From contig LDJB01000001.1 in assembly GCA_001028815.1 (NCBI GenBank), positions 246,707-310,706 of the forward strand: a DNA stretch of 64,000 bases. Direction: 5' to 3'. The notes below the pieces were generated by a model. It was not told where the DNA came from. It saw only the letters and a program-made list of their open reading frames with translations, and did not search any database. Source of the DNA: Peptococcaceae bacterium 1109 (lineage in GTDB: Bacteria; Bacillota; Limnochordia; Darwinibacteriales; Darwinibacteriaceae). The position numbers and the translations under genes were made by a program. Shown here in pieces: positions 1-64,000 of the stretch; positions within the stretch are counted from its first letter, which is position 1, and every line of letters begins with the position of its first letter.

Positions 1-425
1 GCTTTTTCCGAGGCCAGCTCCTCATATCCGGTGCGGTAGGCTTGTTGATTTACATTGGCCTCAGCATTCTCAAGGTACGCTACGCGTTGTTCATCGGCTT
101 CATCGCAGGACTGTTTGACATTATCCCCTACTTCGGGCCCATCATCGGTTTTATCCCCGCGGCCGCCTTTGCCCTCCTCCGTTCTCCCATCTCCGTGCTG
201 TGGGTTTTGGCGATCTTCGTCTTAGCCAATCAACTTGAGAGCAGTATCATCGCGCCGAAGATTATTGGCGATCGGGTGGGCCTTCATCCCCTCGCAGTGA
301 TCTTCGCCGTTTTGGTCGGCGGTGAACTCTTGGGCATCACCGGGATGCTCGTCGCGGTGCCCGCGGCTTCCATCGTACGCGTACTGCTCCATTACTTCCT
401 CGTTAGCAGGCATGCCTCCAGCTAA
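1..425 (+). CDS. AI-2E family transporter, C-terminal part (5' end outside window)
   Basis: Only about the last 140 codons are present and the frame is open from base 3, so there is no start here. The visible part is almost wholly hydrophobic and carries FDIIPYFGPIIG, followed by IIAPKIIGDRVGLHPLAVI. These are hallmarks of the C-terminal membrane half of the AI-2E/PerM family (PF01594). Family members are polytopic membrane proteins of about 350 residues proposed to export small molecules or act as antiporters; the substrate cannot be told here. The gene lies just upstream of alaS on the same strand, a common arrangement in Bacillota. A separate promoter follows its stop codon. Confidence 0.85.
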   Translation, partial: FFRGQLLISGAVGLLIYIGLSILKVRYALFIGFIAGLFDIIPYFGPIIGFIPAAAFALLRSPISVLWVLAIFVLANQLESSIIAPKIIGDRVGLHPLAVIFAVLVGGELLGITGMLVAVPAASIVRVLLHYFLVSRHASS

Positions 426-439
426 ACTCTCCTGGGCTG

Positions 440-487
440 TTGACAACTTTCACCCCATTCGATAAGATCAAAAAACGAGGGTATAAT
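440..487 (+). promoter_or_regulatory. Promoter region of alaS
   Basis: TTGACA at 440-445 is followed after 17 bases by TAAGAT at 463-468, a good sigma-A match. A perfect TATAAT at 482-487 lies further downstream with only a weak -35 (TTCGAT at 458-463, 18-base spacer), so two overlapping start points are possible. Confidence 0.6.
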
Positions 488-523
488 GGTTAGAATGGGA
501 GGGAACCGCTGTCAGCGGCCGCT

Positions 524-3166
524 ATGAGATATCGCACAGTAGATGAGATTCGTGATTTATACCTTAACTTTTTCCGAGACAAGCAGCATAAGATCCTGCC
601 AAGTGCATCTTTGATTCCCCACGGAGACCCCACTCTGCTCTTGACAGTTGCGGGCATGGTGCCTTTCAAGCACTATTTTTTGGGCCTGGAGAAACCTGAA
701 TCGAAGCGGGTTACCACTTGTCAGCGGTGTATCCGCACGGCAGATATTGAGAACGTAGGGCAGACAGACCGGCACGGTACCTTTTTTGAAATGCTGGGCA
801 ACTTCTCCTTTGGCGACTACTTCAAGGCGGAGGTTATTCCCTGGGCTTGGGAACTTGTTACCGAACACCTGGAGTTCCCTGAGGACCGCCTGTGGGTGAG
901 TGTCTTTCACGAGGACGATGAAGCCTATGATATCTGGAACAAGGTAGTTGGCGTCCCTGCCGAGCGCATTGTGCGCTTGGGCAAAGAGGACAACTTCTGG
1001 GAGACAGGTCACGGCCCCTGCGGCCCCTGTTCCGAAATCTACCTTGACCGGGGGCCTGAGTACGGCTGTGGCAGCCCAGATTGTAAGCCAGGCTGTGAAT
1101 GCGAACGGTTCTTAGAGTTTTGGAACCTTGTGTTCATCCAGTTCCACCAAGAGGGGGATACTTACACTCCCTTGGAAAAGCGCAGTATTGACACGGGGAT
1201 GGGCCTAGAGCGTGTAGCCGCGCTTTTGCAGGGGACAACCAGCATCTTTGAAATAGACAACATGCGCCCCATCGTGGATGGGATCAGCCAGATCGCGGGC
1301 CAAGCCTATGGCAGCAAGCGGGAAGTAGATGTGTCACTGCGAGTGATTGCCGACCACCTTCGGGCTGTAACCTTCCTTGTTATGGACGGCGTCCTCCCCA
1401 GCAACGAAGGGCGGGGCTATGTCCTCCGTCGCCTGATCAGAAGAGCCATCCGTCATGGACGTCTGCTGGGTATTAAGCGCGCCTTCTTAAGCGATGGCAT
1501 TGACCTAGTCGCGGAACAGATGGGAAGAGCCTATCCGGAGCTGAATGGACGCCTGGACTACATTAAGCGAGTGGTGGGCCTGGAGGAAGAGCGCTTCAGC
1601 CAGACTCTAGACCAGGGCATGCACCTCTTGCAGGAGCTGATCGAGGAAGCCCAAGGGGATGGCGGCACCCTGATCAGCGGTAAAGCCGTTTTTCAGCTGT
1701 ACGACACCTTCGGTTTTCCATTGGAGCTGACCAAGGAAATCCTTGGGGAAAAGGGGCTCAATGTTGATGAAGCTGAATTTAAGGCTTCCATGGAGGCTCA
1801 GCGGCAGAGAGCCAGGGCTGCCCGGGGAGAACAAGGGTATCTAGACAGCAGCTTAGAAGTGTTCAACGACATCGCCGGTACCCTCGAAGTACGCTTTACT
1901 GGGTACGAAGTCACTGCAGATGAGGGCAGGATTGTTGCCCTAATTAAAGATGGTAAAATGGTAGATCAGGTCGAGGCAGGGGATTCAGCCACCGTCGTGC
2001 TTGACGTGACGCCCTTCTATGCGGAAAGCGGCGGCCAGGTAGCGGATACAGGCTGGATCACCGGGCCAGATGGGAAGCTGCGAGTGGAAGATGTTCGCAT
2101 GCCCGTGGAGGGCCTCATCGTGCATATGGGTAGAGCCACAGAAGGGGTCTTGAGGGTAAACAGCAAGGTGAGCACTCTAGTGGATGGAGAGCGCTCCCAC
2201 ACAGCCCGCCATCACACAGCTACTCACTTGCTCCATAAAGCTTTGAAGGAACTCCTAGGCGACCACGTCAATCAGGCTGGCTCCTACGTAGGCCCGGACC
2301 GCCTGCGGTTTGACTTCACCCACTTTGAAGGAGTGGATCACGAGGTACTGCGGGAGGTTGAAGACAGGGTCAACGCAGCCATTTTGGCTGATTACCCTGT
2401 GGAGGTTTCCATCAAATCGATGGAAGAGGCCAAGGCCGAAGGAGCCGTAGCCTTGTTCGGAGAGAAGTATGGAGCTAGGGTGCGCGTAATCCGCATAGGC
2501 AACTATTCTATGGAGCTGTGCGGAGGTACCCACGTGCGGAGCACAGGGGAGATCGGGATGTTCCGCATCTTGTCTGAAGGTAGCGTGGCCGCTGGCGTGC
2601 GTCGCATTGAGGCTGTTACTGGTGCCCAGGCTTTGGCCCATGCACGCAGTCAAGAGGATCTGTTGCGGGCCATTGGGAGAACTCTGGGGACCGCTAACTT
2701 GGAGGAGCTTCCCCAGCACGTCAATCGCTTAACCGAACATGTCAAGGACCTGGAAAAGCAAATCCAAGCCATGAAAGGGCAAGCTATCGCCTCACTGGCA
2801 GAGGAACTTGCGGCGAAGGCAGAGGATATTGGAGGAGTTGCCGTTCTTGTGGAGGAAGTATCCAATGTGAGCGCCGAGGAGCTCCGGGAGCTCGGTGACA
2901 GACTCCGGGATAAACTGGGCAGTGCTGCGATTGTCTTAGGAGCCAAAACCGAGGATAAGGTGCTGTTTTTGGCCATGGTCAGCAAAGCCTTGACAGGCAA
3001 AGGCCTGCACGCAGGCAAGGTAGTGCAGCAGGCCGCGAAGGTGTGCGGAGGAGGCGGCGGAGGCCGTCCCGACATGGCTCAGGCCGGGGGCCGCATGCCT
3101 GAGAAACTCCTAGAAGCTCTCAGATCCGCGAAGGAGGTCCTTGTTTCCCAGATAGAGGGAATGTAA
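524..3166 (+). CDS. alaS: Alanine--tRNA ligase (AlaRS)
   Basis: Charges tRNA-Ala with alanine in the cytoplasm and edits mischarged Ser and Gly. At 880 residues it is full length. The class II core is at the N-terminus (FFEMLGNFSFGDYF near residue 92). A cysteine-rich segment at about 164-196 (CGPCSEI, then CGSPDCKPGCEC) resembles the extra metal site seen in some bacterial AlaRS. The editing domain has HHTATH near 563 and CGGTH near 665, which supply its zinc ligands. The C-Ala domain ends in a Gly-rich GGGGGGRPDMAQAGG. The ATG start gives the normal family N-terminus, but GGGAGGG at 498-503 lies 20 bases upstream. A CTG at 509 in the same frame sits at a better spacing and would add five residues. 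Confidence 0.98.
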   Translation: MRYRTVDEIRDLYLNFFRDKQHKILPSASLIPHGDPTLLLTVAGMVPFKHYFLGLEKPESKRVTTCQRCIRTADIENVGQTDRHGTFFEMLGNFSFGDYFKAEVIPWAWELVTEHLEFPEDRLWVSVFHEDDEAYDIWNKVVGVPAERIVRLGKEDNFWETGHGPCGPCSEIYLDRGPEYGCGSPDCKPGCECERFLEFWNLVFIQFHQEGDTYTPLEKRSIDTGMGLERVAALLQGTTSIFEIDNMRPIVDGISQIAGQAYGSKREVDVSLRVIADHLRAVTFLVMDGVLPSNEGRGYVLRRLIRRAIRHGRLLGIKRAFLSDGIDLVAEQMGRAYPELNGRLDYIKRVVGLEEERFSQTLDQGMHLLQELIEEAQGDGGTLISGKAVFQLYDTFGFPLELTKEILGEKGLNVDEAEFKASMEAQRQRARAARGEQGYLDSSLEVFNDIAGTLEVRFTGYEVTADEGRIVALIKDGKMVDQVEAGDSATVVLDVTPFYAESGGQVADTGWITGPDGKLRVEDVRMPVEGLIVHMGRATEGVLRVNSKVSTLVDGERSHTARHHTATHLLHKALKELLGDHVNQAGSYVGPDRLRFDFTHFEGVDHEVLREVEDRVNAAILADYPVEVSIKSMEEAKAEGAVALFGEKYGARVRVIRIGNYSMELCGGTHVRSTGEIGMFRILSEGSVAAGVRRIEAVTGAQALAHARSQEDLLRAIGRTLGTANLEELPQHVNRLTEHVKDLEKQIQAMKGQAIASLAEELAAKAEDIGGVAVLVEEVSNVSAEELRELGDRLRDKLGSAAIVLGAKTEDKVLFLAMVSKALTGKGLHAGKVVQQAAKVCGGGGGGRPDMAQAGGRMPEKLLEALRSAKEVLVSQIEGM

Positions 3167-3216
3167 GTTCCGGTGGCGAAGTAGATCAGCAGGAATGAAG
3201 GAATGGGGGGCTTGCC

Positions 3217-3474
3217 ATGACAGAGTCGCACGAGAAAACGGCGATGTTCCGTTCGGCCCAGTTTGAGGAGGATAGATCCGTCCACGAAGTGCTCCGCCAC
3301 GTGTACGATGCGCTCCACGAAAAGGGATACAATCCCGTGGGGCAAATTGTAGGTTATCTAATGTCAGGGGATCCCACCTTTATCACCAGTCATAAGAACG
3401 CCCGCACCCTAATTACTGCCATTGAGCGGGATATCATTCTGGAAGAGCTGATCACGGTATACTTGCAGAGTTAA
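3217..3474 (+). CDS. ireB: IreB family regulatory phosphoprotein
   Basis: Small acidic protein of 85 residues, the normal length for the IreB/YrzL family (formerly DUF965). The conserved core includes VLRHVYDALHEKGYNP, VGYLMSGDPTFIT and ARTLI. In enterococci IreB is a substrate of the PASTA-domain Ser/Thr kinase IreK and tunes cephalosporin resistance through cell-wall metabolism. That role here is inferred from the family only. Thr2 and Thr8 are possible N-terminal phosphosites. The gene follows alaS by 50 bases, as in many Bacillota, with a G-rich ribosome site before ATG, and is closed by a strong terminator. RuvX and DUF1292, its usual next neighbours, lie 4.6 kb downstream. Confidence 0.9.
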   Translation: MTESHEKTAMFRSAQFEEDRSVHEVLRHVYDALHEKGYNPVGQIVGYLMSGDPTFITSHKNARTLITAIERDIILEELITVYLQS

Positions 3475-3480
3475 TTCGCT

Positions 3481-3511
3481 AAAAAAGGATCACCTTTGGT
3501 GGTCCTTTTTT
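3481..3511 (+). terminator. Rho-independent terminator after the IreB gene
   Basis: A 14-base-pair stem with one G-T pair: left arm 3481-3494, TTT loop, right arm 3498-3511. It has an A-run on one side and a T-run on the other, so it could work in both directions. Confidence 0.85.
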
Positions 3512-3544
3512 ATAAAGAAGGGAATGAAAAGGAGAAGTGGATCC

Positions 3545-4381
3545 ATGATCTGTATTAGTTCAGACAGTACCTGTGATTTATCTGCCGATCTGATTGCCAA
3601 GTTTGGGATTCATATCATACCTTTAAGTATTGTTGTGGGCGATCAGGTCTTTAAAGATGGGCAGGATATCACGCCGGAAGGTTTGTTCAACTTCGTGGAG
3701 AATGGGCAGAGCTGTCAAACTGCCGCGGTAAATGTCTTCGAGTACATCCAGTTTTTTCAAGATCTGCGGAAGAAGTATGATGCAGTAGTTCATGTGAGTC
3801 TAGGATCAGGTTTCTCTTCATCTCATCAAAATGCGAAGCTGGCGGCCTTGGAGGTGCCTGGCGTGCATGTGGTGGACTCGCAGAGCCTCTCTACAGGTAC
3901 AGGCCTTTTGGTATGCCAAGCCGCGGAACTTGCTGAACGAGGTTTCAGCCCTGAACAGATTAGCGAGATAATCGCCAGGGATGCGGGAAAAGTTGAGGCC
4001 AGCTTTGTCCTGAGCCGTTTGGATTATATGGCTAAAGGAGGCCGCTGTTCCGCAATCACAGCCCAAGGAGCGCGGATCCTGAAGCTCAGGCCCAGCATCG
4101 AAGTCATGGATGGGAAAATGGTCGTAGGACGGAAGTTCAGGGGGAAACTCTTGAAATGCCTCACCGATTACGTCCAGTCTCGCCTGGAAGGCCGTACAGA
4201 TCTGGACCTGGCCCGCGTTTTCATTACCCATTCAGGTTGCGATCCAGAAGTGGTGGAGGCCGTGAGACAGGAAGTCACGCGCTGGGCGGGTTTTCGTGAG
4301 GTATTGGAGACCACCGCAGGCTGTACCATTTCCAATCACTGCGGCCCTGACACCTTGGGTATACTGTTTAAGAGGGCATGA
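3545..4381 (+). CDS. DegV family fatty-acid binding protein
   Basis: DegV/FakB-type two-domain protein of 278 residues. FakB proteins bind a fatty acid and present it to the FakA kinase for phospholipid synthesis. Visible family features are SSDSTCDLS at the N-terminus, VSLGSGFSSS, DSQSLSTGTG and the domain 2 segment SRLDYMAKGGRCSA. The ATG at 3545 is preferred over the in-frame ATG at 3524 because GGAG at 3531-3534 lies ten bases before it. The gene stands alone after the IreB terminator; no FakA gene is in the window. The lipid specificity cannot be told. Confidence 0.9.
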   Translation: MICISSDSTCDLSADLIAKFGIHIIPLSIVVGDQVFKDGQDITPEGLFNFVENGQSCQTAAVNVFEYIQFFQDLRKKYDAVVHVSLGSGFSSSHQNAKLAALEVPGVHVVDSQSLSTGTGLLVCQAAELAERGFSPEQISEIIARDAGKVEASFVLSRLDYMAKGGRCSAITAQGARILKLRPSIEVMDGKMVVGRKFRGKLLKCLTDYVQSRLEGRTDLDLARVFITHSGCDPEVVEAVRQEVTRWAGFREVLETTAGCTISNHCGPDTLGILFKRA

Positions 4382-4448
4382 TCCTCCGCAGAAGGAATCC
4401 CATCGTAGGCTGACGAATACGTAAGCAGTTGCCAGGGGGGGTCCTGCT

Positions 4449-5681
4449 ATGATCCGGAATTTCGTCGGCCGCATGGGATTGCTGACCAGAGAAGAAGGGC
4501 CACAAGTCAGAGTTGCCCTCGATATCGGTACGGAGTATGTGAAGGCGGTGTATTTGGAGCTGACCGATGCTGGCCCCAAAGTGTTAGGAGTGGGGAGGGC
4601 TCGCCAAGACTACGCCAACATGGAGGGGGGCGCCGTTGCCGACATTGGGGGCGTTACCGCGTGCTGCCGGGAAGCGCTGGATCAGGGTGCTGTGATCGCT
4701 GGCGTGAAAGGAAGGGATGCCGTTTTGGGCATCGCAGGGCAGTTTGTGCACGGGGTGTCTCGAACCGTGGAACGCCAGCGCTCGCGAGCGGAAAAGCCTC
4801 TGAGCCTTGGGGAACTGCGTTCCCATTTTCAGGATGCTCAGCGGGAGGCCCTAGCCAGCGTCACGCAGCAGATGAAAGAGCGCCTTGGTTATCAACGACT
4901 AGAAGTTGAACTTGTGAACGCCTCCTTAGTCAGCATGACAATTGACGGCCATCCTGTGAATAACCCCCTGGACTTTCCCGGGCGTAACTTAGAGTTCTCG
5001 ATTTTCATGACCTTTGCTCCATTGGTCCATGCAGGTGCCATGCGGACCATCGCGAGCCGGCTTGGCCTCAACTTGATCGGTATGATCGGGGAGCCGTATG
5101 CTGTAGCGGCTAGTGCCCTTACTGACGAAGCCTATGAGTTTGGTGCCCTAGTCATTGATGTGGGCGGAGGCAGTACCGACATTGCCTTGGTCCAGCAGCG
5201 GGGCGTGGTGGCCACGAAGATGGTGCCCATGGGTGGGCGAGCATTCACCAAGGGCATCGCTGCGCGCCTCCACAAAACGCTTAAAGAGGCAGAACAGCTC
5301 AAACTGGCTTACTCCGATGGATTGGGAGGAGAGGCCGTAGGGGAAATCGTTCGAGGGGACCTGGAGATTTGGCTCGATGCTATGCTCATCGCACTGCGGG
5401 AACTCTACACCGGGACTCCTTTCCCGCCTCGCATTGCGCTGTGCGGCGGGGGGAGCAGCTTACCGGGGATTCGCGAGGCCCTCAGCGGGGAGAAGATTGC
5501 TTCGTCCCGCATGTTCGCAGAAAAGCCGGAGGTCATTTTGCTTCACCCAGAACATATTTACGGCATCGGGGATCCTAAAGAGTTCTTTCGGGGGCAGCAA
5601 GATGTCACCCCTAAGTCTATCGCATACCAAGGAGCGATTGTCCAGGCCCATCATGGTTTAGGAGGAGCACTGCGGGCATGA
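4449..5681 (+). CDS. FtsA/PilM-like actin-fold ATPase
   Basis: A 410-residue protein of the FtsA/PilM/MreB actin-like superfamily. The phosphate 1 loop is ALDIGTEYVKAVY near residue 22, phosphate 2 is VIDVGGGSTDIAL near 235 and the adenosine motif is ALCGGGSSLPG near 330. Such proteins bind ATP on the cytoplasmic face of membrane assemblies, either at division septa (FtsA) or type IV pili (PilM). No pilin, PilN/PilO or FtsZ gene is nearby, and no amphipathic FtsA-type C-terminal helix is obvious. The next gene starts inside its stop codon (ATGA) and encodes a membrane protein, so the two are probably translated together and may interact. AGGGGGG lies eight bases before the ATG. Confidence 0.75.
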   Translation: MIRNFVGRMGLLTREEGPQVRVALDIGTEYVKAVYLELTDAGPKVLGVGRARQDYANMEGGAVADIGGVTACCREALDQGAVIAGVKGRDAVLGIAGQFVHGVSRTVERQRSRAEKPLSLGELRSHFQDAQREALASVTQQMKERLGYQRLEVELVNASLVSMTIDGHPVNNPLDFPGRNLEFSIFMTFAPLVHAGAMRTIASRLGLNLIGMIGEPYAVAASALTDEAYEFGALVIDVGGGSTDIALVQQRGVVATKMVPMGGRAFTKGIAARLHKTLKEAEQLKLAYSDGLGGEAVGEIVRGDLEIWLDAMLIALRELYTGTPFPPRIALCGGGSSLPGIREALSGEKIASSRMFAEKPEVILLHPEHIYGIGDPKEFFRGQQDVTPKSIAYQGAIVQAHHGLGGALRA

Positions 5682-7078
5682 CCATTTGGCTGCAGCCAGA
5701 AGACGAACTGAACACGATTATCCACCGCATCCAGGCAACCTCCGATGCGGAGGTGACCCTGGTTGTGCCAGGTGAAGGCGGAGTTTTGCGGGACCCTGTG
5801 GCCTGGGGGACTGTTGCCCAGTACGCGGAGCGCTTTGGCAAACAGGTCATGGTGGACACCGAGGATCCGGTGGTGCGTGAGTTGGTTCTCAAAGCAGGCT
5901 TAAGCGTCGCGGGGGAAGAACTCGCGGCCGCTGCCGGAGAGAAAGAAGATCATGACAAAGCCAGCAGAACGAGGACGATGGTGGAGCGACTGTCCGTTGT
6001 GCTTCTCATCGCCGCAGCCTGCCTGGCTTTGATTTACTTTGCGCTTCCCAAAGTGACGCTGATAGTGACACCTGCGGTGGCACCCTTCCAGCACGTGCTG
6101 AACTTCCCCCTAGCGGGCCTGGAAGCCGCGCAGGCCCTAGAAGTTGAACTCACTCTCGTACGGCGTACGCCTGCAACAGGGCAGAAGGTCTTAGGGACTG
6201 CCCACGCGGTCGGGGAGGTTGTCCTGATCAATCAGAAGGCAGAGAGCGTCCTTGTCCCTCGGGGGACTGTGGTGAGCACAGCTTCCGAGACACCCTTTCA
6301 GATCACGACCGATGTGGAGGTACCGGGGGTGGAGACTCAGTATTTTATGGGCATCCCCGTTGGCATTCAAGCAGGCCAGGCTGTGGCCCCCATTAAGGCC
6401 GTGGCTCCAGGAAGTGCCGGGAATGTGGCAGAGGGGCGTGTGGTATACATCGCAGGCTTTGACCTTGATGTACGAAACCCTGAACCGACGCGAGGCGGGG
6501 CAGACACGGTGCTCCAGGTTTCCTCCGAGGACGATCTAGCCCGGGCGCGGCACATGGTAGAACGCGATGCGGAGCAGGCCATCCTTTCCAAGCTCAGCGA
6601 GGAACTCACAGGGTCTCCCTATAAGCTGCTTTCCGGGACTCTAGAGATAGAACTAGAATGGGAAGGCCACACTCCCCTAGGCGAAGAGACTGAGGACGTT
6701 TTCGCTGCGGCGAAAGTGCGGGGCAGAGGGTACGCCCTCGATGAAGAGCAGCTTGCCCGAGAAGTAGAGCAGGGGTTGGCTGCAGTCTTACCCCCGGATC
6801 ACATTCTGCTGCCCCATACCCTCCAGCTAGGGGATGTGGAGCTGGGCATGGCCAGCACAGGCCCGTTCCTTCAGCTTACGGTAGAGGGGACAAGCCGGGC
6901 TGTGGTGCGCGCGGAAGAGGTGGCGGACCGCATCGCGGGGTCCGCGGTGGCTGATCTGGGATCCATCGCCGAAGACATGCCTGCAGTCGGTGCCCTGCAT
7001 GTGGTGGATTACGCTGGAGAGTATCTGCCGAGGCTCAAGCGGTGGCTCAGTATTGAAGTGCAAGAACCAGTATTGTGA
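5678..7078 (+). CDS. Single-pass membrane protein with baseplate-J-like extracellular domain
   Basis: 466 residues in three parts. Residues 1-95 form a cytoplasmic domain with alternating strands and helices. Residues about 106-124 (LSVVLLIAAACLALIYFAL) form one membrane helix. The long remainder is probably extracytoplasmic. It resembles the baseplate J/gp47-like proteins annotated in non-phage contexts in Bacillota, for example QKAESVLVPRGTVVST and APGSAGNVAEG. No phage structural genes are nearby, so a tail function is unlikely. It overlaps the FtsA-like gene by four bases (ATGA). I infer a membrane-anchored surface or envelope protein whose cytoplasmic domain may contact that ATPase. The function is unknown. 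Confidence 0.65.
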   Translation: MTIWLQPEDELNTIIHRIQATSDAEVTLVVPGEGGVLRDPVAWGTVAQYAERFGKQVMVDTEDPVVRELVLKAGLSVAGEELAAAAGEKEDHDKASRTRTMVERLSVVLLIAAACLALIYFALPKVTLIVTPAVAPFQHVLNFPLAGLEAAQALEVELTLVRRTPATGQKVLGTAHAVGEVVLINQKAESVLVPRGTVVSTASETPFQITTDVEVPGVETQYFMGIPVGIQAGQAVAPIKAVAPGSAGNVAEGRVVYIAGFDLDVRNPEPTRGGADTVLQVSSEDDLARARHMVERDAEQAILSKLSEELTGSPYKLLSGTLEIELEWEGHTPLGEETEDVFAAAKVRGRGYALDEEQLAREVEQGLAAVLPPDHILLPHTLQLGDVELGMASTGPFLQLTVEGTSRAVVRAEEVADRIAGSAVADLGSIAEDMPAVGALHVVDYAGEYLPRLKRWLSIEVQEPVL

Positions 7079-7091
7079 GAAGGAGATTCTT

Positions 7092-8036
7092 GTGGAGTAT
7101 CGTGAACTTGGGAAGACGGGACTTGTGGTATCCCGTCTCTGTTTTGGCGCTTTGACCATAGGGCCCCTGCAGCGGCAGCTCTCGCCCGCGGAAGGGGGGG
7201 CGGTGATCAGCAGGGCCTTTGCTCAAGGAGTCAACTTCTTAGATACAGCAGAGCTTTACGGGACCTATCCCCATGTCCGAGAGGCGCTAAAAAGCTGCCG
7301 CAAGCCAGAGGAGATGATCATTGCCACCAAATCGTACGCCTATAGCAGGGAGGGCATGGCGGAGAGCCTGGAAAAGGCCCGTAGGGAGATGGACCTGGAC
7401 GTTATACCCATATTTCTCCTACACGAACAGGAGTCCCGCCACACTCTCAGGGGTCACAGGCCCGCCCTTGACTACCTCTTGGACGCAAAAGCTAAGGGGG
7501 TGGTTAGGGCAGTGGGGATCTCCACTCATTTTGTGGACGCAGTGTGGGCAGCAGGGGAAATACAGGAAATAGATGTGATCTCTCCATTGATCAATGTAAC
7601 TGGCATCGGAATCCAAGGGGGTACCCGGGACGAGATGCTCGAAGCCATAGCCTATGCCGCTCAGCAGGGGAAAGGAGTCTACGCCATGAAGCCCCTGGGT
7701 GGAGGGCATCTGTTAAGCAGTTGGAGAGAAGCTTTAGAGTTCTGCTTGAGCAGAGATGAGCTTGCTTCCATCGCAGTGGGCATGAAGTCCATCGAGGAAG
7801 TAGATCATAATGTGAGTTTTTTCAGGGGAGAGCGCCATATAGCAAACCCCGGCAATGGTCATCGCAAACTTCATGTGGACGATTGGTGCGTCGGGTGTGC
7901 CTCATGCGTTACCGCCTGCCCAAACTCAGCTTTGGATATCGTGGATGGGCGCGCGCAGGTGGTTAATGCAGAAAGCTGTGTGTTTTGCGGGTACTGTGGC
8001 GCTTCTTGTCCCGAGTTTGCCATCAAAGTGATTTAG
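7092..8036 (+). CDS. Aldo/keto reductase with C-terminal 2[4Fe-4S] ferredoxin domain
   Basis: A 314-residue fusion. Residues 1-265 form an aldo/keto reductase barrel with the tetrad visible as DTAELY (Asp, Tyr), ATKSY (Lys) and LLHEQ (His). The C-terminus has two clusters, CVGCASCVTACP and CVFCGYCGASCP, each able to bind a [4Fe-4S] centre. Such fusions are common in anaerobes and may pass electrons between NAD(P)H and ferredoxin; the substrate is unknown. GTG at 7092 is chosen because AAGGAG lies eight bases upstream and the N-terminus then reads VEYRELGKTG, typical of the family. It follows the baseplate-J-like gene by 13 bases, so it is probably in the same transcript. Confidence 0.88.
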   Translation: MEYRELGKTGLVVSRLCFGALTIGPLQRQLSPAEGGAVISRAFAQGVNFLDTAELYGTYPHVREALKSCRKPEEMIIATKSYAYSREGMAESLEKARREMDLDVIPIFLLHEQESRHTLRGHRPALDYLLDAKAKGVVRAVGISTHFVDAVWAAGEIQEIDVISPLINVTGIGIQGGTRDEMLEAIAYAAQQGKGVYAMKPLGGGHLLSSWREALEFCLSRDELASIAVGMKSIEEVDHNVSFFRGERHIANPGNGHRKLHVDDWCVGCASCVTACPNSALDIVDGRAQVVNAESCVFCGYCGASCPEFAIKVI

Positions 8037-8046
8037 AGGTGCTGGC

Positions 8047-8454
8047 ATGCGGATTTTAGGACTTGATGTGGGCGAGCGCACGATTGGCGTGGCAGTCAGT
8101 GACCCATTGGGGCTCACGGCCCAGGGTGTAGGGGTGATTCGCCGGCAGAGCCTGAAAGCTGACCTTGCGGAACTAGGGAAGCTCGTACAGGAGTATAGTG
8201 TGGGTAAGTTTGTGGTGGGAATGCCCAGGCGTACGGACGGCAGTTACGGGCCGGAAGCGGAAAAAGTTCGCGCCTTCGCCCGAAAGTTGGAAGGTGAATT
8301 CCACCTCCCAGTTGAATATTGGGACGAAAGGTTTTCCACTGCTGCCGCCGAGAGGATTTTACTGGAAGGAGATGTAAGGCGCGCCAAGCGCAAGCAGGTA
8401 ATTGACAAGGTGGCAGCGGCAGTGATCTTGCAGGCATATTTAGATGGACAGTAG
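8047..8454 (+). CDS. ruvX: Holliday junction resolvase-like RuvX (YqgF)
   Basis: YqgF/RuvX RNase-H-fold nuclease of 135 residues, normal length. It acts in 16S rRNA 5' end maturation and possibly on Holliday junctions. Visible motifs are GLDVGERTIGVAVSDPLG with the first catalytic Asp, VVGMPRRTDGSYG, and WDERFSTAAAERIL. It starts ten bases after the aldo/keto reductase gene with GAGGTG upstream of ATG. DUF1292 and mltG follow, which is the usual Bacillota order after alaS and the IreB gene. Confidence 0.93.
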   Translation: MRILGLDVGERTIGVAVSDPLGLTAQGVGVIRRQSLKADLAELGKLVQEYSVGKFVVGMPRRTDGSYGPEAEKVRAFARKLEGEFHLPVEYWDERFSTAAAERILLEGDVRRAKRKQVIDKVAAAVILQAYLDGQ

Positions 8455-8485
8455 TACACGCTACTGATAAAGGAGGTTATCCGCA

Positions 8486-8779
8486 ATGGCACATGAGCAC
8501 AACAATCATGACCATGACCATGAGCACAATGATCATATCACTTTGATTGATGAAGATGGGAACGAGCTGGAATTCACAATCGTCCAGTATCTTGAGGTTG
8601 ACGATAAGGGCTATGCCGTCCTTCTTCCTGAAGATGATCCTGAGTCTGGGGCAGTGATCTTCCGCGTCGAAACAGAGGATGGGGAAGAAGTCCTTTACGA
8701 TATTGAAGATGATGATGAGTTCCAGAGAGTAATTGATGCCCTTGAGGAAGAAGACTGGGGCAACTTTGACGAGGAATAG
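8486..8779 (+). CDS. DUF1292 family protein with histidine-rich N-terminus
   Basis: Small, very acidic protein of 97 residues of the DUF1292/YrzB family, with the conserved core ITLIDEDGNELEFTIV and a C-terminal run of Asp and Glu. Its function is unknown in the family. The first 17 residues are unusual, with seven His mixed with Asp, Glu and Asn (HEHNNHDHDHEHNDH), which could bind metal ions. AAAGGAGG precedes the ATG. It sits in the classical position between RuvX and mltG. Confidence 0.9.
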   Translation: MAHEHNNHDHDHEHNDHITLIDEDGNELEFTIVQYLEVDDKGYAVLLPEDDPESGAVIFRVETEDGEEVLYDIEDDDEFQRVIDALEEEDWGNFDEE

Positions 8780-8788
8780 GGCTGGATC

Positions 8789-8817
8789 TGTTCAACAGAT
8801 TAGCTTTAGGTTATAAT
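8789..8817 (+). promoter_or_regulatory. Candidate promoter of mltG
   Basis: A perfect TATAAT lies at 8812-8817. The only -35 at 17 bases is the weak TGTTCA at 8789-8794, so this is tentative. Confidence 0.4.
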
Positions 8818-8847
8818 GAAGGTGCAATGATTTAGGGGGTGCAGCCG

Positions 8848-9888
8848 ATGCCCACTAACCTACGCACCACTGAGCGGGCCGTGTTGTTTGAAGTGGTCCG
8901 CTTTCTGTTATTATGCGCTCTGCTGTTGGCCTTAAGCATCTCCGCTGTTGTGCTGTACTACATCCAGCCTGTAAGCTCTAGTGGGGGAGAACCAGACAAG
9001 CTTATCCACATCCAGGTTGGGCTGACAGGCAAGCAGATTGCACGGTCGTTGGCGGAAGCGGGAGTTATTCGCGATGCGGATTTGTTTCATCTGCTGCTTA
9101 GGGTAACGGGCACCGATAAACGGCTTCAGGCAGGCTACTATCGCCTCAATCCCGCAATGAGTATCTTTGAGATTATGGAGCAGCTGCAGCATGGCAGAAC
9201 CACCGCGACTGCGGTGACCATACCGGAAGGCTTTGAATTGAGGCAAATTGCCGCGCGCCTGCGAGACCAAGGATTGGTGGACTACAACAAGTTTATGGAG
9301 CTTGCCCTTGATGCGTCAAAGGTGTTTGGTGACAGCCCGCCATTGGAGATTCCCATTGCCAGCCTGGAAGGATATCTGTTTCCAGATACCTACCGGATAA
9401 GCTACGGCCAAACGGAGGCAGAGATTATCAGGCAGATGGTAGGCCGCTTTAGCGAGGTGGTTTTGCCCGCTGTTGAGGGTATGGTAGGCAGGTGGGGATT
9501 AGGGCTGCACGAGATTATCACTTTAGCGTCAATTGTTGAGCGAGAAGTCATGGTGGACTGGGAAAGGCCATTGGTAGCCTCGGTGTTCCTCAACAGGCTG
9601 AGAATCAATATGCCGCTCCAGGCCGATCCAACAGTGCGCTACGTAATGCGAGAGGACCGGAGCAGAGTGCTGTACAGGGATCTGGAGATCGACTCCCCCT
9701 ATAACACTTACCAGAACAGCGGCCTGCCCCCAGGCCCCATTGCCAGTCCAGGCCTGGCCTCCATAATGGCGGTGCTGGAGCCTGCGGACACCGATTACTA
9801 TTACTTTGTGGCACGAGGCGACGGCACCCACCAGTTCAGCCGGACATTTGCTGAGCACGTGCAGGCCAGGCAGCAGTTAGGCTATTAG
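8848..9888 (+). CDS. mltG: Endolytic peptidoglycan transglycosylase MltG
   Basis: YceG/MltG lytic transglycosylase of 346 residues, which cuts nascent glycan strands and helps set their length. One N-terminal membrane helix (about residues 14-38) anchors it with the catalytic domain outside. A LysM-like subdomain follows, then the catalytic region with LASIVEREV, whose Glu near residue 231 matches the family active site. LPPGPIASPG and ADTDYYYFVARGDG are also conserved. The ATG at 8848 is chosen over GTG 8839 because GGGGG at 8834-8838 is properly spaced only for the ATG. Confidence 0.93.
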   Translation: MPTNLRTTERAVLFEVVRFLLLCALLLALSISAVVLYYIQPVSSSGGEPDKLIHIQVGLTGKQIARSLAEAGVIRDADLFHLLLRVTGTDKRLQAGYYRLNPAMSIFEIMEQLQHGRTTATAVTIPEGFELRQIAARLRDQGLVDYNKFMELALDASKVFGDSPPLEIPIASLEGYLFPDTYRISYGQTEAEIIRQMVGRFSEVVLPAVEGMVGRWGLGLHEIITLASIVEREVMVDWERPLVASVFLNRLRINMPLQADPTVRYVMREDRSRVLYRDLEIDSPYNTYQNSGLPPGPIASPGLASIMAVLEPADTDYYYFVARGDGTHQFSRTFAEHVQARQQLGY

Positions 9889-9898
9889 GAGGAGTAAC

Positions 9899-11110
9899 GT
9901 GAAAATCCCAGAATTGTTAGCACCGGCAGGAAACATGGAAAAGGGCCTTACGGCCATTGAGTACGGTGCCGATGCTTTGTACCTCGCGGGCCAGCAGTTT
10001 GGCATGCGGGCCCAGGCGGGTAATTTTTCCCTCGCTGAAATACGGGAGATCCTCCGTGTTGCCCACAAGCGGGGTGTGAAGGTATATGTAACTGTGAACA
10101 CCTTTCCTCGCAATCATGAGATCGATGAGCTTCCACCATACTTGGAGGAGCTGTCGGCTCTGGGCGTGGATGGAATCATCCTGGCTGATCCTGGTGTATT
10201 GCACCTTGCTAGGCGCTATGCTCCCAATGTACCCCTGCATCTCAGTACTCAGGCAAACACTGTGAATTATCAGGCAGTGCAGTTTTGGGTTGAGGCAGGC
10301 ATTTCCCGCTTTGTCCTGGCTCGAGAGCTAGCAAAGGAAGAGATTGCTCAGATGCGCCAGGCCACAACGGCAGAGCTGGAGATGTTTGTCCATGGGGCTA
10401 TGTGCATGGCTTATTCGGGACGCTGCTTGCTGAGCACGTTCCTCACGGGGCGGGACGCAAACCGGGGAGCCTGCGCTCAGAGCTGCCGCTGGAAGTACGC
10501 GGTGGTGGAAGAAAAGCGCCCGGGCGAGTATTTTCCCATTGACGAGGACGAACGGGGCACGCACATCTTCAACTCCAAGGATTTGTGCCTCATTGATTAC
10601 ATCCCTGATTTGGCCCAGATCGGTGTTGATTCCCTCAAAATTGAGGGCCGCATGAAGAGCTCTTATTATGTAGCCACTGTGGTGCGGGCTTACCGCGCGG
10701 CTTTGGACCTTTACGCTCAAAGTCCGGATACCTACACCCTTCCCGAAAGTGTCCGGGAGGAGCTCAATAAGGTGAGCCACAGGCCCTACTGGGCAGGGTT
10801 CTTTGTGCCTACGGGAGCGGGGATCCACTATCCCACCAGCGCTTATCACCAAACCCATGATGTAGTAGGCGTGGTGCAGAGATATGATACAGAGCGGGGA
10901 GAAGCGGTTGTGCTCATCAAGAACCGCTTGCAGGTCGGCGACACGGTGGAAATAATGGAGCCCCGGGGGCCGGTGAGCACCCTAACCATCACTGAGATGG
11001 TCAGGGATGATTTAGGCTCTGCTGTGGACGAGGTACACGCCAACTTCACGGCAAGGATTCCCATGCCTGCAACTAAGCCATATGCTATGCTGAGAGTGGA
11101 GCGTACATGA
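9899..11110 (+). CDS. U32 family peptidase-like protein (probable tRNA hydroxyuridine synthase TrhP type)
   Basis: 403 residues. The U32 signature is clear as EMFVHGAMCMAYSGRCLLS near 156-174, and the N-terminus PELLAPAGNMEKGLTAIEYG is typical. U32 members near mltG in Bacillota (YrrN and YrrO of Bacillus) make 5-hydroxyuridine in tRNA using prephenate. That role is inferred from family and position. The GTG start has GGAGGAG just upstream. It starts ten bases after mltG and overlaps the following methyltransferase by four bases. Only one such gene is present here, where Bacillus has two. Confidence 0.88.
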   Translation: MKIPELLAPAGNMEKGLTAIEYGADALYLAGQQFGMRAQAGNFSLAEIREILRVAHKRGVKVYVTVNTFPRNHEIDELPPYLEELSALGVDGIILADPGVLHLARRYAPNVPLHLSTQANTVNYQAVQFWVEAGISRFVLARELAKEEIAQMRQATTAELEMFVHGAMCMAYSGRCLLSTFLTGRDANRGACAQSCRWKYAVVEEKRPGEYFPIDEDERGTHIFNSKDLCLIDYIPDLAQIGVDSLKIEGRMKSSYYVATVVRAYRAALDLYAQSPDTYTLPESVREELNKVSHRPYWAGFFVPTGAGIHYPTSAYHQTHDVVGVVQRYDTERGEAVVLIKNRLQVGDTVEIMEPRGPVSTLTITEMVRDDLGSAVDEVHANFTARIPMPATKPYAMLRVERT

Positions 11111-12468
11111 CGAAACAGTCAAAACCTGAATCAGCCCTTGTGGAGATTACGGGCCTCAGTCACGGGGGTGAGGGGGTAGGCCGCATAGACAGCACGGCGG
11201 TATTTGTCCCCCACGCAATCCCGGGAGATGTGGGAGAAGTAGAGATTGTGCATCGCCGCAAGAACTACTTCCTCGGCAGGCTTGTGAACCTGAAGCAATC
11301 CTCTCCAGAGCGGATTGACCCGCCTTGCCCCCACGCGCCCGCTTGCGGGGGCTGCCAGCTTCAGCACATGAGTTACGCCGGGCAGGTGAGCTGGAAGAGG
11401 CTGCAGGTAGAAGAAGCACTGAGGCGCATCGGCGGCTTAGAGGTGGAGGTAGCCCCGGTGCTGAGGATGTCCGCACCGATCCACTACCGGAGCCGGGCTC
11501 AACTCCCCCTTGGGGGAAGTCCCGGACAGGTAACCATGGGCTTTTTCCGCCGCGGCACCCATGAGATTGTGGACATGCAGGAGTGCATGGTGCAGCATCC
11601 CCTAATGGTGAAACTAGCTCAGGCAGTGCGGAGGACTATAGCGGATCTGCGCTTGCCTCCATACGATGAGGTGCGGCACCGCGGCATCTTCCGTCACGCA
11701 GTAATCAAGGCAAGCTTCAGCGATGAGACACTCATGCTGGTGCTTGTGACCCGCACGGAAAGCATTCCCCTGCAGGAGGAAATCGTGGAACGGTTGCGGC
11801 GGGAAGTGCCAGAGCTGGTGAGCATCGCGCATAACATTAACCCCACAGTCACCAATGTAGTGTACGGCGAGCGCACAAAAGTCATCTGGGGCGAGCCTTA
11901 CATCTATGAACAGATTGGGGGCATGCGCTATGCCATTTCTCCCAGATCGTTTTTTCAAGTGAACCCTCAGCAGACCAAAGCGCTCTATGATGAGGTACGC
12001 AGGCTGGCAAACTTGAGCGGCGGGGAGCTGGTGCTGGATTTGTACTGCGGAACCGGTACCATCGGACTATACCTGGCAAAGAGGGCAGGCCGGATCGTTG
12101 GGGTAGAGACTATCCCCGATGCGGTGTCCGATGCTAAGTACAACGCGGCCATCAATCGGGTTTCATCAGCGGAGTTTATCCAAGGGCAGGCGGAAGCGGT
12201 TGTGCCTGATCTAGTGCGGCGCATGGGTGAGATAGATGTTGCCATCGTTGATCCGCCCCGCAAGGGGTGTGAAGAGGCTGTTCTCAAAGCCCTAGCCCAG
12301 GCAGATGTGGGGAGGATTATCTACGTCTCATGCAACCCCGCGACCCTGGCTCGGGATTTAGCCTACCTCAGGGAGCGGGGGTATACCCCAGGGAGGGTCC
12401 AGCCCGTGGACATGTTCCCGTGGACGAGCCATGTGGAATCCGTGGTATTATTATCTCGAAGGAGCTAA
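11107..12468 (+). CDS. 23S rRNA (uracil-5)-methyltransferase, RlmD/RumA family
   Basis: 453 residues in the TrmA/RlmD/RlmCD class, which forms m5U in 23S rRNA. An N-terminal TRAM domain (VEITGLSHGGEGVGR) is followed by the iron-sulfur cysteines CPHAPACGGCQLQH with a later Cys in DMQECMVQHP. The SAM site is DLYCGTGTIGLYLA, then VDPPRKGCEEAVL, and the catalytic Cys is in YVSCNPATLARD. It overlaps the U32 gene by four bases, so the two RNA-modification genes are coupled. Which uridine is modified cannot be told from sequence. Confidence 0.93.
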   Translation: MTKQSKPESALVEITGLSHGGEGVGRIDSTAVFVPHAIPGDVGEVEIVHRRKNYFLGRLVNLKQSSPERIDPPCPHAPACGGCQLQHMSYAGQVSWKRLQVEEALRRIGGLEVEVAPVLRMSAPIHYRSRAQLPLGGSPGQVTMGFFRRGTHEIVDMQECMVQHPLMVKLAQAVRRTIADLRLPPYDEVRHRGIFRHAVIKASFSDETLMLVLVTRTESIPLQEEIVERLRREVPELVSIAHNINPTVTNVVYGERTKVIWGEPYIYEQIGGMRYAISPRSFFQVNPQQTKALYDEVRRLANLSGGELVLDLYCGTGTIGLYLAKRAGRIVGVETIPDAVSDAKYNAAINRVSSAEFIQGQAEAVVPDLVRRMGEIDVAIVDPPRKGCEEAVLKALAQADVGRIIYVSCNPATLARDLAYLRERGYTPGRVQPVDMFPWTSHVESVVLLSRRS

Positions 12469-12471
12469 GCG

Positions 12472-13266
12472 GTGAGACAAGTTGTTTTTTGTGACGTAGA
12501 CGGCACTTTACTAAACTCAAAACACAAGCTTACGCCGTTGACAGAGAAGGCCATCAAAGAGTTGGGGAAGAAAGGAATCCCCTTTGTGATCGTCTCTGGG
12601 CGCAGTCCTTCGGCGATCTATCCTATTCAGGAAGAGTACGGCCTGCGAGGCCCGATTATCTCCTATAGCGGGGCGGTTATCCTTGATGAAAACAGGAACG
12701 TTCTGTTCAGTAGGGGCATGGACAAGCCCAGCGCGCAAGAGCTGATTGATTTCATAGAGCACAGTCCTTTCGATGTGGCGTGGTCCATCTTTGCCTCGGA
12801 TGAGTGGGTAGTAAAGGATAAAGGAGACCCCCGGATCATCCAAGAAGAAGCCATTGTTAAGGCCGAGGCTGTGCAGGGGTCTCTTTCTACCATCGCTGCA
12901 GGAGAAATCAACAAGATCCTGTGTATCGGCGAGCCGCAGGAAATCTTAGGGTTGGAAGAGTCGGTAAAGGCAGAGTTCCCCACTTATTACATTGTGAAGT
13001 CCATTGACAGGCTGCTTGAGATCATGCAAGCGGGGGTCAATAAGGCAGCGGCCGTTCACATCCTGTGCGAACTGTGGGGCGTTGACCCGAAAGATGCCGT
13101 TGCCTTCGGCGATAACTATAATGACTTGGAAATGCTCCAGGCGGTTGGACGGGGAGTCCTCATGGGCAACGCCCCTAATGATCTGAAGGAGATCATCACC
13201 ACACACACCTTGGACAACGACAGTGATGGAGTATACCATGCCCTACGAGACATGAACTTGATCTGA
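12472..13266 (+). CDS. Cof-type HAD hydrolase
   Basis: 264-residue HAD phosphatase with a C2B cap. Motif I is FCDVDGTLLNSKHKL, motif II is IVSGRSP, the conserved Lys is in GVNKAAAV and motif IV is VAFGDNYNDLEML. Cof-type enzymes dephosphorylate sugar phosphates or cofactors such as FMN or HMP-PP; the substrate is unknown. GTG start, three bases after the methyltransferase stop. Confidence 0.93.
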   Translation: MRQVVFCDVDGTLLNSKHKLTPLTEKAIKELGKKGIPFVIVSGRSPSAIYPIQEEYGLRGPIISYSGAVILDENRNVLFSRGMDKPSAQELIDFIEHSPFDVAWSIFASDEWVVKDKGDPRIIQEEAIVKAEAVQGSLSTIAAGEINKILCIGEPQEILGLEESVKAEFPTYYIVKSIDRLLEIMQAGVNKAAAVHILCELWGVDPKDAVAFGDNYNDLEMLQAVGRGVLMGNAPNDLKEIITTHTLDNDSDGVYHALRDMNLI

Positions 13267-13304
13267 TACTGACTAAGGCAGTTGCCGAGGAGGACAATCC
13301 GCCC

Positions 13305-14414
13305 GTGACTTATGTGGCAACGCACGTTATTGACATCGCTGCCTTACTGTGTTTGACGGTGCTGCTCTATTCTAGCACCGCTCTGAACAGTAACCGCAAA
13401 CGGCCGTTTTTTGCTGGGATCGCGCTGACGATCATCATCATTCTATCGGAGGCGGGCACGCTCTTTGCCGGCCAGGGCAGTACCAACCTTCGCGCCCTTA
13501 ATGTGATCTGCAATGTGCTTGGCTTCGCTCTCGCTCCAATCGTTCCTCTGGCCATCACGTTCATCTTTGACAGTGGGATCTTGCGCAGGACCAAGATTTT
13601 CTTTCTACCCACGCTGATAAACATGGTTGCTGCGGCCCTCTCGCCTTTTTACATGTCAATCTTCTATGTAGACGGCAGCAACCGCTACGTCCGGGGCGAT
13701 CACTTCTTCGTTTTTATCATAGTTTATATCACTAATCTAGTGCTGCTTGTGATCAGCACCTTGGAGACGGGCAGGCGGTATAACTATCCCCTGGGCTTCA
13801 AAATGGTTGGATTATCGTTCTTTACCGTGCTAGGCACTAGCCTGCAGCTCATCTATCCTTCGGCCTACGCATCGTGGCACTGCGTTACCCTGGCATTGTT
13901 CTTGTATTTCCTTCTCATGTCTGAGTTTGACAGCAGTTTTGACTCGCTGACAGGGCTTTATAACCGTGCTGCATTTGACAACGCGGCGAAGGAAATGGAG
14001 GAGTCTGATCCGTTTTCCGTGATTGTCCTTGATATCGATGACTTCAAACAAGTCAATGATGCTAATGGGCATGCCCATGGAGATAAAGTGATCGGGACTG
14101 TAGCACAGGTTGTAAGGAACGTCTTCGGTAAGGACTACACGTGCTACCGGTTTGGTGGGGATGAGTTTGCTATTATCGGTACGGAAACGAACGCCGCGAG
14201 GATCGAAGAACGGCTTAGGGCTATGGTGAGCCAGCTAGCAGAAATCCGGGAGCACGGCAGTCCCCTGCCAACTGTATCCTATGGCTATAGCGTTCGGGAG
14301 GGACGAGAGGAGTCCGGATTTCAGCAGGCCCTCCAAGAGGCTGATGATCAGATGTATCGCTACAAGAAGGCCTATAAGGAAGGCGGGGATCGAAATGTAC
14401 GGCGAACTCCTTAA
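13305..14414 (+). CDS. Membrane-bound diguanylate cyclase (7 TM + GGDEF)
   Basis: 369 residues. Seven hydrophobic segments fill residues 8-206, resembling the 7TM sensor modules of histidine kinases and cyclases. A GGDEF domain follows (about 212-369), with an intact FGGDEF at 283-288, so it should make c-di-GMP. The inhibitory RxxD I-site upstream of GGDEF is absent (GKDY instead), suggesting no product feedback at that site. GAGGAGG precedes the GTG start. The last 20 bases overlap the next gene. Confidence 0.9.
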   Translation: MTYVATHVIDIAALLCLTVLLYSSTALNSNRKRPFFAGIALTIIIILSEAGTLFAGQGSTNLRALNVICNVLGFALAPIVPLAITFIFDSGILRRTKIFFLPTLINMVAAALSPFYMSIFYVDGSNRYVRGDHFFVFIIVYITNLVLLVISTLETGRRYNYPLGFKMVGLSFFTVLGTSLQLIYPSAYASWHCVTLALFLYFLLMSEFDSSFDSLTGLYNRAAFDNAAKEMEESDPFSVIVLDIDDFKQVNDANGHAHGDKVIGTVAQVVRNVFGKDYTCYRFGGDEFAIIGTETNAARIEERLRAMVSQLAEIREHGSPLPTVSYGYSVREGREESGFQQALQEADDQMYRYKKAYKEGGDRNVRRTP

Positions 14415-14931
14415 GAGACTAGAAGAGCGTTTTCAGGCGAACATGCACAGGCATCAAGGGATTGAGTGGGAAGCGGTGCGGGCCAGGCTCCGGGCTGTTC
14501 CAGACAAACTCTGCAGCCTTCAGGCCATGGAGGAAACAGGTGGAGAACCAGATGTCATCGGTGTGGATGAACAGGGCCATTACATCTTCTGCGATTGCTC
14601 GCCTGAGAGCCCCGCTGGGCGGCGGAATACGTGTTATGATCGCTCTGGCCAGGATGAACGGGAGCGCAAGGGCGTCTATCCCCAGGGAAACGCGGTAGAT
14701 GGGGCTGCGGAGATGGGGATTGAGCTCCTCGATGAAGAGCAGTACAGAGCGCTGCAGCAGGTTGGCCCCTTTGATACCAAGACATCGAGCTGGATAAAGA
14801 CACCAGAGGACATGCGAAAAAAGGGCGGAGCACTCTTTGGCGACTATCGCTACGGCAGGGTGTTCTTTTACCACAACAGTGCCGGTTCTTTCTACAGCTC
14901 CAGAGGTTTTCGGGGCCTGATAAGGGTCTGA
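14395..14931 (+). CDS. DUF4256 family protein
   Basis: 178 residues matching the DUF4256 family, with FCDCSPESPAGRRNTCYD, QGNAVDGAAEMGIELL and FDTKTSSWIKTPEDMRKKGG all present. Function unknown; no membrane segment or signal. The ATG at 14395 lies inside the end of the cyclase gene with AAGGCGGGG before it, so translation is probably coupled. It is the last gene before the DUF1538 leader. Confidence 0.8.
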   Translation: MYGELLKRLEERFQANMHRHQGIEWEAVRARLRAVPDKLCSLQAMEETGGEPDVIGVDEQGHYIFCDCSPESPAGRRNTCYDRSGQDERERKGVYPQGNAVDGAAEMGIELLDEEQYRALQQVGPFDTKTSSWIKTPEDMRKKGGALFGDYRYGRVFFYHNSAGSFYSSRGFRGLIRV

Positions 14932-14966
14932 AAACTTCTTAATCGTTTTTTGTGTTCACAAAGGAT

Positions 14967-15120
14967 ATGACCACCGCGGCATGGAAAATACTATATGCGG
15001 TGTTGCTGAGTGGGGCGGTACTGCCTGCGAACCTGATAACGTTATAGCGTACAGGATTTGAAGCAGGGTAGTGCCGCCCTTTGGCTGTAATAACAGCAGT
15101 CTGAAGGGTGTGGTGGGTAT
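14967..15120 (+). promoter_or_regulatory. Candidate promoter and structured leader of the DUF1538/PII operon
   Basis: ATGACC at 14967-14972 and TACTAT at 14989-14994 with a 16-base spacer make a plausible promoter. The transcript would carry about 120 untranslated bases. These hold a long hairpin: 15013-15028 pairs with 15063-15079 (GGGCGG with CCGCCC, two G-U pairs and one bulge). Its loop contains the palindrome ATAACGTTAT. A second short hairpin lies at 15083-15096 (GCTGT-AATA-ACAGC). No T-run follows, so it is not a simple terminator. A TTGTG-TT-CACAA repeat lies upstream at 14950-14961. I do not recognise a known riboswitch class. Confidence 0.45.
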
Positions 15121-16617
15121 TTGAATATCCTTCTTGAACGCTTGAAAGAGAACGTATCGGCGGTTATTCCCATTGTGGTGATCGTACTTATCCTCAACTT
15201 TACTCTCGTACCACTAGAAACTCTAACCATTCTGCGCTTTCTCGTCGGCGCAGTCCTGTTGATCCTAGGGTTGTCCCTGTTTCTTGTGGGCGTAGACATT
15301 GGTATTACGCCTCTAGGGAGTCTCACTGGCAGTTCTCTTGTGAAGACAAACAAGCTGTGGATCGTCTTGAGCGTGGGGTTCATTTTGGCGTTTTTTATTT
15401 CCTTAGCTGAACCGGGATTACTGGTCCTGGCCAACCAAGTGGGTTTGGTAACTGCGGGACAGATCACCAGTGCTGAGTTGCTGATAATTGTCTCCATCGG
15501 CTTGGCGGTCCTGGTGTCCCTCGGGTTTGTGCGCATTTTTATGAGCATACCGCTGTACAAGTGGCTGATGGTCTGCTATGTATTTGTGTTCATCTTGTCT
15601 CTGTTCTCCTCCCCAGAGTTCTTGGCCATCGCTTTTGACGCTTCAGGGGCAACCACAGGGATCCTTGCAGTCCCCTTCATCTTGGCTCTGTCAGTAGGTG
15701 TTGCAGGCCTGCGCAGGGACAGCAAGGCTTCAGAAAAGGACAGCTTCGGGTTGGTGGCGATTGCTTCAGTGGGGGCGATTATGTCAGTTTTGATCTTGGG
15801 CCTCTTTTCAGGCGCCAGGGAGTTTGCCACCGCGCAGCTGGAACTGGTGCGCATCGGTGGCCGTTCGGTTCTGCATCCGTTTATACGATTGATACCTGGA
15901 GCCGTGTGGGAGAGCTTTGTGAGCATCCTTCCCCTTCTTGTGGGGCTGATCGTCCTGCAGAAGTTTTTGTTCAAGCTAGCGCCCAGGCCTTTTCGCAGGA
16001 TGCTTAAGGGTTTTGTGTATGCATTCATAGGCTTGTTCCTGTTCCTTGATGGCGTGAACGGGGGGTTTATGGAGGTGGCTAGTGAGCTCGGGTACCGCTT
16101 GGCACAGCGGACAAACAAGCTGCCCCTTGTGGTGACAGGATTCGGCCTTGGATTTGTCACAATTGTGGCGGAGCCCGCTGTCTTTGTCTTGACCCATCAG
16201 ATCGAAGAGGTGACCGCAGGATATGTGAAGCGCAAAGCGGTGGCAAGCGCCCTTTCCCTTGGGGTAGGGACTGCCGTAGCCCTGTCTATCTTGCGGATCC
16301 TTGTCCCCGGCATCAAGCTGTGGCATTATTTGCTGCCAGGGTATATTGTGGCCCTCGGTATGATGTATTTCGTGCCCAAGCTGTTCGTTGGTATCGCCTT
16401 TGATGCAGGAGGCGTTGCCACCGGCCCAATGACTGCCACCTTTATCTTGGCCTTTACGCAAGGCGCAGCAAGTGCCTTCGAGGGCGCAAATGTATTGTCT
16501 GATGGATTTGGCATGATTGCCCTAGTGGCCATGGCGCCCATCATTACCCTGCAAGCCCTGGGATTGATTTTCCAGGCTCGGTCTAGGAAAGAAGGAGTTG
16601 ATAGCAGTGCCGGCTAG
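15121..16617 (+). CDS. DUF1538 polytopic membrane protein, two repeats
   Basis: 498 residues, nearly all hydrophobic, with about twelve or more membrane segments. It is two homologous halves. Each carries an AEP motif (SLAEPGLLVL and VAEPAVFVL) and an FDAxGxxTG motif (AFDASGATTG and AFDAGGVATG), as in the DUF1538 family. The pattern of paired polar motifs inside membrane segments suggests an inverted-repeat transporter, but the substrate is unknown. TTG start, with a G-rich stretch upstream. The tandem PII-like gene overlaps its last 11 bases, so it is probably the regulated partner of that protein. Confidence 0.85.
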   Translation: MNILLERLKENVSAVIPIVVIVLILNFTLVPLETLTILRFLVGAVLLILGLSLFLVGVDIGITPLGSLTGSSLVKTNKLWIVLSVGFILAFFISLAEPGLLVLANQVGLVTAGQITSAELLIIVSIGLAVLVSLGFVRIFMSIPLYKWLMVCYVFVFILSLFSSPEFLAIAFDASGATTGILAVPFILALSVGVAGLRRDSKASEKDSFGLVAIASVGAIMSVLILGLFSGAREFATAQLELVRIGGRSVLHPFIRLIPGAVWESFVSILPLLVGLIVLQKFLFKLAPRPFRRMLKGFVYAFIGLFLFLDGVNGGFMEVASELGYRLAQRTNKLPLVVTGFGLGFVTIVAEPAVFVLTHQIEEVTAGYVKRKAVASALSLGVGTAVALSILRILVPGIKLWHYLLPGYIVALGMMYFVPKLFVGIAFDAGGVATGPMTATFILAFTQGAASAFEGANVLSDGFGMIALVAMAPIITLQALGLIFQARSRKEGVDSSAG

Positions 16618-17272
16618 TCCTGCTAACGACCAGTTTGAGTTGGTATGTGTAATCGTGAACTTCGGGGTAGGCAGTAAGGTCCTGAATATCGCTAGGGAGA
16701 GCGGCATCCCGGGAGGTACTGTGTTTCTGGGAAAGGGAACGGTGGAAAGCCGCCTATTACGCCTCCTTGAGCTGAGCGACAGCAGGAAGGAGATTGTTTT
16801 GATGGTCGCGGGGCGGGCTCAAGCCCGAGCAGCTCTAGGAGAGCTGAACAGGGTCTTGCGTTTCGACAAGCCCAATCACGGCATAGCCTTTACTACGAGT
16901 GTTTCAGCCTTCATGGGTATGGGAAGATATGACTATGAAGACACCGCCGTAAGGGGAGGTGGAGAGGATACAATGCACAACGCGATTTTCGTGATTGTGG
17001 ATCGGGGCAAGGGAGAGCAGGTCATGGACGCAGCCCGGGAAGCTGGTGCCCGGGGCGGTACCATCATTAATGCCCGGGGCTCCGGTATCCATGAGCATGC
17101 GAAGCTCTTAAACATGGAAATTGAGCCCGAGAAGGAAGTTGTGATGATCATAGCGCAGAGTGCCATAGCCCGGGATATTGTGTTGGCTGTCCGCGATGGT
17201 TTGGAGATTGACAAGCCGGGGAACGGCATCATCTTCGTCCAGCCCGTAAATGAGACATACGGGATTCGGTAA
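16607..17272 (+). CDS. Tandem PII-like (GlnB-type) signalling protein
   Basis: 221 residues forming two PII-like domains in a row, at about 9-106 and 119-221. The repeat is visible as GIPGGTVFLGKGT against GARGGTIINARGSG, and as DKPNHGIAF against DKPGNGIIF. PII proteins normally have about 112 residues, form trimers and bind ATP, ADP or 2-oxoglutarate to control transporters and enzymes. Here the first domain has no obvious T-loop tyrosine. GTG at 16607 is preferred over TTG 16598 because AAGGAG at 16592-16597 is correctly spaced. The 11-base overlap with the DUF1538 gene implies coupling, and I infer that it gates that membrane protein. Confidence 0.8.
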   Translation: MPASPANDQFELVCVIVNFGVGSKVLNIARESGIPGGTVFLGKGTVESRLLRLLELSDSRKEIVLMVAGRAQARAALGELNRVLRFDKPNHGIAFTTSVSAFMGMGRYDYEDTAVRGGGEDTMHNAIFVIVDRGKGEQVMDAAREAGARGGTIINARGSGIHEHAKLLNMEIEPEKEVVMIIAQSAIARDIVLAVRDGLEIDKPGNGIIFVQPVNETYGIR

Positions 17273-17288
17273 CGACTGGAAGAAAGGA

Positions 17289-17416
17289 ATAAGGGTGACT
17301 TTCCCTGTGGGAAAGCACCCTTATCTCGCACCTGCAGCCTATAAGCTGCAGCACCTCACACTGATCATATTGATCATCCCCCCTTCATGAGAGTGTGATG
17401 CCGGATCCTGCATCAC
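17289..17416. other. Cluster of inverted repeats / bidirectional terminator region
   Basis: Between the convergent PII and CD3324 genes. A 16-base-pair stem with one bulged A (17289-17305 with 17309-17324) is strong enough to end transcription from both sides. Then come CTGCAGC / GCTGCAG (17332-17351), TCACACT / AGTGTGA (17356-17362 and 17392-17398) enclosing two copies of TGATCAT, and GTGATGC / GCATCAC (17395-17416) with GGATCC in the loop. Confidence 0.6.
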
Positions 17417-17460
17417 CTTCATCGTACCATGGATATTCCGGCAGGGAGGCAAACTTCAAC

Positions 17461-17733
17461 TCAGAGACGTTCTTTCCGGTACTGCCTCACAATCTTCTTG
17501 ATGCTGTCATACCCTAAGTGGTACTCTTCCATAAGGCGGGCAATGGACTCGCCCCGCCTGTGGCGGGCCGCAATTTCTAAATTGCGTTCCTTGATAAGCT
17601 GTCGTGCGCCGTTTTTCTCTCCCCACCGGGCCCGTTCACCCTGTTTGGGGATGTACAGCGCCGCTCCCTGTACATACTGCTGGATTCTGTCTACCAGCTC
17701 AGCGGGGAGCACTTCCTCCGCGTTCAAATACAT
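17461..17733 (-). CDS. CD3324 family protein (helix-turn-helix-like)
   Basis: 90 residues of the CD3324 family. It begins MYLNAEEVLPAELVDRIQ, has YVQGAALYIPK, and ends in a helix-turn-helix-like part, RRGESIARLMEEYHLGYDSIKKIV. It is a likely small DNA-binding regulator of unknown target. The internal ATG at 17733 is chosen because TAAGGAGAG lies nine bases upstream and the family always starts at this point. A 29-codon ORF precedes it on the same strand. Confidence 0.8.
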   Translation of the reverse strand: MYLNAEEVLPAELVDRIQQYVQGAALYIPKQGERARWGEKNGARQLIKERNLEIAARHRRGESIARLMEEYHLGYDSIKKIVRQYRKERL

Positions 17734-17792
17734 CAGGCCAACTCTCCTTACTCTACTGGCGTTGGCCTTTGCGCTAAGTGGGGAAGGGCAGA

Positions 17793-17882
17793 TTACATTA
17801 ACCCTCCAACGTGGGGCCAACGCCGAATGAAATAATCCATAGAATCCCGTTGTGAAGATGCCAATACAACTCTATCCTTCAT
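17793..17882 (-). CDS. Small ORF (29 aa) upstream of the CD3324 gene
   Basis: Too short for usual gene calls but well equipped. A perfect AGGAGG (17892-17897) lies nine bases before ATG at 17882, with a promoter just upstream. It encodes MKDRVVLASSQRDSM and then DYFIRRWPHVGGLM, ending in TAA at 17793. It lies 59 bases before the CD3324 start. It may be a small protein, a leader peptide that controls the next gene, or the remnant of a longer gene. I recognise no family. Confidence 0.5.
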   Translation of the reverse strand: MKDRVVLASSQRDSMDYFIRRWPHVGGLM

Positions 17883-17917
17883 CCTGCGCCACCTCCTATT
17901 CGTAGAATGCTGCCTAT

Positions 17918-17946
17918 AGTGTATACCACGAGTTTCCAATTCTCAA
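17918..17946 (-). promoter_or_regulatory. Promoter of the small ORF / CD3324 unit
   Basis: On the minus strand TTGAGA (17941-17946) is followed after 17 bases by TACACT (17918-17923). This fits a sigma-A promoter that starts the transcript about 20 bases before the AGGAGG of the small ORF. Confidence 0.5.
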
Positions 17947-18057
17947 GGGAAAACACCTTTTGATGTGAAATTTCCCCGCGGAATGTTTTTTATTTCTATC
18001 CTAGAGGCGTGGGCTTTACCTCTGTTGAATACTACTGGCAAGAAAGGGGTGTTTCGC

Positions 18058-18621
18058 ATGTGGATTTTGCTGGTCTTAGCAGTAGTGCTCGTTCTGTATG
18101 TGGTGTTCACCTACAACGGCCTGATCACCCTGCGCCAGAGGGTGAGGAACGCCTGGGCGCAGGTGGACGTGCAGCTGAAGCGGAGGTATGACTTAATCCC
18201 TAACCTAGTCAATACTGTGCAGGGGTACGCCAGCCATGAGCAGGCCACTTTTGCCAAGATTTCCGAGGCACGCAGCAGAGCCATGAGGGCTGCTAGCACA
18301 GGGGAGCTGGCGGAAGCGGAGAACCAACTGTCCAGCACTCTACGAAGCCTGTTTGCGCTGGTGGAAAACTACCCTGAGCTGAAAGCTGATGCGAACTTCC
18401 GGGAGCTTCAAAAGGAACTGAGCGATACGGAGGGCAAGATCGCCTTTGCGCGGCAGTTCTACAACGATACTGTGCAGAAGTACAACATCCGGATTGAGGT
18501 TTTCCCCGCGAATATTGTGGCCCAGTTATTTGGTTTTACGCAGGAAGACTTCTTTTCCTTGGACCAGAACGCAGTGCAAAGGGAGAATGTGCAGGTCCGG
18601 TTTGGCAGTGATTCCAGATAG
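18058..18621 (+). CDS. lemA: LemA family protein
   Basis: 187 residues, normal length for LemA. One N-terminal membrane helix (WILLVLAVVLVLYVVF) is followed by the family core YNGLITLRQRVRNAWAQVDV, then QLKRRYDLIPNLV and a long helical bundle. The N-terminus is expected outside and the bundle is probably cytoplasmic. The role is unknown, but LemA is commonly paired with DUF2207/TPM-type membrane proteins, as here. ATG at 18058 is chosen because AAAGGGG precedes it and the upstream extension is not family-like. Confidence 0.9.
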   Translation: MWILLVLAVVLVLYVVFTYNGLITLRQRVRNAWAQVDVQLKRRYDLIPNLVNTVQGYASHEQATFAKISEARSRAMRAASTGELAEAENQLSSTLRSLFALVENYPELKADANFRELQKELSDTEGKIAFARQFYNDTVQKYNIRIEVFPANIVAQLFGFTQEDFFSLDQNAVQRENVQVRFGSDSR

Positions 18622-18637
18622 CAAGGGGGGACGCTTA

Positions 18638-20479
18638 GTGGCAAGGCGGCTGTCTGCCGTACTACTCATTGCAGTTATTCTGGTTGTCGTCCCCACTGTA
18701 AGAGCGCGAGACTACCGCTTTCCCAGTTTGTCCATTGAGGCCCAGCTGCGGGAAGATGGAACCTTGCACGTGGTGGAAACCCGCACAGCCTCCTTTACCG
18801 GCTCTTACAGCGGTATGTACCAATGGATAAATCTTGCCCGCGGAATGCGCATTACCGATGTACAAGTGGGTGAGCCTGGTAGGGCTTATCAGCATAATCC
18901 CAGTAACCGAATTGGCCCGCCCGGTACGTTCTTTGCTGAAGACCGGGGGGATGAGCTCTACATTGACTGGAGCTTTACTGCGTCCGATGAGGTCAGGACA
19001 TTCGTGATCTCCTATGTCGTCCACAACGCGGTCTTGATCCATGATGATGTGGCGGAACTCTACTATAAGTTTGTGGGGGACCGTTGGGAAAAGGGTGTGG
19101 ACCAAGTAGTAATCACCCTAAGCCTCCCGGAAGGTGCTGGGGTGCAGGACATTCGGGCGTGGGGACATGGCCCTCTCAATGGCATTGTGGAGATCGTTAA
19201 TGGCCAGATGGTGAGGTGGACGGTGACCTCCCTGAAGGCAGAAACCATGGTGGAAGGGCGAGTAACTTTCCCGCCAGGCCTGGTTACAGCAGGACAGCGC
19301 ACAGGCCGCATGGGACTGCCCGGTATACTCGCGGAAGAGGAGCGCTGGGCAGAGGAGGCAAACCGCCAGCGGATCAGATCAAGGGTCGACGTTGCCGTTG
19401 GAATTTTCTCAGCTTTTGCCACCTTTATCGGCGCGATCTTCATGTGGGCGCGTTACGGGCGAGCCCACCGTCCTGACTTTACCAGTGAGTACTACCGGGA
19501 ACTTCCAGCCGATTACTCCCCTGCAGAACTGGGGGTTTTGTGGAACGGGGAGGTGGTAGGATCCAAGGAGTTTACCGCTACCTTATTGGATCTGGCACGG
19601 AGGGGCGTTGTTAAGATATCAGAGGAACGGGTCGAAAAGCGAGGGATCATGAGGCGGAAGGAGAAGACCCAATACCGCTTCACTCCTGGTGAAGAGGGAG
19701 GCTCCCTCAAACCGCACGAACAGGCGGTCTTGGATCTGTTCTTTGAGGATGTCCAGCAGTCACTGAAAGGCAAGGAAGAGTCGGAAGGCCCCGGGGTCAC
19801 CCTATCCGATGTTGAATCTTACGCTCGCAGGCACAGGCGTGCGTTCAGGGAGTTTTGGATAGGCTGGCAGGAGGACGTGAAACGGGCCGCGGCCAAGCAC
19901 AACTTCTTCGAATCCATCAGCGGGATGCCCCAGGTTTTAGGTTTCTTGACGGGCCTAGGCTCGGTGGGCCTCGCGGTAGCGGCCTTCATCTTCGGCTGGT
20001 GGATCAGCGGCATCGGCCTGGTGGTGGCTGGAGTGGTGTTCACAATTCTCAGTGCCGTGCTGAGGCGCCGCACTGTGAGGGGAAGCAACGATTACGCACG
20101 CTGGAAAGCGTTCCGCCGGTTCTTGCTGCACTTCTCAGAGCTTCCGCGCCAGGAAGTCCCGGCCCTTGTGATCTGGGAGCATTACCTGGTCTATGCTGTC
20201 ACTTTGGGCGTGGCTCAACAGGTCATAAAACAGCTTGAAATCGTCTTCCCAAATCTAGAAGATGGCCAGTACCGCTTTGGCTACGGATGGTACTACTACG
20301 GCTTCGGTACCGCCAGGAGGGGCGGAGGCCTGTCTGATCTCACCGCTGCACTGGATCGGAGCATTGCCCAGACTGTACAGCTTGCTACCAGCCAGAGCTC
20401 CTCAGGGAGCGGATCTGGAGGTGGTTTTTCCGGTGGCGGAGGCGGAGGCTTTGGGGGCGGCGGAGGAGGGGCTCGCTGA
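18638..20479 (+). CDS. DUF2207 domain membrane protein with Gly-rich tail
   Basis: 613 residues. An N-terminal signal or anchor (LSAVLLIAVILVVVPTVRA) is followed by an outside DUF2207 domain (RDYRFPSLSIEAQL onward). A membrane helix lies near 250-270. A cytoplasmic part with HPD-like segments follows, then two close membrane helices around 430-470. The C-terminus is a Gly/Ser-rich low-complexity tail (FSGGGGGGFGGGGGG), common in this family. It follows lemA by 16 bases, a conserved pairing; the function is unknown. The GTG start has AAGGGGGG upstream; the longer open frame upstream is just lemA in another frame. Confidence 0.88.
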   Translation: MARRLSAVLLIAVILVVVPTVRARDYRFPSLSIEAQLREDGTLHVVETRTASFTGSYSGMYQWINLARGMRITDVQVGEPGRAYQHNPSNRIGPPGTFFAEDRGDELYIDWSFTASDEVRTFVISYVVHNAVLIHDDVAELYYKFVGDRWEKGVDQVVITLSLPEGAGVQDIRAWGHGPLNGIVEIVNGQMVRWTVTSLKAETMVEGRVTFPPGLVTAGQRTGRMGLPGILAEEERWAEEANRQRIRSRVDVAVGIFSAFATFIGAIFMWARYGRAHRPDFTSEYYRELPADYSPAELGVLWNGEVVGSKEFTATLLDLARRGVVKISEERVEKRGIMRRKEKTQYRFTPGEEGGSLKPHEQAVLDLFFEDVQQSLKGKEESEGPGVTLSDVESYARRHRRAFREFWIGWQEDVKRAAAKHNFFESISGMPQVLGFLTGLGSVGLAVAAFIFGWWISGIGLVVAGVVFTILSAVLRRRTVRGSNDYARWKAFRRFLLHFSELPRQEVPALVIWEHYLVYAVTLGVAQQVIKQLEIVFPNLEDGQYRFGYGWYYYGFGTARRGGGLSDLTAALDRSIAQTVQLATSQSSSGSGSGGGFSGGGGGGFGGGGGGAR

Positions 20480-20573
20480 TCTCCCGCCCGTGAAACAGGA
20501 ATTTCCAGTGAAGCAGCGAATATGTAAGATGTCCTTTTTGATCAAGCCTCTGGCTGGGGGGAGTTCAGTCCAA

Positions 20574-22271
20574 ATGAGGGATGTGACCAAAATACCGCAT
20601 GGCAAGAACCAGGAATCTGTATCTTCTCCTTGCTGGCAGCAGATTGCGGACGCACTCCACGACTATCAGCTGATGATAGACGGGGCCAAGGATGGCCTGT
20701 GGATGTATAACATCAGCTCCGATCGTTACGTAGTTTCTCAGAAGGATCGGGAGCGCTTTGATTTTGATCCCTCACATGAGGTGTACTCTCTGCAAGCGTG
20801 GCAAAGCTTACTCCATCCGGATGATGCGGCCCAGGCAGTAAACGCCTTCGTGAATTTCCTGGAAGGCACTAGCGATGTGTACGAGAACACTTACCGGCTC
20901 CGCAGCCGGGACGGTTCGTACCGCTGGGTGAAGAGCCATGGAATTGCGGATCGCTCCGGTGATGGCACCATCGTCAGTGTGGCAGGCAGCCATACGGATA
21001 TTACCAGTGAGGTGGAGCAGGATAGGCTCTTGTACCGTTTGGCGTACTATGACGAGTTGACCAGGCTTCCCAACCGTACCAAATTGCGGCGGGATTTTGA
21101 CGCCCTCAAGCGAGAAGGGATGGCCTTTCTGTTTGTGGACGTAGATGATGTGAGTTATGTCAACAGTGTGATGGGCTACGATGTGGGTGATCGCCTTATC
21201 GAGGAGATTGGCGCGATGTTCGGCAGCCGCTACGGCCAGCAGCACTACGTTGCCAAGCTTGACTCTGATCAGTTTGCTGTGCTCCTCTTTGATTCAGTGG
21301 ATCTGGATCGAGAGCTCAATGAGCTCTTGGAGGAAGTCCGATCCATGGCATTCTTAGGGGACTCAGGCCTGCACGTGACCCTCAGCATTGGCGTTGCCTT
21401 GTATGGCCCTCACGGCACGAGTTTTGATGATCTGCTCCGCAGGGCAAACACGGCGCTCCATTATGCGAAGGCGAACGGGAAAGATCAGCACCAGTTCTAC
21501 CAAACGGCCATGGAAAACTATGCCTACATGTATGTAGATAATGTGAAACAGATTCGGAAGGCCCTCGCGGAAGTGCAGTTTGAGATGCATTACCAGCCCA
21601 TAGTGGATGCTGTCACTGGCAGGATCGCAGGCCGGGAGGCTCTCCTCAGGTGGAATCACCCCCAGCGGGGCCTGGTACCACCAGGGGAGTTCATTCCCTT
21701 GGTAGAGCAGTCTCGCCAGATGATGGACTTGGAGCGCTGGATTTTGGACGCGGTCTACGGCCAGTATGCCGTATGGTCACGGAAAGAGCGGAGCGGCTGG
21801 TTTGTTTCCATCAACCTCTCTGCACGGGGGCTGTTGTCAAACGCTTTGGATGAGTATCTCGATTACCTCACTGAAACCCATGAGGTGGAACCAGGTTACG
21901 TAGAACTGGAAATTACTGAGACGGCGCTGCTCATTAACGCTGGGCAGACCCTGGAAACCTTGTATCGCCTGCACGAGCGTGGCTTTCGCATCGCCCTGGA
22001 TGATTTCGGCACGGGCTACTCTTCCCTCCATTACCTGAAGACGCTGCCCATAGACATGGTCAAGCTTGACCGCAGCTTCATAAGGACTGTGGAGACAGTG
22101 GAAAAGGACCGGGTGATCGTGAGCTCTGTCGTTGATCTGGCTCACAGGATGGGGCTCACAGTGGTGGCGGAGGGAGTGGAGACCGCGTCGCAAGACCGCT
22201 TGCTCCGCGAGTTAGGTTGTGATTTGATGCAAGGCTATTTCTATGGCCGCCCCGAGCCAGTGTACTTCTGA
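20574..22271 (+). CDS. PAS-GGDEF(degenerate)-EAL c-di-GMP phosphodiesterase
   Basis: 565 residues, no membrane segment. A PAS domain of the PAS_3 type spans about 25-140. The GGDEF domain (150-310) has LDSDQF in place of GGDEF near residue 228, so it should not make c-di-GMP but may bind GTP. The EAL domain (325-565) keeps REALLRW, EITETALL, LDDFGTGYSS and VVAEGVET, so phosphodiesterase activity is likely. ATG at 20574 is chosen because GGGGGGAG lies about eleven bases before it; an in-frame ATG at 20529 would add 15 residues and has no clear ribosome site. It probably opposes the cyclase at 13305. Confidence 0.85.
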   Translation: MRDVTKIPHGKNQESVSSPCWQQIADALHDYQLMIDGAKDGLWMYNISSDRYVVSQKDRERFDFDPSHEVYSLQAWQSLLHPDDAAQAVNAFVNFLEGTSDVYENTYRLRSRDGSYRWVKSHGIADRSGDGTIVSVAGSHTDITSEVEQDRLLYRLAYYDELTRLPNRTKLRRDFDALKREGMAFLFVDVDDVSYVNSVMGYDVGDRLIEEIGAMFGSRYGQQHYVAKLDSDQFAVLLFDSVDLDRELNELLEEVRSMAFLGDSGLHVTLSIGVALYGPHGTSFDDLLRRANTALHYAKANGKDQHQFYQTAMENYAYMYVDNVKQIRKALAEVQFEMHYQPIVDAVTGRIAGREALLRWNHPQRGLVPPGEFIPLVEQSRQMMDLERWILDAVYGQYAVWSRKERSGWFVSINLSARGLLSNALDEYLDYLTETHEVEPGYVELEITETALLINAGQTLETLYRLHERGFRIALDDFGTGYSSLHYLKTLPIDMVKLDRSFIRTVETVEKDRVIVSSVVDLAHRMGLTVVAEGVETASQDRLLRELGCDLMQGYFYGRPEPVYF

Positions 22272-22289
22272 AGGCTTTCAGACAAGCAA

Positions 22290-22318
22290 AGGGCTGCTGG
22301 TACCGAACCAGCAGCCCT
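22290..22318. terminator. Terminator hairpin between convergent genes
   Basis: A perfect 12-base-pair stem (22290-22301 with 22307-22318) and five-base loop lie between the EAL gene and the minus-strand permease gene. The T-run is weak on both sides. Confidence 0.7.
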
Positions 22319-22342
22319 CTTATTGTGTTGTAGCGTCCCTGG

Positions 22343-23656
22343 TTATTGGTCAACCGAGCGGCGCTGGAGGATTTGCTTCCAGGCATGCATGGCTAATGTG
22401 ATGCCGATGATCCCGTAGGCCACAAACACTCGGAAGTATTCCCCAATCTGGGCATCTCCAAACAGCTGCCTTCCTGCCGCTGGTGCCACGATAAACAGGG
22501 TGTGGAACAAGAGGGTGCCTAACAGTGCGTGGCCAATGGTTGCCCGGGCAACAGTGGCCCCGCCTATGAGCAAGGCTGCAGCTGAGTACAGCCCAACCTG
22601 CTCGTGGCTGCCGTAGGTACTAAACGTACCGATGTTCTGCAGGAAAATGATGTGCCCCCAAGCAGCCATCACCATGGACAAGATGATGGCGGCAATCCGT
22701 ACCCGGTTGACATCGATGCCAGCTACTGCTGCCACATGGCGATCTTGGCCCACACTGCGCATGTCTTGCCCAAGCTTGGTCCGGCTGAAGAAGTGAAGCC
22801 CCACACAGGCCCCTGCGATGACCAGCCATGTGAGAAGTGGTACCCGAATCCAGTTTATCTGGGTGCGGGCTTGGATCTGCTGAACGCTCCACCAGCATGC
22901 CCACGCAAGACCGATCCCTGCCAGCACTAGTTGGGTGCTGCCAAGCCGCTGCCGTTTGTCAACGCGCAGTTGATAGATGACGATCCCAACAGCCAGTGCG
23001 ACAGCCATGCCGATGATGGCCCAGGGCAAGGTGGGGCGGAGAAGGAGGTCATTGCCCCAGTACTGCCCAGGCCAGTCCAACCCGTACTTGAGGCCGTTTG
23101 TCAGGTCTATGGTGGTGCGCACGCCTACGCCACTGCTCATAATGATGGTGGAGTTGTCCATGGGGATTATTCCGCCCACGAGCTGGAGGAAGACGAGCTC
23201 ATAGATTCCTTGGGCGAAGTAGCCCAGGATTAGTCCTGCGATCATCTCCTGCCCCTTGGTGCGGTTGAACAGGCTGCCAGTGAGATATCCCAGGATAGCG
23301 GCCAAGGGTGTTACAAGAGCCATGGAGAGCAAGATGCCTGGCAAGCCTGCAAAGCCCCAGTGAGTAACGAAGATCACTATGGCCTGGGCAGCCATTGCCC
23401 CCAACACTATGGAGAAGTTTAGGCCCATGCCCGCCATTACCGGGATAATAAGTGCCAGCACCAAAAAGGCATTCCGGGAAAGGCGGGCAACAATGTCCAT
23501 GAGGAACAGGAAGGGCGTCATCCCCGAGAGCTTGTATCCCACAGCGCTGAGCACCAAGAACATGATGGTTACCATGTTTCGAACCAGGAAGGAGCGGGCC
23601 GAAGCCATGCGCCCTTGCAGCATTGTCTCTGAGGTGGTCATTGGACGACTTTGCAT
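22343..23656 (-). CDS. ABC transporter permease (BPD_transp_2 type), second of pair
   Basis: 437 residues with about ten membrane helices, of the branched-chain/ribose/nucleoside permease class (PF02653). SVGQDRHVAAVAGIDVNRVR is the coupling-helix-like loop, and AALLIGGATVARATIGHALLG is the conserved C-terminal glycine region. Together with the next permease it would form the channel of an importer fed by the DUF3798 receptor. A central part (residues 200-280) is longer than in RbsC-type permeases. Start three bases after the upstream permease stop, with AGGGGGTG as ribosome site. Confidence 0.88.
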   Translation of the reverse strand: MQSRPMTTSETMLQGRMASARSFLVRNMVTIMFLVLSAVGYKLSGMTPFLFLMDIVARLSRNAFLVLALIIPVMAGMGLNFSIVLGAMAAQAIVIFVTHWGFAGLPGILLSMALVTPLAAILGYLTGSLFNRTKGQEMIAGLILGYFAQGIYELVFLQLVGGIIPMDNSTIIMSSGVGVRTTIDLTNGLKYGLDWPGQYWGNDLLLRPTLPWAIIGMAVALAVGIVIYQLRVDKRQRLGSTQLVLAGIGLAWACWWSVQQIQARTQINWIRVPLLTWLVIAGACVGLHFFSRTKLGQDMRSVGQDRHVAAVAGIDVNRVRIAAIILSMVMAAWGHIIFLQNIGTFSTYGSHEQVGLYSAAALLIGGATVARATIGHALLGTLLFHTLFIVAPAAGRQLFGDAQIGEYFRVFVAYGIIGITLAMHAWKQILQRRSVDQ

Positions 23657-23659
23657 GAA

Positions 23660-24721
23660 CTATTCACCCCCTGCTTGGGTCAGCGCATATAGAATAACGC
23701 CGTTCTGGATGATCTTGCGGCTGATTTCCCCCATGCTGGACCACTCAGCGGTAAAGGCGTTCGCAACCGGAACTGCCACCACTTGAATGCCCAGGAAGAG
23801 GACTGTCCCAATAATCACATGGGAGATGGTGGCCTTCTTCACAGAAGCACCGCCAATCAGGACAGCCGCCACAGCCACAAAGGGCATGAACATGGGGCCT
23901 TCATAGAGCTGCAGGAACCCGTAGCTTTGGGAGTAGATCAGGATGCCCACAGCACCCAGCACCGTGGATAGTACCGTGCCAATAATGCGCTGGCGGTTTA
24001 CGGTAATCCCTGAAGCTTCAGCGAAGCGCGGGTTACTGCCCGCGGTGGACATGGCCATACCTGTGCGGCTCCGTAAGAACAGCCACATCAAAAAGATGGC
24101 TAAGGCCACAGTGAGGAGCAGGCCTGTAGGCACTACAACTTCGCCGATGCGGAAGGCTAGGAAGTTGTTTAGAAGCTGAGCCATCCCCCTGTTAGCCAAG
24201 GCAATCTGAACCCGTACGCCCCTTCCAATAGGCCATGCCATCTCAGGGTTCTTAAAGGGTAGAAAGACCCATGCCAGTTTCATGATGGACACAATGGAGA
24301 ATCCCACATATGTGGCGATCATCATCTCAGAACCCTTGACCCGGTTGAGGAGCCAGCCATAGCCTACCCCCACCAGCAGGGCAAAGGGCAGCGAGAAGAC
24401 CATCGCGATGAAAAACAACATGCCTGGTGAGAACGCCACAATACCCTCTAACCGATAGGCGAGCTCCAGGGCTGTTAGCCCCCCAAGAAGGCCGCAGACG
24501 ATGCCCAAAGACACTCCAAAATTGGGGCCGATGCCCGACACAATGGCAGGCAGCATGGCCAGAACCAGCACTCCCCACATACCGATCCGGGCGAGGCTGG
24601 AAGTGATAAGTTCCGCGAAATCAAGTCTGAGGGCTATCGCGGCTACGCACAGGAGGATGAAAAATGCTGCAATGATCAATCGGGCTAAATCCATGTCTTT
24701 TAGAAAGCTCTTATCTTGCAT
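23660..24721 (-). CDS. ABC transporter permease (BPD_transp_2 type), first of pair
   Basis: 353 residues with about nine membrane helices, same family as the gene downstream but shorter. Conserved parts are AMLPAIVSGIGPNFGVSLG, MSTAGSNPRFAEASGI (coupling loop) and VAAVLIGGASVKKATISH. Two different permease genes in one operon imply a heterodimeric channel, as in the nucleoside importers of the NupPQ type. It starts three bases after the ATPase stop, so the four genes form one operon. Confidence 0.88.
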   Translation of the reverse strand: MQDKSFLKDMDLARLIIAAFFILLCVAAIALRLDFAELITSSLARIGMWGVLVLAMLPAIVSGIGPNFGVSLGIVCGLLGGLTALELAYRLEGIVAFSPGMLFFIAMVFSLPFALLVGVGYGWLLNRVKGSEMMIATYVGFSIVSIMKLAWVFLPFKNPEMAWPIGRGVRVQIALANRGMAQLLNNFLAFRIGEVVVPTGLLLTVALAIFLMWLFLRSRTGMAMSTAGSNPRFAEASGITVNRQRIIGTVLSTVLGAVGILIYSQSYGFLQLYEGPMFMPFVAVAAVLIGGASVKKATISHVIIGTVLFLGIQVVAVPVANAFTAEWSSMGEISRKIIQNGVILYALTQAGGE

Positions 24722-24724
24722 ACT

Positions 24725-26311
24725 TTACGCCCCCTTGCTGATGGGCTGGCCCGCCATTAGCAGGCCGAAGTTGACATCCGAATCATCTGGCTTGAGTATG
24801 CCAGCCACTCGGCCATCGGTGATGATGGCAATGCGAGAACAGATACTCCGCAGTTCTGCCAGCTCACTGGAGGTGACCACGATCGTCATGCCCAGCTCCT
24901 CGTTGAGGCGGCGAAGGGTATCAAGTACCAGCTGCTTAGCACCTACATCGATTCCTCGAGTCGGCTCTGAGACCAGGAGAATCTTGGGGTTCATGGTTAG
25001 GGCCCGGGCGATGCAGACCTTTTGCTGGTTACCTCCGCTCAGCTGGCGGACCAGCTGCCTTGGGCCTGTACACCGAATGTCTAGTTCCCCAATGAGCTTC
25101 TGGGCATTTTCACGAACGGCAGCTTGATCCACTTGGGAAAAGGGCCCCCACGTCTTAATGAACTCTTTCTTGCCGAACATGGCACCGCTGGCAATGTTTA
25201 CTTCAATGGACGAGTTCAATAACAGGCCCACGCCTCGCCGGTCTTCCGATACGAAGGCCAAACCAGCGGCAATGGAGGCAGAGGGGTTGTTTAGGGGCAG
25301 GGGGGTCCCAGCCACCTTAACATCGCCAGCTGCAGGGAACAGTCCCATGATGCCATTTGCGATCCCGATCTTCCCTTGGCCTGCCAGCCCGCCTATGCCC
25401 AGGATTTCCCCTTCGTAAGCGGTGAGGTCTACGCCCCGGACCCGCTCACCGGGCATATCCACAGTAAGTTGCTTAATCTCTAGGATGGGGCGGCCTTTGT
25501 GAGAGTAATGCTGTTTGCGACCTGCAAACTCCATACTGCGGCCCACCATCAGCTCCGCTAGTTCGATCACATTGGTATCCTTGCTTGCCTTCGTCACCAC
25601 GTGGCGGCCGTCCCGGAGGACGGTGATGTTGTCACAGACTTCCATGATCTCATTCAACCGATGCGTGATAAACAGTACGGCAATGCCTGCCGCAGCAATC
25701 TCCTTAATGGCTTCTAAGAGATGGGCTGCTTCCGATTCTGCGAGTACCGCTGTGGGTTCGTCAAACACGAGAATGCGGAGGTGCTCCTTGTCCAGCTCCC
25801 TGGCAATCTCTGTAAACTGCATGTAGCCTACGGGTAGGCCCGCGATGGTCGCATACTCGTCGATATCGATGTTCAAGCGTTTTAGGGCTTTGCGGGCATC
25901 CGCGTACATCTTGTCATAGTCAAGGGACTGCAGTCTGGGCCCAAATATTCTGCTCGCGAGGTTAGGTTTGAGCACCTCGCGATTCAACTTGATGTTTTCC
26001 GTCACGGAGTAGTTAGGGAGGAGCATAAACTCCTGGTGTACCATGCCGATTCCCAGGGCCATGGCTTGGAGAGGGCTCTTGATCTGAACAGGCTGGCCGG
26101 CAATTTCGATGCTTCCTTCAAAGCCACCTGTGCTGTGAATCACATTCATCCCGAACAAAATATTCATCAGCGTGGACTTGCCGGCGCCGTTTTCCCCTAC
26201 GATTCCGTGAACTTCTCCGGGCATGATGGATAGGTTAACGCTGTCTAAGACCTTTGTGCCGTAATAACTCTTGCTGATGCCCTTCATCCTAAGAACGGGT
26301 TCAACGGCCAT
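24725..26311 (-). CDS. ABC transporter ATP-binding protein, double ATPase (RbsA/NupO type)
   Basis: 528 residues with two nucleotide-binding domains. The first has Walker A GENGAGKST, a family-typical degenerate signature LPVGYMQ and Walker B ILVFDEPTAVL. The second has a degenerate Walker A (GLAGQGKIGIA), a full signature LSGGNQQK and Walker B ILLVSEPTRGID, in which Ser replaces the usual Asp. This is the layout of sugar and nucleoside importers with a fused ATPase pair. ATG 26311 is chosen because GAAGGTG precedes it and the N-terminus MAVEPVLRMKGISKSY fits the family. Confidence 0.88.
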   Translation of the reverse strand: MAVEPVLRMKGISKSYYGTKVLDSVNLSIMPGEVHGIVGENGAGKSTLMNILFGMNVIHSTGGFEGSIEIAGQPVQIKSPLQAMALGIGMVHQEFMLLPNYSVTENIKLNREVLKPNLASRIFGPRLQSLDYDKMYADARKALKRLNIDIDEYATIAGLPVGYMQFTEIARELDKEHLRILVFDEPTAVLAESEAAHLLEAIKEIAAAGIAVLFITHRLNEIMEVCDNITVLRDGRHVVTKASKDTNVIELAELMVGRSMEFAGRKQHYSHKGRPILEIKQLTVDMPGERVRGVDLTAYEGEILGIGGLAGQGKIGIANGIMGLFPAAGDVKVAGTPLPLNNPSASIAAGLAFVSEDRRGVGLLLNSSIEVNIASGAMFGKKEFIKTWGPFSQVDQAAVRENAQKLIGELDIRCTGPRQLVRQLSGGNQQKVCIARALTMNPKILLVSEPTRGIDVGAKQLVLDTLRRLNEELGMTIVVTSSELAELRSICSRIAIITDGRVAGILKPDDSDVNFGLLMAGQPISKGA

Positions 26312-26387
26312 GCATGCACCTTCTTCCATAGTGGATAACCGGCAGGGCCGCCGTGGGGCAGCCCTGCTTTGTGTTTGCACTAATCGC

Positions 26388-27485
26388 TTATTGGAATACT
26401 ACGTGGTCAGACAGGTAGAGGTAGTAGTTGTCTGTATCGGGATACTCTGTGAGATTGACGGAGCGGCCAGCAATCCCTTCCATGATCCGGACCAATGCGG
26501 CCTTGTCGTTCTTGGAGGTGATGTTGCCGTTAATCCACTCTACCGCATAGTAGGTTCCTGCCTGCATGAACATCATGTTGACCGGAACCGGCCATGTAGC
26601 CACTTTGCCTGCGGCACCTTTCTCAACTACCTTGCCATTGATAGCTTCCAAGATCCAATCCAGGTTGCCCTTCTTATCCTCAGGCACCTCAACACCAAGG
26701 GCAGCGGGGAGTGCGTGGTATGGGCTGGGGCAGCACTGGACAGGGAAGATGCCGCCATTGGCAATGGTTTGAGCGATGAGCGGCTCCTGCATCGCGCAGT
26801 TGGTGCCAAAGACAGCTGTCTCTGGGCCGTACTGGGCGATCTTGCGAGGTACGTCTTCACTGATAAACATCTGGGTTCCTGCTACGCCTGCATCACTCGT
26901 CGGATCGGGAGCATCCTCGTCAACGAAGAGCATACCCAGTTCCTCAGCCTTTGCCTTCATGAGTTCACGCCTTTTCGCCAAGGTCTCTACGGACATGTGG
27001 CGTGGGAACGAGTAATGTACAAGCACCTTCGCACCCATGGCGTAAGCCTGTTCAGCGATTTGCGGGCCGCGGCCGATATCGTCGGTGTTGAGGACGATGT
27101 CCCCCTTGGAAGCTACAACCATGGGGTCTTCCTGCGGTGAACCGAGTACAATGAGGATGTCCGGGCGGAACTCTCTCACTCTGTCCACAGCCGCCGCTGC
27201 ACCTGGAACGGCTTGTACCATGACGATGGCTTTCACATCAGGATCTGCAGCCATTTCCAGCATGTTACTGATGGTTGTCTCCTGTTCCTGCATGAAGCGG
27301 TCGGGATAGGTGGCGATGATGATGCGGTCCGCACCGAACTCGGCCTGCATCTGCTCGGCCATGCGATATTCCTCTTCGTTCTGGGTTACGGTACCTGTGA
27401 GGATGCCAATTTTCCAATTCGCGGAAGCGACATCCACACTGAGAAGCATAATGAACACAACGGCAAGCACAAGTACTCTCTTCAC
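26388..27485 (-). CDS. DUF3798 family substrate-binding lipoprotein-like receptor
   Basis: 365 residues of the DUF3798 family, which resembles the basic membrane protein/periplasmic binding fold. An N-terminal signal (VLVLAVVFIMLLSVDVASA) has no lipobox Cys, so it may be secreted or held by the signal. Core segments are IGILTGTVTQNEEEY, IVMVQAVPGAAAAVD and HYSFPRHMSVETLAKRR. It is the first gene of the minus-strand ABC operon and supplies its likely ligand receptor; the ligand is unknown. The GTG start at 27485 has AGGAGGT eight bases upstream. Confidence 0.85.
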   Translation of the reverse strand: MKRVLVLAVVFIMLLSVDVASANWKIGILTGTVTQNEEEYRMAEQMQAEFGADRIIIATYPDRFMQEQETTISNMLEMAADPDVKAIVMVQAVPGAAAAVDRVREFRPDILIVLGSPQEDPMVVASKGDIVLNTDDIGRGPQIAEQAYAMGAKVLVHYSFPRHMSVETLAKRRELMKAKAEELGMLFVDEDAPDPTSDAGVAGTQMFISEDVPRKIAQYGPETAVFGTNCAMQEPLIAQTIANGGIFPVQCCPSPYHALPAALGVEVPEDKKGNLDWILEAINGKVVEKGAAGKVATWPVPVNMMFMQAGTYYAVEWINGNITSKNDKAALVRIMEGIAGRSVNLTEYPDTDNYYLYLSDHVVFQ

Positions 27486-27741
27486 TTCTTCAATACCTCC
27501 TCGTTTCGCACTTTCGAACCCGGCGCCAGGGTCTCGAAACAATTATTTGCTTACTATTCCGTGCAAAAACGGATAATCCTTCTTTTCGTGTGAGATTTTT
27601 CGTAGGTTGCTTCACGGTGGTGATCGAATTTCGCATTCTGTGCCTTTTCCCTTGAGCAGTAGGTATTCCCCAAGCGAAGGCGAATTAGGAATAATATGGC
27701 GGCATGATTTGGAATCTAAGGGAAAGGGGTGAAGGCTGCTT
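27486..27741. other. Divergent intergenic region between the DUF3798 and MFS genes
   Basis: 256 bases, AT-richer than its surroundings. A TAATAT at 27692-27697 could be a -10 for the MFS gene but lacks a clear -35. On the minus strand a TTGCAC with poorly spaced AT-rich sequence could serve the ABC operon. No riboswitch was recognised. Confidence 0.4.
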
Positions 27742-29049
27742 GTGGGGATTTCTCCACAGCAGCAGAGTGTGCAGCTCAACTACAAACGGACGTTTTTCAT
27801 TGGGTTAGCGTTTTTGTCCATTTCCGCTTTCTGGCAGATGTATGACAGTTTAGTCCCCCTGATTTTGAAGAACACCTTTGAGATCGGCGACACCCTTGCT
27901 GGTGTAATTATGGCAGCAGACAACGTTCTGGCCTTGTTCATGCTGCCCCTCTTCGGTGCCCTCTCTGATCGAGTCCGCACTCCTATCGGCAAGCGTATGC
28001 CGTTCATCATCGGCGGTACAGCAGCGGCGGTCATTGCCATGCTGCTCATTCCCATCGCCGATAACCTAGTTAACCTCCGCATGTTTGTGATTGTCTTGTT
28101 CTTAACTTTGGTAGCCATGAGCACGTACCGCTCACCCGCGGTCGCACTCATGCCAGATGTCACCCCTAAACCTCTTAGGTCTAAGGCGAATGGGGTCATC
28201 AATTTGATGGGAGCAGTTGGCGCGATTATCTCCCTTGTTGCAATGTCGGTTCTAATCCCGGATGCGGGCAAGCCGGATTACCTGCCCATCTTTGCTATCG
28301 TGGCAGGTTTGATGGTTGTAGCGGTAGTAGTCCTAGTTAACACTGTTAAAGAGAACAAACTGGTGGAAGAGATGGAGCGGCTGCAAGGCCATGGAGAGGA
28401 GAGTAAGGGCGAGGGCACGGCAGAGGATAAGCCCCTGCCCCAGGATGTGCGCAGGAGCCTGCTGTTCATTCTTGCTTCCATCTTCTTGTGGTTTATGGCC
28501 TACAACGCGGTCACTACTGCCTGGTCGAAGTACGCCCAGACCGTGCTGGGCTTGGCGGGTGGGGGATTCGCCAATAGCTTGCTCCTCGCGACAGCAGCCG
28601 CGGTTTTGACCTTTATCCCCTCAGGCCTGATCGCGACCCGGATCGGCAGGAAGCGCACGATTTTGACTGGTATTGTCCTCCTTTTCCTCAGCTTTGCGGT
28701 GGCGTTTACCTTCACAGCTTACCATCCCGCGATTAACGTGCTGTTGGTCGTCATCGGCGTGGGATGGGCCTTGATCAACGTCAACTCTTATCCCATGGTT
28801 GTGGAGATGGCGAAAGGATCGGACGTGGGGAAGTTTACTGGGTACTACTACACCTTTTCCATGGCAGGGCAGATTATTACCCCCATCCTTTCTGGAGCTT
28901 TGCTAGAGTACATCAGCTACCGGACGCTGTTTCCTTACGCGGCCTTATTTGCGGCCCTAGCCTTCTTAACCATGAGTAGGGTGCACCACGGCGACAGCCG
29001 GCCTGCAGCGCACAAAGACAGACTGGAGTACCTTAACGTTGAAGATTAA
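27742..29049 (+). CDS. MFS transporter, SLC45/GPH-like
   Basis: 435 residues with twelve membrane segments. The loop between helices 2 and 3 reads LSDRVRTPIGKRMPFI, the pattern of the SLC45/sucrose and GPH sugar symporter group. A charged central loop (VEEMERLQGHGEESKGEG) separates the two halves. A sugar:proton symport role is a family-level inference. GTG start with AAAGGGGTGA about 12 bases upstream; a later GTG is possible. It ends in a strong terminator. Confidence 0.85.
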   Translation: MGISPQQQSVQLNYKRTFFIGLAFLSISAFWQMYDSLVPLILKNTFEIGDTLAGVIMAADNVLALFMLPLFGALSDRVRTPIGKRMPFIIGGTAAAVIAMLLIPIADNLVNLRMFVIVLFLTLVAMSTYRSPAVALMPDVTPKPLRSKANGVINLMGAVGAIISLVAMSVLIPDAGKPDYLPIFAIVAGLMVVAVVVLVNTVKENKLVEEMERLQGHGEESKGEGTAEDKPLPQDVRRSLLFILASIFLWFMAYNAVTTAWSKYAQTVLGLAGGGFANSLLLATAAAVLTFIPSGLIATRIGRKRTILTGIVLLFLSFAVAFTFTAYHPAINVLLVVIGVGWALINVNSYPMVVEMAKGSDVGKFTGYYYTFSMAGQIITPILSGALLEYISYRTLFPYAALFAALAFLTMSRVHHGDSRPAAHKDRLEYLNVED

Positions 29050-29050
29050 G

Positions 29051-29077
29051 AAAGAGGGGCTGCTGCCCCTCTTTTGA
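29051..29077. terminator. Terminator between MFS and DUF6544 genes
   Basis: AAAGAGGGGC / GCCCCTCTTT, 10 base pairs with a four-base loop, followed by a T-run on the plus strand and usable in both directions. Confidence 0.8.
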
Positions 29078-29081
29078 CGTA

Positions 29082-29936
29082 TTAGAAGCTGTATTCCACG
29101 CTCTCAAGCTCACAGCTGAACCAATGAAACGGGCCCGTGTCCAGGTTCCATACTACTTGGGCCTTGTAGGGGATAACAATCCCGCCAAACTCCTTGTGCT
29201 CCACGGCTTTTACCAGCCATTCCTCGAGGCTGTACTGGCCGTTCGATTCCATATAGCGCTGAGCGGAAAAACTCTGGACGTAACCCTCATCTGTAAAGGT
29301 AAACACTCCTGATACGCTTTGCCCGCCATAGGTCATGGTTGCCCTGGCCTGATTCTCGCTAACCTCCTCCCAACTCAGGTAGCTGCTGAGTGCAGCTGTG
29401 GGAAACCATACCATTTCTGCAAGGAAGCGGAGCATGGTCCCTTGATCGATCTCCGGCCCCTGAGCTTCTGCCACGGGAATCAAACCTAAAAGCTTGATGA
29501 GCATCTCGCCTCGTCCTTCGACGTACTTGTCGCGGCCAACTATCTTCAGAAGCGGGTTCATTTGGATGTTCACTTTCCAAACGAACCCTGGGTTATCCAC
29601 GCAAAATGTTTGTTGTGCTTCCGCGGCCATCCAGTTCTGTTCTGGATTCAGCCTGAGACGGGCCCTCTGAGTCAAGCGAACTGCCTGGATAGGGCGCTTT
29701 CCCATGACTTGGGCCTGCCTCAGCCACCGTTGGACCGGGGCCGGTAAGGGAGCCAGGTCATGGGCAGTGATCGGTCTTGAGGCATTGGCTTTAACCGCGA
29801 GCAGTCGTTCCATCTCAGCGTCGGCCATGCGGTTAAAGGCCAGGGCCCCCACCCACCCGGCACCAATAAGCGCAACTCCCGCCAACAACAGCACTCCAAT
29901 AATCCAGAACAACAATGCTTTCAACCTATCAGTCAT
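29082..29936 (-). CDS. DUF6544 family membrane-anchored protein
   Basis: 284 residues. One N-terminal membrane helix (LLFWIIGVLLLAGVALIGAG) precedes a soluble domain, with LPAPVQRWLRQAQVMG, FVWKVNIQMNP and GEMLIKLLGLIPVA as in DUF6544. Function unknown; the domain is probably outside the cell. The ATG at 29936 has AAGGGGGAG almost touching it. A TTG 12 bases further in (29924) or an earlier Met are alternatives, so the exact start is uncertain. Confidence 0.75.
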   Translation of the reverse strand: MTDRLKALLFWIIGVLLLAGVALIGAGWVGALAFNRMADAEMERLLAVKANASRPITAHDLAPLPAPVQRWLRQAQVMGKRPIQAVRLTQRARLRLNPEQNWMAAEAQQTFCVDNPGFVWKVNIQMNPLLKIVGRDKYVEGRGEMLIKLLGLIPVAEAQGPEIDQGTMLRFLAEMVWFPTAALSSYLSWEEVSENQARATMTYGGQSVSGVFTFTDEGYVQSFSAQRYMESNGQYSLEEWLVKAVEHKEFGGIVIPYKAQVVWNLDTGPFHWFSCELESVEYSF

Positions 29937-30064
29937 CTCCCCCTTGTGGATTAGGCACCTGCGAGGTTTTTCCACTACCGGGGGTTATTCCTGCAGAGGC
30001 CAGTGTGTAAACAGGAAAACTTGGTTATCCGGCGAAGTTTGTGGGAACAAGGAGGTTGAAGCCC

Positions 30065-30958
30065 ATGAATCCCATGGAATCACGCATCATACTGGGTTGT
30101 ATGCGCATCGCTGCTCTGGAAGCTACGGAGCTGAGGCAGCTTGTAGAGACTTCCCTCGCAGAGGGGGTAAACTTCTTCGATCATGCGGATGTTTACGGTA
30201 AGGGCCGGTGCGAGGAGCTATTTGGAGAGATTCTCGCGGGGAACCCTGGACTTAGAGAGAACATCGTCATCCAAACAAAGTGCGGCATTCGCCCTGGCCT
30301 GTATGACTTCTCCAAGGAGCACATTCTCCGTTCGGTAGAACAGAGCCTTAGGCGCCTGAAAACAGATTACGTTGATGTGCTGTTGCTGCACAGGCCAGAT
30401 ACCTTAATGGAGCCAGAGGAAGTTGCGGAGGCTTTTACAACTCTCGAAGCCGCGGGAAAAGTGCGCTGGTTTGGAGTGAGCAACCACCACGTTATGCACA
30501 TTGAGCTGCTGCAGAAGTGGCTTCCCCAGAAGCTTCGTTTTAACCAGCTTCAGTTTGGCCCTGCGCATACAGGGATCATCGATGCAGGCATAAATGTCAA
30601 CCTGTACAACGACCGGGCAGTGGACCGGGATGGGGGCATATTAGAGTACTGCCGCTTGAAAGGCATCACCATTCAGGCTTGGTCTCCTCTGCAATTTGGG
30701 TTCTTTAAGGGAGTATTCTTGGGCCATCCCGACTATGCTGAGCTCAACAGAGTCCTGGAGCGGATTGGCGAAGAACAGGGAGTGACTCCCGCGGCCGTGG
30801 CCATCGCGTGGATTTTGCGCCATCCCGCGCAGATGCAGGTAGTGGTGGGAACGACCAACGCCTGCCGCGTGAAGGAGCTGAGCCAGGCTGAGCAGGTGTC
30901 TCTCACCCGGGAACAGTGGTACGAGATTTACCGTGCGGCAGGCAACAAGCTCCCTTAG
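30065..30958 (+). CDS. Aldo/keto reductase (YdhF-like)
   Basis: 297 residues, soluble. The catalytic tetrad is visible as FFDHADVYG (Asp, Tyr), TKCG (Lys) and LLHRPD (His). It resembles the YdhF group of NADPH-dependent oxidoreductases; the substrate is unknown. AAGGAGG lies nine bases before the ATG at 30065, which rules out the upstream GTG. Unlike the enzyme at 7092 it has no ferredoxin tail. Confidence 0.9.
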   Translation: MNPMESRIILGCMRIAALEATELRQLVETSLAEGVNFFDHADVYGKGRCEELFGEILAGNPGLRENIVIQTKCGIRPGLYDFSKEHILRSVEQSLRRLKTDYVDVLLLHRPDTLMEPEEVAEAFTTLEAAGKVRWFGVSNHHVMHIELLQKWLPQKLRFNQLQFGPAHTGIIDAGINVNLYNDRAVDRDGGILEYCRLKGITIQAWSPLQFGFFKGVFLGHPDYAELNRVLERIGEEQGVTPAAVAIAWILRHPAQMQVVVGTTNACRVKELSQAEQVSLTREQWYEIYRAAGNKLP

Positions 30959-30992
30959 GAGCAGAGTATAAGAATAGAAAGGAAGCGGCTTT

Positions 30993-31778
30993 GTGAGCGA
31001 CTTGACTATACCAACGCATAACCAGAGCAAGATTCACAGCACGATTGTAATAATGAGCGGTAAAGGGGGGGTAGGAAAGTCATCTGTGACGGGCCTGCTT
31101 GCTGTTGAGCTGAATCGCAGGGGATACCGGGTGGGCATCCTGGATGCGGACATCACTGGCCCCTCCATTGCCAAGATGTTTGGGCGATCTAACCACCAAG
31201 CCTACGGCACGGAAGATGGGATTTTCCCTCTCGAATCAGATAAAGGCATCAAACTGATGTCCATCAATTTCCTGCTGCCCCAAGATGACTCACCCGTTGT
31301 CTGGCGGGCGCCCTTGATCAACTCCGCACTGCGCCAGTTCTGGACTGATGTTATCTGGGGCGAGTTAGACTTTCTGCTGCTGGATCTCCCGCCAGGGACC
31401 GGTGATGTCCCCCTGACGGTGTTTCAGTCCTTTGCGCCACAGGGCGTGATCATGGTAACCACCCCTCAGGACTTGGTGGCCATGATTGTGAAGAAGGCTT
31501 ACCACATGGCCCGAACCATGCACGTCCCGATTCTAGGATTGGTGGAGAATATGAGTTATATCACCTGCCCTGACTGCGGGCGGAGAATAGACCTGTTTGG
31601 GGAGGGCAAGACAGCGGCTTTAGGGGCGGAGCTGGGAGTGGAGTTCTTGGGATCGCTCCCGCTAAACCCAGAGATCGCCGCCCTGTGTGACCAAGGCCGG
31701 ATTGAGGATGTAGCCCCTCACTTCCTGGGTGGCTGGGTCGATTCGCTCCCTGAACGGACAGGCCTTCTTGGGGGATAA
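30993..31778 (+). CDS. Mrp/NBP35 family P-loop ATPase
   Basis: 261 residues. The deviant Walker A with two lysines is SGKGGVGKSS, followed by GILDADITGPSIAKMFG, DLPPGTGDVPLT and a CxxC pair in ITCPDCG. Mrp proteins bind and pass on [4Fe-4S] clusters to target enzymes. Length and motifs are normal for the shorter anaerobe type, which lacks the N-terminal DUF59 domain. GTG start with AAAGGAAG upstream; it begins a tight run through the CDF and deaminase genes. Confidence 0.92.
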   Translation: MSDLTIPTHNQSKIHSTIVIMSGKGGVGKSSVTGLLAVELNRRGYRVGILDADITGPSIAKMFGRSNHQAYGTEDGIFPLESDKGIKLMSINFLLPQDDSPVVWRAPLINSALRQFWTDVIWGELDFLLLDLPPGTGDVPLTVFQSFAPQGVIMVTTPQDLVAMIVKKAYHMARTMHVPILGLVENMSYITCPDCGRRIDLFGEGKTAALGAELGVEFLGSLPLNPEIAALCDQGRIEDVAPHFLGGWVDSLPERTGLLGG

Positions 31779-31781
31779 GCC

Positions 31782-32741
31782 GTGTTTAGAGGGCTCATAA
31801 GCAAGATTTGGCCAGAACAACCTGGGGATCCCCTGGGGCGCCAGGCCAGGGAAAGGCAGGCAGTGGCCGCGGGGTTCTGGGGCATGGCCGTAAACCTGCT
31901 CTTGTTTGCGTCCAAGCTCGTAGTGGGCCTCTGGGCTAACAGCATCGCGGTCATATCCGATGCCTTTAACAACTTGAGCGACTTAGGCTCCGCGGTTGTG
32001 GCCGTCTTTGGGGCAAAACTAAGCAGTGCCCCTCCAGATAAGGAGCATCCTCATGGACATGGCCGCATCGAGTACGTGGCGGCCTTGATCGTGTCGTTTA
32101 TCATTTTCTCTATGGGTTTTGAGCTGCTCCACAGTTCTGTACGAAAGGTGCTGAATCCGGAGCCCATGGAGTTTTCCTTTGCGGTGGGAGTAACGCTGTT
32201 ACTGTCCATAGCGGTGAAGCTTTGGTTGTACTTCTACAACCGGCGAGTGGGCGAAAGGATTAACTCTAGTTTAAATAGGGCTGTGGCGGTGGACAGCCTC
32301 AGCGATGCCGTGGCTACCGCCGTCATCCTCCTAGGGTCCGTAATTGCCCGGTACATGCAAAGCGGAACCATAGACGGTTATCTGGGTGTGGGTATTTCGC
32401 TCCTCATCATGTACACAGGGTTCAGTACTGCCCGGGAGTCCGCGAATCTGCTAGTGGGTGTTTCCGCCGATCCCGCGCTTGTGGAGAAAATCCATGCGCT
32501 GCTTATGGAAGGCGAAGGGATTCGGGGTGCCCACGACCTCCGTATCCACGACTACGGGCCTGGACGTATAATGGCCTCGATTCATGCGGAAGTTGATGAA
32601 AGGGCCAGCCTCGTGGAAACCCATGCTGAGATCGATGCCATTGAGGAGCGGATAGAAGAGGAGCTGGGAGTTAAGATAGTGATTCACATGGACCCCGTTC
32701 CGCTCCGGAACAGTGGGAACAATCAGGGAGGAGAGCTATGA
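31782..32741 (+). CDS. Cation diffusion facilitator transporter
   Basis: 319 residues. Six membrane helices carry the CDF metal site residues in SDAFNNLSD and DSLSDAVATA, with PHGHGRIE after helix 2. The C-terminal cytoplasmic domain (GAHDLRIHDYGPGR, SIHAEVDE, ETHAEID) is the usual metal-sensing ferredoxin-like fold. It exports Zn2+, Mn2+ or Fe2+ in exchange for protons; the metal cannot be told. GTG start three bases after the Mrp stop. Confidence 0.93.
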   Translation: MFRGLISKIWPEQPGDPLGRQARERQAVAAGFWGMAVNLLLFASKLVVGLWANSIAVISDAFNNLSDLGSAVVAVFGAKLSSAPPDKEHPHGHGRIEYVAALIVSFIIFSMGFELLHSSVRKVLNPEPMEFSFAVGVTLLLSIAVKLWLYFYNRRVGERINSSLNRAVAVDSLSDAVATAVILLGSVIARYMQSGTIDGYLGVGISLLIMYTGFSTARESANLLVGVSADPALVEKIHALLMEGEGIRGAHDLRIHDYGPGRIMASIHAEVDERASLVETHAEIDAIEERIEEELGVKIVIHMDPVPLRNSGNNQGGEL

Positions 32742-33265
32742 TACTATCGGGACTGGAAATCTTGCGCCACCTGGGAAAAGAGATCATCATAGAACCGTTT
32801 GACCGCAGCAAGCTCAATCCCAACAGCTATAACCTGACTCTCCACGATGAGCTCATGGTTTACGATACCCCTGTGCTCGATATGAAGAAGCCAAATCCCG
32901 TGCGGAGGCTCACCATTCCCCCTGAGGGGTTGCTGCTGGAGCCCCATCGCCTGTATCTGGGCCGCACTAGGGAATACACTAAGACCACCAACTTCGTCCC
33001 CATGCTGGAGGGCCGGTCCTCCATCGGACGCTTGGGCCTGGTTGTGCATGTTACCGCCGGTTTTGGGGATGTTGGATTCGCGGGGTATTGGACGCTGGAG
33101 ATGTTCTGTATCCACCCCATTGTGATCTATCCCGGCGTTGAGATCTGCCAGATTCACTACCACACCATTCAAGGGGACTTTGAACCCTACGCGAGTGGTA
33201 AGTACCAGAACAACACCGATATCCAGCCGAGTCTGCTCTATCGGGATTTTGAAAGAAAGAAATGA
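32738..33265 (+). CDS. dcd: dCTP deaminase (Dcd/DUT family)
   Basis: 175 residues with the trimeric dUTPase fold. The active-site block EGRSSIGRLGL is followed by AGFGDVGFAGYWTLE, whose Glu fits the deaminase base. It converts dCTP to dUTP, or to dUMP if bifunctional, feeding thymidylate synthesis; thyX lies 1.4 kb away on the other strand. Starts within the stop of the CDF gene (ATGA), so it is translationally coupled. Confidence 0.88.
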   Translation: MILSGLEILRHLGKEIIIEPFDRSKLNPNSYNLTLHDELMVYDTPVLDMKKPNPVRRLTIPPEGLLLEPHRLYLGRTREYTKTTNFVPMLEGRSSIGRLGLVVHVTAGFGDVGFAGYWTLEMFCIHPIVIYPGVEICQIHYHTIQGDFEPYASGKYQNNTDIQPSLLYRDFERKK

Positions 33266-33274
33266 TGAGGTTGT

Positions 33275-34639
33275 ATGGAGAAGTTACCCCAGGAGTTTCT
33301 GGATAACATGGAATCCTTGCTGGGGGAGGAGTATCCCCAGTTCAGGGAAGGCCTTAACGGACAGAGCTGGCAGGGGCTGCGGGTCAATACCCTCAGGCTT
33401 GAGGTAGAGGAGTTCCTGAAATTGTCGCCCTGGCCACTCCAGCCAGTGGCCTGGTGCAGCACTGGGTTCTATTACTTTGAGCCTGCTCGCCCTGGAAGGC
33501 ACGTCTTCCACGATGCTGGGCTGTACTACATTCAAGAACCAAGCGCGATGGCTGTGGCAGAGTATCTCAGGCCCGAGCCAGGGGAGTGGGTACTGGATCT
33601 TGCAGCTGCCCCCGGAGGCAAATCTACCCACCTCGCTGCTCTCATGGGAGGAGAAGGGCTGATCATCGCAAATGAGGTGCATAGAGGTAGGGCGCAGATT
33701 CTCTCCCAGAACATGGAACGGTTGGGAGTTACGAATGCCATTGTCACCAATGAAGCTCCGGAGCGCCTAGCCATGCATTTCCCTGAAGCCTTTGACCGGG
33801 TCCTGCTAGACGCACCTTGCTCAGGGGAAGGCATGTTCCGCAAGAACCCCGAGGCGCGGCGCGAATGGAGCAGTGCCCATGTGCAAAGCTGTGCAGTGCG
33901 CCAGCTGAGCATCTTGGAGACTGTTCCGCGGCTGCTGCGCCCTGGCGGCCGCTTGGTCTATTCTACCTGCACATTCTCCCCCGAGGAAAACGAGGGGGTC
34001 ATCTGGCGTTTCCTCCAGCGCTTCCCCGAGTTTTCCCTGGAAGAAGTGTGCCTTACCGGCGGTATGGCCCCTGGCCAGCCAGAGTGGGTGGGTGGGCCCG
34101 GCGAACTGGCCCGTACAATACGCCTTTGGCCTCACAAGGCAAGGGGTGAGGGCCATTTCATCGCAGTATTGCGCAGGAAGGGAACGGCGCAGCTGCGCAG
34201 GCCTTCCCGTGGGAATGAACGGGGGCGGGCCTACGGCGATTTCCGGGAGCACCTCAGCGGCATCGTGCATACGCCGCCTCAGGGCCAGCCCGTGGCCTTT
34301 GGCGGACAGCTCTACCTTGTACCTCAAGCTGCCCCGTCCCTGGATGGACTGAAGGCCATGCGCCCAGGCCTCCATGTGGGCACGCTCAAGAAGAATCGTT
34401 TCGAACCAGCCCACGCCCTTTCACATACACTGAGGGCTGAGGACGCTGTGTACAGCATAGACTTCTCCTGTGATGCGCCGGAACTTAGCCGTTTCCTTCG
34501 AGGCGAAACGCTCCCCTGCGACGGGCCCGATGGATGGTACTTAGTGTCCGTAGCAGGCTTCGGGCTGGGTTGGGCTAAGCAGGTTAAGGGTACCCTCAAA
34601 AACCATCTCCCTAAGGGCCTTCGCCAATTTACCTCGTAA
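33275..34639 (+). CDS. RsmF/NOP2-Sun family rRNA (cytosine-5)-methyltransferase
   Basis: 454 residues. The SAM-binding site is DLAAAPGGKSTHLAAL, the catalytic Cys is in DAPCSGEGMFRK and the second Cys is in YSTCTFSPEENE. The C-terminus (about 300-454) matches the RsmF extra domain and PUA-like fold, with HALSHTLRAEDA and DGWYLVSVAGFGLGW. It is expected to make m5C in 16S rRNA. ATG start after the deaminase gene with ATGAGG as a weak ribosome site. It ends at a terminator shared with thyX. Confidence 0.92.
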   Translation: MEKLPQEFLDNMESLLGEEYPQFREGLNGQSWQGLRVNTLRLEVEEFLKLSPWPLQPVAWCSTGFYYFEPARPGRHVFHDAGLYYIQEPSAMAVAEYLRPEPGEWVLDLAAAPGGKSTHLAALMGGEGLIIANEVHRGRAQILSQNMERLGVTNAIVTNEAPERLAMHFPEAFDRVLLDAPCSGEGMFRKNPEARREWSSAHVQSCAVRQLSILETVPRLLRPGGRLVYSTCTFSPEENEGVIWRFLQRFPEFSLEEVCLTGGMAPGQPEWVGGPGELARTIRLWPHKARGEGHFIAVLRRKGTAQLRRPSRGNERGRAYGDFREHLSGIVHTPPQGQPVAFGGQLYLVPQAAPSLDGLKAMRPGLHVGTLKKNRFEPAHALSHTLRAEDAVYSIDFSCDAPELSRFLRGETLPCDGPDGWYLVSVAGFGLGWAKQVKGTLKNHLPKGLRQFTS

Positions 34640-34640
34640 A

Positions 34641-34663
34641 AAAAGCCGCTTTGAGCGGCTTTT
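34641..34663. terminator. Bidirectional terminator between rsmF-like gene and thyX
   Basis: AAAAGCCGCT / AGCGGCTTTT, a perfect 10-base-pair stem with a TTG loop and A/T runs on both sides. Confidence 0.9.
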
Positions 34664-34664
34664 C

Positions 34665-35384
34665 TTACGAGTGGTTATCTAACAGAGCCTGGAGGGAGAC
34701 GGGGAACTTCTCTTCCGCCAGCTGTCTCACGGCTTCCGCATAATCTCTGATCTCTTTCTGGGCATGCTCGTCCAAGCGGAGCCTCAGAAAATGGGCAACA
34801 GCTTGCAGGCTGGCTGTCCAAACCCAGCGCACGTACATGCCGTAAGCGGGCAGGAAGAGCCTTGCCTGTTCCGCACATACTCCTGCTGCCATGGCCTCTT
34901 CGTAGAGGGCGATGCTGGCCTCCACATGCGCCTGCAGCTTGTCTGTATAGGCTTGGCCCACTTCTTCCGGGAGATTGTCTCCACTGCCTTGCTTGCGATT
35001 CTCAGGGGCGGAGCGCCATTCCGCCGGGCCTGGAATTAGGAAGACAGGCTCCTCTGTAATGTAGCGCCGGGAAGATTCATTCCATGCCGTTAGGCGGTCA
35101 AACGGCTCGCCGTGCTCACTGCCTATAATGTGCTTCCACCACTGCCGGGCTACCATGAGAGGTGCATAAACCTCGAATTTCAGCACTGAGTGGCGAAACG
35201 GAGAAGTGTGTTCGTGTTCAGCGAGGTATTTAATGAGGCGTATCTCTCTTGGCCCCAGTTCAGCGGATTCTTTATCGAAGCTGACCTTCGCATCGTTCAC
35301 CGGGGAGAGGTCTGTCCCCATCCAATCTTTGAGCAGGACGTAGCCCCTTTCACCGACGTTGACCTTAAGTTTCTCCATTCCCAT
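34665..35384 (-). CDS. thyX: Flavin-dependent thymidylate synthase ThyX, divergent motif
   Basis: 239 residues. It makes dTMP from dUMP with FADH2 and methylene-THF. Family marks are EHTSPFRHS (57-66), WNESSRRY (101-108) and EQARLFLP, with a C-terminal HAQKEIRDYA. The canonical RHRxxSxNxxSxRY motif is altered: R1 and R3 become Lys84 and Ile86, and about 11 residues (GSEHGEPFDRL region) are inserted before Asn102. The C-terminal half of the motif is intact. AAGGAG precedes the ATG. Whether it is fully active is not certain from sequence. Confidence 0.9.
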   Translation of the reverse strand: MGMEKLKVNVGERGYVLLKDWMGTDLSPVNDAKVSFDKESAELGPREIRLIKYLAEHEHTSPFRHSVLKFEVYAPLMVARQWWKHIIGSEHGEPFDRLTAWNESSRRYITEEPVFLIPGPAEWRSAPENRKQGSGDNLPEEVGQAYTDKLQAHVEASIALYEEAMAAGVCAEQARLFLPAYGMYVRWVWTASLQAVAHFLRLRLDEHAQKEIRDYAEAVRQLAEEKFPVSLQALLDNHS

Positions 35385-35451
35385 GTGCTCCTTTCGACCC
35401 TTAATTACCCATAGCTTATCATTTTTTCCCCGGGAGCGAAAGGGTCAGGGG

Positions 35452-36294
35452 TTAACCTTTCACCGCACCAGCGGATACTCCCTTGGTGATCTGCTTGCGG
35501 AAAATGAGGTAGAAGATGACCATGGGCAGCATTCCGATGACTAAGGCAGCAAACTGACGGCCGTAATCTGAGGAAAGGGCAGAGGAGAAGCGCAAGATAC
35601 CCACAGGCAAAGTGCGCAAGCTTTCTGCAGAGACCAAGATGTTGATGAGCATAAACTCGTTCCAGGTCCCCGCGATGTTTAGTATGGCGAGGGTTACTGC
35701 AACGGGTTTCGCCATCGGCCAGATGATGGCGCTGAGAATCTTAAGATATCCTGCCCCATCGATGCGGGCTGATTCCACCACCGAGTCGGGGATCCCCTTG
35801 ATAAACTCGGTGCACAGGTAGACACCAATGGGCATCCCCATGCCAATATATGGGATCAGTACTCCTGTGCGGGTATTATACAGGCCAACCGCGTTAACCA
35901 GCAGAAACAGCGGCACCATGATGGATTGGATCGTCAGGAGGATGCCGATGATGAAACTGCCGTGGAGAACGGGGGTCGCCTTCGATCTCAACTTCGCAAA
36001 GGCAAAGCCAGCGCCCACCGAGAGAATGATGATCGCAAACGTGGAGGCGATGGTGAAAAACAAGCTGTTTAGGAACAGGGTGCCGAACTTGCCCACCCGC
36101 CAAGCACTGGCGTAGTTAAACAGGGTCGGGTTTTGGGGCCAGCCTAAACGGTTTAGTTGAAACTCTGCAGTGGTTTTGAGGGAACTGAGCATCAGCCAGA
36201 TCAAGGGTGCGATGGTCATGAGTGTGAAGAGAAGCATCACGCAATAGACGAGCAGGCGCAGAGCGGGGTGAAAGTCATGGCGGCTCTTCATCAT
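35452..36294 (-). CDS. Carbohydrate ABC transporter permease (MalG type)
   Basis: 280 residues, six membrane helices, with the EAA-type coupling loop VESARIDGAGYLKILSAIIW. It is the inner-membrane partner of the MalF-type protein in a type I sugar importer. It overlaps that gene's stop by four bases. No ATPase gene is in this operon, so a shared MsmX-like ATPase elsewhere is likely. Confidence 0.92.
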   Translation of the reverse strand: MMKSRHDFHPALRLLVYCVMLLFTLMTIAPLIWLMLSSLKTTAEFQLNRLGWPQNPTLFNYASAWRVGKFGTLFLNSLFFTIASTFAIIILSVGAGFAFAKLRSKATPVLHGSFIIGILLTIQSIMVPLFLLVNAVGLYNTRTGVLIPYIGMGMPIGVYLCTEFIKGIPDSVVESARIDGAGYLKILSAIIWPMAKPVAVTLAILNIAGTWNEFMLINILVSAESLRTLPVGILRFSSALSSDYGRQFAALVIGMLPMVIFYLIFRKQITKGVSAGAVKG

Positions 36295-37196
36295 TCTCTA
36301 CCTCCAAAGCGCTCTTCGGTAAGCTGGACAATCCAGATGAGGGCCAGGCTCAGCAAAACCATAGACACTGAGATGGCATTGGCCCTAGGGTAGTTTGGTG
36401 CGCCGCGGAAGGCATTGTCATACATGTACAACGACAGGACGGAAGTGCGCCGGGCGGGGTTTCCGGCAGTCATCGCAAACACCAAGTCAAAGCTTTTCAA
36501 CGAGCCTGAGATGGCCAAGATCGCGGTTGTGAGGATTACTCCCGATAGACAGGGCAGGATAATCCGGGTTAAGACTTGCCATTCAGTGGCTCCATCAATG
36601 CGGGCCGCTTCGATCAAGGCAGGATCGATTTTCTGCAGATTGGCCAGGAAGATAATAAGGTACGTGCCTGTATACATCCACAAGATTACGAATAAGACCG
36701 GTAAGATGGCCTTATGGGGGTCAAAAAAGAGCTCGTTTTCCCAGTTGGGGATAAACTTCTGCACAAGCTCTGTAAAGGGGCCGTAAGGCGAAAAAAACGA
36801 CTGCCAGAGTATGGCGATGACAATGGTGGAAATCACCGAGGGCAGGTAAATCATGGTCTGGAAAAAATCTCGCTGCTTAACGAGTTTGCGGTGGATTACA
36901 TAGGCAAACAAGAAGCCCAAAGGGATCTGGCCGAAAAGGGACACCAGCATGATGTAGATGTTGTTCTTAAGCGATATCCAGAAATAGGGATCCTTGAACA
37001 TCCGCACATAGTGCTGAAGTCCAACAAAGCTGATTGCCTGGCCGCCGAAGATCCGTCCTCCGTTGTAGTTGGTGAGGCTTAGGACGAGAGAAAAAACGGT
37101 GGGGAAAGCTACGACAGACCAGTAGATGAGCAGCGCTGGGAGGACCAAGAGCCAATAGGCCCGTCTTTCTTCCGTGCGGAGTTGGTTGCGTCTCAT
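36291..37196 (-). CDS. Carbohydrate ABC transporter permease (MalF type)
   Basis: 301 residues, six membrane helices, EAA-type loop IEAARIDGATEWQVLTRIIL. Forms the channel with the MalG-type subunit. Two ATGs occur; the inner one at 37196 is chosen because GGAGG lies seven bases before it and only one base before the outer. That ribosome site is locked in a small hairpin (37203-37218), which could lower expression relative to the binding protein. Confidence 0.9.
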   Translation of the reverse strand: MRRNQLRTEERRAYWLLVLPALLIYWSVVAFPTVFSLVLSLTNYNGGRIFGGQAISFVGLQHYVRMFKDPYFWISLKNNIYIMLVSLFGQIPLGFLFAYVIHRKLVKQRDFFQTMIYLPSVISTIVIAILWQSFFSPYGPFTELVQKFIPNWENELFFDPHKAILPVLFVILWMYTGTYLIIFLANLQKIDPALIEAARIDGATEWQVLTRIILPCLSGVILTTAILAISGSLKSFDLVFAMTAGNPARRTSVLSLYMYDNAFRGAPNYPRANAISVSMVLLSLALIWIVQLTEERFGGRE

Positions 37197-37202
37197 GTGC
37201 AT

Positions 37203-37244
37203 GCCTCCTTGAGGAGGCGAGGCGCCGCCTGGGCAGCGCCTCGC
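37203..37244 (-). promoter_or_regulatory. Tandem hairpins in the binding-protein/permease spacer
   Basis: On the minus strand a 9-base-pair stem (37217-37225 with 37236-37244) follows the binding-protein gene. A second stem GCCTCC-TCAA-GGAGGC (37203-37218) buries the GGAGG of the permease. The two stems share two bases, so they may compete. Such spacers usually protect the upstream mRNA and reduce permease expression. Confidence 0.6.
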
Positions 37245-37256
37245 GATAAAGGTTGA

Positions 37257-38564
37257 TTACTGTGCAGCAAACCATTCGTCGAACGCAGCCTGTACTCGTT
37301 CGGCAACCTGCATAGGAGTGGCAAGGCCGAGGCCGATTTCCTGCAGTCCAACGTTGAGCGGCCCATAAACATCGCCTGCCAGGACGTTGTCTAGGACGTA
37401 AGTACCCGCTTCTACCTTGCCGTAAAAAGCAAGACGCTCTCTAACGAGCGGTTCCAAGTTGTCGCTCGTTACGTCCACGCGGCTAGGTGTGGTTCCTGCA
37501 GTCTCGAGACGCAGGGTTTGGGCTTCCTTGCCGTTGAGCCATTTCAAGAGTTCCCAGGCAGCGGCTTCCTTAGCTGAGCCAGCGGGGATGTTGGCGTTCA
37601 TGCCGTAGCCCACGCCAGCAACGGTGGAAGTGGACTTGGACACGATCTCACCGGGGATGGCTGGGAACAGGGTGATCACGAAGTTGGGCTGCTGATCCAC
37701 GGGGATAAGCGCATCGCCCGTTTCAGGATCTGTCAAGAAGTTCCCAGTTTTCCAGTCGCCGTCAATCAAGAATGGAGCACGCCCTGCCGCGAACAGGCCG
37801 TTCACCTCGCCGTACGTGGTGTTCATGATACGGCGGTTGAGTACGCCATCGTCGTATAACCGCCTATAGAACTCCAAGGCTCCCACAAACTCTGGATCAG
37901 TGAACTTCGCTTCGCCTGCAATGATCTCATCCATCTTGGCATCGCCCACCAGGCGGCCTACGATCATGCTGAAGAGGCATGATTGGATTACCCAGTCGTC
38001 CTGGGCTCCCATGAGAACCACATCGAGGCCCTTTTCCTTGAGGATGGGAACCATGGCCACTAGTTCCTCATACGTCTCAGGGATCTCCAAGCCGAGGGAA
38101 TCCAAGAGCCCTTTGTTTACAAACATGACGTGGCTGGCGGTAACGGTGGTGGGGATCATAGCCAGATATCCGCCTGCTTGGGGCATGAGCGCAGCTTCAG
38201 AAAACTCGTGCCGGACCTCGTCAATGAAGGGGGTAAGGTCCTTCACCAGCCGCTTGGTATGGAGCGTCGTGGAACGGCCTCCGGGCCACATGAAGACGAT
38301 ATCCGGCAGGGTGCCTGCTGCCGCGTAGGCTTCTGTCTTGTGGTGGAATGGTTCATTGAAAAGATCTTCCCGGATCACGGTGATGTGGGGGTTCCGCCTT
38401 TCGAACTCTTCCCAAACCTCGTTGATTTCCCGGGATGCATTGGGAGACGTGAGGTCAAAGTAGTTTAGCACCGTCAACGTGATCTTTTCCTGGGCTTGCA
38501 GGACAGGTGTCACCAAGAACAGAGCCAGGAGCATACTGACAACAACGAGCAAATTCCGTTTCAC
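37257..38564 (-). CDS. Extracellular solute-binding protein, family 1 (sugar)
   Basis: 435 residues. A signal peptide (LLVVVSMLLALFLVTPVLQA) is cleaved near residue 25, with no lipobox Cys. The mature part starts QEKITLTVLNYF and follows the family 1 sugar-binding fold, for example FNEPFHHKTEAYAAAGTLPD and LKWLNGKEAQTL. It delivers a sugar or oligosaccharide to the MalF/MalG-type permeases; the ligand is not known. GTG start with AGGAGGG upstream. It lies 57 bases after the ROK gene, so they may be co-transcribed. Confidence 0.92.
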   Translation of the reverse strand: MKRNLLVVVSMLLALFLVTPVLQAQEKITLTVLNYFDLTSPNASREINEVWEEFERRNPHITVIREDLFNEPFHHKTEAYAAAGTLPDIVFMWPGGRSTTLHTKRLVKDLTPFIDEVRHEFSEAALMPQAGGYLAMIPTTVTASHVMFVNKGLLDSLGLEIPETYEELVAMVPILKEKGLDVVLMGAQDDWVIQSCLFSMIVGRLVGDAKMDEIIAGEAKFTDPEFVGALEFYRRLYDDGVLNRRIMNTTYGEVNGLFAAGRAPFLIDGDWKTGNFLTDPETGDALIPVDQQPNFVITLFPAIPGEIVSKSTSTVAGVGYGMNANIPAGSAKEAAAWELLKWLNGKEAQTLRLETAGTTPSRVDVTSDNLEPLVRERLAFYGKVEAGTYVLDNVLAGDVYGPLNVGLQEIGLGLATPMQVAERVQAAFDEWFAAQ

Positions 38565-38621
38565 TGTAATCCCTCCTAAGATTGGCTGTACTCAAGGTTT
38601 ACTCACTCACACGATAGGCAA

Positions 38622-39827
38622 TTACGGAATGCTCTTGATCTCACCCCCCCGCATGGCAGCGAGCTCTGGGCTAAGCCAGGAATGAAGTACGATACCCGCG
38701 GCACCGAAGAGGTCGTTGTCATCGCTTAAGCTGGAACCACTGATGACCACGTCCCGCTCTAGGCCGCTGGTGGTTAAGACACGCTTGTAATGGTCGTGAA
38801 TAGGTTGAATGACTTGCGCATCCATTTGACCCCAGATGCCGCCAATGACGATTTTGTCCAAATCCAACAATATCCCCCAGGATGAAACTGCTTGCGAAAT
38901 AGCCTGGGCGGTTTCGGCTGCAAGCTCACAGGCAGCTGCATCCTCAGATTTAACCAGTTCCATAAACTCAGCCTTGGTGATGGTACGGCCAGCGGCAGCT
39001 TGATAGCGCTCCAACACATCGCTGAGATAGACGTAAGCTTCCAGACACCCTTGCTGCCCGCAGCGGCATCTGCGTCCGCCCGGAACTACCGGCAGGTGCC
39101 CGATTTCCCCGGCCAACCAGCGGTGGCCGCTGACCAACTGCCGGCGGAGTACCAGCCCCACGCCGGCACCTGTATCTGTCTTAAGATAGAGGAAGCTATC
39201 GCAGTCTCGGCATTGGCCGAACCAGAGCTCTGCTAGGGCCGCGGCGTTCGCATCGTTTGCCACATAGACGGGAAGAGAGAGCATGCCGCCGAGTTTCTCT
39301 GAGATGGGGACGTTCTCCCAGCCTAAGTTAACCGACTTAACCATGAGGCCTTGGGTGCTGTCCACGACGCCAGAAATAGCCACTCCCACTCCTAGGATGT
39401 GATCTCGGTTAATAGCAGAGTGGGCAAGGACGTTTTCCACTTCCTGATGCACTTCTGGCAGGAGTTCTTCTGGGGTGAAACTAACGGGAGAAATGTCGCG
39501 CTTGAGGAGTAGGTCGCCCTTAAGGTTCAAAACCGCCACCGCGATCCGGTCCCGGATCAGCTGGACGCTAATAATGTACAGCTTCGTATAGTCAAGATGG
39601 AGGTATACAGGCTTGCGTCCGCCAGTTGACTTCGCTTGGGTTCCTTCGTATACAATGCCTTGCTCCAAGAGCTGCGTGATAATGCGGGTGATAGTTGCAG
39701 GACTGATTTGGGTAAGGCGCGTTAGTTGGGAGCGGGAACACCGCCCGTGGCGATAGAGGGTCTGGAGTACGATTTTGGCATTGAGCGAACGCAGCAGCCT
39801 TGTACTGCTGAAGCCCTTGTGGGACAT
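38622..39827 (-). CDS. ROK family transcriptional regulator (NagC/XylR type)
   Basis: 401 residues. An N-terminal winged helix-turn-helix (about 15-75, RSQLTRLTQISPATITRII) joins a ROK sugar-kinase-like domain with VGVAISGVVD, DANAAALAEL and the zinc motif CRCGQQGCLEAY. It probably represses the sugar ABC operon downstream and binds its sugar as inducer. It is the first gene of that operon, and a long inverted repeat lies over its promoter. Whether the kinase site is active is unclear. Confidence 0.92.
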   Translation of the reverse strand: MSHKGFSSTRLLRSLNAKIVLQTLYRHGRCSRSQLTRLTQISPATITRIITQLLEQGIVYEGTQAKSTGGRKPVYLHLDYTKLYIISVQLIRDRIAVAVLNLKGDLLLKRDISPVSFTPEELLPEVHQEVENVLAHSAINRDHILGVGVAISGVVDSTQGLMVKSVNLGWENVPISEKLGGMLSLPVYVANDANAAALAELWFGQCRDCDSFLYLKTDTGAGVGLVLRRQLVSGHRWLAGEIGHLPVVPGGRRCRCGQQGCLEAYVYLSDVLERYQAAAGRTITKAEFMELVKSEDAAACELAAETAQAISQAVSSWGILLDLDKIVIGGIWGQMDAQVIQPIHDHYKRVLTTSGLERDVVISGSSLSDDNDLFGAAGIVLHSWLSPELAAMRGGEIKSIP

Positions 39828-39850
39828 TAGGCCACCAACTTTTTTGCAGA

Positions 39851-39910
39851 GTGAAAATATCTAACAATATAGTAACCCTAAAAGAGTCAAAATGCAATAC
39901 TTATTTTCAC
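39851..39910. promoter_or_regulatory. Inverted repeat GTGAAAATA / TATTTTCAC over the ROK promoter
   Basis: GTGAAAATA at 39851-39859 and TATTTTCAC at 39902-39910 are perfect inverted copies, 42 bases apart, enclosing the ROK promoter. This is suggestive of a looping operator, possibly for the ROK protein itself. Confidence 0.45.
39869..39897 (-). promoter_or_regulatory. Promoter of the ROK/sugar ABC operon
   Basis: On the minus strand TTGCAT (39892-39897), a 17-base spacer and TACTAT (39869-39874) make a good promoter. A weaker candidate for the divergent hut operon lies on the plus strand (TTGAAA at 39943-39948). Confidence 0.55.
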
Positions 39911-40013
39911 AACCGCTCCTGATTTAAAGAAAGACCTGTTTATTGAAAGGAAATGTTTTGGCCATAGTAGAAACCAACATAGAAATGGAATATACGCATG
40001 TAGGAGTGATGTT

Positions 40014-41534
40014 GTGATCCTGCTTGACGGAAAGCATCTCACCATCGAGGCTGTGGTCAGAGCTGTACGTGAGAATGAGAACGTTGCTCTGGACCCGCAG
40101 CAGTTACGCGCGGTTGCAGCAAGCCGTGAGGTAGTAGAGGCTGTCGTTAAGCGCGGCCAAGCTGTATACGGCATCAATACGGGATTTGGCAAGCTAGCCG
40201 ATGTTTCCATTTCCCCCGAGCGCGTTTCAGAGCTCCAGCGAAATCTCATTCTCAGCCATTGCGCTGGGGTGGGGGAGTTGGCTCCTAAAGAGATTAGCCG
40301 CACCATGCTCCTTCTTAGGGCCAACGCACTCATGAAGGGGTATTCGGGAGTCCGGCCCCAGCTGGTAGAACTACTAGCGGAGATGTTTAACCGACGAGTC
40401 ATCCCCGCAGTCCCCCAACAGGGCTCTGTGGGGGCTAGCGGTGATTTAGTCCCCTTGGCGCACATGTCTGCAGTCCTGCTTGGAGAGGGCCAAGCCTGGG
40501 TAGAGGACAGCCTCTTACCTGGGGAAGAAGCTCTTCGGCGGGTGAATCTTTCCCCATTGACTCTCCAGGCGAAAGAGGGCCTTGCGCTAATCAACGGCAC
40601 TCAGTACATGACGGCCTATGGTGTCCTAGGCACCCATGATGCCAGGGTACTAGCGACAACCGCTGATATCGCCGCTTCCCTCACACTGCAAGCTCTAGGT
40701 GGCCTCCCCGATGCCTTTGCTGAGGAAGTGCATCGCCTCCGGCCTCACCCCGGGCAAATGGCAAGTTCAGAAAACGTGCGTAGGCTGATTGAAGGGAGCG
40801 GGCTAGTCTACCGGACACAAAGCTACAAGGTGCAAGATGCTTACTCTTTGCGATGTATCCCCCAAGTGCACGGCGCAAGCAGGGACGCGGTGGAGTATGC
40901 CGCCCAGGCCCTCACCATTGAAATAAACTCCGTAACAGATAACCCCATTGTCTTCTGTGAAGGGGTCCGGATTATCTCTGCGGGACACTTCCACGGCCAA
41001 CCAGTTGCCCTGGCCTTGGACTTCTTGGGTATGGCCTTGGCGGAGGTGGCTAATGTGGCTGAGCGGCGCATCGAGCGCCTCGTGAATCCCGCACTCAGTG
41101 GCTTGCCGCCATTCTTGGTAGGGGACAGCGGCCTTAACTCCGGCTTTATGATCAGCCAGTACACAGCAGCGGCCTTGGTTTCGGAAAACAAAGTCCTAGC
41201 TCATCCCGCATCGGTAGATTCCATCCCTACCTCTGCCAATCAAGAGGATCACGTGAGCATGGGCTCCATTTCCGCTAGGAAAATGCGTTCCATCTTGGAG
41301 AACACCCAGAATGTCCTTGCCATCGAGCTGTTGTGTGCCTGCCAAGCCTTGGAGTTTGCAGAACGGAAGAGGCTGAGCCCCGCGGGCCAGGCCGTATACA
41401 GCCTGGTTCGAAGGGTTGTGCCGTCCCTGGTGCAAGATCGGTTCCTGGCTCCCGAGATTGCAGTGGTAAGGGAACTGATCAAGAGTGGCCAGGTCGTCGC
41501 AGCGGCGGAAGGGGAAGTAGGTAAATTATACTGA
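40014..41534 (+). CDS. hutH: Histidine ammonia-lyase
   Basis: 506 residues, full length. Deaminates histidine to urocanate, the first step of histidine breakdown. The MIO prosthetic group forms from Ala-Ser-Gly at 141-143 in [26 protein letters not shown] and SADQEDH-like [10 protein letters not shown] are conserved. The GTG start has AGGAG seven bases upstream. First gene of the hut operon; no HutP antiterminator gene is present. Confidence 0.97.
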
Positions 41535-41548
41535 GGGGGAGAGGGAGG

Positions 41549-43201
41549 ATGCGAGCACCGCGAGGAAGTGTATTAAGTTGTAAAGGATGGCATCAGGAAG
41601 CTGCCCTGCGCATGCTTATGAACAACCTAGACCCGGAGGTGGCCGAAAGGCCGGATGACTTGGTGGTGTACGGCGGCCGGGGCAAGGCTGCCCGGAACTG
41701 GAAATGTTTTGAGGCTATCGTGTCTTCCTTGAAGGAGCTAGAGAATGATGAGACGCTCCTGGTCCAGTCTGGTAAACCTGTAGGTGTGTTTCGCACCACG
41801 CCTCAATCGCCCCGGGTCCTGATTGCCAACTCGAACCTTGTACCCGCGTGGGCAACCTGGGAGACGTTTTGGGAACTGGAGCGCCTAGGGCTCATGATGT
41901 ACGGCCAGATGACCGCAGGTAGTTGGATCTACATTGGCACCCAGGGCATTCTCCAAGGGACCTATGAAACCCTTGCCGAGCTGGCCGCCCAGCATTTTGG
42001 CGGTTCTCTGAAAGGACGATTAGTAGTAACCGCGGGCTTAGGGGGGATGGGCGGGGCCCAACCCTTAGCGGTAACCATGAACGAAGGGGTAGCCATTGTG
42101 GTGGAGGTGAACCCCGAGCGGATTGAGCGGCGTCTCCAGACGAAGTACTGCGATGTGGCAGTGAGTTCCCTTGATGAAGCTTTGGAGCTGGCACAGGAAG
42201 CCTTGGCAAAGAAGGCCCCCCTGTCAATCGCCCTCTTAGGCAACGCAGCTGAGGTCCTGCCGGAGCTGGTGCGCCGGGGCGTTGTCCCTGATGTGGTCAC
42301 GGATCAGACGTCCGCCCACGATCCGCTAAACGGCTATGTCCCCAAGGGGATGACCCTCCAAGCTGCAGAGAAGCTCAGGACTGAGGATCCGGAGGAGTAC
42401 ATCAGGTTGGCAAAAGAGTCTATGGCAGTACACGTCCAAGCAATGCTGGCTCTTAGGCAAGCGGGGGCCGTTGTGTTTGACTACGGCAACAATATCCGCC
42501 ATCAAGCGAAAGGCATGGGAGTAGAGAATGCCTTTGACATCCCCGGATTTGTGCCAGCGTTTATTAGGCCGCTGTTCTGCGAAGGTAAGGGGCCCTTTAG
42601 GTGGGCAGCCCTCTCTGGAGAGCCTGCTGACATCTACGCCATTGATGAGCGCCTTTGCCAGGAGTTTGCCCATGACGAGCGCCTCGTCCGCTGGATTCGC
42701 ATGGCCCAGCAGAAAGTCGCGTTCCAGGGACTGCCGTCCCGCATCTGCTGGCTGGGCTACGGGGACCGGGCCCGCTTAGGCTTGATCATCAACGACATGG
42801 TACGAAACGGTGAAATAAAGGCACCGATTGTCATTGGCCGGGACCATCTGGACGCCGGTTCTGTGGCCTCTCCCTATCGGGAAACGGAAGGCATGCGGGA
42901 CGGCAGTGACGCAGTGGCAGACTGGCCACTGTTAAATGCTTTAGTCAATGCTTGCGCCGGGGCAAGCTGGGTTTCTATTCATCACGGCGGAGGAGTGGGA
43001 ATCGGCTATTCCATTCACGCAGGAATGGTTGTGGTGGCAGATGGCACCCGTGAGTCTGCTGAGCGTCTGGAACGGGTGCTGACCACAGATCCTGGTACCG
43101 GTGTTGCCCGCCATGCGGATGCAGGCTACGATATCGCGATCCGCACCGCCAAAGAAAAGGGAATCAAGATACCGATGCTTGACAGGGGGGACGAGCGGTG
43201 A
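41549..43201 (+). CDS. hutU: Urocanate hydratase
   Basis: 550 residues. Hydrates urocanate to imidazolonepropionate with bound NAD+. Typical marks are [19 protein letters not shown] at the N-terminus, [21 protein letters not shown] for NAD binding and [15 protein letters not shown] start 14 bases after hutH with AGGGGGA upstream. Confidence 0.97.
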
Positions 43202-44097
43202 GTGTTCTGGTTCAATGCGTGCCCAATATCAGTGAGGGGCGGCGCCAGGACGTGGTGGAAGCGGTAGTAGATGAAGTGCGGAAGACTACAGGTGTCCACC
43301 TCTTGGATTACTCTTCTGATGCGGATCACAACCGCTCGGTAATCACTTTTGTTGGTGACCTTGCCAGTGTGTCCCAGGCATGCCTGGCCCTGGCCCGCAA
43401 AGCGGTGGCGGAAATCGATATGAACCAGCATGCGGGGGCCCATCCTCGCATTGGCGCGGTAGATGTTGTTCCATTGATTCCCATCGAACGTATCACTCTG
43501 AAGGAGTGTGCCCAGGGCGCGTGGGAGTTAGGACAGAGGCTTTGGGATGAACTTGGCTTGCCGGTGTACTTCTATGGTGAAGCAGCAAAGAGCCTTGAGC
43601 GGGCCAACCTCAGCAACATCCGGAAGGGCCAATACGAAGGACTTAAGGCAGCCACCGCGCAGGGAGAACGCCTTCCCGATGTGGGGGGCCCACAGCTGCA
43701 CCCAACTGCGGGAGCTGTAGCGGTAGGGGCCAGGATGCCGCTCATTGCCTTTAACGTGAACCTCGGGACCGGAGACAAGTCTGTAGCGGATACCATCGCT
43801 CGGGCGGTCAGGGCTCGCAATGGAGGGTTTGCCACTGTGAAGGCTATGGGGGTGTATTTGGAAGACCGCAATCAAGTGCAGGTGTCAATGAACCTGGAGA
43901 ACTATAAGCGAACACCCATGTACAGAGTACTGGAGACCATCAGGCGGGAAGCGGCCCGGTTTGGAGTTCCGGTGGTTGGTACGGAGATTGTGGGGTTGGT
44001 CCCCCAGGAAGCACTGCTGGAAGCGGCAGAGTGGTATCTTCAGGTGGAGGATTTCTGCCTGGAGCAAGTACTGGAAAACCGCTTGCGGAACCTGTGA
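43198..44097 (+). CDS. ftcD: Glutamate formimidoyltransferase
   Basis: 299 residues, the transferase domain alone; in animals it is fused to a cyclodeaminase. Moves the formimino group from formiminoglutamate to tetrahydrofolate, giving glutamate. Visible are [27 protein letters not shown] and [10 protein letters not shown] start overlapping the hutU stop. The separate cyclodeaminase gene (fchA) completes the step, so this operon passes the carbon to folate and does not use HutF/HutG or HutE. Confidence 0.95.
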
Positions 44098-44108
44098 GGA
44101 GGTGCGCC

Positions 44109-45368
44109 ATGCCGAGGAAGGCAGAGCTTGTGGTCTTAGGGGGGCAGGTTATCACCCCAAAGGGGTCAACCGCTGTATGCGGCGGGGACATGAAGGAGCT
44201 CACCGTATTCGAGCAAGGATGGGTGGCGTGTGCCGACGGCCAGATCATCGGGATTGGGGAGATGGGGGAGCTGGAGGATAGGGTGGCAGTAACAACTGCC
44301 ACCACAGTGGTGGATGCTGCGGGAAAAGTAGTGGCTCCAGGCCTGGTGGACCCCCACACTCACTTGGTTTTTGGAGGAAGCCGTGAAGATGAGTTTTACC
44401 TGCGGGCTCAAGGCGCGGATTACATGGAGATTATGGCCGCGGGCGGAGGCATTCTCAGTTCAGTAAAGGCCACTCGGGAGGCTTCCCTAGAGGAGTTGGT
44501 GGAGCGCGGCTTGCAGCACCTAGACTGGATGCTGAGCCAAGGAGTCACCACTGTGGAGTGCAAAAGCGGCTACGGCTTGGATTTGGAGACGGAGATCAAA
44601 CAGCTCCGCGCGGTGCAGATTCTAAACGAACGCCATCCCATCGAAGTGGTGCCAACTTTCATGGGTGCCCACGCTTTCCCTCCCGAATATAGGGGACGGG
44701 AAGAGGAATTTGTGGACTTGATCATTGATGGAATGCTCCCGGAAATTGCTCGGTTGAACCTGGCGGAGTACTGCGATGTTTTTTGTGAAAAAGGCGTCTT
44801 TTCTGTGGAGCAGGCACGACGAATCATGACAAGTGCTAGGGAGCTTGGTTTCAAATTGCGCCTCCACGCGGACGAGATGACCGATTTGGGCGGCGCGGAG
44901 CTTGCAGGAGAGCTCCAGGCTGCCTCCGCAGATCATCTCCTGAAAGTCTCCGACAGAGGTCTTGCCGCTCTCCAAGGAGCTGGGGTTATGCCTATCTTGC
45001 TCCCAGCAACGGCCTTTGTCCTCAAGAAGCCCTATGCGCCTGCTCGGAAGATGCTGAATAGAGGGCTACCCCTTGCCCTGGCCACAGATTTTAACCCTGG
45101 TTCAGCCCCGGTACCCAGTATGCTGCTGGTTCTTTCTCTGGCTTGCCTATACTTGAGCCTGACGCCGGAAGAGGCGCTGAACGGAGCTACTATCAATGCC
45201 GCAGTGAGCCTTGGCCGGAGCGAGCGCCTCGGCAGTTTGGCTGTGGGCAAGCAAGCGGACTTGGTGGTCTTCGGGGTAAAGCACTACCGGCAGATACCGT
45301 ATTATGTAGGTGCCAATCTAGTGGAAACGGTGATTATCCGAGGAGAGATTGTCTACGAAGCACAGTAG
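44109..45368 (+). CDS. hutI: Imidazolonepropionase
   Basis: 419 residues, amidohydrolase fold. Opens imidazolonepropionate to formiminoglutamate. Zinc ligands are in PHTHLVFGGSREDEF and LHADEM, with TDFNPGSAP near the end. ATG 44109 is chosen because GAGGAGGTG is properly spaced and the open frame upstream lies inside ftcD. Fourth in the hut operon. Confidence 0.96.
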   Translation: MPRKAELVVLGGQVITPKGSTAVCGGDMKELTVFEQGWVACADGQIIGIGEMGELEDRVAVTTATTVVDAAGKVVAPGLVDPHTHLVFGGSREDEFYLRAQGADYMEIMAAGGGILSSVKATREASLEELVERGLQHLDWMLSQGVTTVECKSGYGLDLETEIKQLRAVQILNERHPIEVVPTFMGAHAFPPEYRGREEEFVDLIIDGMLPEIARLNLAEYCDVFCEKGVFSVEQARRIMTSARELGFKLRLHADEMTDLGGAELAGELQAASADHLLKVSDRGLAALQGAGVMPILLPATAFVLKKPYAPARKMLNRGLPLALATDFNPGSAPVPSMLLVLSLACLYLSLTPEEALNGATINAAVSLGRSERLGSLAVGKQADLVVFGVKHYRQIPYYVGANLVETVIIRGEIVYEAQ

Positions 45369-45382
45369 GAGAAAGGGGATAG

Positions 45383-46006
45383 ATGATGCTGCTTGATTTG
45401 ACGGTTCGGGAGTTCCTCGAAGAGCTTGGATCAGACAGTGCGGTGCCAGGAGGTGGGAGCGCTTCCGCTCTGGCGGGCGCGGCTGCGGGCAGCCTCGTGC
45501 AGATGGTGGCGCGGATTAGTACCCGCAAGGAGGAAAACCCGCACCTCAAGGGTGCCCAGGAAAAAGCTGCGGCACTCACAGATAGGCTTAGCGACTTGAT
45601 CCAGCGGGATGCGGATGCCTTTGCCAAGGTGATGCAGGCATTTCGTCTCCCAAAAGGGACTCCTGAGGAGAAGGCCGCCCGCTCCAGAGCAATCGAGGCA
45701 GCGTACCACGAAGCTGCGGCTGTCCCCTTAGAAGTAATGGAAATCGGGGTTGAGATGCTCGCTTTGGCGGAAGTGGTGGCGGAACACGGCATCGCCAGTG
45801 CCATCAGCGATGCTTGCGTTGCAAGCCAGCTCAGCTGGGCAGCGGTTCAGGGAGCTGCCTACAACGTCCGGATCAACTTGCCCGGCATTAAAGACGAAGA
45901 GTTCGTACAGCAAGCTCAGAGCCGCATGGAAGAGCTCCTCTACGCCGCCGATGAAAGCAAGCTGGTCGTGGAAAAGTGCCTCTGCCAGCGGACCGAAGCG
46001 CGTTGA
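45383..46006 (+). CDS. fchA: Formimidoyl-THF cyclodeaminase (FchA family)
   Basis: 207 residues. Releases ammonia from 5-formimino-THF to give 5,10-methenyl-THF. AVPGGGSASALAGAAAGSL at the N-terminus is the family mark, and the rest is helical. It works directly after ftcD in the pathway and ends the operon. Its TGA overlaps the -35 of the tyrS promoter. AAAGGGGA precedes the ATGATG start. Confidence 0.93.
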   Translation: MMLLDLTVREFLEELGSDSAVPGGGSASALAGAAAGSLVQMVARISTRKEENPHLKGAQEKAAALTDRLSDLIQRDADAFAKVMQAFRLPKGTPEEKAARSRAIEAAYHEAAAVPLEVMEIGVEMLALAEVVAEHGIASAISDACVASQLSWAAVQGAAYNVRINLPGIKDEEFVQQAQSRMEELLYAADESKLVVEKCLCQRTEAR

Positions 46007-46032
46007 CACAGGGCTCTGCCATATGGTATTAT
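46003..46032 (+). promoter_or_regulatory. Promoter of tyrS
   Basis: TTGACA at 46003-46008 overlaps the fchA stop codon; an 18-base spacer leads to TATTAT at 46027-46032. Confidence 0.7.
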
Positions 46033-46038
46033 GCAAGC

Positions 46039-46272
46039 AACAGTATATTCTCGGGCTGTGACGGACTCAGTAGCACGCCGTGGTTACAACGATAGAGAGC
46101 AGGTTGGGTGGTGCAAAACCTGCAGGACACGGTGGGGCGAATTACACTCCTGAGCTTCAGCAGGAAACTGCTGCGGGTGCCATCCGTTAGCATGGCTAGA
46201 GGCGCTTTGGCGTGAATTAAGGTGGTACCACGGGTTCTCTCGTCCTTAAACAGGCGAGAGGACCTTTTTTCT
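46039..46272 (+). promoter_or_regulatory. Tyrosine-specific T-box leader (riboswitch)
   Basis: A T-box that senses uncharged tRNA-Tyr. Stem I: base helix CTCAG (46066-46070) with CTGAG (46150-46154), then CCGTG (46078-46082) with CACGG (46128-46132), enclosing GATAGAGAG. The specifier loop has TAC, a Tyr codon, at 46143-46145. A CAGCAG-GAAA-CTGCTG hairpin follows. The T-box AAGGTGGTACCACG at 46219-46232 pairs with the tRNA end. The terminator stem (46233-46242 with 46255-46264) plus six T at 46265-46270 ends transcription when tRNA is charged. Confidence 0.92.
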
Positions 46273-46293
46273 AGTAAGTGTGGAGGTGTGCTT

Positions 46294-47520
46294 ATGAGCA
46301 ATGTATTCGATATTCTGCAAGAGCGGGGCTTCGTGGAGCAGTGCACTTACCCAGAAGAGCTCCGGGAGCTCTTGGGAAAAGAATCTGTAACGTTCTATGT
46401 CGGGTTCGACGCGACTGCCAACAGCCTCACCTTGGGCCACTTGATCCCAATCATGGCTATGATTCACATGCAACAGGCTGGGCACAAACCCATCGTGCTC
46501 CTAGGCGGCGCAACCACCATGGTAGGCGACCCTTCTGGCAAGACCGATATGCGCAAGATGATGTCAAAAGACGACATCGCGGCCAACGTCGAGTCCTTCC
46601 GGGAGCAGTTTGGGCGCTTCCTCGATCTTGATGGTGGCGGCGTGCAAGTGGTCAACAACCTAGAATGGTTTGCGGATATGAGTTTCTTGGAGTTTGTGCG
46701 CGACATCGGCCGGCACTTCTCTGTAAACCGCATGTTGGCTGCGGAGTGCTACAAGTCCAGGTTGGAGACGGGCTTGACTTTCTTGGAGTTCAGTTACATG
46801 CTCATGCAGTCCTACGACTTCTTAGAGCTCTTCCGTCGCTACAACTGCCGCCTGCAGTTAGGCGGCAACGACCAGTGGTCGAACATTCTCGGAGGCTATG
46901 AACTAGTCCGACGAGAAGAAAGCACGCCAGTCTATGCCCTGACTTTGAAGCTCCTCACCACCAGTACAGGGAAGAAGATGGGCAAGACTGAGGCCGGTAC
47001 GGTGTGGCTTGATCCTGAGCGTACATCCCCCTATGAGCTTTTCCAATACCTGCGCAATGTGGATGACCAGGATGTGGAAAACTGCCTGGCTTTGCTTACC
47101 TGCCTCCCCATGGATGAGGTAAAGCGCTTGGGCAGCCTGGAGGGCTCAGAAATCAACCAGGCGAAGGAGACTCTGGCCTACGAAGTGACCAAGCTCGTCC
47201 ATGGTGAAGAGGAAGCGGAAAAAGCCCGTCAAGCGGCAAAGCAGCTGTTTGGGGGTGGAGGCTCGAGCGAGCACATGCCTTCAACCACCATGGATGGGGC
47301 TGCCTTCGCTGAGGGGATGGACATTCTTACTCTCTTGATAGAAACAGGGCTAGCTGGATCCCGCAGTGAGGGCCGGCGCCTGGTTCAGCAAGGGGGAGTT
47401 CACCTCGGTGAGGAACGAGTGGCAGATATTGCCCAAGTGGTTACCTTAGGCCATTTCCAGGATGGGGAGTTGATTATCCGCAAGGGTAAGAAAGTCTACC
47501 ATAAAGTGGTTCTCGCCTAG
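46294..47520 (+). CDS. tyrS: Tyrosine--tRNA ligase
   Basis: 408 residues, class I synthetase. The HIGH-like motif is LTLGHL, the KMSKS-like motif is KKMGKT, and GGNDQWSNI is typical. A C-terminal S4 RNA-binding domain is at about 340-408. Charges tRNA-Tyr. Its ATG (46294) follows GTGGAGGTG after the T-box terminator. Its own terminator follows. The T-box control by uncharged tRNA-Tyr fits. Confidence 0.97.
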   Translation: MSNVFDILQERGFVEQCTYPEELRELLGKESVTFYVGFDATANSLTLGHLIPIMAMIHMQQAGHKPIVLLGGATTMVGDPSGKTDMRKMMSKDDIAANVESFREQFGRFLDLDGGGVQVVNNLEWFADMSFLEFVRDIGRHFSVNRMLAAECYKSRLETGLTFLEFSYMLMQSYDFLELFRRYNCRLQLGGNDQWSNILGGYELVRREESTPVYALTLKLLTTSTGKKMGKTEAGTVWLDPERTSPYELFQYLRNVDDQDVENCLALLTCLPMDEVKRLGSLEGSEINQAKETLAYEVTKLVHGEEEAEKARQAAKQLFGGGGSSEHMPSTTMDGAAFAEGMDILTLLIETGLAGSRSEGRRLVQQGGVHLGEERVADIAQVVTLGHFQDGELIIRKGKKVYHKVVLA

Positions 47521-47556
47521 GGGCCGCCTCGGGCCCTGGTGGCGCTTTATCCGAAG

Positions 47557-47586
47557 AACACCGCGCAGAGCCGCGGTGTTTTTCCT
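47557..47586 (+). terminator. Terminator after tyrS
   Basis: AACACCGCG / CGCGGTGTT, a perfect nine-base-pair stem with a six-base loop and a T-run. Confidence 0.85.
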
Positions 47587-47636
47587 TGACAGACGGAGAT
47601 TTTCGGGGGAAAATAGTTTTGTTGTCTAATTATTAG
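47586..47636 (+). promoter_or_regulatory. Promoter and likely operator of the MarR/ABC operon
   Basis: TTGACA at 47586-47591, 17-base spacer, GAAAAT at 47609-47614. A palindrome CTAAT-T-ATTAG at 47626-47636 sits just past the start point and would suit a MarR-type repressor. Confidence 0.5.
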
Positions 47637-47661
47637 TACCCCAAACTACCGAGGTGAAGAA

Positions 47662-48120
47662 GTGAACGGTGAACAGGAATTGGTCGTAGATTTGATCAGC
47701 GCGCTGGAAAGCCTCAGGAAGACCCATTGGCGCCCCGAGGTGGAGCTGCCCATCACTCCCAGTGAAATGAACCTCCTACTCACCCTCTATCAGCACTGCG
47801 ATGGCATCCGGCAGGGCATTCAGCCCTCTGAGCTCGGGGAGCTCATGCAGATCGCGCGCCCCACGGTTACCGCGCTGCTCAATTCTTTGGAGGGAGCAGG
47901 TTATGTTAGGCGGAGGCCTGGGCAAACGGACCGGAGGGCGGTTCTGGTTGAGCTGACAGAGGCAGGGGAGGCGTTTGTGTGTGAAGGGCGCCGCATGTTT
48001 TTCAGACACATGGCGCGCCTAGTGGAGTTCCTGGGGGAAAGAGATGCCCAGGAGCTGATCCGCTTGGTTCGTAGAGTACAGCAGTTTAGCGAGATGGGGA
48101 AATCGAAATGTGGAAACTAA
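47662..48120 (+). CDS. MarR family transcriptional regulator
   Basis: 152 residues, winged helix-turn-helix: LGELMQIARPTVTALLNSLE is the recognition part, and RRRPGQTDRRAVLVELTEAG is the wing. Probably represses this operon, released by a compound that the exporter then removes. GTG start after GAGGTGAAG. It overlaps the first ABC gene by 13 bases. Confidence 0.92.
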   Translation: MNGEQELVVDLISALESLRKTHWRPEVELPITPSEMNLLLTLYQHCDGIRQGIQPSELGELMQIARPTVTALLNSLEGAGYVRRRPGQTDRRAVLVELTEAGEAFVCEGRRMFFRHMARLVEFLGERDAQELIRLVRRVQQFSEMGKSKCGN

Positions 48121-49835
48121 CCAGATTCATGAGACCATATATCGGTGGGATCATCCTTGTGGTGGGCGCAGTGTTCTTTCAAGCATTTGCAGAACTGATG
48201 CTGCCCAACCTTATGTCTCAGATCGTAGATCAGGGAATCGCCCAGGGAAACATCTCCCTCATATGGCAGGTAGGCGCGAGGATGCTGTTGGTAGCCCTGG
48301 GTGGTACCGTGTTGGCAGTGGGCGGTACTTACCTAGAATCACGTCTCTCTTCAGCGCTGGGGCGAGACATGCGCCGAGCAGTGTTTGCCAGGGCGGAGTC
48401 TTTTTCCCTCCAGGAATTCAACGAACTCGGGACTGCATCGCTGATTACCCGTACCACAAATGATGTTAGCCAGGTTCAGCAAGTCTTTCTCACTCTTACG
48501 CGAGTTGCAGCCAGGGCTCCCCTGATGGCAGCGGGCGGCGTGGTGATGGTCCTGGCTAAGGATCCACGCCTAGCAACCATGGTGATCGCAATATTGCCCG
48601 CCCTGGCCCTGATCATTGTGGTCGTGGCCAGGAAGGTTATGCCTCTCTTTAGGAAGATTCAGGGTAAGCTTGATCAGCTTAACCGCGTAGCCCGGGAGCA
48701 GTTAATGGGCGTGAGGGTGATCCGAGCTTTCGACCGGGTAGAGTTCGAGCAAGGCCGTTTCGCGGATGCCAACAAGGATCTGACAACCATCACCCTGCGG
48801 GTAAGCCGTATCATGGCTCTGCTCATGCCTCTCATGAGCCTGATCTTGAACCTCACTACCGTTGGGATCGTGTGGTTCGGCAGCAAACGAATCGACATGG
48901 GCCACATGGCAGTAGGGGATATGATGGCCTTTACTCAGTACGCCATGCATATCCTTATGTCCTTGGTTATGATGTCCATGATCTTCGTAATGCTGCCCAG
49001 GGCTGCCGCATCTGCAGAACGCATTAACGAGGTGCTGGAGAAGGACCCACGGATTACTGACCCGGAGAGGCCCGTGCCAACCCAGAAGGGCCGAGGCCAA
49101 GTGGAGTTTGATGGGGTCACCTTCACCTATCCTGGAGCGGAAGCTCCCGTCCTCGAAAACATATCCTTTGTGGCAAGGCCTGGGGAGACAACGGCCATTA
49201 TCGGGGGTACTGGGTCAGGCAAATCCACCCTTCTCAATCTCATTCCAAGGTTTTACGATGCAGATAGCGGCAGCGTCCGCATCGATGGGGTCGATGTGCG
49301 GCAGCTTCCTCTGACAAGCCTCAGGGAGAGGCTGGGCTATGTTCCCCAAAGGGCCGTGCTCTTTTCAGGGACGATAGCCTCGAATATTCGGGCTGGAAAG
49401 GACGGGGCCAGTGCGGAAGAAGTGGAGGCTGCGGCAGAAACAGCCCAAGCACTGGACTTCATCCTCAGCAAGGAAGGGGAATTCGAAGCACCCATCAGCC
49501 AAGGGGGAGCAAATGTATCTGGGGGCCAGAAACAGCGTCTGGCCATTGCCAGAGCGGTGGTGCGGAAGCCCGACATCTATCTCTTTGATGATTCGTTTTC
49601 CGCTGTGGACTTCAAAACCGATGCGAAGCTCCGAGCTGCCCTGGAAAAGGTGGCCCGTGACAAGACGGTGATTGTGGTTGCCCAGCGCATCAGCACCATC
49701 ATGCACGCTGACCAAATAGTAGTACTAGACGCTGGCAGAATCGTGGGTAAGGGTACGCACAAAGAGCTTCTACGGAGCTGTCCAGTATACCAAGAGATTG
49801 CTGCATCGCAGCTCGGTGAGGAGGCGCTGGCATGA
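48108..49835 (+). CDS. ABC exporter subunit with degenerate catalytic site
   Basis: 575 residues: six-helix membrane domain, then a nucleotide-binding domain. Walker A GGTGSGKST (about 365), signature VSGGQKQR (469), Walker B LFDDSFSAVD (491), in which Asp replaces the catalytic Glu. This is the pattern of the weak site in heterodimeric exporters such as TM287/288 and LmrCD. Partner of the next gene; likely exports drugs or lipids. Confidence 0.93.
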   Translation: MWKLTRFMRPYIGGIILVVGAVFFQAFAELMLPNLMSQIVDQGIAQGNISLIWQVGARMLLVALGGTVLAVGGTYLESRLSSALGRDMRRAVFARAESFSLQEFNELGTASLITRTTNDVSQVQQVFLTLTRVAARAPLMAAGGVVMVLAKDPRLATMVIAILPALALIIVVVARKVMPLFRKIQGKLDQLNRVAREQLMGVRVIRAFDRVEFEQGRFADANKDLTTITLRVSRIMALLMPLMSLILNLTTVGIVWFGSKRIDMGHMAVGDMMAFTQYAMHILMSLVMMSMIFVMLPRAAASAERINEVLEKDPRITDPERPVPTQKGRGQVEFDGVTFTYPGAEAPVLENISFVARPGETTAIIGGTGSGKSTLLNLIPRFYDADSGSVRIDGVDVRQLPLTSLRERLGYVPQRAVLFSGTIASNIRAGKDGASAEEVEAAAETAQALDFILSKEGEFEAPISQGGANVSGGQKQRLAIARAVVRKPDIYLFDDSFSAVDFKTDAKLRAALEKVARDKTVIVVAQRISTIMHADQIVVLDAGRIVGKGTHKELLRSCPVYQEIAASQLGEEALA

Positions 49836-51664
49836 GGCACGGACCAGGAAGAGCAGGTATGCAAATGCAGCGGGCCAAGGACTTTCGGGGGACTGTCCGG
49901 CGGCTGCTCACCTATCTAAGGCCCCATCGTTTTGCCATGCTGATGGTGCTTGTGTTTGCGGTGATCAGCACCGTGTTCAATATTTTCTCTCCCCAGCTTT
50001 TAGGGCGAGCAACCACCATTCTGTTCCAAGGTGTAATGGAGAAGGCTCAGGGAGTTCCTGGGGCCGCGATCGACTTCGCTGCGCTGAGGACCATATTGGC
50101 CGCGCTCGCGGGCCTATACATCGCGGGAACACTCTTTGTTTACCTCCAGCAGTACATTATGACCGGGGTGACTCAGCGGATCGTCTACGATCTCCGGGAG
50201 GACATTAACCTGAAGCTGGCCAAATTGCCTCTGCGGTACTACGATCGGACCCCTCACGGGGATACGCTTAGTCGGATCACAAACGACGTGGACATGGTGA
50301 GCCAGACTCTTCAACAAGGCGTGACGCAGCTTGTCACATCCGCGGTCACCGTCGCCGGGGTGGTCATCATGATGCTGCGCATCAGCCCAGTGATGACATT
50401 GGTTACGATGGTTATGCTTCCCTTGAGTGGACTCATCAGTGTGCTCGTCATCTCTCGATCTCAGCGGTTTTTCGCAGGCCAACAACGATGGCTCGGGGAA
50501 CTCAATGGGCATGTGGAAGAGATGTTTACAGGCCATCCTGTGGTGAAGGCGTATGGGCTGGAAGAGGCTTCCCTAGGGAAGTTTGACCAGATCAACGGCG
50601 AGCTCTACGAGCACAGCTGGAAGGCTCAGTTTGTATCGGGGACTATCATGCCTCTCGTCAATTTTGTGGGAAATCTGGGCTACGTGGCAATCAGCGTCTT
50701 AGGCGGTGTCTTCGCTCTGCGGGGCCAGATCACCATCGGGGATATCCAGGCGTTTATCCAGTATTCCCGCTGGTTTACCATGCCCATCACCCAAGCGGCC
50801 AATATCCTCAATATGCTCCAAGCAGCGGTGGCCGCGGCGGAACGGGTCTTTGAGCTCCTCGATGAGGTAGAGGAACCAGAGGACGGGAAGAATGCTAAGG
50901 CACTCACCCAGCCTAAGGGCAGGGTAGAATTCAGCGACGTCACCTTCGGCTATGATCCTGGTAAGCCCATTCTTAGGGGCGTGGACATTAAGGCCAAGCC
51001 TGGCCAAACCATTGCCATCGTAGGCCCAACTGGAGCAGGAAAGACTACCTTGGTTAACCTCTTGATGCGCTTCTACGATGTGGACGCGGGCGAGATCACT
51101 GTTGATGGAGAGAATATAACCAAGATTACTCGGGGGAGCTTGCGGAGGGCTTTCGGCATGGTACTACAGGATACGTGGCTCTTCCACGGTACTATACGAG
51201 ACAATATCGCCTACGGCAGAGCGGGAGCCAGTGAGGCCGAGGTTGTGGCTGCGGCCAAGGCTGCCCACGCGCATCACTTTATTCGGACATTACCCGAGGG
51301 CTATGATACAATTCTCAGTGAGGACGGTACTAATATTTCGCAGGGTCAGCGCCAACTGCTCACCATTGCCCGGGCGGTTCTGGCAGACCCAGCCATTCTG
51401 ATCCTGGACGAAGCCACCAGCTCAGTGGACACCCGCACCGAGCTCCTCATCCAAAGGGCTATGGCAGAGCTCATGAAGGGGAGGACTAGCTTTGTTATTG
51501 CCCACCGCCTTTCTACAATTCAAGGTGCGGATACCATCTTGGTTGTGAACGATGGGCAGATCGTGGAGCAGGGTACCCATTCCCAACTCCTGGCAAAGCA
51601 AGGCTTTTACGCAGAATTGTATTACAGTCAGTTCTCCGGGGAAACCCACTCCCAAGCGCGATGA
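49832..51664 (+). CDS. ABC exporter subunit with canonical catalytic site
   Basis: 610 residues. Walker A GPTGAGKTT (about 397), signature ISQGQRQL (501) with Gln for the third-position Gly, and Walker B ILDEATSSVD (522) with the catalytic Glu intact. It would pair with the preceding subunit to give one working and one degenerate site. It starts inside the preceding stop (ATGA). The last 37 bases overlap the convergent hydrolase gene with no terminator between. Confidence 0.93.
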   Translation: MRHGPGRAGMQMQRAKDFRGTVRRLLTYLRPHRFAMLMVLVFAVISTVFNIFSPQLLGRATTILFQGVMEKAQGVPGAAIDFAALRTILAALAGLYIAGTLFVYLQQYIMTGVTQRIVYDLREDINLKLAKLPLRYYDRTPHGDTLSRITNDVDMVSQTLQQGVTQLVTSAVTVAGVVIMMLRISPVMTLVTMVMLPLSGLISVLVISRSQRFFAGQQRWLGELNGHVEEMFTGHPVVKAYGLEEASLGKFDQINGELYEHSWKAQFVSGTIMPLVNFVGNLGYVAISVLGGVFALRGQITIGDIQAFIQYSRWFTMPITQAANILNMLQAAVAAAERVFELLDEVEEPEDGKNAKALTQPKGRVEFSDVTFGYDPGKPILRGVDIKAKPGQTIAIVGPTGAGKTTLVNLLMRFYDVDAGEITVDGENITKITRGSLRRAFGMVLQDTWLFHGTIRDNIAYGRAGASEAEVVAAAKAAHAHHFIRTLPEGYDTILSEDGTNISQGQRQLLTIARAVLADPAILILDEATSSVDTRTELLIQRAMAELMKGRTSFVIAHRLSTIQGADTILVVNDGQIVEQGTHSQLLAKQGFYAELYYSQFSGETHSQAR

Positions 51665-52401
51665 ATGTTTTCCCCTGCAATAAACTCCAGGATTTTCGCG
51701 GCTAACTGCTGGTTGTAGGGGGGAACCACAGGAACATTATGGGTCCCACCCTCAAGCCAGAAGCACTCCTTTCGGCGGGATGAAATCTTGGCATAGATGA
51801 TCTCCGCACTCTCTGGCTTCACTGTTGTATCATCGCGGGTGTGGATGACAAGAGCCGGTGCGGTGATATGGGGCAAGATTGTCCGGGTGTGCCCTGCGAG
51901 GCTGTAGAGCTCTGCAGCGGCCGCGGTGGGGAAGCGGTCATAGTGGAGCAGGTACTGCTGAATCGCTGGTGGATGGGATTTACGCTTTGCCTCCACATAG
52001 GGCCGGAAGTACTTTGCCAGCCATGCCCAGGAGAGGAGAGGATCGGCCGCCTTAAGGGCAGCTGCGATGGTCACCACTGCGCTTACCCGGTTGCGGGCAG
52101 CTATCTGCAGAGCTAGGAGGCCGCCCATGGAGTGGCCGATCACCACAACACTGTTGCAGCCTTGTTTGAGACGGTTAAGGCCCTGCTGAGCCCCTTCAAT
52201 CCAATCGCAGTACGTGACCTTGCGGAGGTCCTCCGGAACCGTGCCGTGGCCAGGAAGGAGGGGACCGTGGACTGTGTACCCTGCATTGTGTAGCGCTTCA
52301 CCTAAGGGGAGGAGTTCCGCCGGTGTGCTGGTAAAGCCGTGCAAGAGCAGGCAGCCTGTGCGGCCGCCGGCCATAAAGAACGCCGCCTTGAGGTCAGTCA
52401 T
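51628..52401 (-). CDS. Alpha/beta hydrolase (carboxylesterase Est30-like)
   Basis: 257 residues. Nucleophile Ser in IGHSMGG, Asp in HTRDDTTV, His in GGTHNVP, and the oxyanion region LLLHGFTSTP. Resembles Est30 carboxylesterases or monoacylglycerol lipases; the substrate is unknown. AAGGGAGGG precedes the ATG. Its 3' end runs 37 bases into the end of the ABC exporter gene. Confidence 0.88.
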   Translation of the reverse strand: MTDLKAAFFMAGGRTGCLLLHGFTSTPAELLPLGEALHNAGYTVHGPLLPGHGTVPEDLRKVTYCDWIEGAQQGLNRLKQGCNSVVVIGHSMGGLLALQIAARNRVSAVVTIAAALKAADPLLSWAWLAKYFRPYVEAKRKSHPPAIQQYLLHYDRFPTAAAAELYSLAGHTRTILPHITAPALVIHTRDDTTVKPESAEIIYAKISSRRKECFWLEGGTHNVPVVPPYNQQLAAKILEFIAGENIHRAWEWVSPEN

Positions 52402-52491
52402 GTGGATCCCTCCCTTACGTGTTGGTATAACACAATACTAACATTCAACACACAAAAATGCAATTCTTTATTCCCCGGAAATAGAGGGTGA

Positions 52492-53574
<1,083 letters not shown>

Positions 53575-53579
53575 TGCAG

Positions 53580-53861
53580 ATGTACGTGGGATGCCTCATT
53601 GTGGACTTCCATATTCCCGCAACTGCTTCGCTGAAAGACAAGCGGAGCATCGTGAAGAGCAACATTCAGCGCGCCCAACAGCGGTTTAACGCCTCCATTG
53701 TGGAACTCGCAGATCATGACCTGTGGCGGCGGGCTACGATCGGTGCCGCAGCCTGCGGCGCCGAACCAGGGCAAATCGAGGGCCAGCTAAGGGCGCTGCT
53801 TAGCTTCCTCGAGGCAGATCCTCGATGGGAGGCTCTGCGAGTTGATTTCACTTGGCGTTAG
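53580..53861 (+). CDS. ylxP: YlxP/DUF503 family protein
   Basis: 93 residues, matching YlxP in length. Conserved parts are LIVDFHIPATASLKDKRSIV, VVE-like IVELADHDLWRRATIG, and the end RVDFTWR. Family role unclear, often beside translation genes such as rbfA. ATG 53580 is preferred by length and by the GGGAG site; ATG 53574 overlaps the mnmA stop and is also possible. Confidence 0.85.
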   Translation: MYVGCLIVDFHIPATASLKDKRSIVKSNIQRAQQRFNASIVELADHDLWRRATIGAAACGAEPGQIEGQLRALLSFLEADPRWEALRVDFTWR

Positions 53862-53940
53862 AGGAATTCGGCAAGAAATTGAGAACTAATAGCAAAATGA
53901 CAGAGGAGATCGAGAAACCATCCACGGAGGAGGCTGACCA

Positions 53941-55521
53941 GTGTTCGAAACTAATGTCGGCAGACTAGAAGCGATTTTGGCGCAGAAAACCACTCTGAAG
54001 GACTTGACCACAGCGCAGCTAGTAGAGTTCGCAGTTCGGCGGGGAGAAGGGTTGTTGGCGGCAAACGGAGCTTTGACGGTCCAGACCGGGAAGTATACCG
54101 GCCGCTCACCTAATGATAGGTTTATCGTACGGGATCGCGTTACCAATGATACAGTCGAGTGGGGAAGCGTGAACGTGCCCATGCAGGAAGGTGTGTTCCA
54201 ACGGCTGTACCAGCGAGTCCTGGATTATTTGGCCGAGCGGGATCAGTTGTTCGTGTTCAGAGGGTTTGTGGGGGCAGATCCAGCCCATTCCATGCCCATC
54301 CAAGTGGTAAATGAATATGCGTGGCAGAACCTCTTTGCCAGGCAGCTGTTTGTCCGCCCGCAGGGTGAGAGCCTCCAGGGTTTTGCCCCTGAGTTTACTG
54401 TGATTGCAGTGCCTGGTTTGAAGGTGGACCCCGCTGAAATGGGCACCAACTCCGAAGCCTTTATTGTAATCTCCTTTGCGGAGCGCATCGTCCTTATTGG
54501 GGGAACCGCGTATGCTGGGGAGATCAAGAAGTCCATTTTCTCTGTCATGAACTACCTATTGCCTCAAAAAGGCATTTTATCTATGCACTGCTCTGCAAAT
54601 GTGGGCGCAGAGGGTGATACCGCTCTGTTTTTCGGCCTGTCGGGCACTGGAAAGACCACTCTCTCCACCGATCCAGGCCGCCGGCTAATTGGAGATGACG
54701 AACACGGTTGGTCCGAGAACGGCATCTTCAACTTCGAGGGTGGCTGCTACGCAAAGTGCATTAACCTCTCGCAAAAGGATGAACCCCAGATATGGGACGC
54801 GATCAAGTTTGGGTCTGTTATGGAGAATGTGGTGATTGACCCGGTGACCCGCATCCCGGACTTTACCGATGGGTCGCTGACGGAGAACACCCGGGTAGCC
54901 TATCCCTTGGATCACATCCCTGGGCGGGTGCCGGACAGCCGAGGCGGCCACCCCCGGGCTGTTGTGTTCCTCACAGCGGACGCCTTTGGCGTATTGCCCC
55001 CTGTGAGTATCCTCAACGATGATCAGATAATCTACCATTTCCTCTCTGGATACACAAGCAAGCTTGCAGGGACTGAGCGGGGTATTAAGGAGCCTCAGGC
55101 TACCTTCTCAGCTTGTTTCGGCGAACCTTTTCTGCCACTGCACCCCAAGAAGTACGGGGAGATGCTCCGGGACTTGGTGGCACAGCACGGCGCAAAGGTC
55201 TACCTGATTAACACCGGTTGGTCCGGGGGCCCATTTGGCGTGGGGAAGCGGATCTCCATTGCCTATACCAGGGCTATTGTGAAAGCGGCGCTCTCGGGTG
55301 CCCTGGTTGATGTGGAGCAACGCGTGGACCCGATCTTTGGCTTGACTGTGCCTACAAGCTGCCCAGGCGTGCCTGCGGAGGTTTTGGATCCGAAGAGCAC
55401 TTGGGCTGATCCAGAGGCCTATGAGGCTAAGGCCAGAGAACTTGCACGAGCCTTCCAGGACAGTTTCGCCCGCTATGGCAGCCTCGGAAGGGAGCTGGGC
55501 AACGGCGGGATGAAGATCTAG
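53941..55521 (+). CDS. pckA: Phosphoenolpyruvate carboxykinase (ATP)
   Basis: 526 residues. Converts oxaloacetate and ATP to PEP, or the reverse in anaerobes. P-loop GLSGTGKTT near 231, substrate loop [14 protein letters not shown], and metal-site region [12 protein letters not shown] start with ACGGAGGAGG upstream. It is followed ten bases later by the DUF188 gene. Confidence 0.96.
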
Positions 55522-55531
55522 GAGAGTTTCT

Positions 55532-55987
55532 ATGCTCACCATCATCGTTGACGCAGATGCATGCCCCCGCAGCTGCATGGCGACGCTTAAGAGGCTCAAG
55601 GGTAGCTGGGGGTATCGTCTGCTTACCGTCTCATCGGTAGATCACCAGATCGACAGCGAGGACCATATTACAGTGGGGAAGGGGAAGGATAACACTGACC
55701 TGGCTGTAATAAACAACACCAGCCCTGGGGACATTGTGGTAACTCAGGATTGGGGTTTGGCGGCGCTGGCCTTGGGAAAGGGAGCTCAGGCCATTGCTCC
55801 CTCGGGAAGGATCTTTACTGATGCCAGTATTGACTTTCTCCTGGAAGAGCGCTTTCTGAAAGCACAGTACCGAAGGGCTGGGGGGCGCACCAAAGGGCCC
55901 ACGCCCCGCTCTAGAGACGATGACCAGCGCTTTGAGGCGAGTTTGATCGAGCTCTTGAAAAAGGTGAAGTCTAATGCAAAACAGTAG
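55532..55987 (+). CDS. YaiI/YqxD family protein (DUF188)
   Basis: 151 residues. PIN-like fold with IVDADACP, VTQDWGLAALAL and RRAGGRTKGPTPRS. Function unknown. Overlaps the start of zwf by 14 bases, so it is in the same operon with pckA upstream. Predicted cytoplasmic. Confidence 0.9.
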   Translation: MLTIIVDADACPRSCMATLKRLKGSWGYRLLTVSSVDHQIDSEDHITVGKGKDNTDLAVINNTSPGDIVVTQDWGLAALALGKGAQAIAPSGRIFTDASIDFLLEERFLKAQYRRAGGRTKGPTPRSRDDDQRFEASLIELLKKVKSNAKQ

Positions 55988-57473
55988 TATTTCCCCGAGG
56001 AAGCTAGAACCATGCATTTTGGTGGTTTTCGGTGCCACAGGGGACTTGACGCAGCGCAAATTATACCCTGCGCTGTACAACCTGTGGCGGGAGAAGCTGT
56101 TGCCAGACAGATTCGGAGTCGTCTCCATCGGGCGGCGGGACAAAAACCCTGAGCAGCTCAGGGCGGACATCATAGGGTCCATTGAGCAGTTTTCCCGGAC
56201 CCCTCATCCTAACGGTGAAGACCTGGAGGCCTTCTTGCAGATGTTCAGCTACTACCGTCTGGATTTTAACGACCTGGACGGTTACGGGCCCTTGAAGGCG
56301 TATCTCGGGGAAAAGGACAAGCTTTACGGCACTTCGGGCAACCGGGTGTACTTCTTGGCAGTATCCCCAGAGTATTTTGCGTTGATCGCGAGGCAGCTCC
56401 ACGTTCACGGCATGGCTTCTCAAAAGGGAAGCTGGCAGAGGGTGGTAGTAGAAAAACCCTTTGGGCAGAACCTCTCTACTGCCATTCAGTTGAATAACGA
56501 AGTGCGCCGGACATTTCAAGAAAGGAACATATTCCGCATCGACCATTACTTGGGCAAGGAAATGGCGCAGAATATTATGGTGATCCGGTTTGCCAACACG
56601 TTGTTTGAGCCTCTTTGGAACGGCCGCTATATTGACCACATCCAGATCAGCCTTGCGGAAACTGTGGGCGTGGAGGGGCGGGGCCCCTATTATGAGCAGG
56701 CTGGCGCACTCCGAGATATGGTCCAGAACCACATGCTTCAGCTCTTAGCCTTGATAGCCATGGAGCCCCCAGTGGCCTTGGATACAGAGTCCATTAGGGA
56801 CGAGAAAGTCAAGGTGCTCCGCTCGCTTAAAGTTGCTCCCACAGATGTGGTGCGGGGCCAATATGGGGCCGATCCTGCGGGGAAGCTCAAGGCCTACCGA
56901 CAAGAGGACCGCGTTGCTAGAGATTCCCGTGTGGAGACCTTTGTTGCTTTGAAGGCCACCATCGACAACTTCAGGTGGGCAGGGGTGCCGTTCTACCTGA
57001 GGACAGGCAAGCGCCTCATGCGGAAATACTCAGAGATCGTGATCCAGTTCAAGAAGCTCCCCGGTGTGCTGTACTTTGAAGACCGGCGCCTGGATTCAAA
57101 CATCCTAGTCATCCGGGTTCACCCTGATGAAGGAGTTTACTTGCAGTTTAACGCGAAACAGTTGGGGACCAACAGCTTGATTGTCCCGGTCTCAATGGAC
57201 TTCTGCCACAACTGTGCTGATGGGCTCAACTCACCGGAAGCCTATGAGCGCCTGTTGTTCGATGTGATGCGGGGCGATTCCACGCTTTTCACCCGGTGGG
57301 ATGAAGTGGAATACTCTTGGCGCTTTGTGGACCAAATCGCCAATTGGTGGCACGGCGATCCGAGAATCCCCATCTATCCCAGTGGTTTTTGGGGGCCATC
57401 AGAGAGCGACCTGCTCTTGGCAAGAGATGGACGCCGCTGGCTGTATTTTGTGCGAAATGAGGGGATGACATGA
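55974..57473 (+). CDS. zwf: Glucose-6-phosphate 1-dehydrogenase
   Basis: 499 residues. Oxidises glucose-6-phosphate to the lactone, making NADPH. Dinucleotide motif VVFGATGDLTQRKLYPAL, active site RIDHYLGKE (about 187-195). The ATG lies within the end of the DUF188 gene with AAAAAGGTG upstream. No gnd or pgl gene is nearby, so the rest of the pentose pathway must be elsewhere. Confidence 0.96.
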   Translation: MQNSSISPRKLEPCILVVFGATGDLTQRKLYPALYNLWREKLLPDRFGVVSIGRRDKNPEQLRADIIGSIEQFSRTPHPNGEDLEAFLQMFSYYRLDFNDLDGYGPLKAYLGEKDKLYGTSGNRVYFLAVSPEYFALIARQLHVHGMASQKGSWQRVVVEKPFGQNLSTAIQLNNEVRRTFQERNIFRIDHYLGKEMAQNIMVIRFANTLFEPLWNGRYIDHIQISLAETVGVEGRGPYYEQAGALRDMVQNHMLQLLALIAMEPPVALDTESIRDEKVKVLRSLKVAPTDVVRGQYGADPAGKLKAYRQEDRVARDSRVETFVALKATIDNFRWAGVPFYLRTGKRLMRKYSEIVIQFKKLPGVLYFEDRRLDSNILVIRVHPDEGVYLQFNAKQLGTNSLIVPVSMDFCHNCADGLNSPEAYERLLFDVMRGDSTLFTRWDEVEYSWRFVDQIANWWHGDPRIPIYPSGFWGPSESDLLLARDGRRWLYFVRNEGMT

Positions 57474-58114
57474 GGATTTGGGATATTTCAATGCCAGTGC
57501 ACGCAGAGATGCCTGTTTGGAAGGGCAAGGACGAAAAACGCCCCCATCTGATTGTGACCAGGGATTTTCAAAACGGCAAAGGGGGGCGGGAGACGCGCCT
57601 TGTTATGGATGCTCATACAGGCACTCATGTTGATGCCCCGCTCCACTTTATCCAGGGTGGGAAGACTCTGGACCAAATCCCCATGGAACAGCTCATTCGC
57701 AAAGCTAAAGTTATTGACCTATCTGCCATTCAAGATGTGATCCTACCGGAACACTTTGCGGGCCATGGGATTTCCCGGGGAGATTTCGTGCTGTTTAAGA
57801 CGCTCAACTCAACCGAACCCATCCTGGAGCGGGACTTTGTTTACATCTCTGGCAAAGCAGCGCGGGCACTTGTGGACATGGGAGTAGTAGGTGTCGGAAT
57901 CGACTCCTTGGGCGTGGAGCGGGATCAACCTGACCATGCCACCCATCTAGCCCTCTTAAGTGCCGGCGTTATAATTATTGAAGGGCTCAGGCTCGATCAT
58001 GTTCCAGCAGGAGAGTATTTGATGATCGCCGCCCCCCTGAGAATCATGGGGGTGGAGGCGGCTCCTGCCCGTGTGATCCTCACGGATCTCCTGGATCCGG
58101 ATGATCAGTACTGA
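57470..58114 (+). CDS. Cyclase family protein (kynurenine formamidase-like)
   Basis: 214 residues. Metal-binding motif HTGTHVDAPLHF, typical of the cyclase/KynB hydrolase family. These enzymes cleave amides or lactones such as formylkynurenine. No tryptophan breakdown genes are nearby, so the substrate is open. Overlaps the zwf stop (ATGA). Given its place after zwf, a lactone substrate is an attractive guess, but only a guess. Confidence 0.85.
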   Translation: MRIWDISMPVHAEMPVWKGKDEKRPHLIVTRDFQNGKGGRETRLVMDAHTGTHVDAPLHFIQGGKTLDQIPMEQLIRKAKVIDLSAIQDVILPEHFAGHGISRGDFVLFKTLNSTEPILERDFVYISGKAARALVDMGVVGVGIDSLGVERDQPDHATHLALLSAGVIIIEGLRLDHVPAGEYLMIAAPLRIMGVEAAPARVILTDLLDPDDQY

Positions 58115-58140
58115 GCGACTCGAATTGAGAGGAAGATGTT

Positions 58141-59097
58141 ATGTCTGGGCACCGATTTGCTGTGCTTGTGGACGGAGAGAATATGTCGCCGCGCTATCTT
58201 AGCGCGGTTATGGCGGAGATAAACAGAGCAGGGGAGATTATTGTCTGCCGTGTATACGGCGATTGGACAGACCCCCATATGGGGGGCTGGAAGGAGCTGC
58301 TGCGCACTCATCCCATTCGGCCCGTACAGCAGTTTCGCTACGGGCAGAATGCTACGGATGGAGCACTGATTATGGACGCCATTGAACTGGTATCCACTAA
58401 CCGCACTCCTGTAAACGCCTTCTGCATAGTCTCTAGTGACAGTGATTATTACAGCCTGGCCTTACGCCTGCGAGAACATGGCATGTATGTCATGGGTATT
58501 GGGCGGCAAGGAACAAAGAGCATACTTGTGCGGTCTTGCAACCGCTTCGTGTATCTAGAAAACCTGTCTTTGACCATTTCTAGTACGGGTACTGTCCCTG
58601 GCAGCCCCGATTCCCCTGGGGATGTCCCGGTGGAAGAGATTGTGATGGCGGGCTATGAAGCTTCCGACACAGATAGTGATGGATGGCTTCTCCTGGCCAA
58701 TCTAGGACAGGCCATTAGAAGGGAATACCCTGACTTCGATCCCCGGAGTTACAACTATACGAACCTCTTAGATATCCTCCGCTCTTATCCAGATATCTTT
58801 GAGGTGCGGAGCAATGATAAGACCCCCCCGATCTATTGGATGCGCCCGATAACAGAAGACACAGAACTTCGGCGAAAGGTGGGGGTAATCAAGCGGTTCG
58901 TCTCCAACTATGGGTTTATCCGGGCCGAGGGCGGCGACTATTTCTTTACCAGAGCCAACCTCTTATCTGAGCAGCGGCGTATTCAGCTGAAGCCAGGAAT
59001 GACAGTGAAGTTTGTGGAGATCAAAGCTCCCGATCCGAATGGGGAGACTTCCGCAGATCGGAACGGCAGAGCTAGAGAGGTGGAAGTGATCTCTTGA
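58141..59097 (+). CDS. NYN nuclease - OST-HTH - cold-shock-like fusion
   Basis: 318 residues in three domains. Residues 1-150 are a NYN (LabA/DUF88) PIN-like nuclease, with acidic residues in LVDGENM, TDGALIMDAIEL and SSDSDYYSLA. Residues about 165-235 are an OST-HTH/LOTUS domain (LLLANLGQAIRREYPDFDP). Residues 245-318 look like a cold-shock-type OB domain (GVIKRFVSNYGFIRAEGG, then DYFFTRANL). NYN proteins cut RNA and LOTUS domains bind RNA (G-quadruplex RNA in some). It overlaps the lepB start by one base. It is likely an RNA-processing or silencing factor. Confidence 0.8.
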   Translation: MSGHRFAVLVDGENMSPRYLSAVMAEINRAGEIIVCRVYGDWTDPHMGGWKELLRTHPIRPVQQFRYGQNATDGALIMDAIELVSTNRTPVNAFCIVSSDSDYYSLALRLREHGMYVMGIGRQGTKSILVRSCNRFVYLENLSLTISSTGTVPGSPDSPGDVPVEEIVMAGYEASDTDSDGWLLLANLGQAIRREYPDFDPRSYNYTNLLDILRSYPDIFEVRSNDKTPPIYWMRPITEDTELRRKVGVIKRFVSNYGFIRAEGGDYFFTRANLLSEQRRIQLKPGMTVKFVEIKAPDPNGETSADRNGRAREVEVIS

Positions 59098-59612
59098 TGG
59101 AAAAGAGACAGGCAAAATCACCATTGCGGGAATGGATTGAGGCCTTAGTGAAGGCGGGCATTTTGGCCTTCCTGATCATCACATTTGTGGCTCAGAGCTA
59201 TGTAGTAGATGGCATCAGCATGCTGCCCACTCTAGAGCACGGCCAGCGCTTGATCGTGGAGAAGGTTTCCTACCGCTTTCGGGATCCCGGGGCAGGGGAT
59301 ATTATTGTCCTAAATGTCCCCAATGCCCAGTATATCAAAAGGGTAATCGCGGTAGGCGGGGACATTATTCAGGCCAGGGACGGCACTGTTTATGTGAACG
59401 GCGCTCCCTTAGACGAACCATATGTCTCTGCAGCCACATATCCGAACTTCGGGCCTTTGGTGGTGCCGGAAGGCCATCTGTGGGTGATGGGAGACAACAG
59501 GCCCCGCAGCAATGACAGCCGCGGTACAGTGGGCTTTTTAGACGAAAAGGATGTGGTAGGCCGGGCCATATTCCGCTACTGGCCCCTTACCGCAATCGGG
59601 CTCGTCAATTAA
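59097..59612 (+). CDS. lepB: Signal peptidase I
   Basis: 171 residues. One membrane helix (15-35) then the catalytic Ser41 in DGISMLPTL and Lys81 in YIKRVIAVGGD, and GDNRPRSNDSRG. Removes signal peptides outside the membrane. ATG 59097 overlaps the previous stop (TGATG). TTG 59094 would add one residue. Confidence 0.95.
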   Translation: MEKRQAKSPLREWIEALVKAGILAFLIITFVAQSYVVDGISMLPTLEHGQRLIVEKVSYRFRDPGAGDIIVLNVPNAQYIKRVIAVGGDIIQARDGTVYVNGAPLDEPYVSAATYPNFGPLVVPEGHLWVMGDNRPRSNDSRGTVGFLDEKDVVGRAIFRYWPLTAIGLVN

Positions 59613-59643
59613 TGAGAGGTCACTGGGACCAAGAGGTGACTTA

Positions 59644-60423
59644 ATGGAGAGCATTTTGCTGTGTGATGCATCCCAGCCGAACCTGGTGGCAGACTTGTGC
59701 CGCCGCTACGGATTTGGCGTGGAGATGCAGGCCTTTGCCAATCCTGAGCATGAAGTGGGGACACCTGAGGCGGTGGCTCAGCACCGTGATGCGTACGGCG
59801 ACATTCAGCCCCGTGCCCTTCACGGCCCCTTTGCCGACCTGAGCATGGGGAGTTCTGATCGCCTCATCAGGAAAGTTACGTATGACCGGTTCCAGTATGC
59901 CCATCAGCGGGCGGTGGATCTAGGAGCAGCCTTCTTAGTGCTGCACCACGGCTATGTGCCTGGGACCAACACCTACGGAGGCTGGCTGCGGCGAAGCGTT
60001 AAGTTGTGGGAGCGGTTCTTTGAAGAGACGGATGTGCAGGTAGAGATCTTTTTAGAGAATCTCCTGGAGGAAGATCCAGATCTTCTCATGGACGTGGTGG
60101 AAGCAGTAGACAGGCGCCAGGTGCGCCTTTGCCTAGATGTAGGGCACGCCCACTGTCACTCCCGGGTGCCTGTGACAGATTGGATTAGGAAGGCGGGGCA
60201 CCTCATTGGTTACGTCCACCTCCATGACAATCACGGCCGCAGCGATGACCACCTGGCCTTGGGAGCCGGTGCCATGCCCTTGGACGAGATCTGCAGCGCC
60301 TTGGAGGAGTACTGTCCTGATGCGGTTTGGGCTTTAGAGGTTGGCCCAGACAACACCGCTCACTCAGTATTTTGGTTGGACAACCGGGGTTATCTCCGGG
60401 CTATGCGGCAAAGGAACGGGTGA
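59644..60423 (+). CDS. TIM-barrel sugar isomerase/endonuclease IV-like protein
   Basis: 259 residues of the xylose isomerase-like TIM-barrel superfamily. Metal-site residues are suggested by VEIFLENLLEED, LCLDVGHAHCHS and VHLHDNHGRSDDHLALGAG. Either a sugar isomerase or epimerase, or a hydrolase. GAGGTGA lies before ATG. Ends at a terminator. Confidence 0.85.
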   Translation: MESILLCDASQPNLVADLCRRYGFGVEMQAFANPEHEVGTPEAVAQHRDAYGDIQPRALHGPFADLSMGSSDRLIRKVTYDRFQYAHQRAVDLGAAFLVLHHGYVPGTNTYGGWLRRSVKLWERFFEETDVQVEIFLENLLEEDPDLLMDVVEAVDRRQVRLCLDVGHAHCHSRVPVTDWIRKAGHLIGYVHLHDNHGRSDDHLALGAGAMPLDEICSALEEYCPDAVWALEVGPDNTAHSVFWLDNRGYLRAMRQRNG

Positions 60424-60448
60424 AAGCCGAGGGACACGCCTCGGCTTT
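60423..60448. terminator. Terminator between TIM-barrel gene and ZIP gene
   Basis: AAAGCCGAGG / CCTCGGCTTT, a 10-base-pair stem with a six-base loop and T-run on the plus strand; the minus strand also has a short T-run. Confidence 0.88.
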
Positions 60449-60449
60449 T

Positions 60450-61271
60450 TTAGGACAACAACAACAAACTGAGGGCCATGACTGCCATGCCTGCCACTGA
60501 GCCGTAGATGGCCACATGGTGCTCGCCGTACTTCTCGGCCGTGGGCAGCAGTTCGTCGAGGGAGATGTAAACCATAATTCCGGCCACAAGGGCGAATATA
60601 ATGCCAAACATGGCATCGCTGAGGAAGCTCCGCAAGAGAAAGAACCCTACTATCGCACCGAGTGGCTCCGACAGGCCCGATAAAAACGAATAGCGGAAGG
60701 CTTTTCGCCGGCTGCCCGTGGCATAGTAGATAGGGACAGAGACGGCAATCCCTTCTGGGATATTGTGGATGGCAATTGCTACCGCGATGCTCACTCCTAA
60801 TGTTGGATCTTGCAGTGCGCCCACAAATGTTGCCAGTCCCTCCGGGAAGTTGTGAATGGCAATGGCTAGGGCGGAGAACATGCCCATTCTCATCAGGGCT
60901 TTGTTCTCGGCCTCTTTTGCCGCCTCAGCAGTGGCGGCCATTTCATCTACATCGCGTATCTCGTGGGGGTTCTCTTCGCTGGGGACGAATCTGTCAATGA
61001 GGGCGATGAGGGCAATTCCCGCAAAGAACCCCAGGGTCGTGATCCATGCACCCTTTGTGGGCCCATAGACCATTTCCAGGGAGTTCTTGGCTTTGGCAAA
61101 GATCTCAATCATGGAGACATAGATCATAACCCCAGCGGAAAAGCCCAGGGCTGCGGAGAGAAACTTCTCATTGGTCCGCTTTGTGTAAAACGCTAATGCA
61201 CTTCCGATTCCCGTAGAGAGGCCAGCCAGAAGTGTTAGGCCAAAGGCAAACAAGACTGAACTTGACGTCAT
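60450..61271 (-). CDS. ZIP family zinc transporter (ZupT-like)
   Basis: 273 residues, eight membrane helices. Metal motifs HNFPEG and HNIPEG in helices 4 and 5, and a charged loop (residues 95-125) between helices 3 and 4. Imports Zn2+ and maybe Fe2+ or Mn2+. AGGAGGG precedes the ATG. It could oppose the CDF exporter at 31782. Confidence 0.93.
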
Positions 61272-61353
61272 ATGATCCCTCCTCGCGCGGCTGGTTAAAT
61301 TCTAACAGATCGGCCTCCACCTGGCAAGATCAGGCGAGGTGGGGCGGGATTCC

Positions 61354-61417
61354 TTGCCGCTCCTCTAAGAGGAGTGGTATAATAGGATAGGCATTTAGTA
61401 GTTTAGTAGATTAGTAA
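61354..61417 (+). promoter_or_regulatory. Promoter with dyad in spacer and tandem repeat, upstream of the DUF6530-like gene
   Basis: TTGCCG at 61354-61359, 18-base spacer, perfect TATAAT at 61378-61383. The spacer holds CTCCTC-TAA-GAGGAG (61360-61374), placed as an operator of MerR-type or other regulator could be. Just past the -10 come three near-copies of TTTAGTAG (61394-61417). Confidence 0.55.
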
Positions 61418-61443
61418 CGAGAGAATAGGAGGACAATAGCCAT

Positions 61444-61923
61444 ATGAGAATCCCCACCTCATTGAAACACAAACCTGTGATCGCCGTGGAGAACTACGAG
61501 AATGTGGACGGCAGGCAAGCTTACTCTTCTGACGCTAAGGGTTTGTCCTTGGGCCTTGCCCAGTGGAATGAGCGAGGTAAGGTGGACATTTCGGCCAAAG
61601 TGTGGCGGCACACGGGCGGGAAGTGGTCCAGGCAATCAGAAGAGCTCCCCTTGCACCGAGTGCTGGACCTGGCGATCTTGCTGTGCCGCGGAATACACCA
61701 TTTTCAAGAAGCCTACCGCCATGAGAAGCTGTACGATGAGGCTAACCCCATTATTGATCGGGTAGGTTTGCAGGGCGATGCCATGACTATCGAAATCTGC
61801 ACTGCTAACGATAAAATTGAGGAAGATCTACAGCTTTTCCGGGATGCCCTCGCGCGTGATGGAGAGCTTTTGGGGGAACGCCTGCGAACCCTAGCCCGCA
61901 TCTTAGAGGAGATGGGTTACTGA
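61444..61923 (+). CDS. DUF6530-like family protein
   Basis: 159 residues, soluble. KGLSLGLAQWNERGKVDISA and KVWRHTGGKWSRQSEELPLH recall proteins annotated as DUF6530. Function unknown; no catalytic motif was recognised. AGGAGG lies 10 bases before ATG. Followed by the GNAT gene three bases on, so they may share a promoter. Confidence 0.7.
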   Translation: MRIPTSLKHKPVIAVENYENVDGRQAYSSDAKGLSLGLAQWNERGKVDISAKVWRHTGGKWSRQSEELPLHRVLDLAILLCRGIHHFQEAYRHEKLYDEANPIIDRVGLQGDAMTIEICTANDKIEEDLQLFRDALARDGELLGERLRTLARILEEMGY

Positions 61924-61926
61924 CCA

Positions 61927-62511
61927 ATGGAGCAGTACCAGTTTACAGATCCACATACGGGGGTCGTATATCAAGTGGATCCAGTCTCGGAAGCGGAGGC
62001 CGCGGCCATCGCCGATTGGGAATACGATCCCCCATATACTATGTATAACCTCAGGGGATCGCCCCTGGCCATCCTGGAGTTTATCACAGGCCCCTATTTC
62101 AGCGCAAAATGGGACGGACGGCTGATAGGGTTTTACTGCTACGGCCAAGCCGCCCGGGTCAAGCACAGGGACAGTGACCGCTACTACAAGGATACTACCT
62201 TCCTTGATATCGGCTTGGGGATGCACCCAGATGTGTGCGGGAAGGGCTACGGCCTTGGTTTTCTGAACTGTGGCCTCGCCTTTGGCCGGGCACATTTTGG
62301 TGCCGCGCGCTTTCGGCTTACCGCGGTATCGAGCAATGCCCGGGCCATCAAGGTGTATCAACGTGCGGGTTTTCGCGAAATCGGGCGTTTCGAACGAAAG
62401 GGGCTTGTTGAGCCCATGGAGTTCGTGGTCATGACCCTTGATCCTGCTCGAGAAGGCGCCTGGCAGCCTCAAGGAGATCGGCCCGATTGTTCAGGCGCGG
62501 ATCATCTATAA
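61927..62511 (+). CDS. GNAT family N-acetyltransferase
   Basis: 194 residues. Acetyl-CoA site is suggested by LGMHPDVCGKGYGLGFLNCG and the C-terminal VSSNARAIKVYQRAGF, FREIGRF. The substrate is unknown. Its last 83 bases overlap the convergent CCA gene on the other strand; the tail after residue 170 is low in family likeness. Confidence 0.85.
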   Translation: MEQYQFTDPHTGVVYQVDPVSEAEAAAIADWEYDPPYTMYNLRGSPLAILEFITGPYFSAKWDGRLIGFYCYGQAARVKHRDSDRYYKDTTFLDIGLGMHPDVCGKGYGLGFLNCGLAFGRAHFGAARFRLTAVSSNARAIKVYQRAGFREIGRFERKGLVEPMEFVVMTLDPAREGAWQPQGDRPDCSGADHL

Positions 62512-63781
62512 CCATGTCTAGTAGCCCCTGGATGATTCTCCCCACAATGGGCCCTGGTGTAACGCCGAGTTCCGCCATGAGATCGTGCCCGTCCACGGCC
62601 AACTGAGCGGTTTTTAAGGGAGCATTCTGGGACAGCACTTCTTGGACTCGGCTGCGGATCCCTTGGAGGAACCTGACTGCTTGAACAGGATCGAAGTACA
62701 TGCCTGCGATATCCGCTTGGCGGAGTGCGATAAGGTCAAAGATGTGGCTTTCGCCAACTTTAGCGATCATGCGCCGTACAGCCCGGTCGGGCATCTGGGG
62801 CTGCATCGGGTACATATGATGGCGGACCAGGTGCACCACCTTGGCCGTTAGCTGATTACTGAAGCGGAGCCGCCTTAAGATCTGTTCCGCAAGCTTTGCA
62901 CCTAGTTCCTCATGGCCGCGAAAGCCCGCACCGCCGTTCTTGTCCAATGCAAGAGGTTTACCCACATCGTGGAGGAGGGCAGCCCAGCGCAGATGGAGTT
63001 CGGCGGGAATGTGCTGCGCGGCTGAGATTGAGTGCCCCAGCACATCAAAGCGGTGCTGCTTCCCTTGGGCGATGTGGGCACAGGCAGCCAGTTCGGGAAT
63101 CACTGCTTGGAGGAGGCCGGTGGAATAGAACAGTTCGAACGCTGACATGAGGTGATCTCCCAAGAGGAGCTTCCCTAGTTCTTGCCCCATCCGTTCCGGG
63201 CTTACGAGCGTAATCAGGTTCGGCTGGATGCTCTGGGCCGTCTTTCTTGCCACCCTAAACCCTAGGACAGCTTGAAAGCGGATCAAGCGCAGCATGCGGA
63301 GAGGATCTTCTTGGAACCGTTCATTGGGGTCCCCCACACATGCGAGGACCCGCCTCCTAAGGTGAAGCCGGCCTCGGAAAGGATCGGCCAGTCTGCGGCT
63401 AATTGGGTCATAGGCCATGGCATTGACGGTGAAATCCCGCCTGGCCAGGTCAAGGCGGATATCCGTGGTGAACTGGACAGCATCAGGGTGGCGGCGGTCG
63501 CTGTAACCTGTCTCTTGCCGCATGGTAGTGACCTCAATGGGGCGGCCCTCCCACATAACCGTGATCGTGCCAAATTCCCGGCCAGTGGGTACGGTGTTGG
63601 GGAACAGCCTTTCCACCTCTTCAGGCAGGGCATCGGTTGTAACATCCCAATCGTGCGGCTCTTTCCCGAGAAGGGCATCCCGAAGGGCACCGCCCACCAC
63701 ATAGCACTGAAAGCCCGCCCCGTGAAGGGTGCGGCACAGGTTCATAATGGAGCTGGGAAGTGGCACTCGCACATCCATCAT
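62429..63781 (-). CDS. cca: CCA tRNA nucleotidyltransferase with HD domain
   Basis: 450 residues. Adds or repairs the CCA end of tRNA. Nucleotidyltransferase motif VVGGALRDALLGKEPHDWDV, with RRDFTVNAMAYDP, then RFQEDPLRMLRLIRFQA. An HD domain follows (LLHDVGKP near residue 255). Two ATGs at the start; GAAAGG is upstream. The 3' end overlaps the GNAT gene by 83 bases. Confidence 0.95.
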   Translation of the reverse strand: MMDVRVPLPSSIMNLCRTLHGAGFQCYVVGGALRDALLGKEPHDWDVTTDALPEEVERLFPNTVPTGREFGTITVMWEGRPIEVTTMRQETGYSDRRHPDAVQFTTDIRLDLARRDFTVNAMAYDPISRRLADPFRGRLHLRRRVLACVGDPNERFQEDPLRMLRLIRFQAVLGFRVARKTAQSIQPNLITLVSPERMGQELGKLLLGDHLMSAFELFYSTGLLQAVIPELAACAHIAQGKQHRFDVLGHSISAAQHIPAELHLRWAALLHDVGKPLALDKNGGAGFRGHEELGAKLAEQILRRLRFSNQLTAKVVHLVRHHMYPMQPQMPDRAVRRMIAKVGESHIFDLIALRQADIAGMYFDPVQAVRFLQGIRSRVQEVLSQNAPLKTAQLAVDGHDLMAELGVTPGPIVGRIIQGLLDMVIDDPRLNNRADLLEAARRLLEQDQGS

Positions 63782-63910
63782 CCTTTCGTTTCCAGGAGTT
63801 CGCCGCTCACCGATGAATTCCTATGATTGCGCAGGATTATTGCCCGTTGGCGGGAATATTAGAGGATAATCGAGACAACTCTCCGCTAGCTTACCAAGGA
63901 GGATTACTGC

Positions 63911-64000
63911 ATGTCAATTAGAGTCACTCTCAAAGACGGAGCAGCACTGGAGTTTGCTCCGGGAGTTACTGTGCAAGAAGTTGCAGCACAGATCAGTAAG
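63911..64000 (+). CDS. thrS: Threonine--tRNA ligase, N-terminal TGS fragment (runs off window)
   Basis: 30 codons, MSIRVTLKDGAALEFAPG and VTVQEVAAQISK, match the TGS domain that starts ThrRS. CAAGGAGG lies nine bases before ATG. The gene continues past the window. A weak TTGCCC/GATAAT with a 19-base spacer at 63840-63870 may be its promoter; no T-box is seen in the 129 bases upstream. RelA/SpoT-type TGS proteins are less likely because TGS is N-terminal here. Confidence 0.7.
   Translation, partial: MSIRVTLKDGAALEFAPGVTVQEVAAQISK

Follow-up and report, generated by a model that had tools for sequence, protein, structure and literature searches.

A fused DUF1538 membrane protein paired with a tandem PII-like protein: a probable cation/proton antiporter with a proposed PII-family regulator

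Introduction

DUF1538 proteins as antiporters and PII proteins as regulators of transporters are both already known. GlnK docks on AmtB and controls transport. Moreover, the PII-like protein SbtB plugs the bicarbonate transporter SbtA (PMC10991534). The one DUF1538 system studied, UmpAB of Halomonas zhaodongensis, is a Na+(Li+,K+)/H+ antiporter consisting of two DUF1538 chains, both of which are needed and for which seven transmembrane segments (TMS) each were predicted (PMC5484666). Antiport by UmpAB was measured in vesicles, with K0.5 values of 0.26–0.46 mM (PMC5484666). In E. coli, UmpAB was functional with no PII gene co-cloned, and PII is never mentioned in that study (PMC5484666), which counts against control of DUF1538 transporters by PII.

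In the locus analyzed here, a DUF1538 protein comprising two repeats in one chain is encoded next to a PII-like protein that likewise comprises two domains. Within the open PMC literature (subscription papers and preprints lie outside this scope), no account of a DUF1538-PII pairing, of tandem PII chains or of DUF1538 topology was found. New are the antiparallelism indicated for the repeats by loop charges, the trend in PII domain number, the motif asymmetry between the N- and C-terminal PII domains and a confident DUF1538 model that has no match in the PDB.

Results and Discussion

Organization of the locus

Within the window, i.e., the whole stretch of 64,000 nucleotides analyzed, ORF translation yielded a DUF1538 membrane protein of 498 aa encoded at positions 15121–16617 (+; TTG start at 15121, stop at 16617) and a PII-like protein of 221 aa encoded at 16607–17272 (+; GTG start at 16607, stop at 17272). 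The initial annotation reported an overlap of 11 nt between these genes, and this overlap is considered correct because AGAAGGAG (16590–16597, +), the likely ribosome-binding site of the PII gene located within the DUF1538 gene, precedes the GTG codon at 16607 by approximately 9 nt. An alternative PII start, TTG at 16598, is possible and less likely than the GTG codon. A promoter scan returned nothing above chance, and Rfam searches, covering the window region as well as 48 related loci, detected neither a sodium or lithium riboswitch nor any other immediately upstream of the DUF1538 gene. One mir-593 match inside the coding sequence scored far below the Rfam cut-off and was discarded. Downstream of the pair (window 17965–20479), a LemA-like gene is followed by one whose product, a large membrane protein ending in a Gly-rich tail, resembles DUF2207 by eye. 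Proteins of the GGDEF and GGDEF-EAL types, recognized by motif, are encoded on either side (window 13305–14414 and 20262–22271).

Domains and predicted folds of the two proteins

The 498-aa protein was assigned two PF07556 domains (Pfam, E=3e-131, 435.6 bits; gathering cut-off 22.6 bits), and each half matched PF07556 on its own (E=2e-64 and 1e-68). Repeat 1 comprises residues 18–229 (15172–15807, +) and repeat 2 residues 274–483 (15940–16569, +). When aligned to each other, the halves showed 34% identity (E=9e-35). The AEP and FDAxGxxTG motifs initially described as matched between two repeats were found in both of them, namely AEP at residues 96–98 (15406–15414, +) and 350–352 (16168–16176, +; E351 invariant among 48 sequences), FDASGATTG at residues 172–180 (15634–15660, +) and FDAGGVATG at residues 427–435 (16399–16425, +; D428 invariant). 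Furthermore, the UmpA and UmpB models of NCBIfam (NF041627 and NF041628) matched both halves with 178.7 and 147.2 bits at equivalog cut-offs of 490 and 500 bits, respectively. Judged by the NCBIfam rule for sequence scores, the fused protein is a relative and not an ortholog of UmpA/UmpB, and this low similarity counts against reading it as an UmpAB-type antiporter.

The AlphaFold2 model of the DUF1538 protein (pLDDT 86, pTM 0.87) comprises approximately seven membrane segments per repeat (about 7+7 TMS), with both termini predicted to be cytosolic. Two segments per repeat are broken, one at the AEP and one at the FDAxGxxTG motif. Foldseek retrieved no PDB chain with E<0.001 for this model (best TM-score approximately 0.2 or less), and no solved relatives were found by sequence or by fold. 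The model is compatible with a possible new transporter fold; alternatively, Foldseek may have missed a relative through an unusual order of the repeats.

For the PII-like protein, two PII-type domains in one chain of 221 residues had been claimed. The C-terminal domain (residues 124–221; 16976–17269, +) alone reached the P-II cut-off of Pfam (E=9e-13); the N-terminal domain (residues 9–105; 16631–16921, +) scored below it, with a marginal DUF190 match. Nevertheless, the two halves aligned with 34% identity (E=8e-16), a family profile of the N-terminal half matched a solved P-II protein over residues 9–105 (E=4e-8; nearest structure 9p1x), and AlphaFold2 predicted two beta-alpha-beta-beta-alpha-beta (ferredoxin-like) domains (pLDDT 88.8, pTM 0.84). 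GlnK/PII proteins were the top Foldseek matches of the whole model. Since the N-terminal half aligns to the C-terminal one, matches P-II by profile and is modelled as a PII-type domain, it is regarded as PII. The claim is thus upheld, a PII fold being present in the structure prediction of each half. Because the halves of either protein align with each other, at 34% identity each, both proteins represent internal duplications. The chain differs from the canonical GlnB/GlnK chain, a single domain that forms homotrimers, by carrying two domains. To our knowledge, neither double nor triple PII chains have been described.

Motifs common to the C-terminal domain and single-domain partners of DUF1538 are RGxGxHE, EPEKE and PGxGI; the first is present as RGSGIHE at residues 157–163 (17075–17095, +), at the base of a shortened T-loop. 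Among the N-terminal domains of the fused class, RGxGxHE and EPEKE were each found in 0/144. According to these sequence motifs, the C-terminal half has retained the ancestral PII motif and the N-terminal half has diverged. The PROSITE signatures of PII were taken as given in PMC5768801. Neither the T-loop signature PS00496 (Y-[KR]-G-[AS]-[AE]-Y) nor the B-loop signature PS00638 ([ST]-x3-G-[DY]-G-[KR]-[IV]-[FW]) was found in any of the 381 PII domains adjoining DUF1538. The classical readout of ATP and 2-oxoglutarate, as envisaged in the initial annotation, should therefore not be assumed. Binding of an adenylate or another ligand at the C-terminal domain is a guess.

Conservation of the DUF1538-PII pairing

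PF07556 was detected in 139/398 genomes of the Bacillota, in 27/149 genomes from the phylum to which a Treponema match belongs and in 14/198 genomes from that of a Mobiluncus match; 80 named contigs were surveyed in addition, as were plasmids. The surroundings of the loci were fetched, and domains were called with profiles built within this analysis. A PII gene adjoins DUF1538 in 201 of the 206 non-redundant loci with usable flanks, a count from which loci retrieved by PII queries were omitted. These loci belong to Bacillota, Spirochaetota, Actinomycetota and Alphaproteobacteria, and the PII domain starts at a median distance of 17 nt past the DUF1538 stop codon. Chance pairing is excluded since genomes harbor few PII genes, and the conserved neighborhood sought across genomes is thus established. 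Ten further lone DUF1538 copies all had an adjacent PII gene (10/10), the same gene order was seen in RefSeq entries of Peptoclostridium, Methylocystis and Chelativorans, and the pair also occurs on alphaproteobacterial plasmids. In one Tissierellia contig, two DUF1538 repeats and a PII domain even share one reading frame (L218:4001–5809). There, a tandem PII gene precedes the fusion, resulting in three PII domains in the locus of this MAG (L218:3372–5809).

Five loci were found without a PII neighbor. Two of them (L043 and L132) can be accounted for, as one is a mere fragment of DUF1538 and the other lies on a contig that is short and broken. The other three (L092, L193 and L202) encode fused DUF1538 proteins and count against the interpretation as a PII-controlled antiporter.

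Architectures of transporter and regulator

Lone DUF1538 genes were accompanied by one PII domain in 22/22 loci. For two adjacent DUF1538 genes, one PII was found in 31 loci, two PII genes in 8 and a tandem PII in 16. Fused DUF1538 genes were accompanied by a tandem PII in 125 directly surveyed loci, the exceptions being two separate PII genes in L052 and one PII at the second Mobiluncus copy (L210). Two other fused loci called with one PII are explained by truncation of the chain at the contig boundary (L237) and by weak scores of the outer domains in a long spirochaete chain (L272). The spirochaete loci L271, L272, L274 and L275 encode chains of 364–392 aa in which as many as three PII domains occur; the neighboring DUF1538 proteins are enlarged (630–734 aa) and contain soluble inserts. 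Three domains were called in L275 (E=1e-10, 3e-15 and 6e-5), and two to three are detectable in its relatives.

Based on these sequence calls, PII domain number tends to rise with DUF1538 duplication, from one for lone genes via one or two for pairs to a tandem for fused proteins. On a FastTree phylogeny of 148 DUF1538 proteins, in which many inner branches are weak, fusion of the transporter required two changes and formation of the PII tandem nine, so that several PII tandems arose apart from transporter fusion. A lock-step rule, by which a fused transporter goes with a tandem PII, was considered and rejected, an independent-pairs test being without power at only two fusion changes. Because of these few events, the co-variation is given as a trend without significance.

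Probable antiparallel arrangement of the DUF1538 repeats

Topology was evaluated by counting K+R residues in alternate loops, using a base definition as well as wide and narrow loop variants. First genes of DUF1538 pairs showed a bias of +4.3 (same sign in 55/55) and second genes one of -4.0 (opposite sign in 55/55). Likewise, biases of +6.8 (136/136) and -5.3 (135/136, one tie) were obtained for the N- and C-terminal halves of fused proteins, and the opposite bias of the two units was robust to the wide and narrow definitions. As first and second genes, and N- and C-terminal halves, are oppositely biased nearly without exception, the two repeats look antiparallel in the membrane. In the protein studied here, positive loops of repeat 1 imply a cytosolic N-terminus. 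Given an odd number of segments, repeat 2 would be inverted, in line with its opposite loop charge bias, and the C-terminus would again be cytosolic. This prediction agrees with the PII domain fused at that end in the Tissierellia protein.

Lone DUF1538 copies (n=22) had a mean bias of -0.3, with 9 positive, 8 negative and 5 tied cases. Their bias was far weaker than that of the pairs and varied with loop definition (-0.3 base, +0.6 wide, -1.6 narrow), which is why dual topology of these single-domain copies is only suggested. Several of them represent the sole PF07556 match of their genome (e.g., G209, G298 and G345), and these are therefore presumably active as homo-oligomers.

PII and cation exchange in the same genome

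In total, three places in the genome score above the Pfam cut-off for PII: the tandem PII, a single-domain PII (111 aa) behind a lone single-repeat DUF1538 of 250 aa (L134:4588–5747), and a PII-like gene located 26 bp behind a PF00999 Na+/H+ exchanger gene (G000:C2:635000–642000; L133:2366–3963). Among 20 loci fetched across the class, 19 retain the PF00999-PII pairing. That, in a single genome, two unrelated families which include cation/proton antiporters are each linked to a PII gene of their own is the best circumstantial evidence for PII control of cation/proton exchange. The genome lacks an AmtB/ammonium transporter, and because all three PII places are moreover linked to transporters, a role in nitrogen regulation is unlikely. 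The lone DUF1538 copy is neighbored by lexA-like, LysM-type and aminoacyl-tRNA synthetase-like genes. In a Treponema locus (L245:1462–3225), one chain of 587 aa was observed to combine an ammonium transporter-like part with a PII domain of canonical type (signature GHIGDGKIF).

Functional interpretation

Based on domain content, predicted topology and gene context, it is considered fairly probable that the pair consists of a monovalent cation/proton antiporter, i.e., a fused UmpAB-type DUF1538 protein with antiparallel repeats, and a dedicated cytosolic PII-family regulator. We infer antiport by the fused protein as well as PII-DUF1538 binding, the direction of control, the ligand and the stoichiometry; adjacency of the genes as such is no proof of binding. 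A metabolite-gated channel or carrier of unknown substrate had been proposed initially. From this proposal, the two-repeat transporter, the two-domain PII, the conserved pairing and a likely regulatory coupling were retained; the metabolite channel was not, since antiport of Na+(Li+,K+) against H+ was established for UmpAB, the only DUF1538 system studied, which makes cation/proton antiport the likelier function and the substrate not simply unknown (PMC5484666).

That DUF1538 carries another substrate (ammonium, bicarbonate or an organic ion), the flux of which is controlled by PII, corresponds to the initially proposed metabolite carrier and is rated as rather unlikely. Known PII-controlled transporters do carry ammonium or bicarbonate, UmpAB represents a single heterologous study from which the fused proteins are distant, and Rfam gave no sodium or other riboswitch upstream of the fused genes to indicate the substrate. 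However, antiport by UmpAB was measured in vesicles at sub-millimolar K0.5 (PMC5484666), and another PII encoded in this genome is located behind a Na+/H+ exchanger. It appears clearly improbable that PII acts as a constitutive structural subunit for folding or activity instead of a ligand-dependent switch: the near-universal pairing, a gene overlap suggestive of fixed stoichiometry and the loss of the canonical nucleotide-binding signature would fit such a role, but UmpAB was active without co-cloned PII (PMC5484666), a few DUF1538 loci lack PII, and the C-terminal domain retains the tightly conserved RGxGxHE, EPEKE and PGxGI motifs. RefSeq labels such genes as 'P-II family nitrogen regulator'; an ordinary nitrogen-regulatory PII located here by chance is nevertheless extremely improbable and already refuted by the survey, given its adjacency to DUF1538 in 201/206 loci of four phyla, a genome without AmtB and canonical PII, and the lack of both PROSITE signatures.

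For the antiporter with a PII regulator, Na+/K+-H+ exchange would proceed by alternating access between the two antiparallel repeats. PII would dock on the cytosolic face and, in one small-ligand state, slow or plug transport, as GlnK does with AmtB and SbtB with SbtA. In the lineage whose transporter turned into an asymmetric pair joined in one chain, the PII gene would have been duplicated and fused as well, which would account for the tandem. The tandem could provide the asymmetric transporter with two unlike docking or sensing domains. Probably, the ancestral ligand site is retained in the C-terminal domain, the N-terminal one having become specialized.

A farther-reaching hypothesis is put forward tentatively. 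DUF1538 proteins might in general be cation/proton antiporters with a fold absent from the PDB, in which all steps from dual-topology monomer via antiparallel pair to fused protein are preserved; PII might have been co-duplicated and specialized, so that, in two- and three-domain chains, the unlike domains each sense an input of their own or bind to differing cytosolic surfaces. If the interpretation of the pair is right, PII control would cover, beyond the uptake of nitrogen and carbon, the homeostasis of sodium/potassium and of pH, in approximately one third of the sampled Bacillota genomes (139/398 carry DUF1538). Furthermore, a compact and testable family for following transporter and regulator duplication together would be at hand, and double and triple PII chains would become available for biochemistry.

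Comparison with known systems

The fused protein resembles UmpAB in belonging to PF07556 and in comprising two homologous 7-TM units, and differs from it by its single chain, by scores far under the UmpA/UmpB equivalog cut-offs and by the PII partner. Similar to SbtA/SbtB and AmtB/GlnK, a transporter gene is paired with a gene of the PII superfamily, although DUF1538 belongs to an unrelated transporter family. SbtB and GlnK form homotrimers of single-domain chains, and their adenylate sites are known, whereas the protein described here has its PII domains in tandem, a shortened T-loop and no canonical nucleotide signature. Proteins of the UPF0016/Gdt1 family are, like DUF1538, putative exchangers of cations in which a motif-bearing repeat occurs once or twice (PMC4067407); they represent another family with another motif, for which no PII is known. 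The DUF606 and SMR families (EmrE, YdgE/YdgF) show a comparable series within one family, namely lone unbiased proteins, oppositely biased pairs and, for DUF606, fused proteins (PMC3962082); the lone members of DUF1538 have a weak bias that depends on loop definition. K+R biases reported for dual-topology and paired proteins (EmrE -2, CrcB 0, YdgE 7, YdgL -7; PMC3962082) are similar in size to those of DUF1538 (lone -0.3, pairs approximately +/-4, fused +6.8/-5.3). Unlike DUF606/SMR, to which it has no sequence relation, DUF1538 has seven TM segments per unit and a soluble regulator that has been duplicated alongside the transporter.
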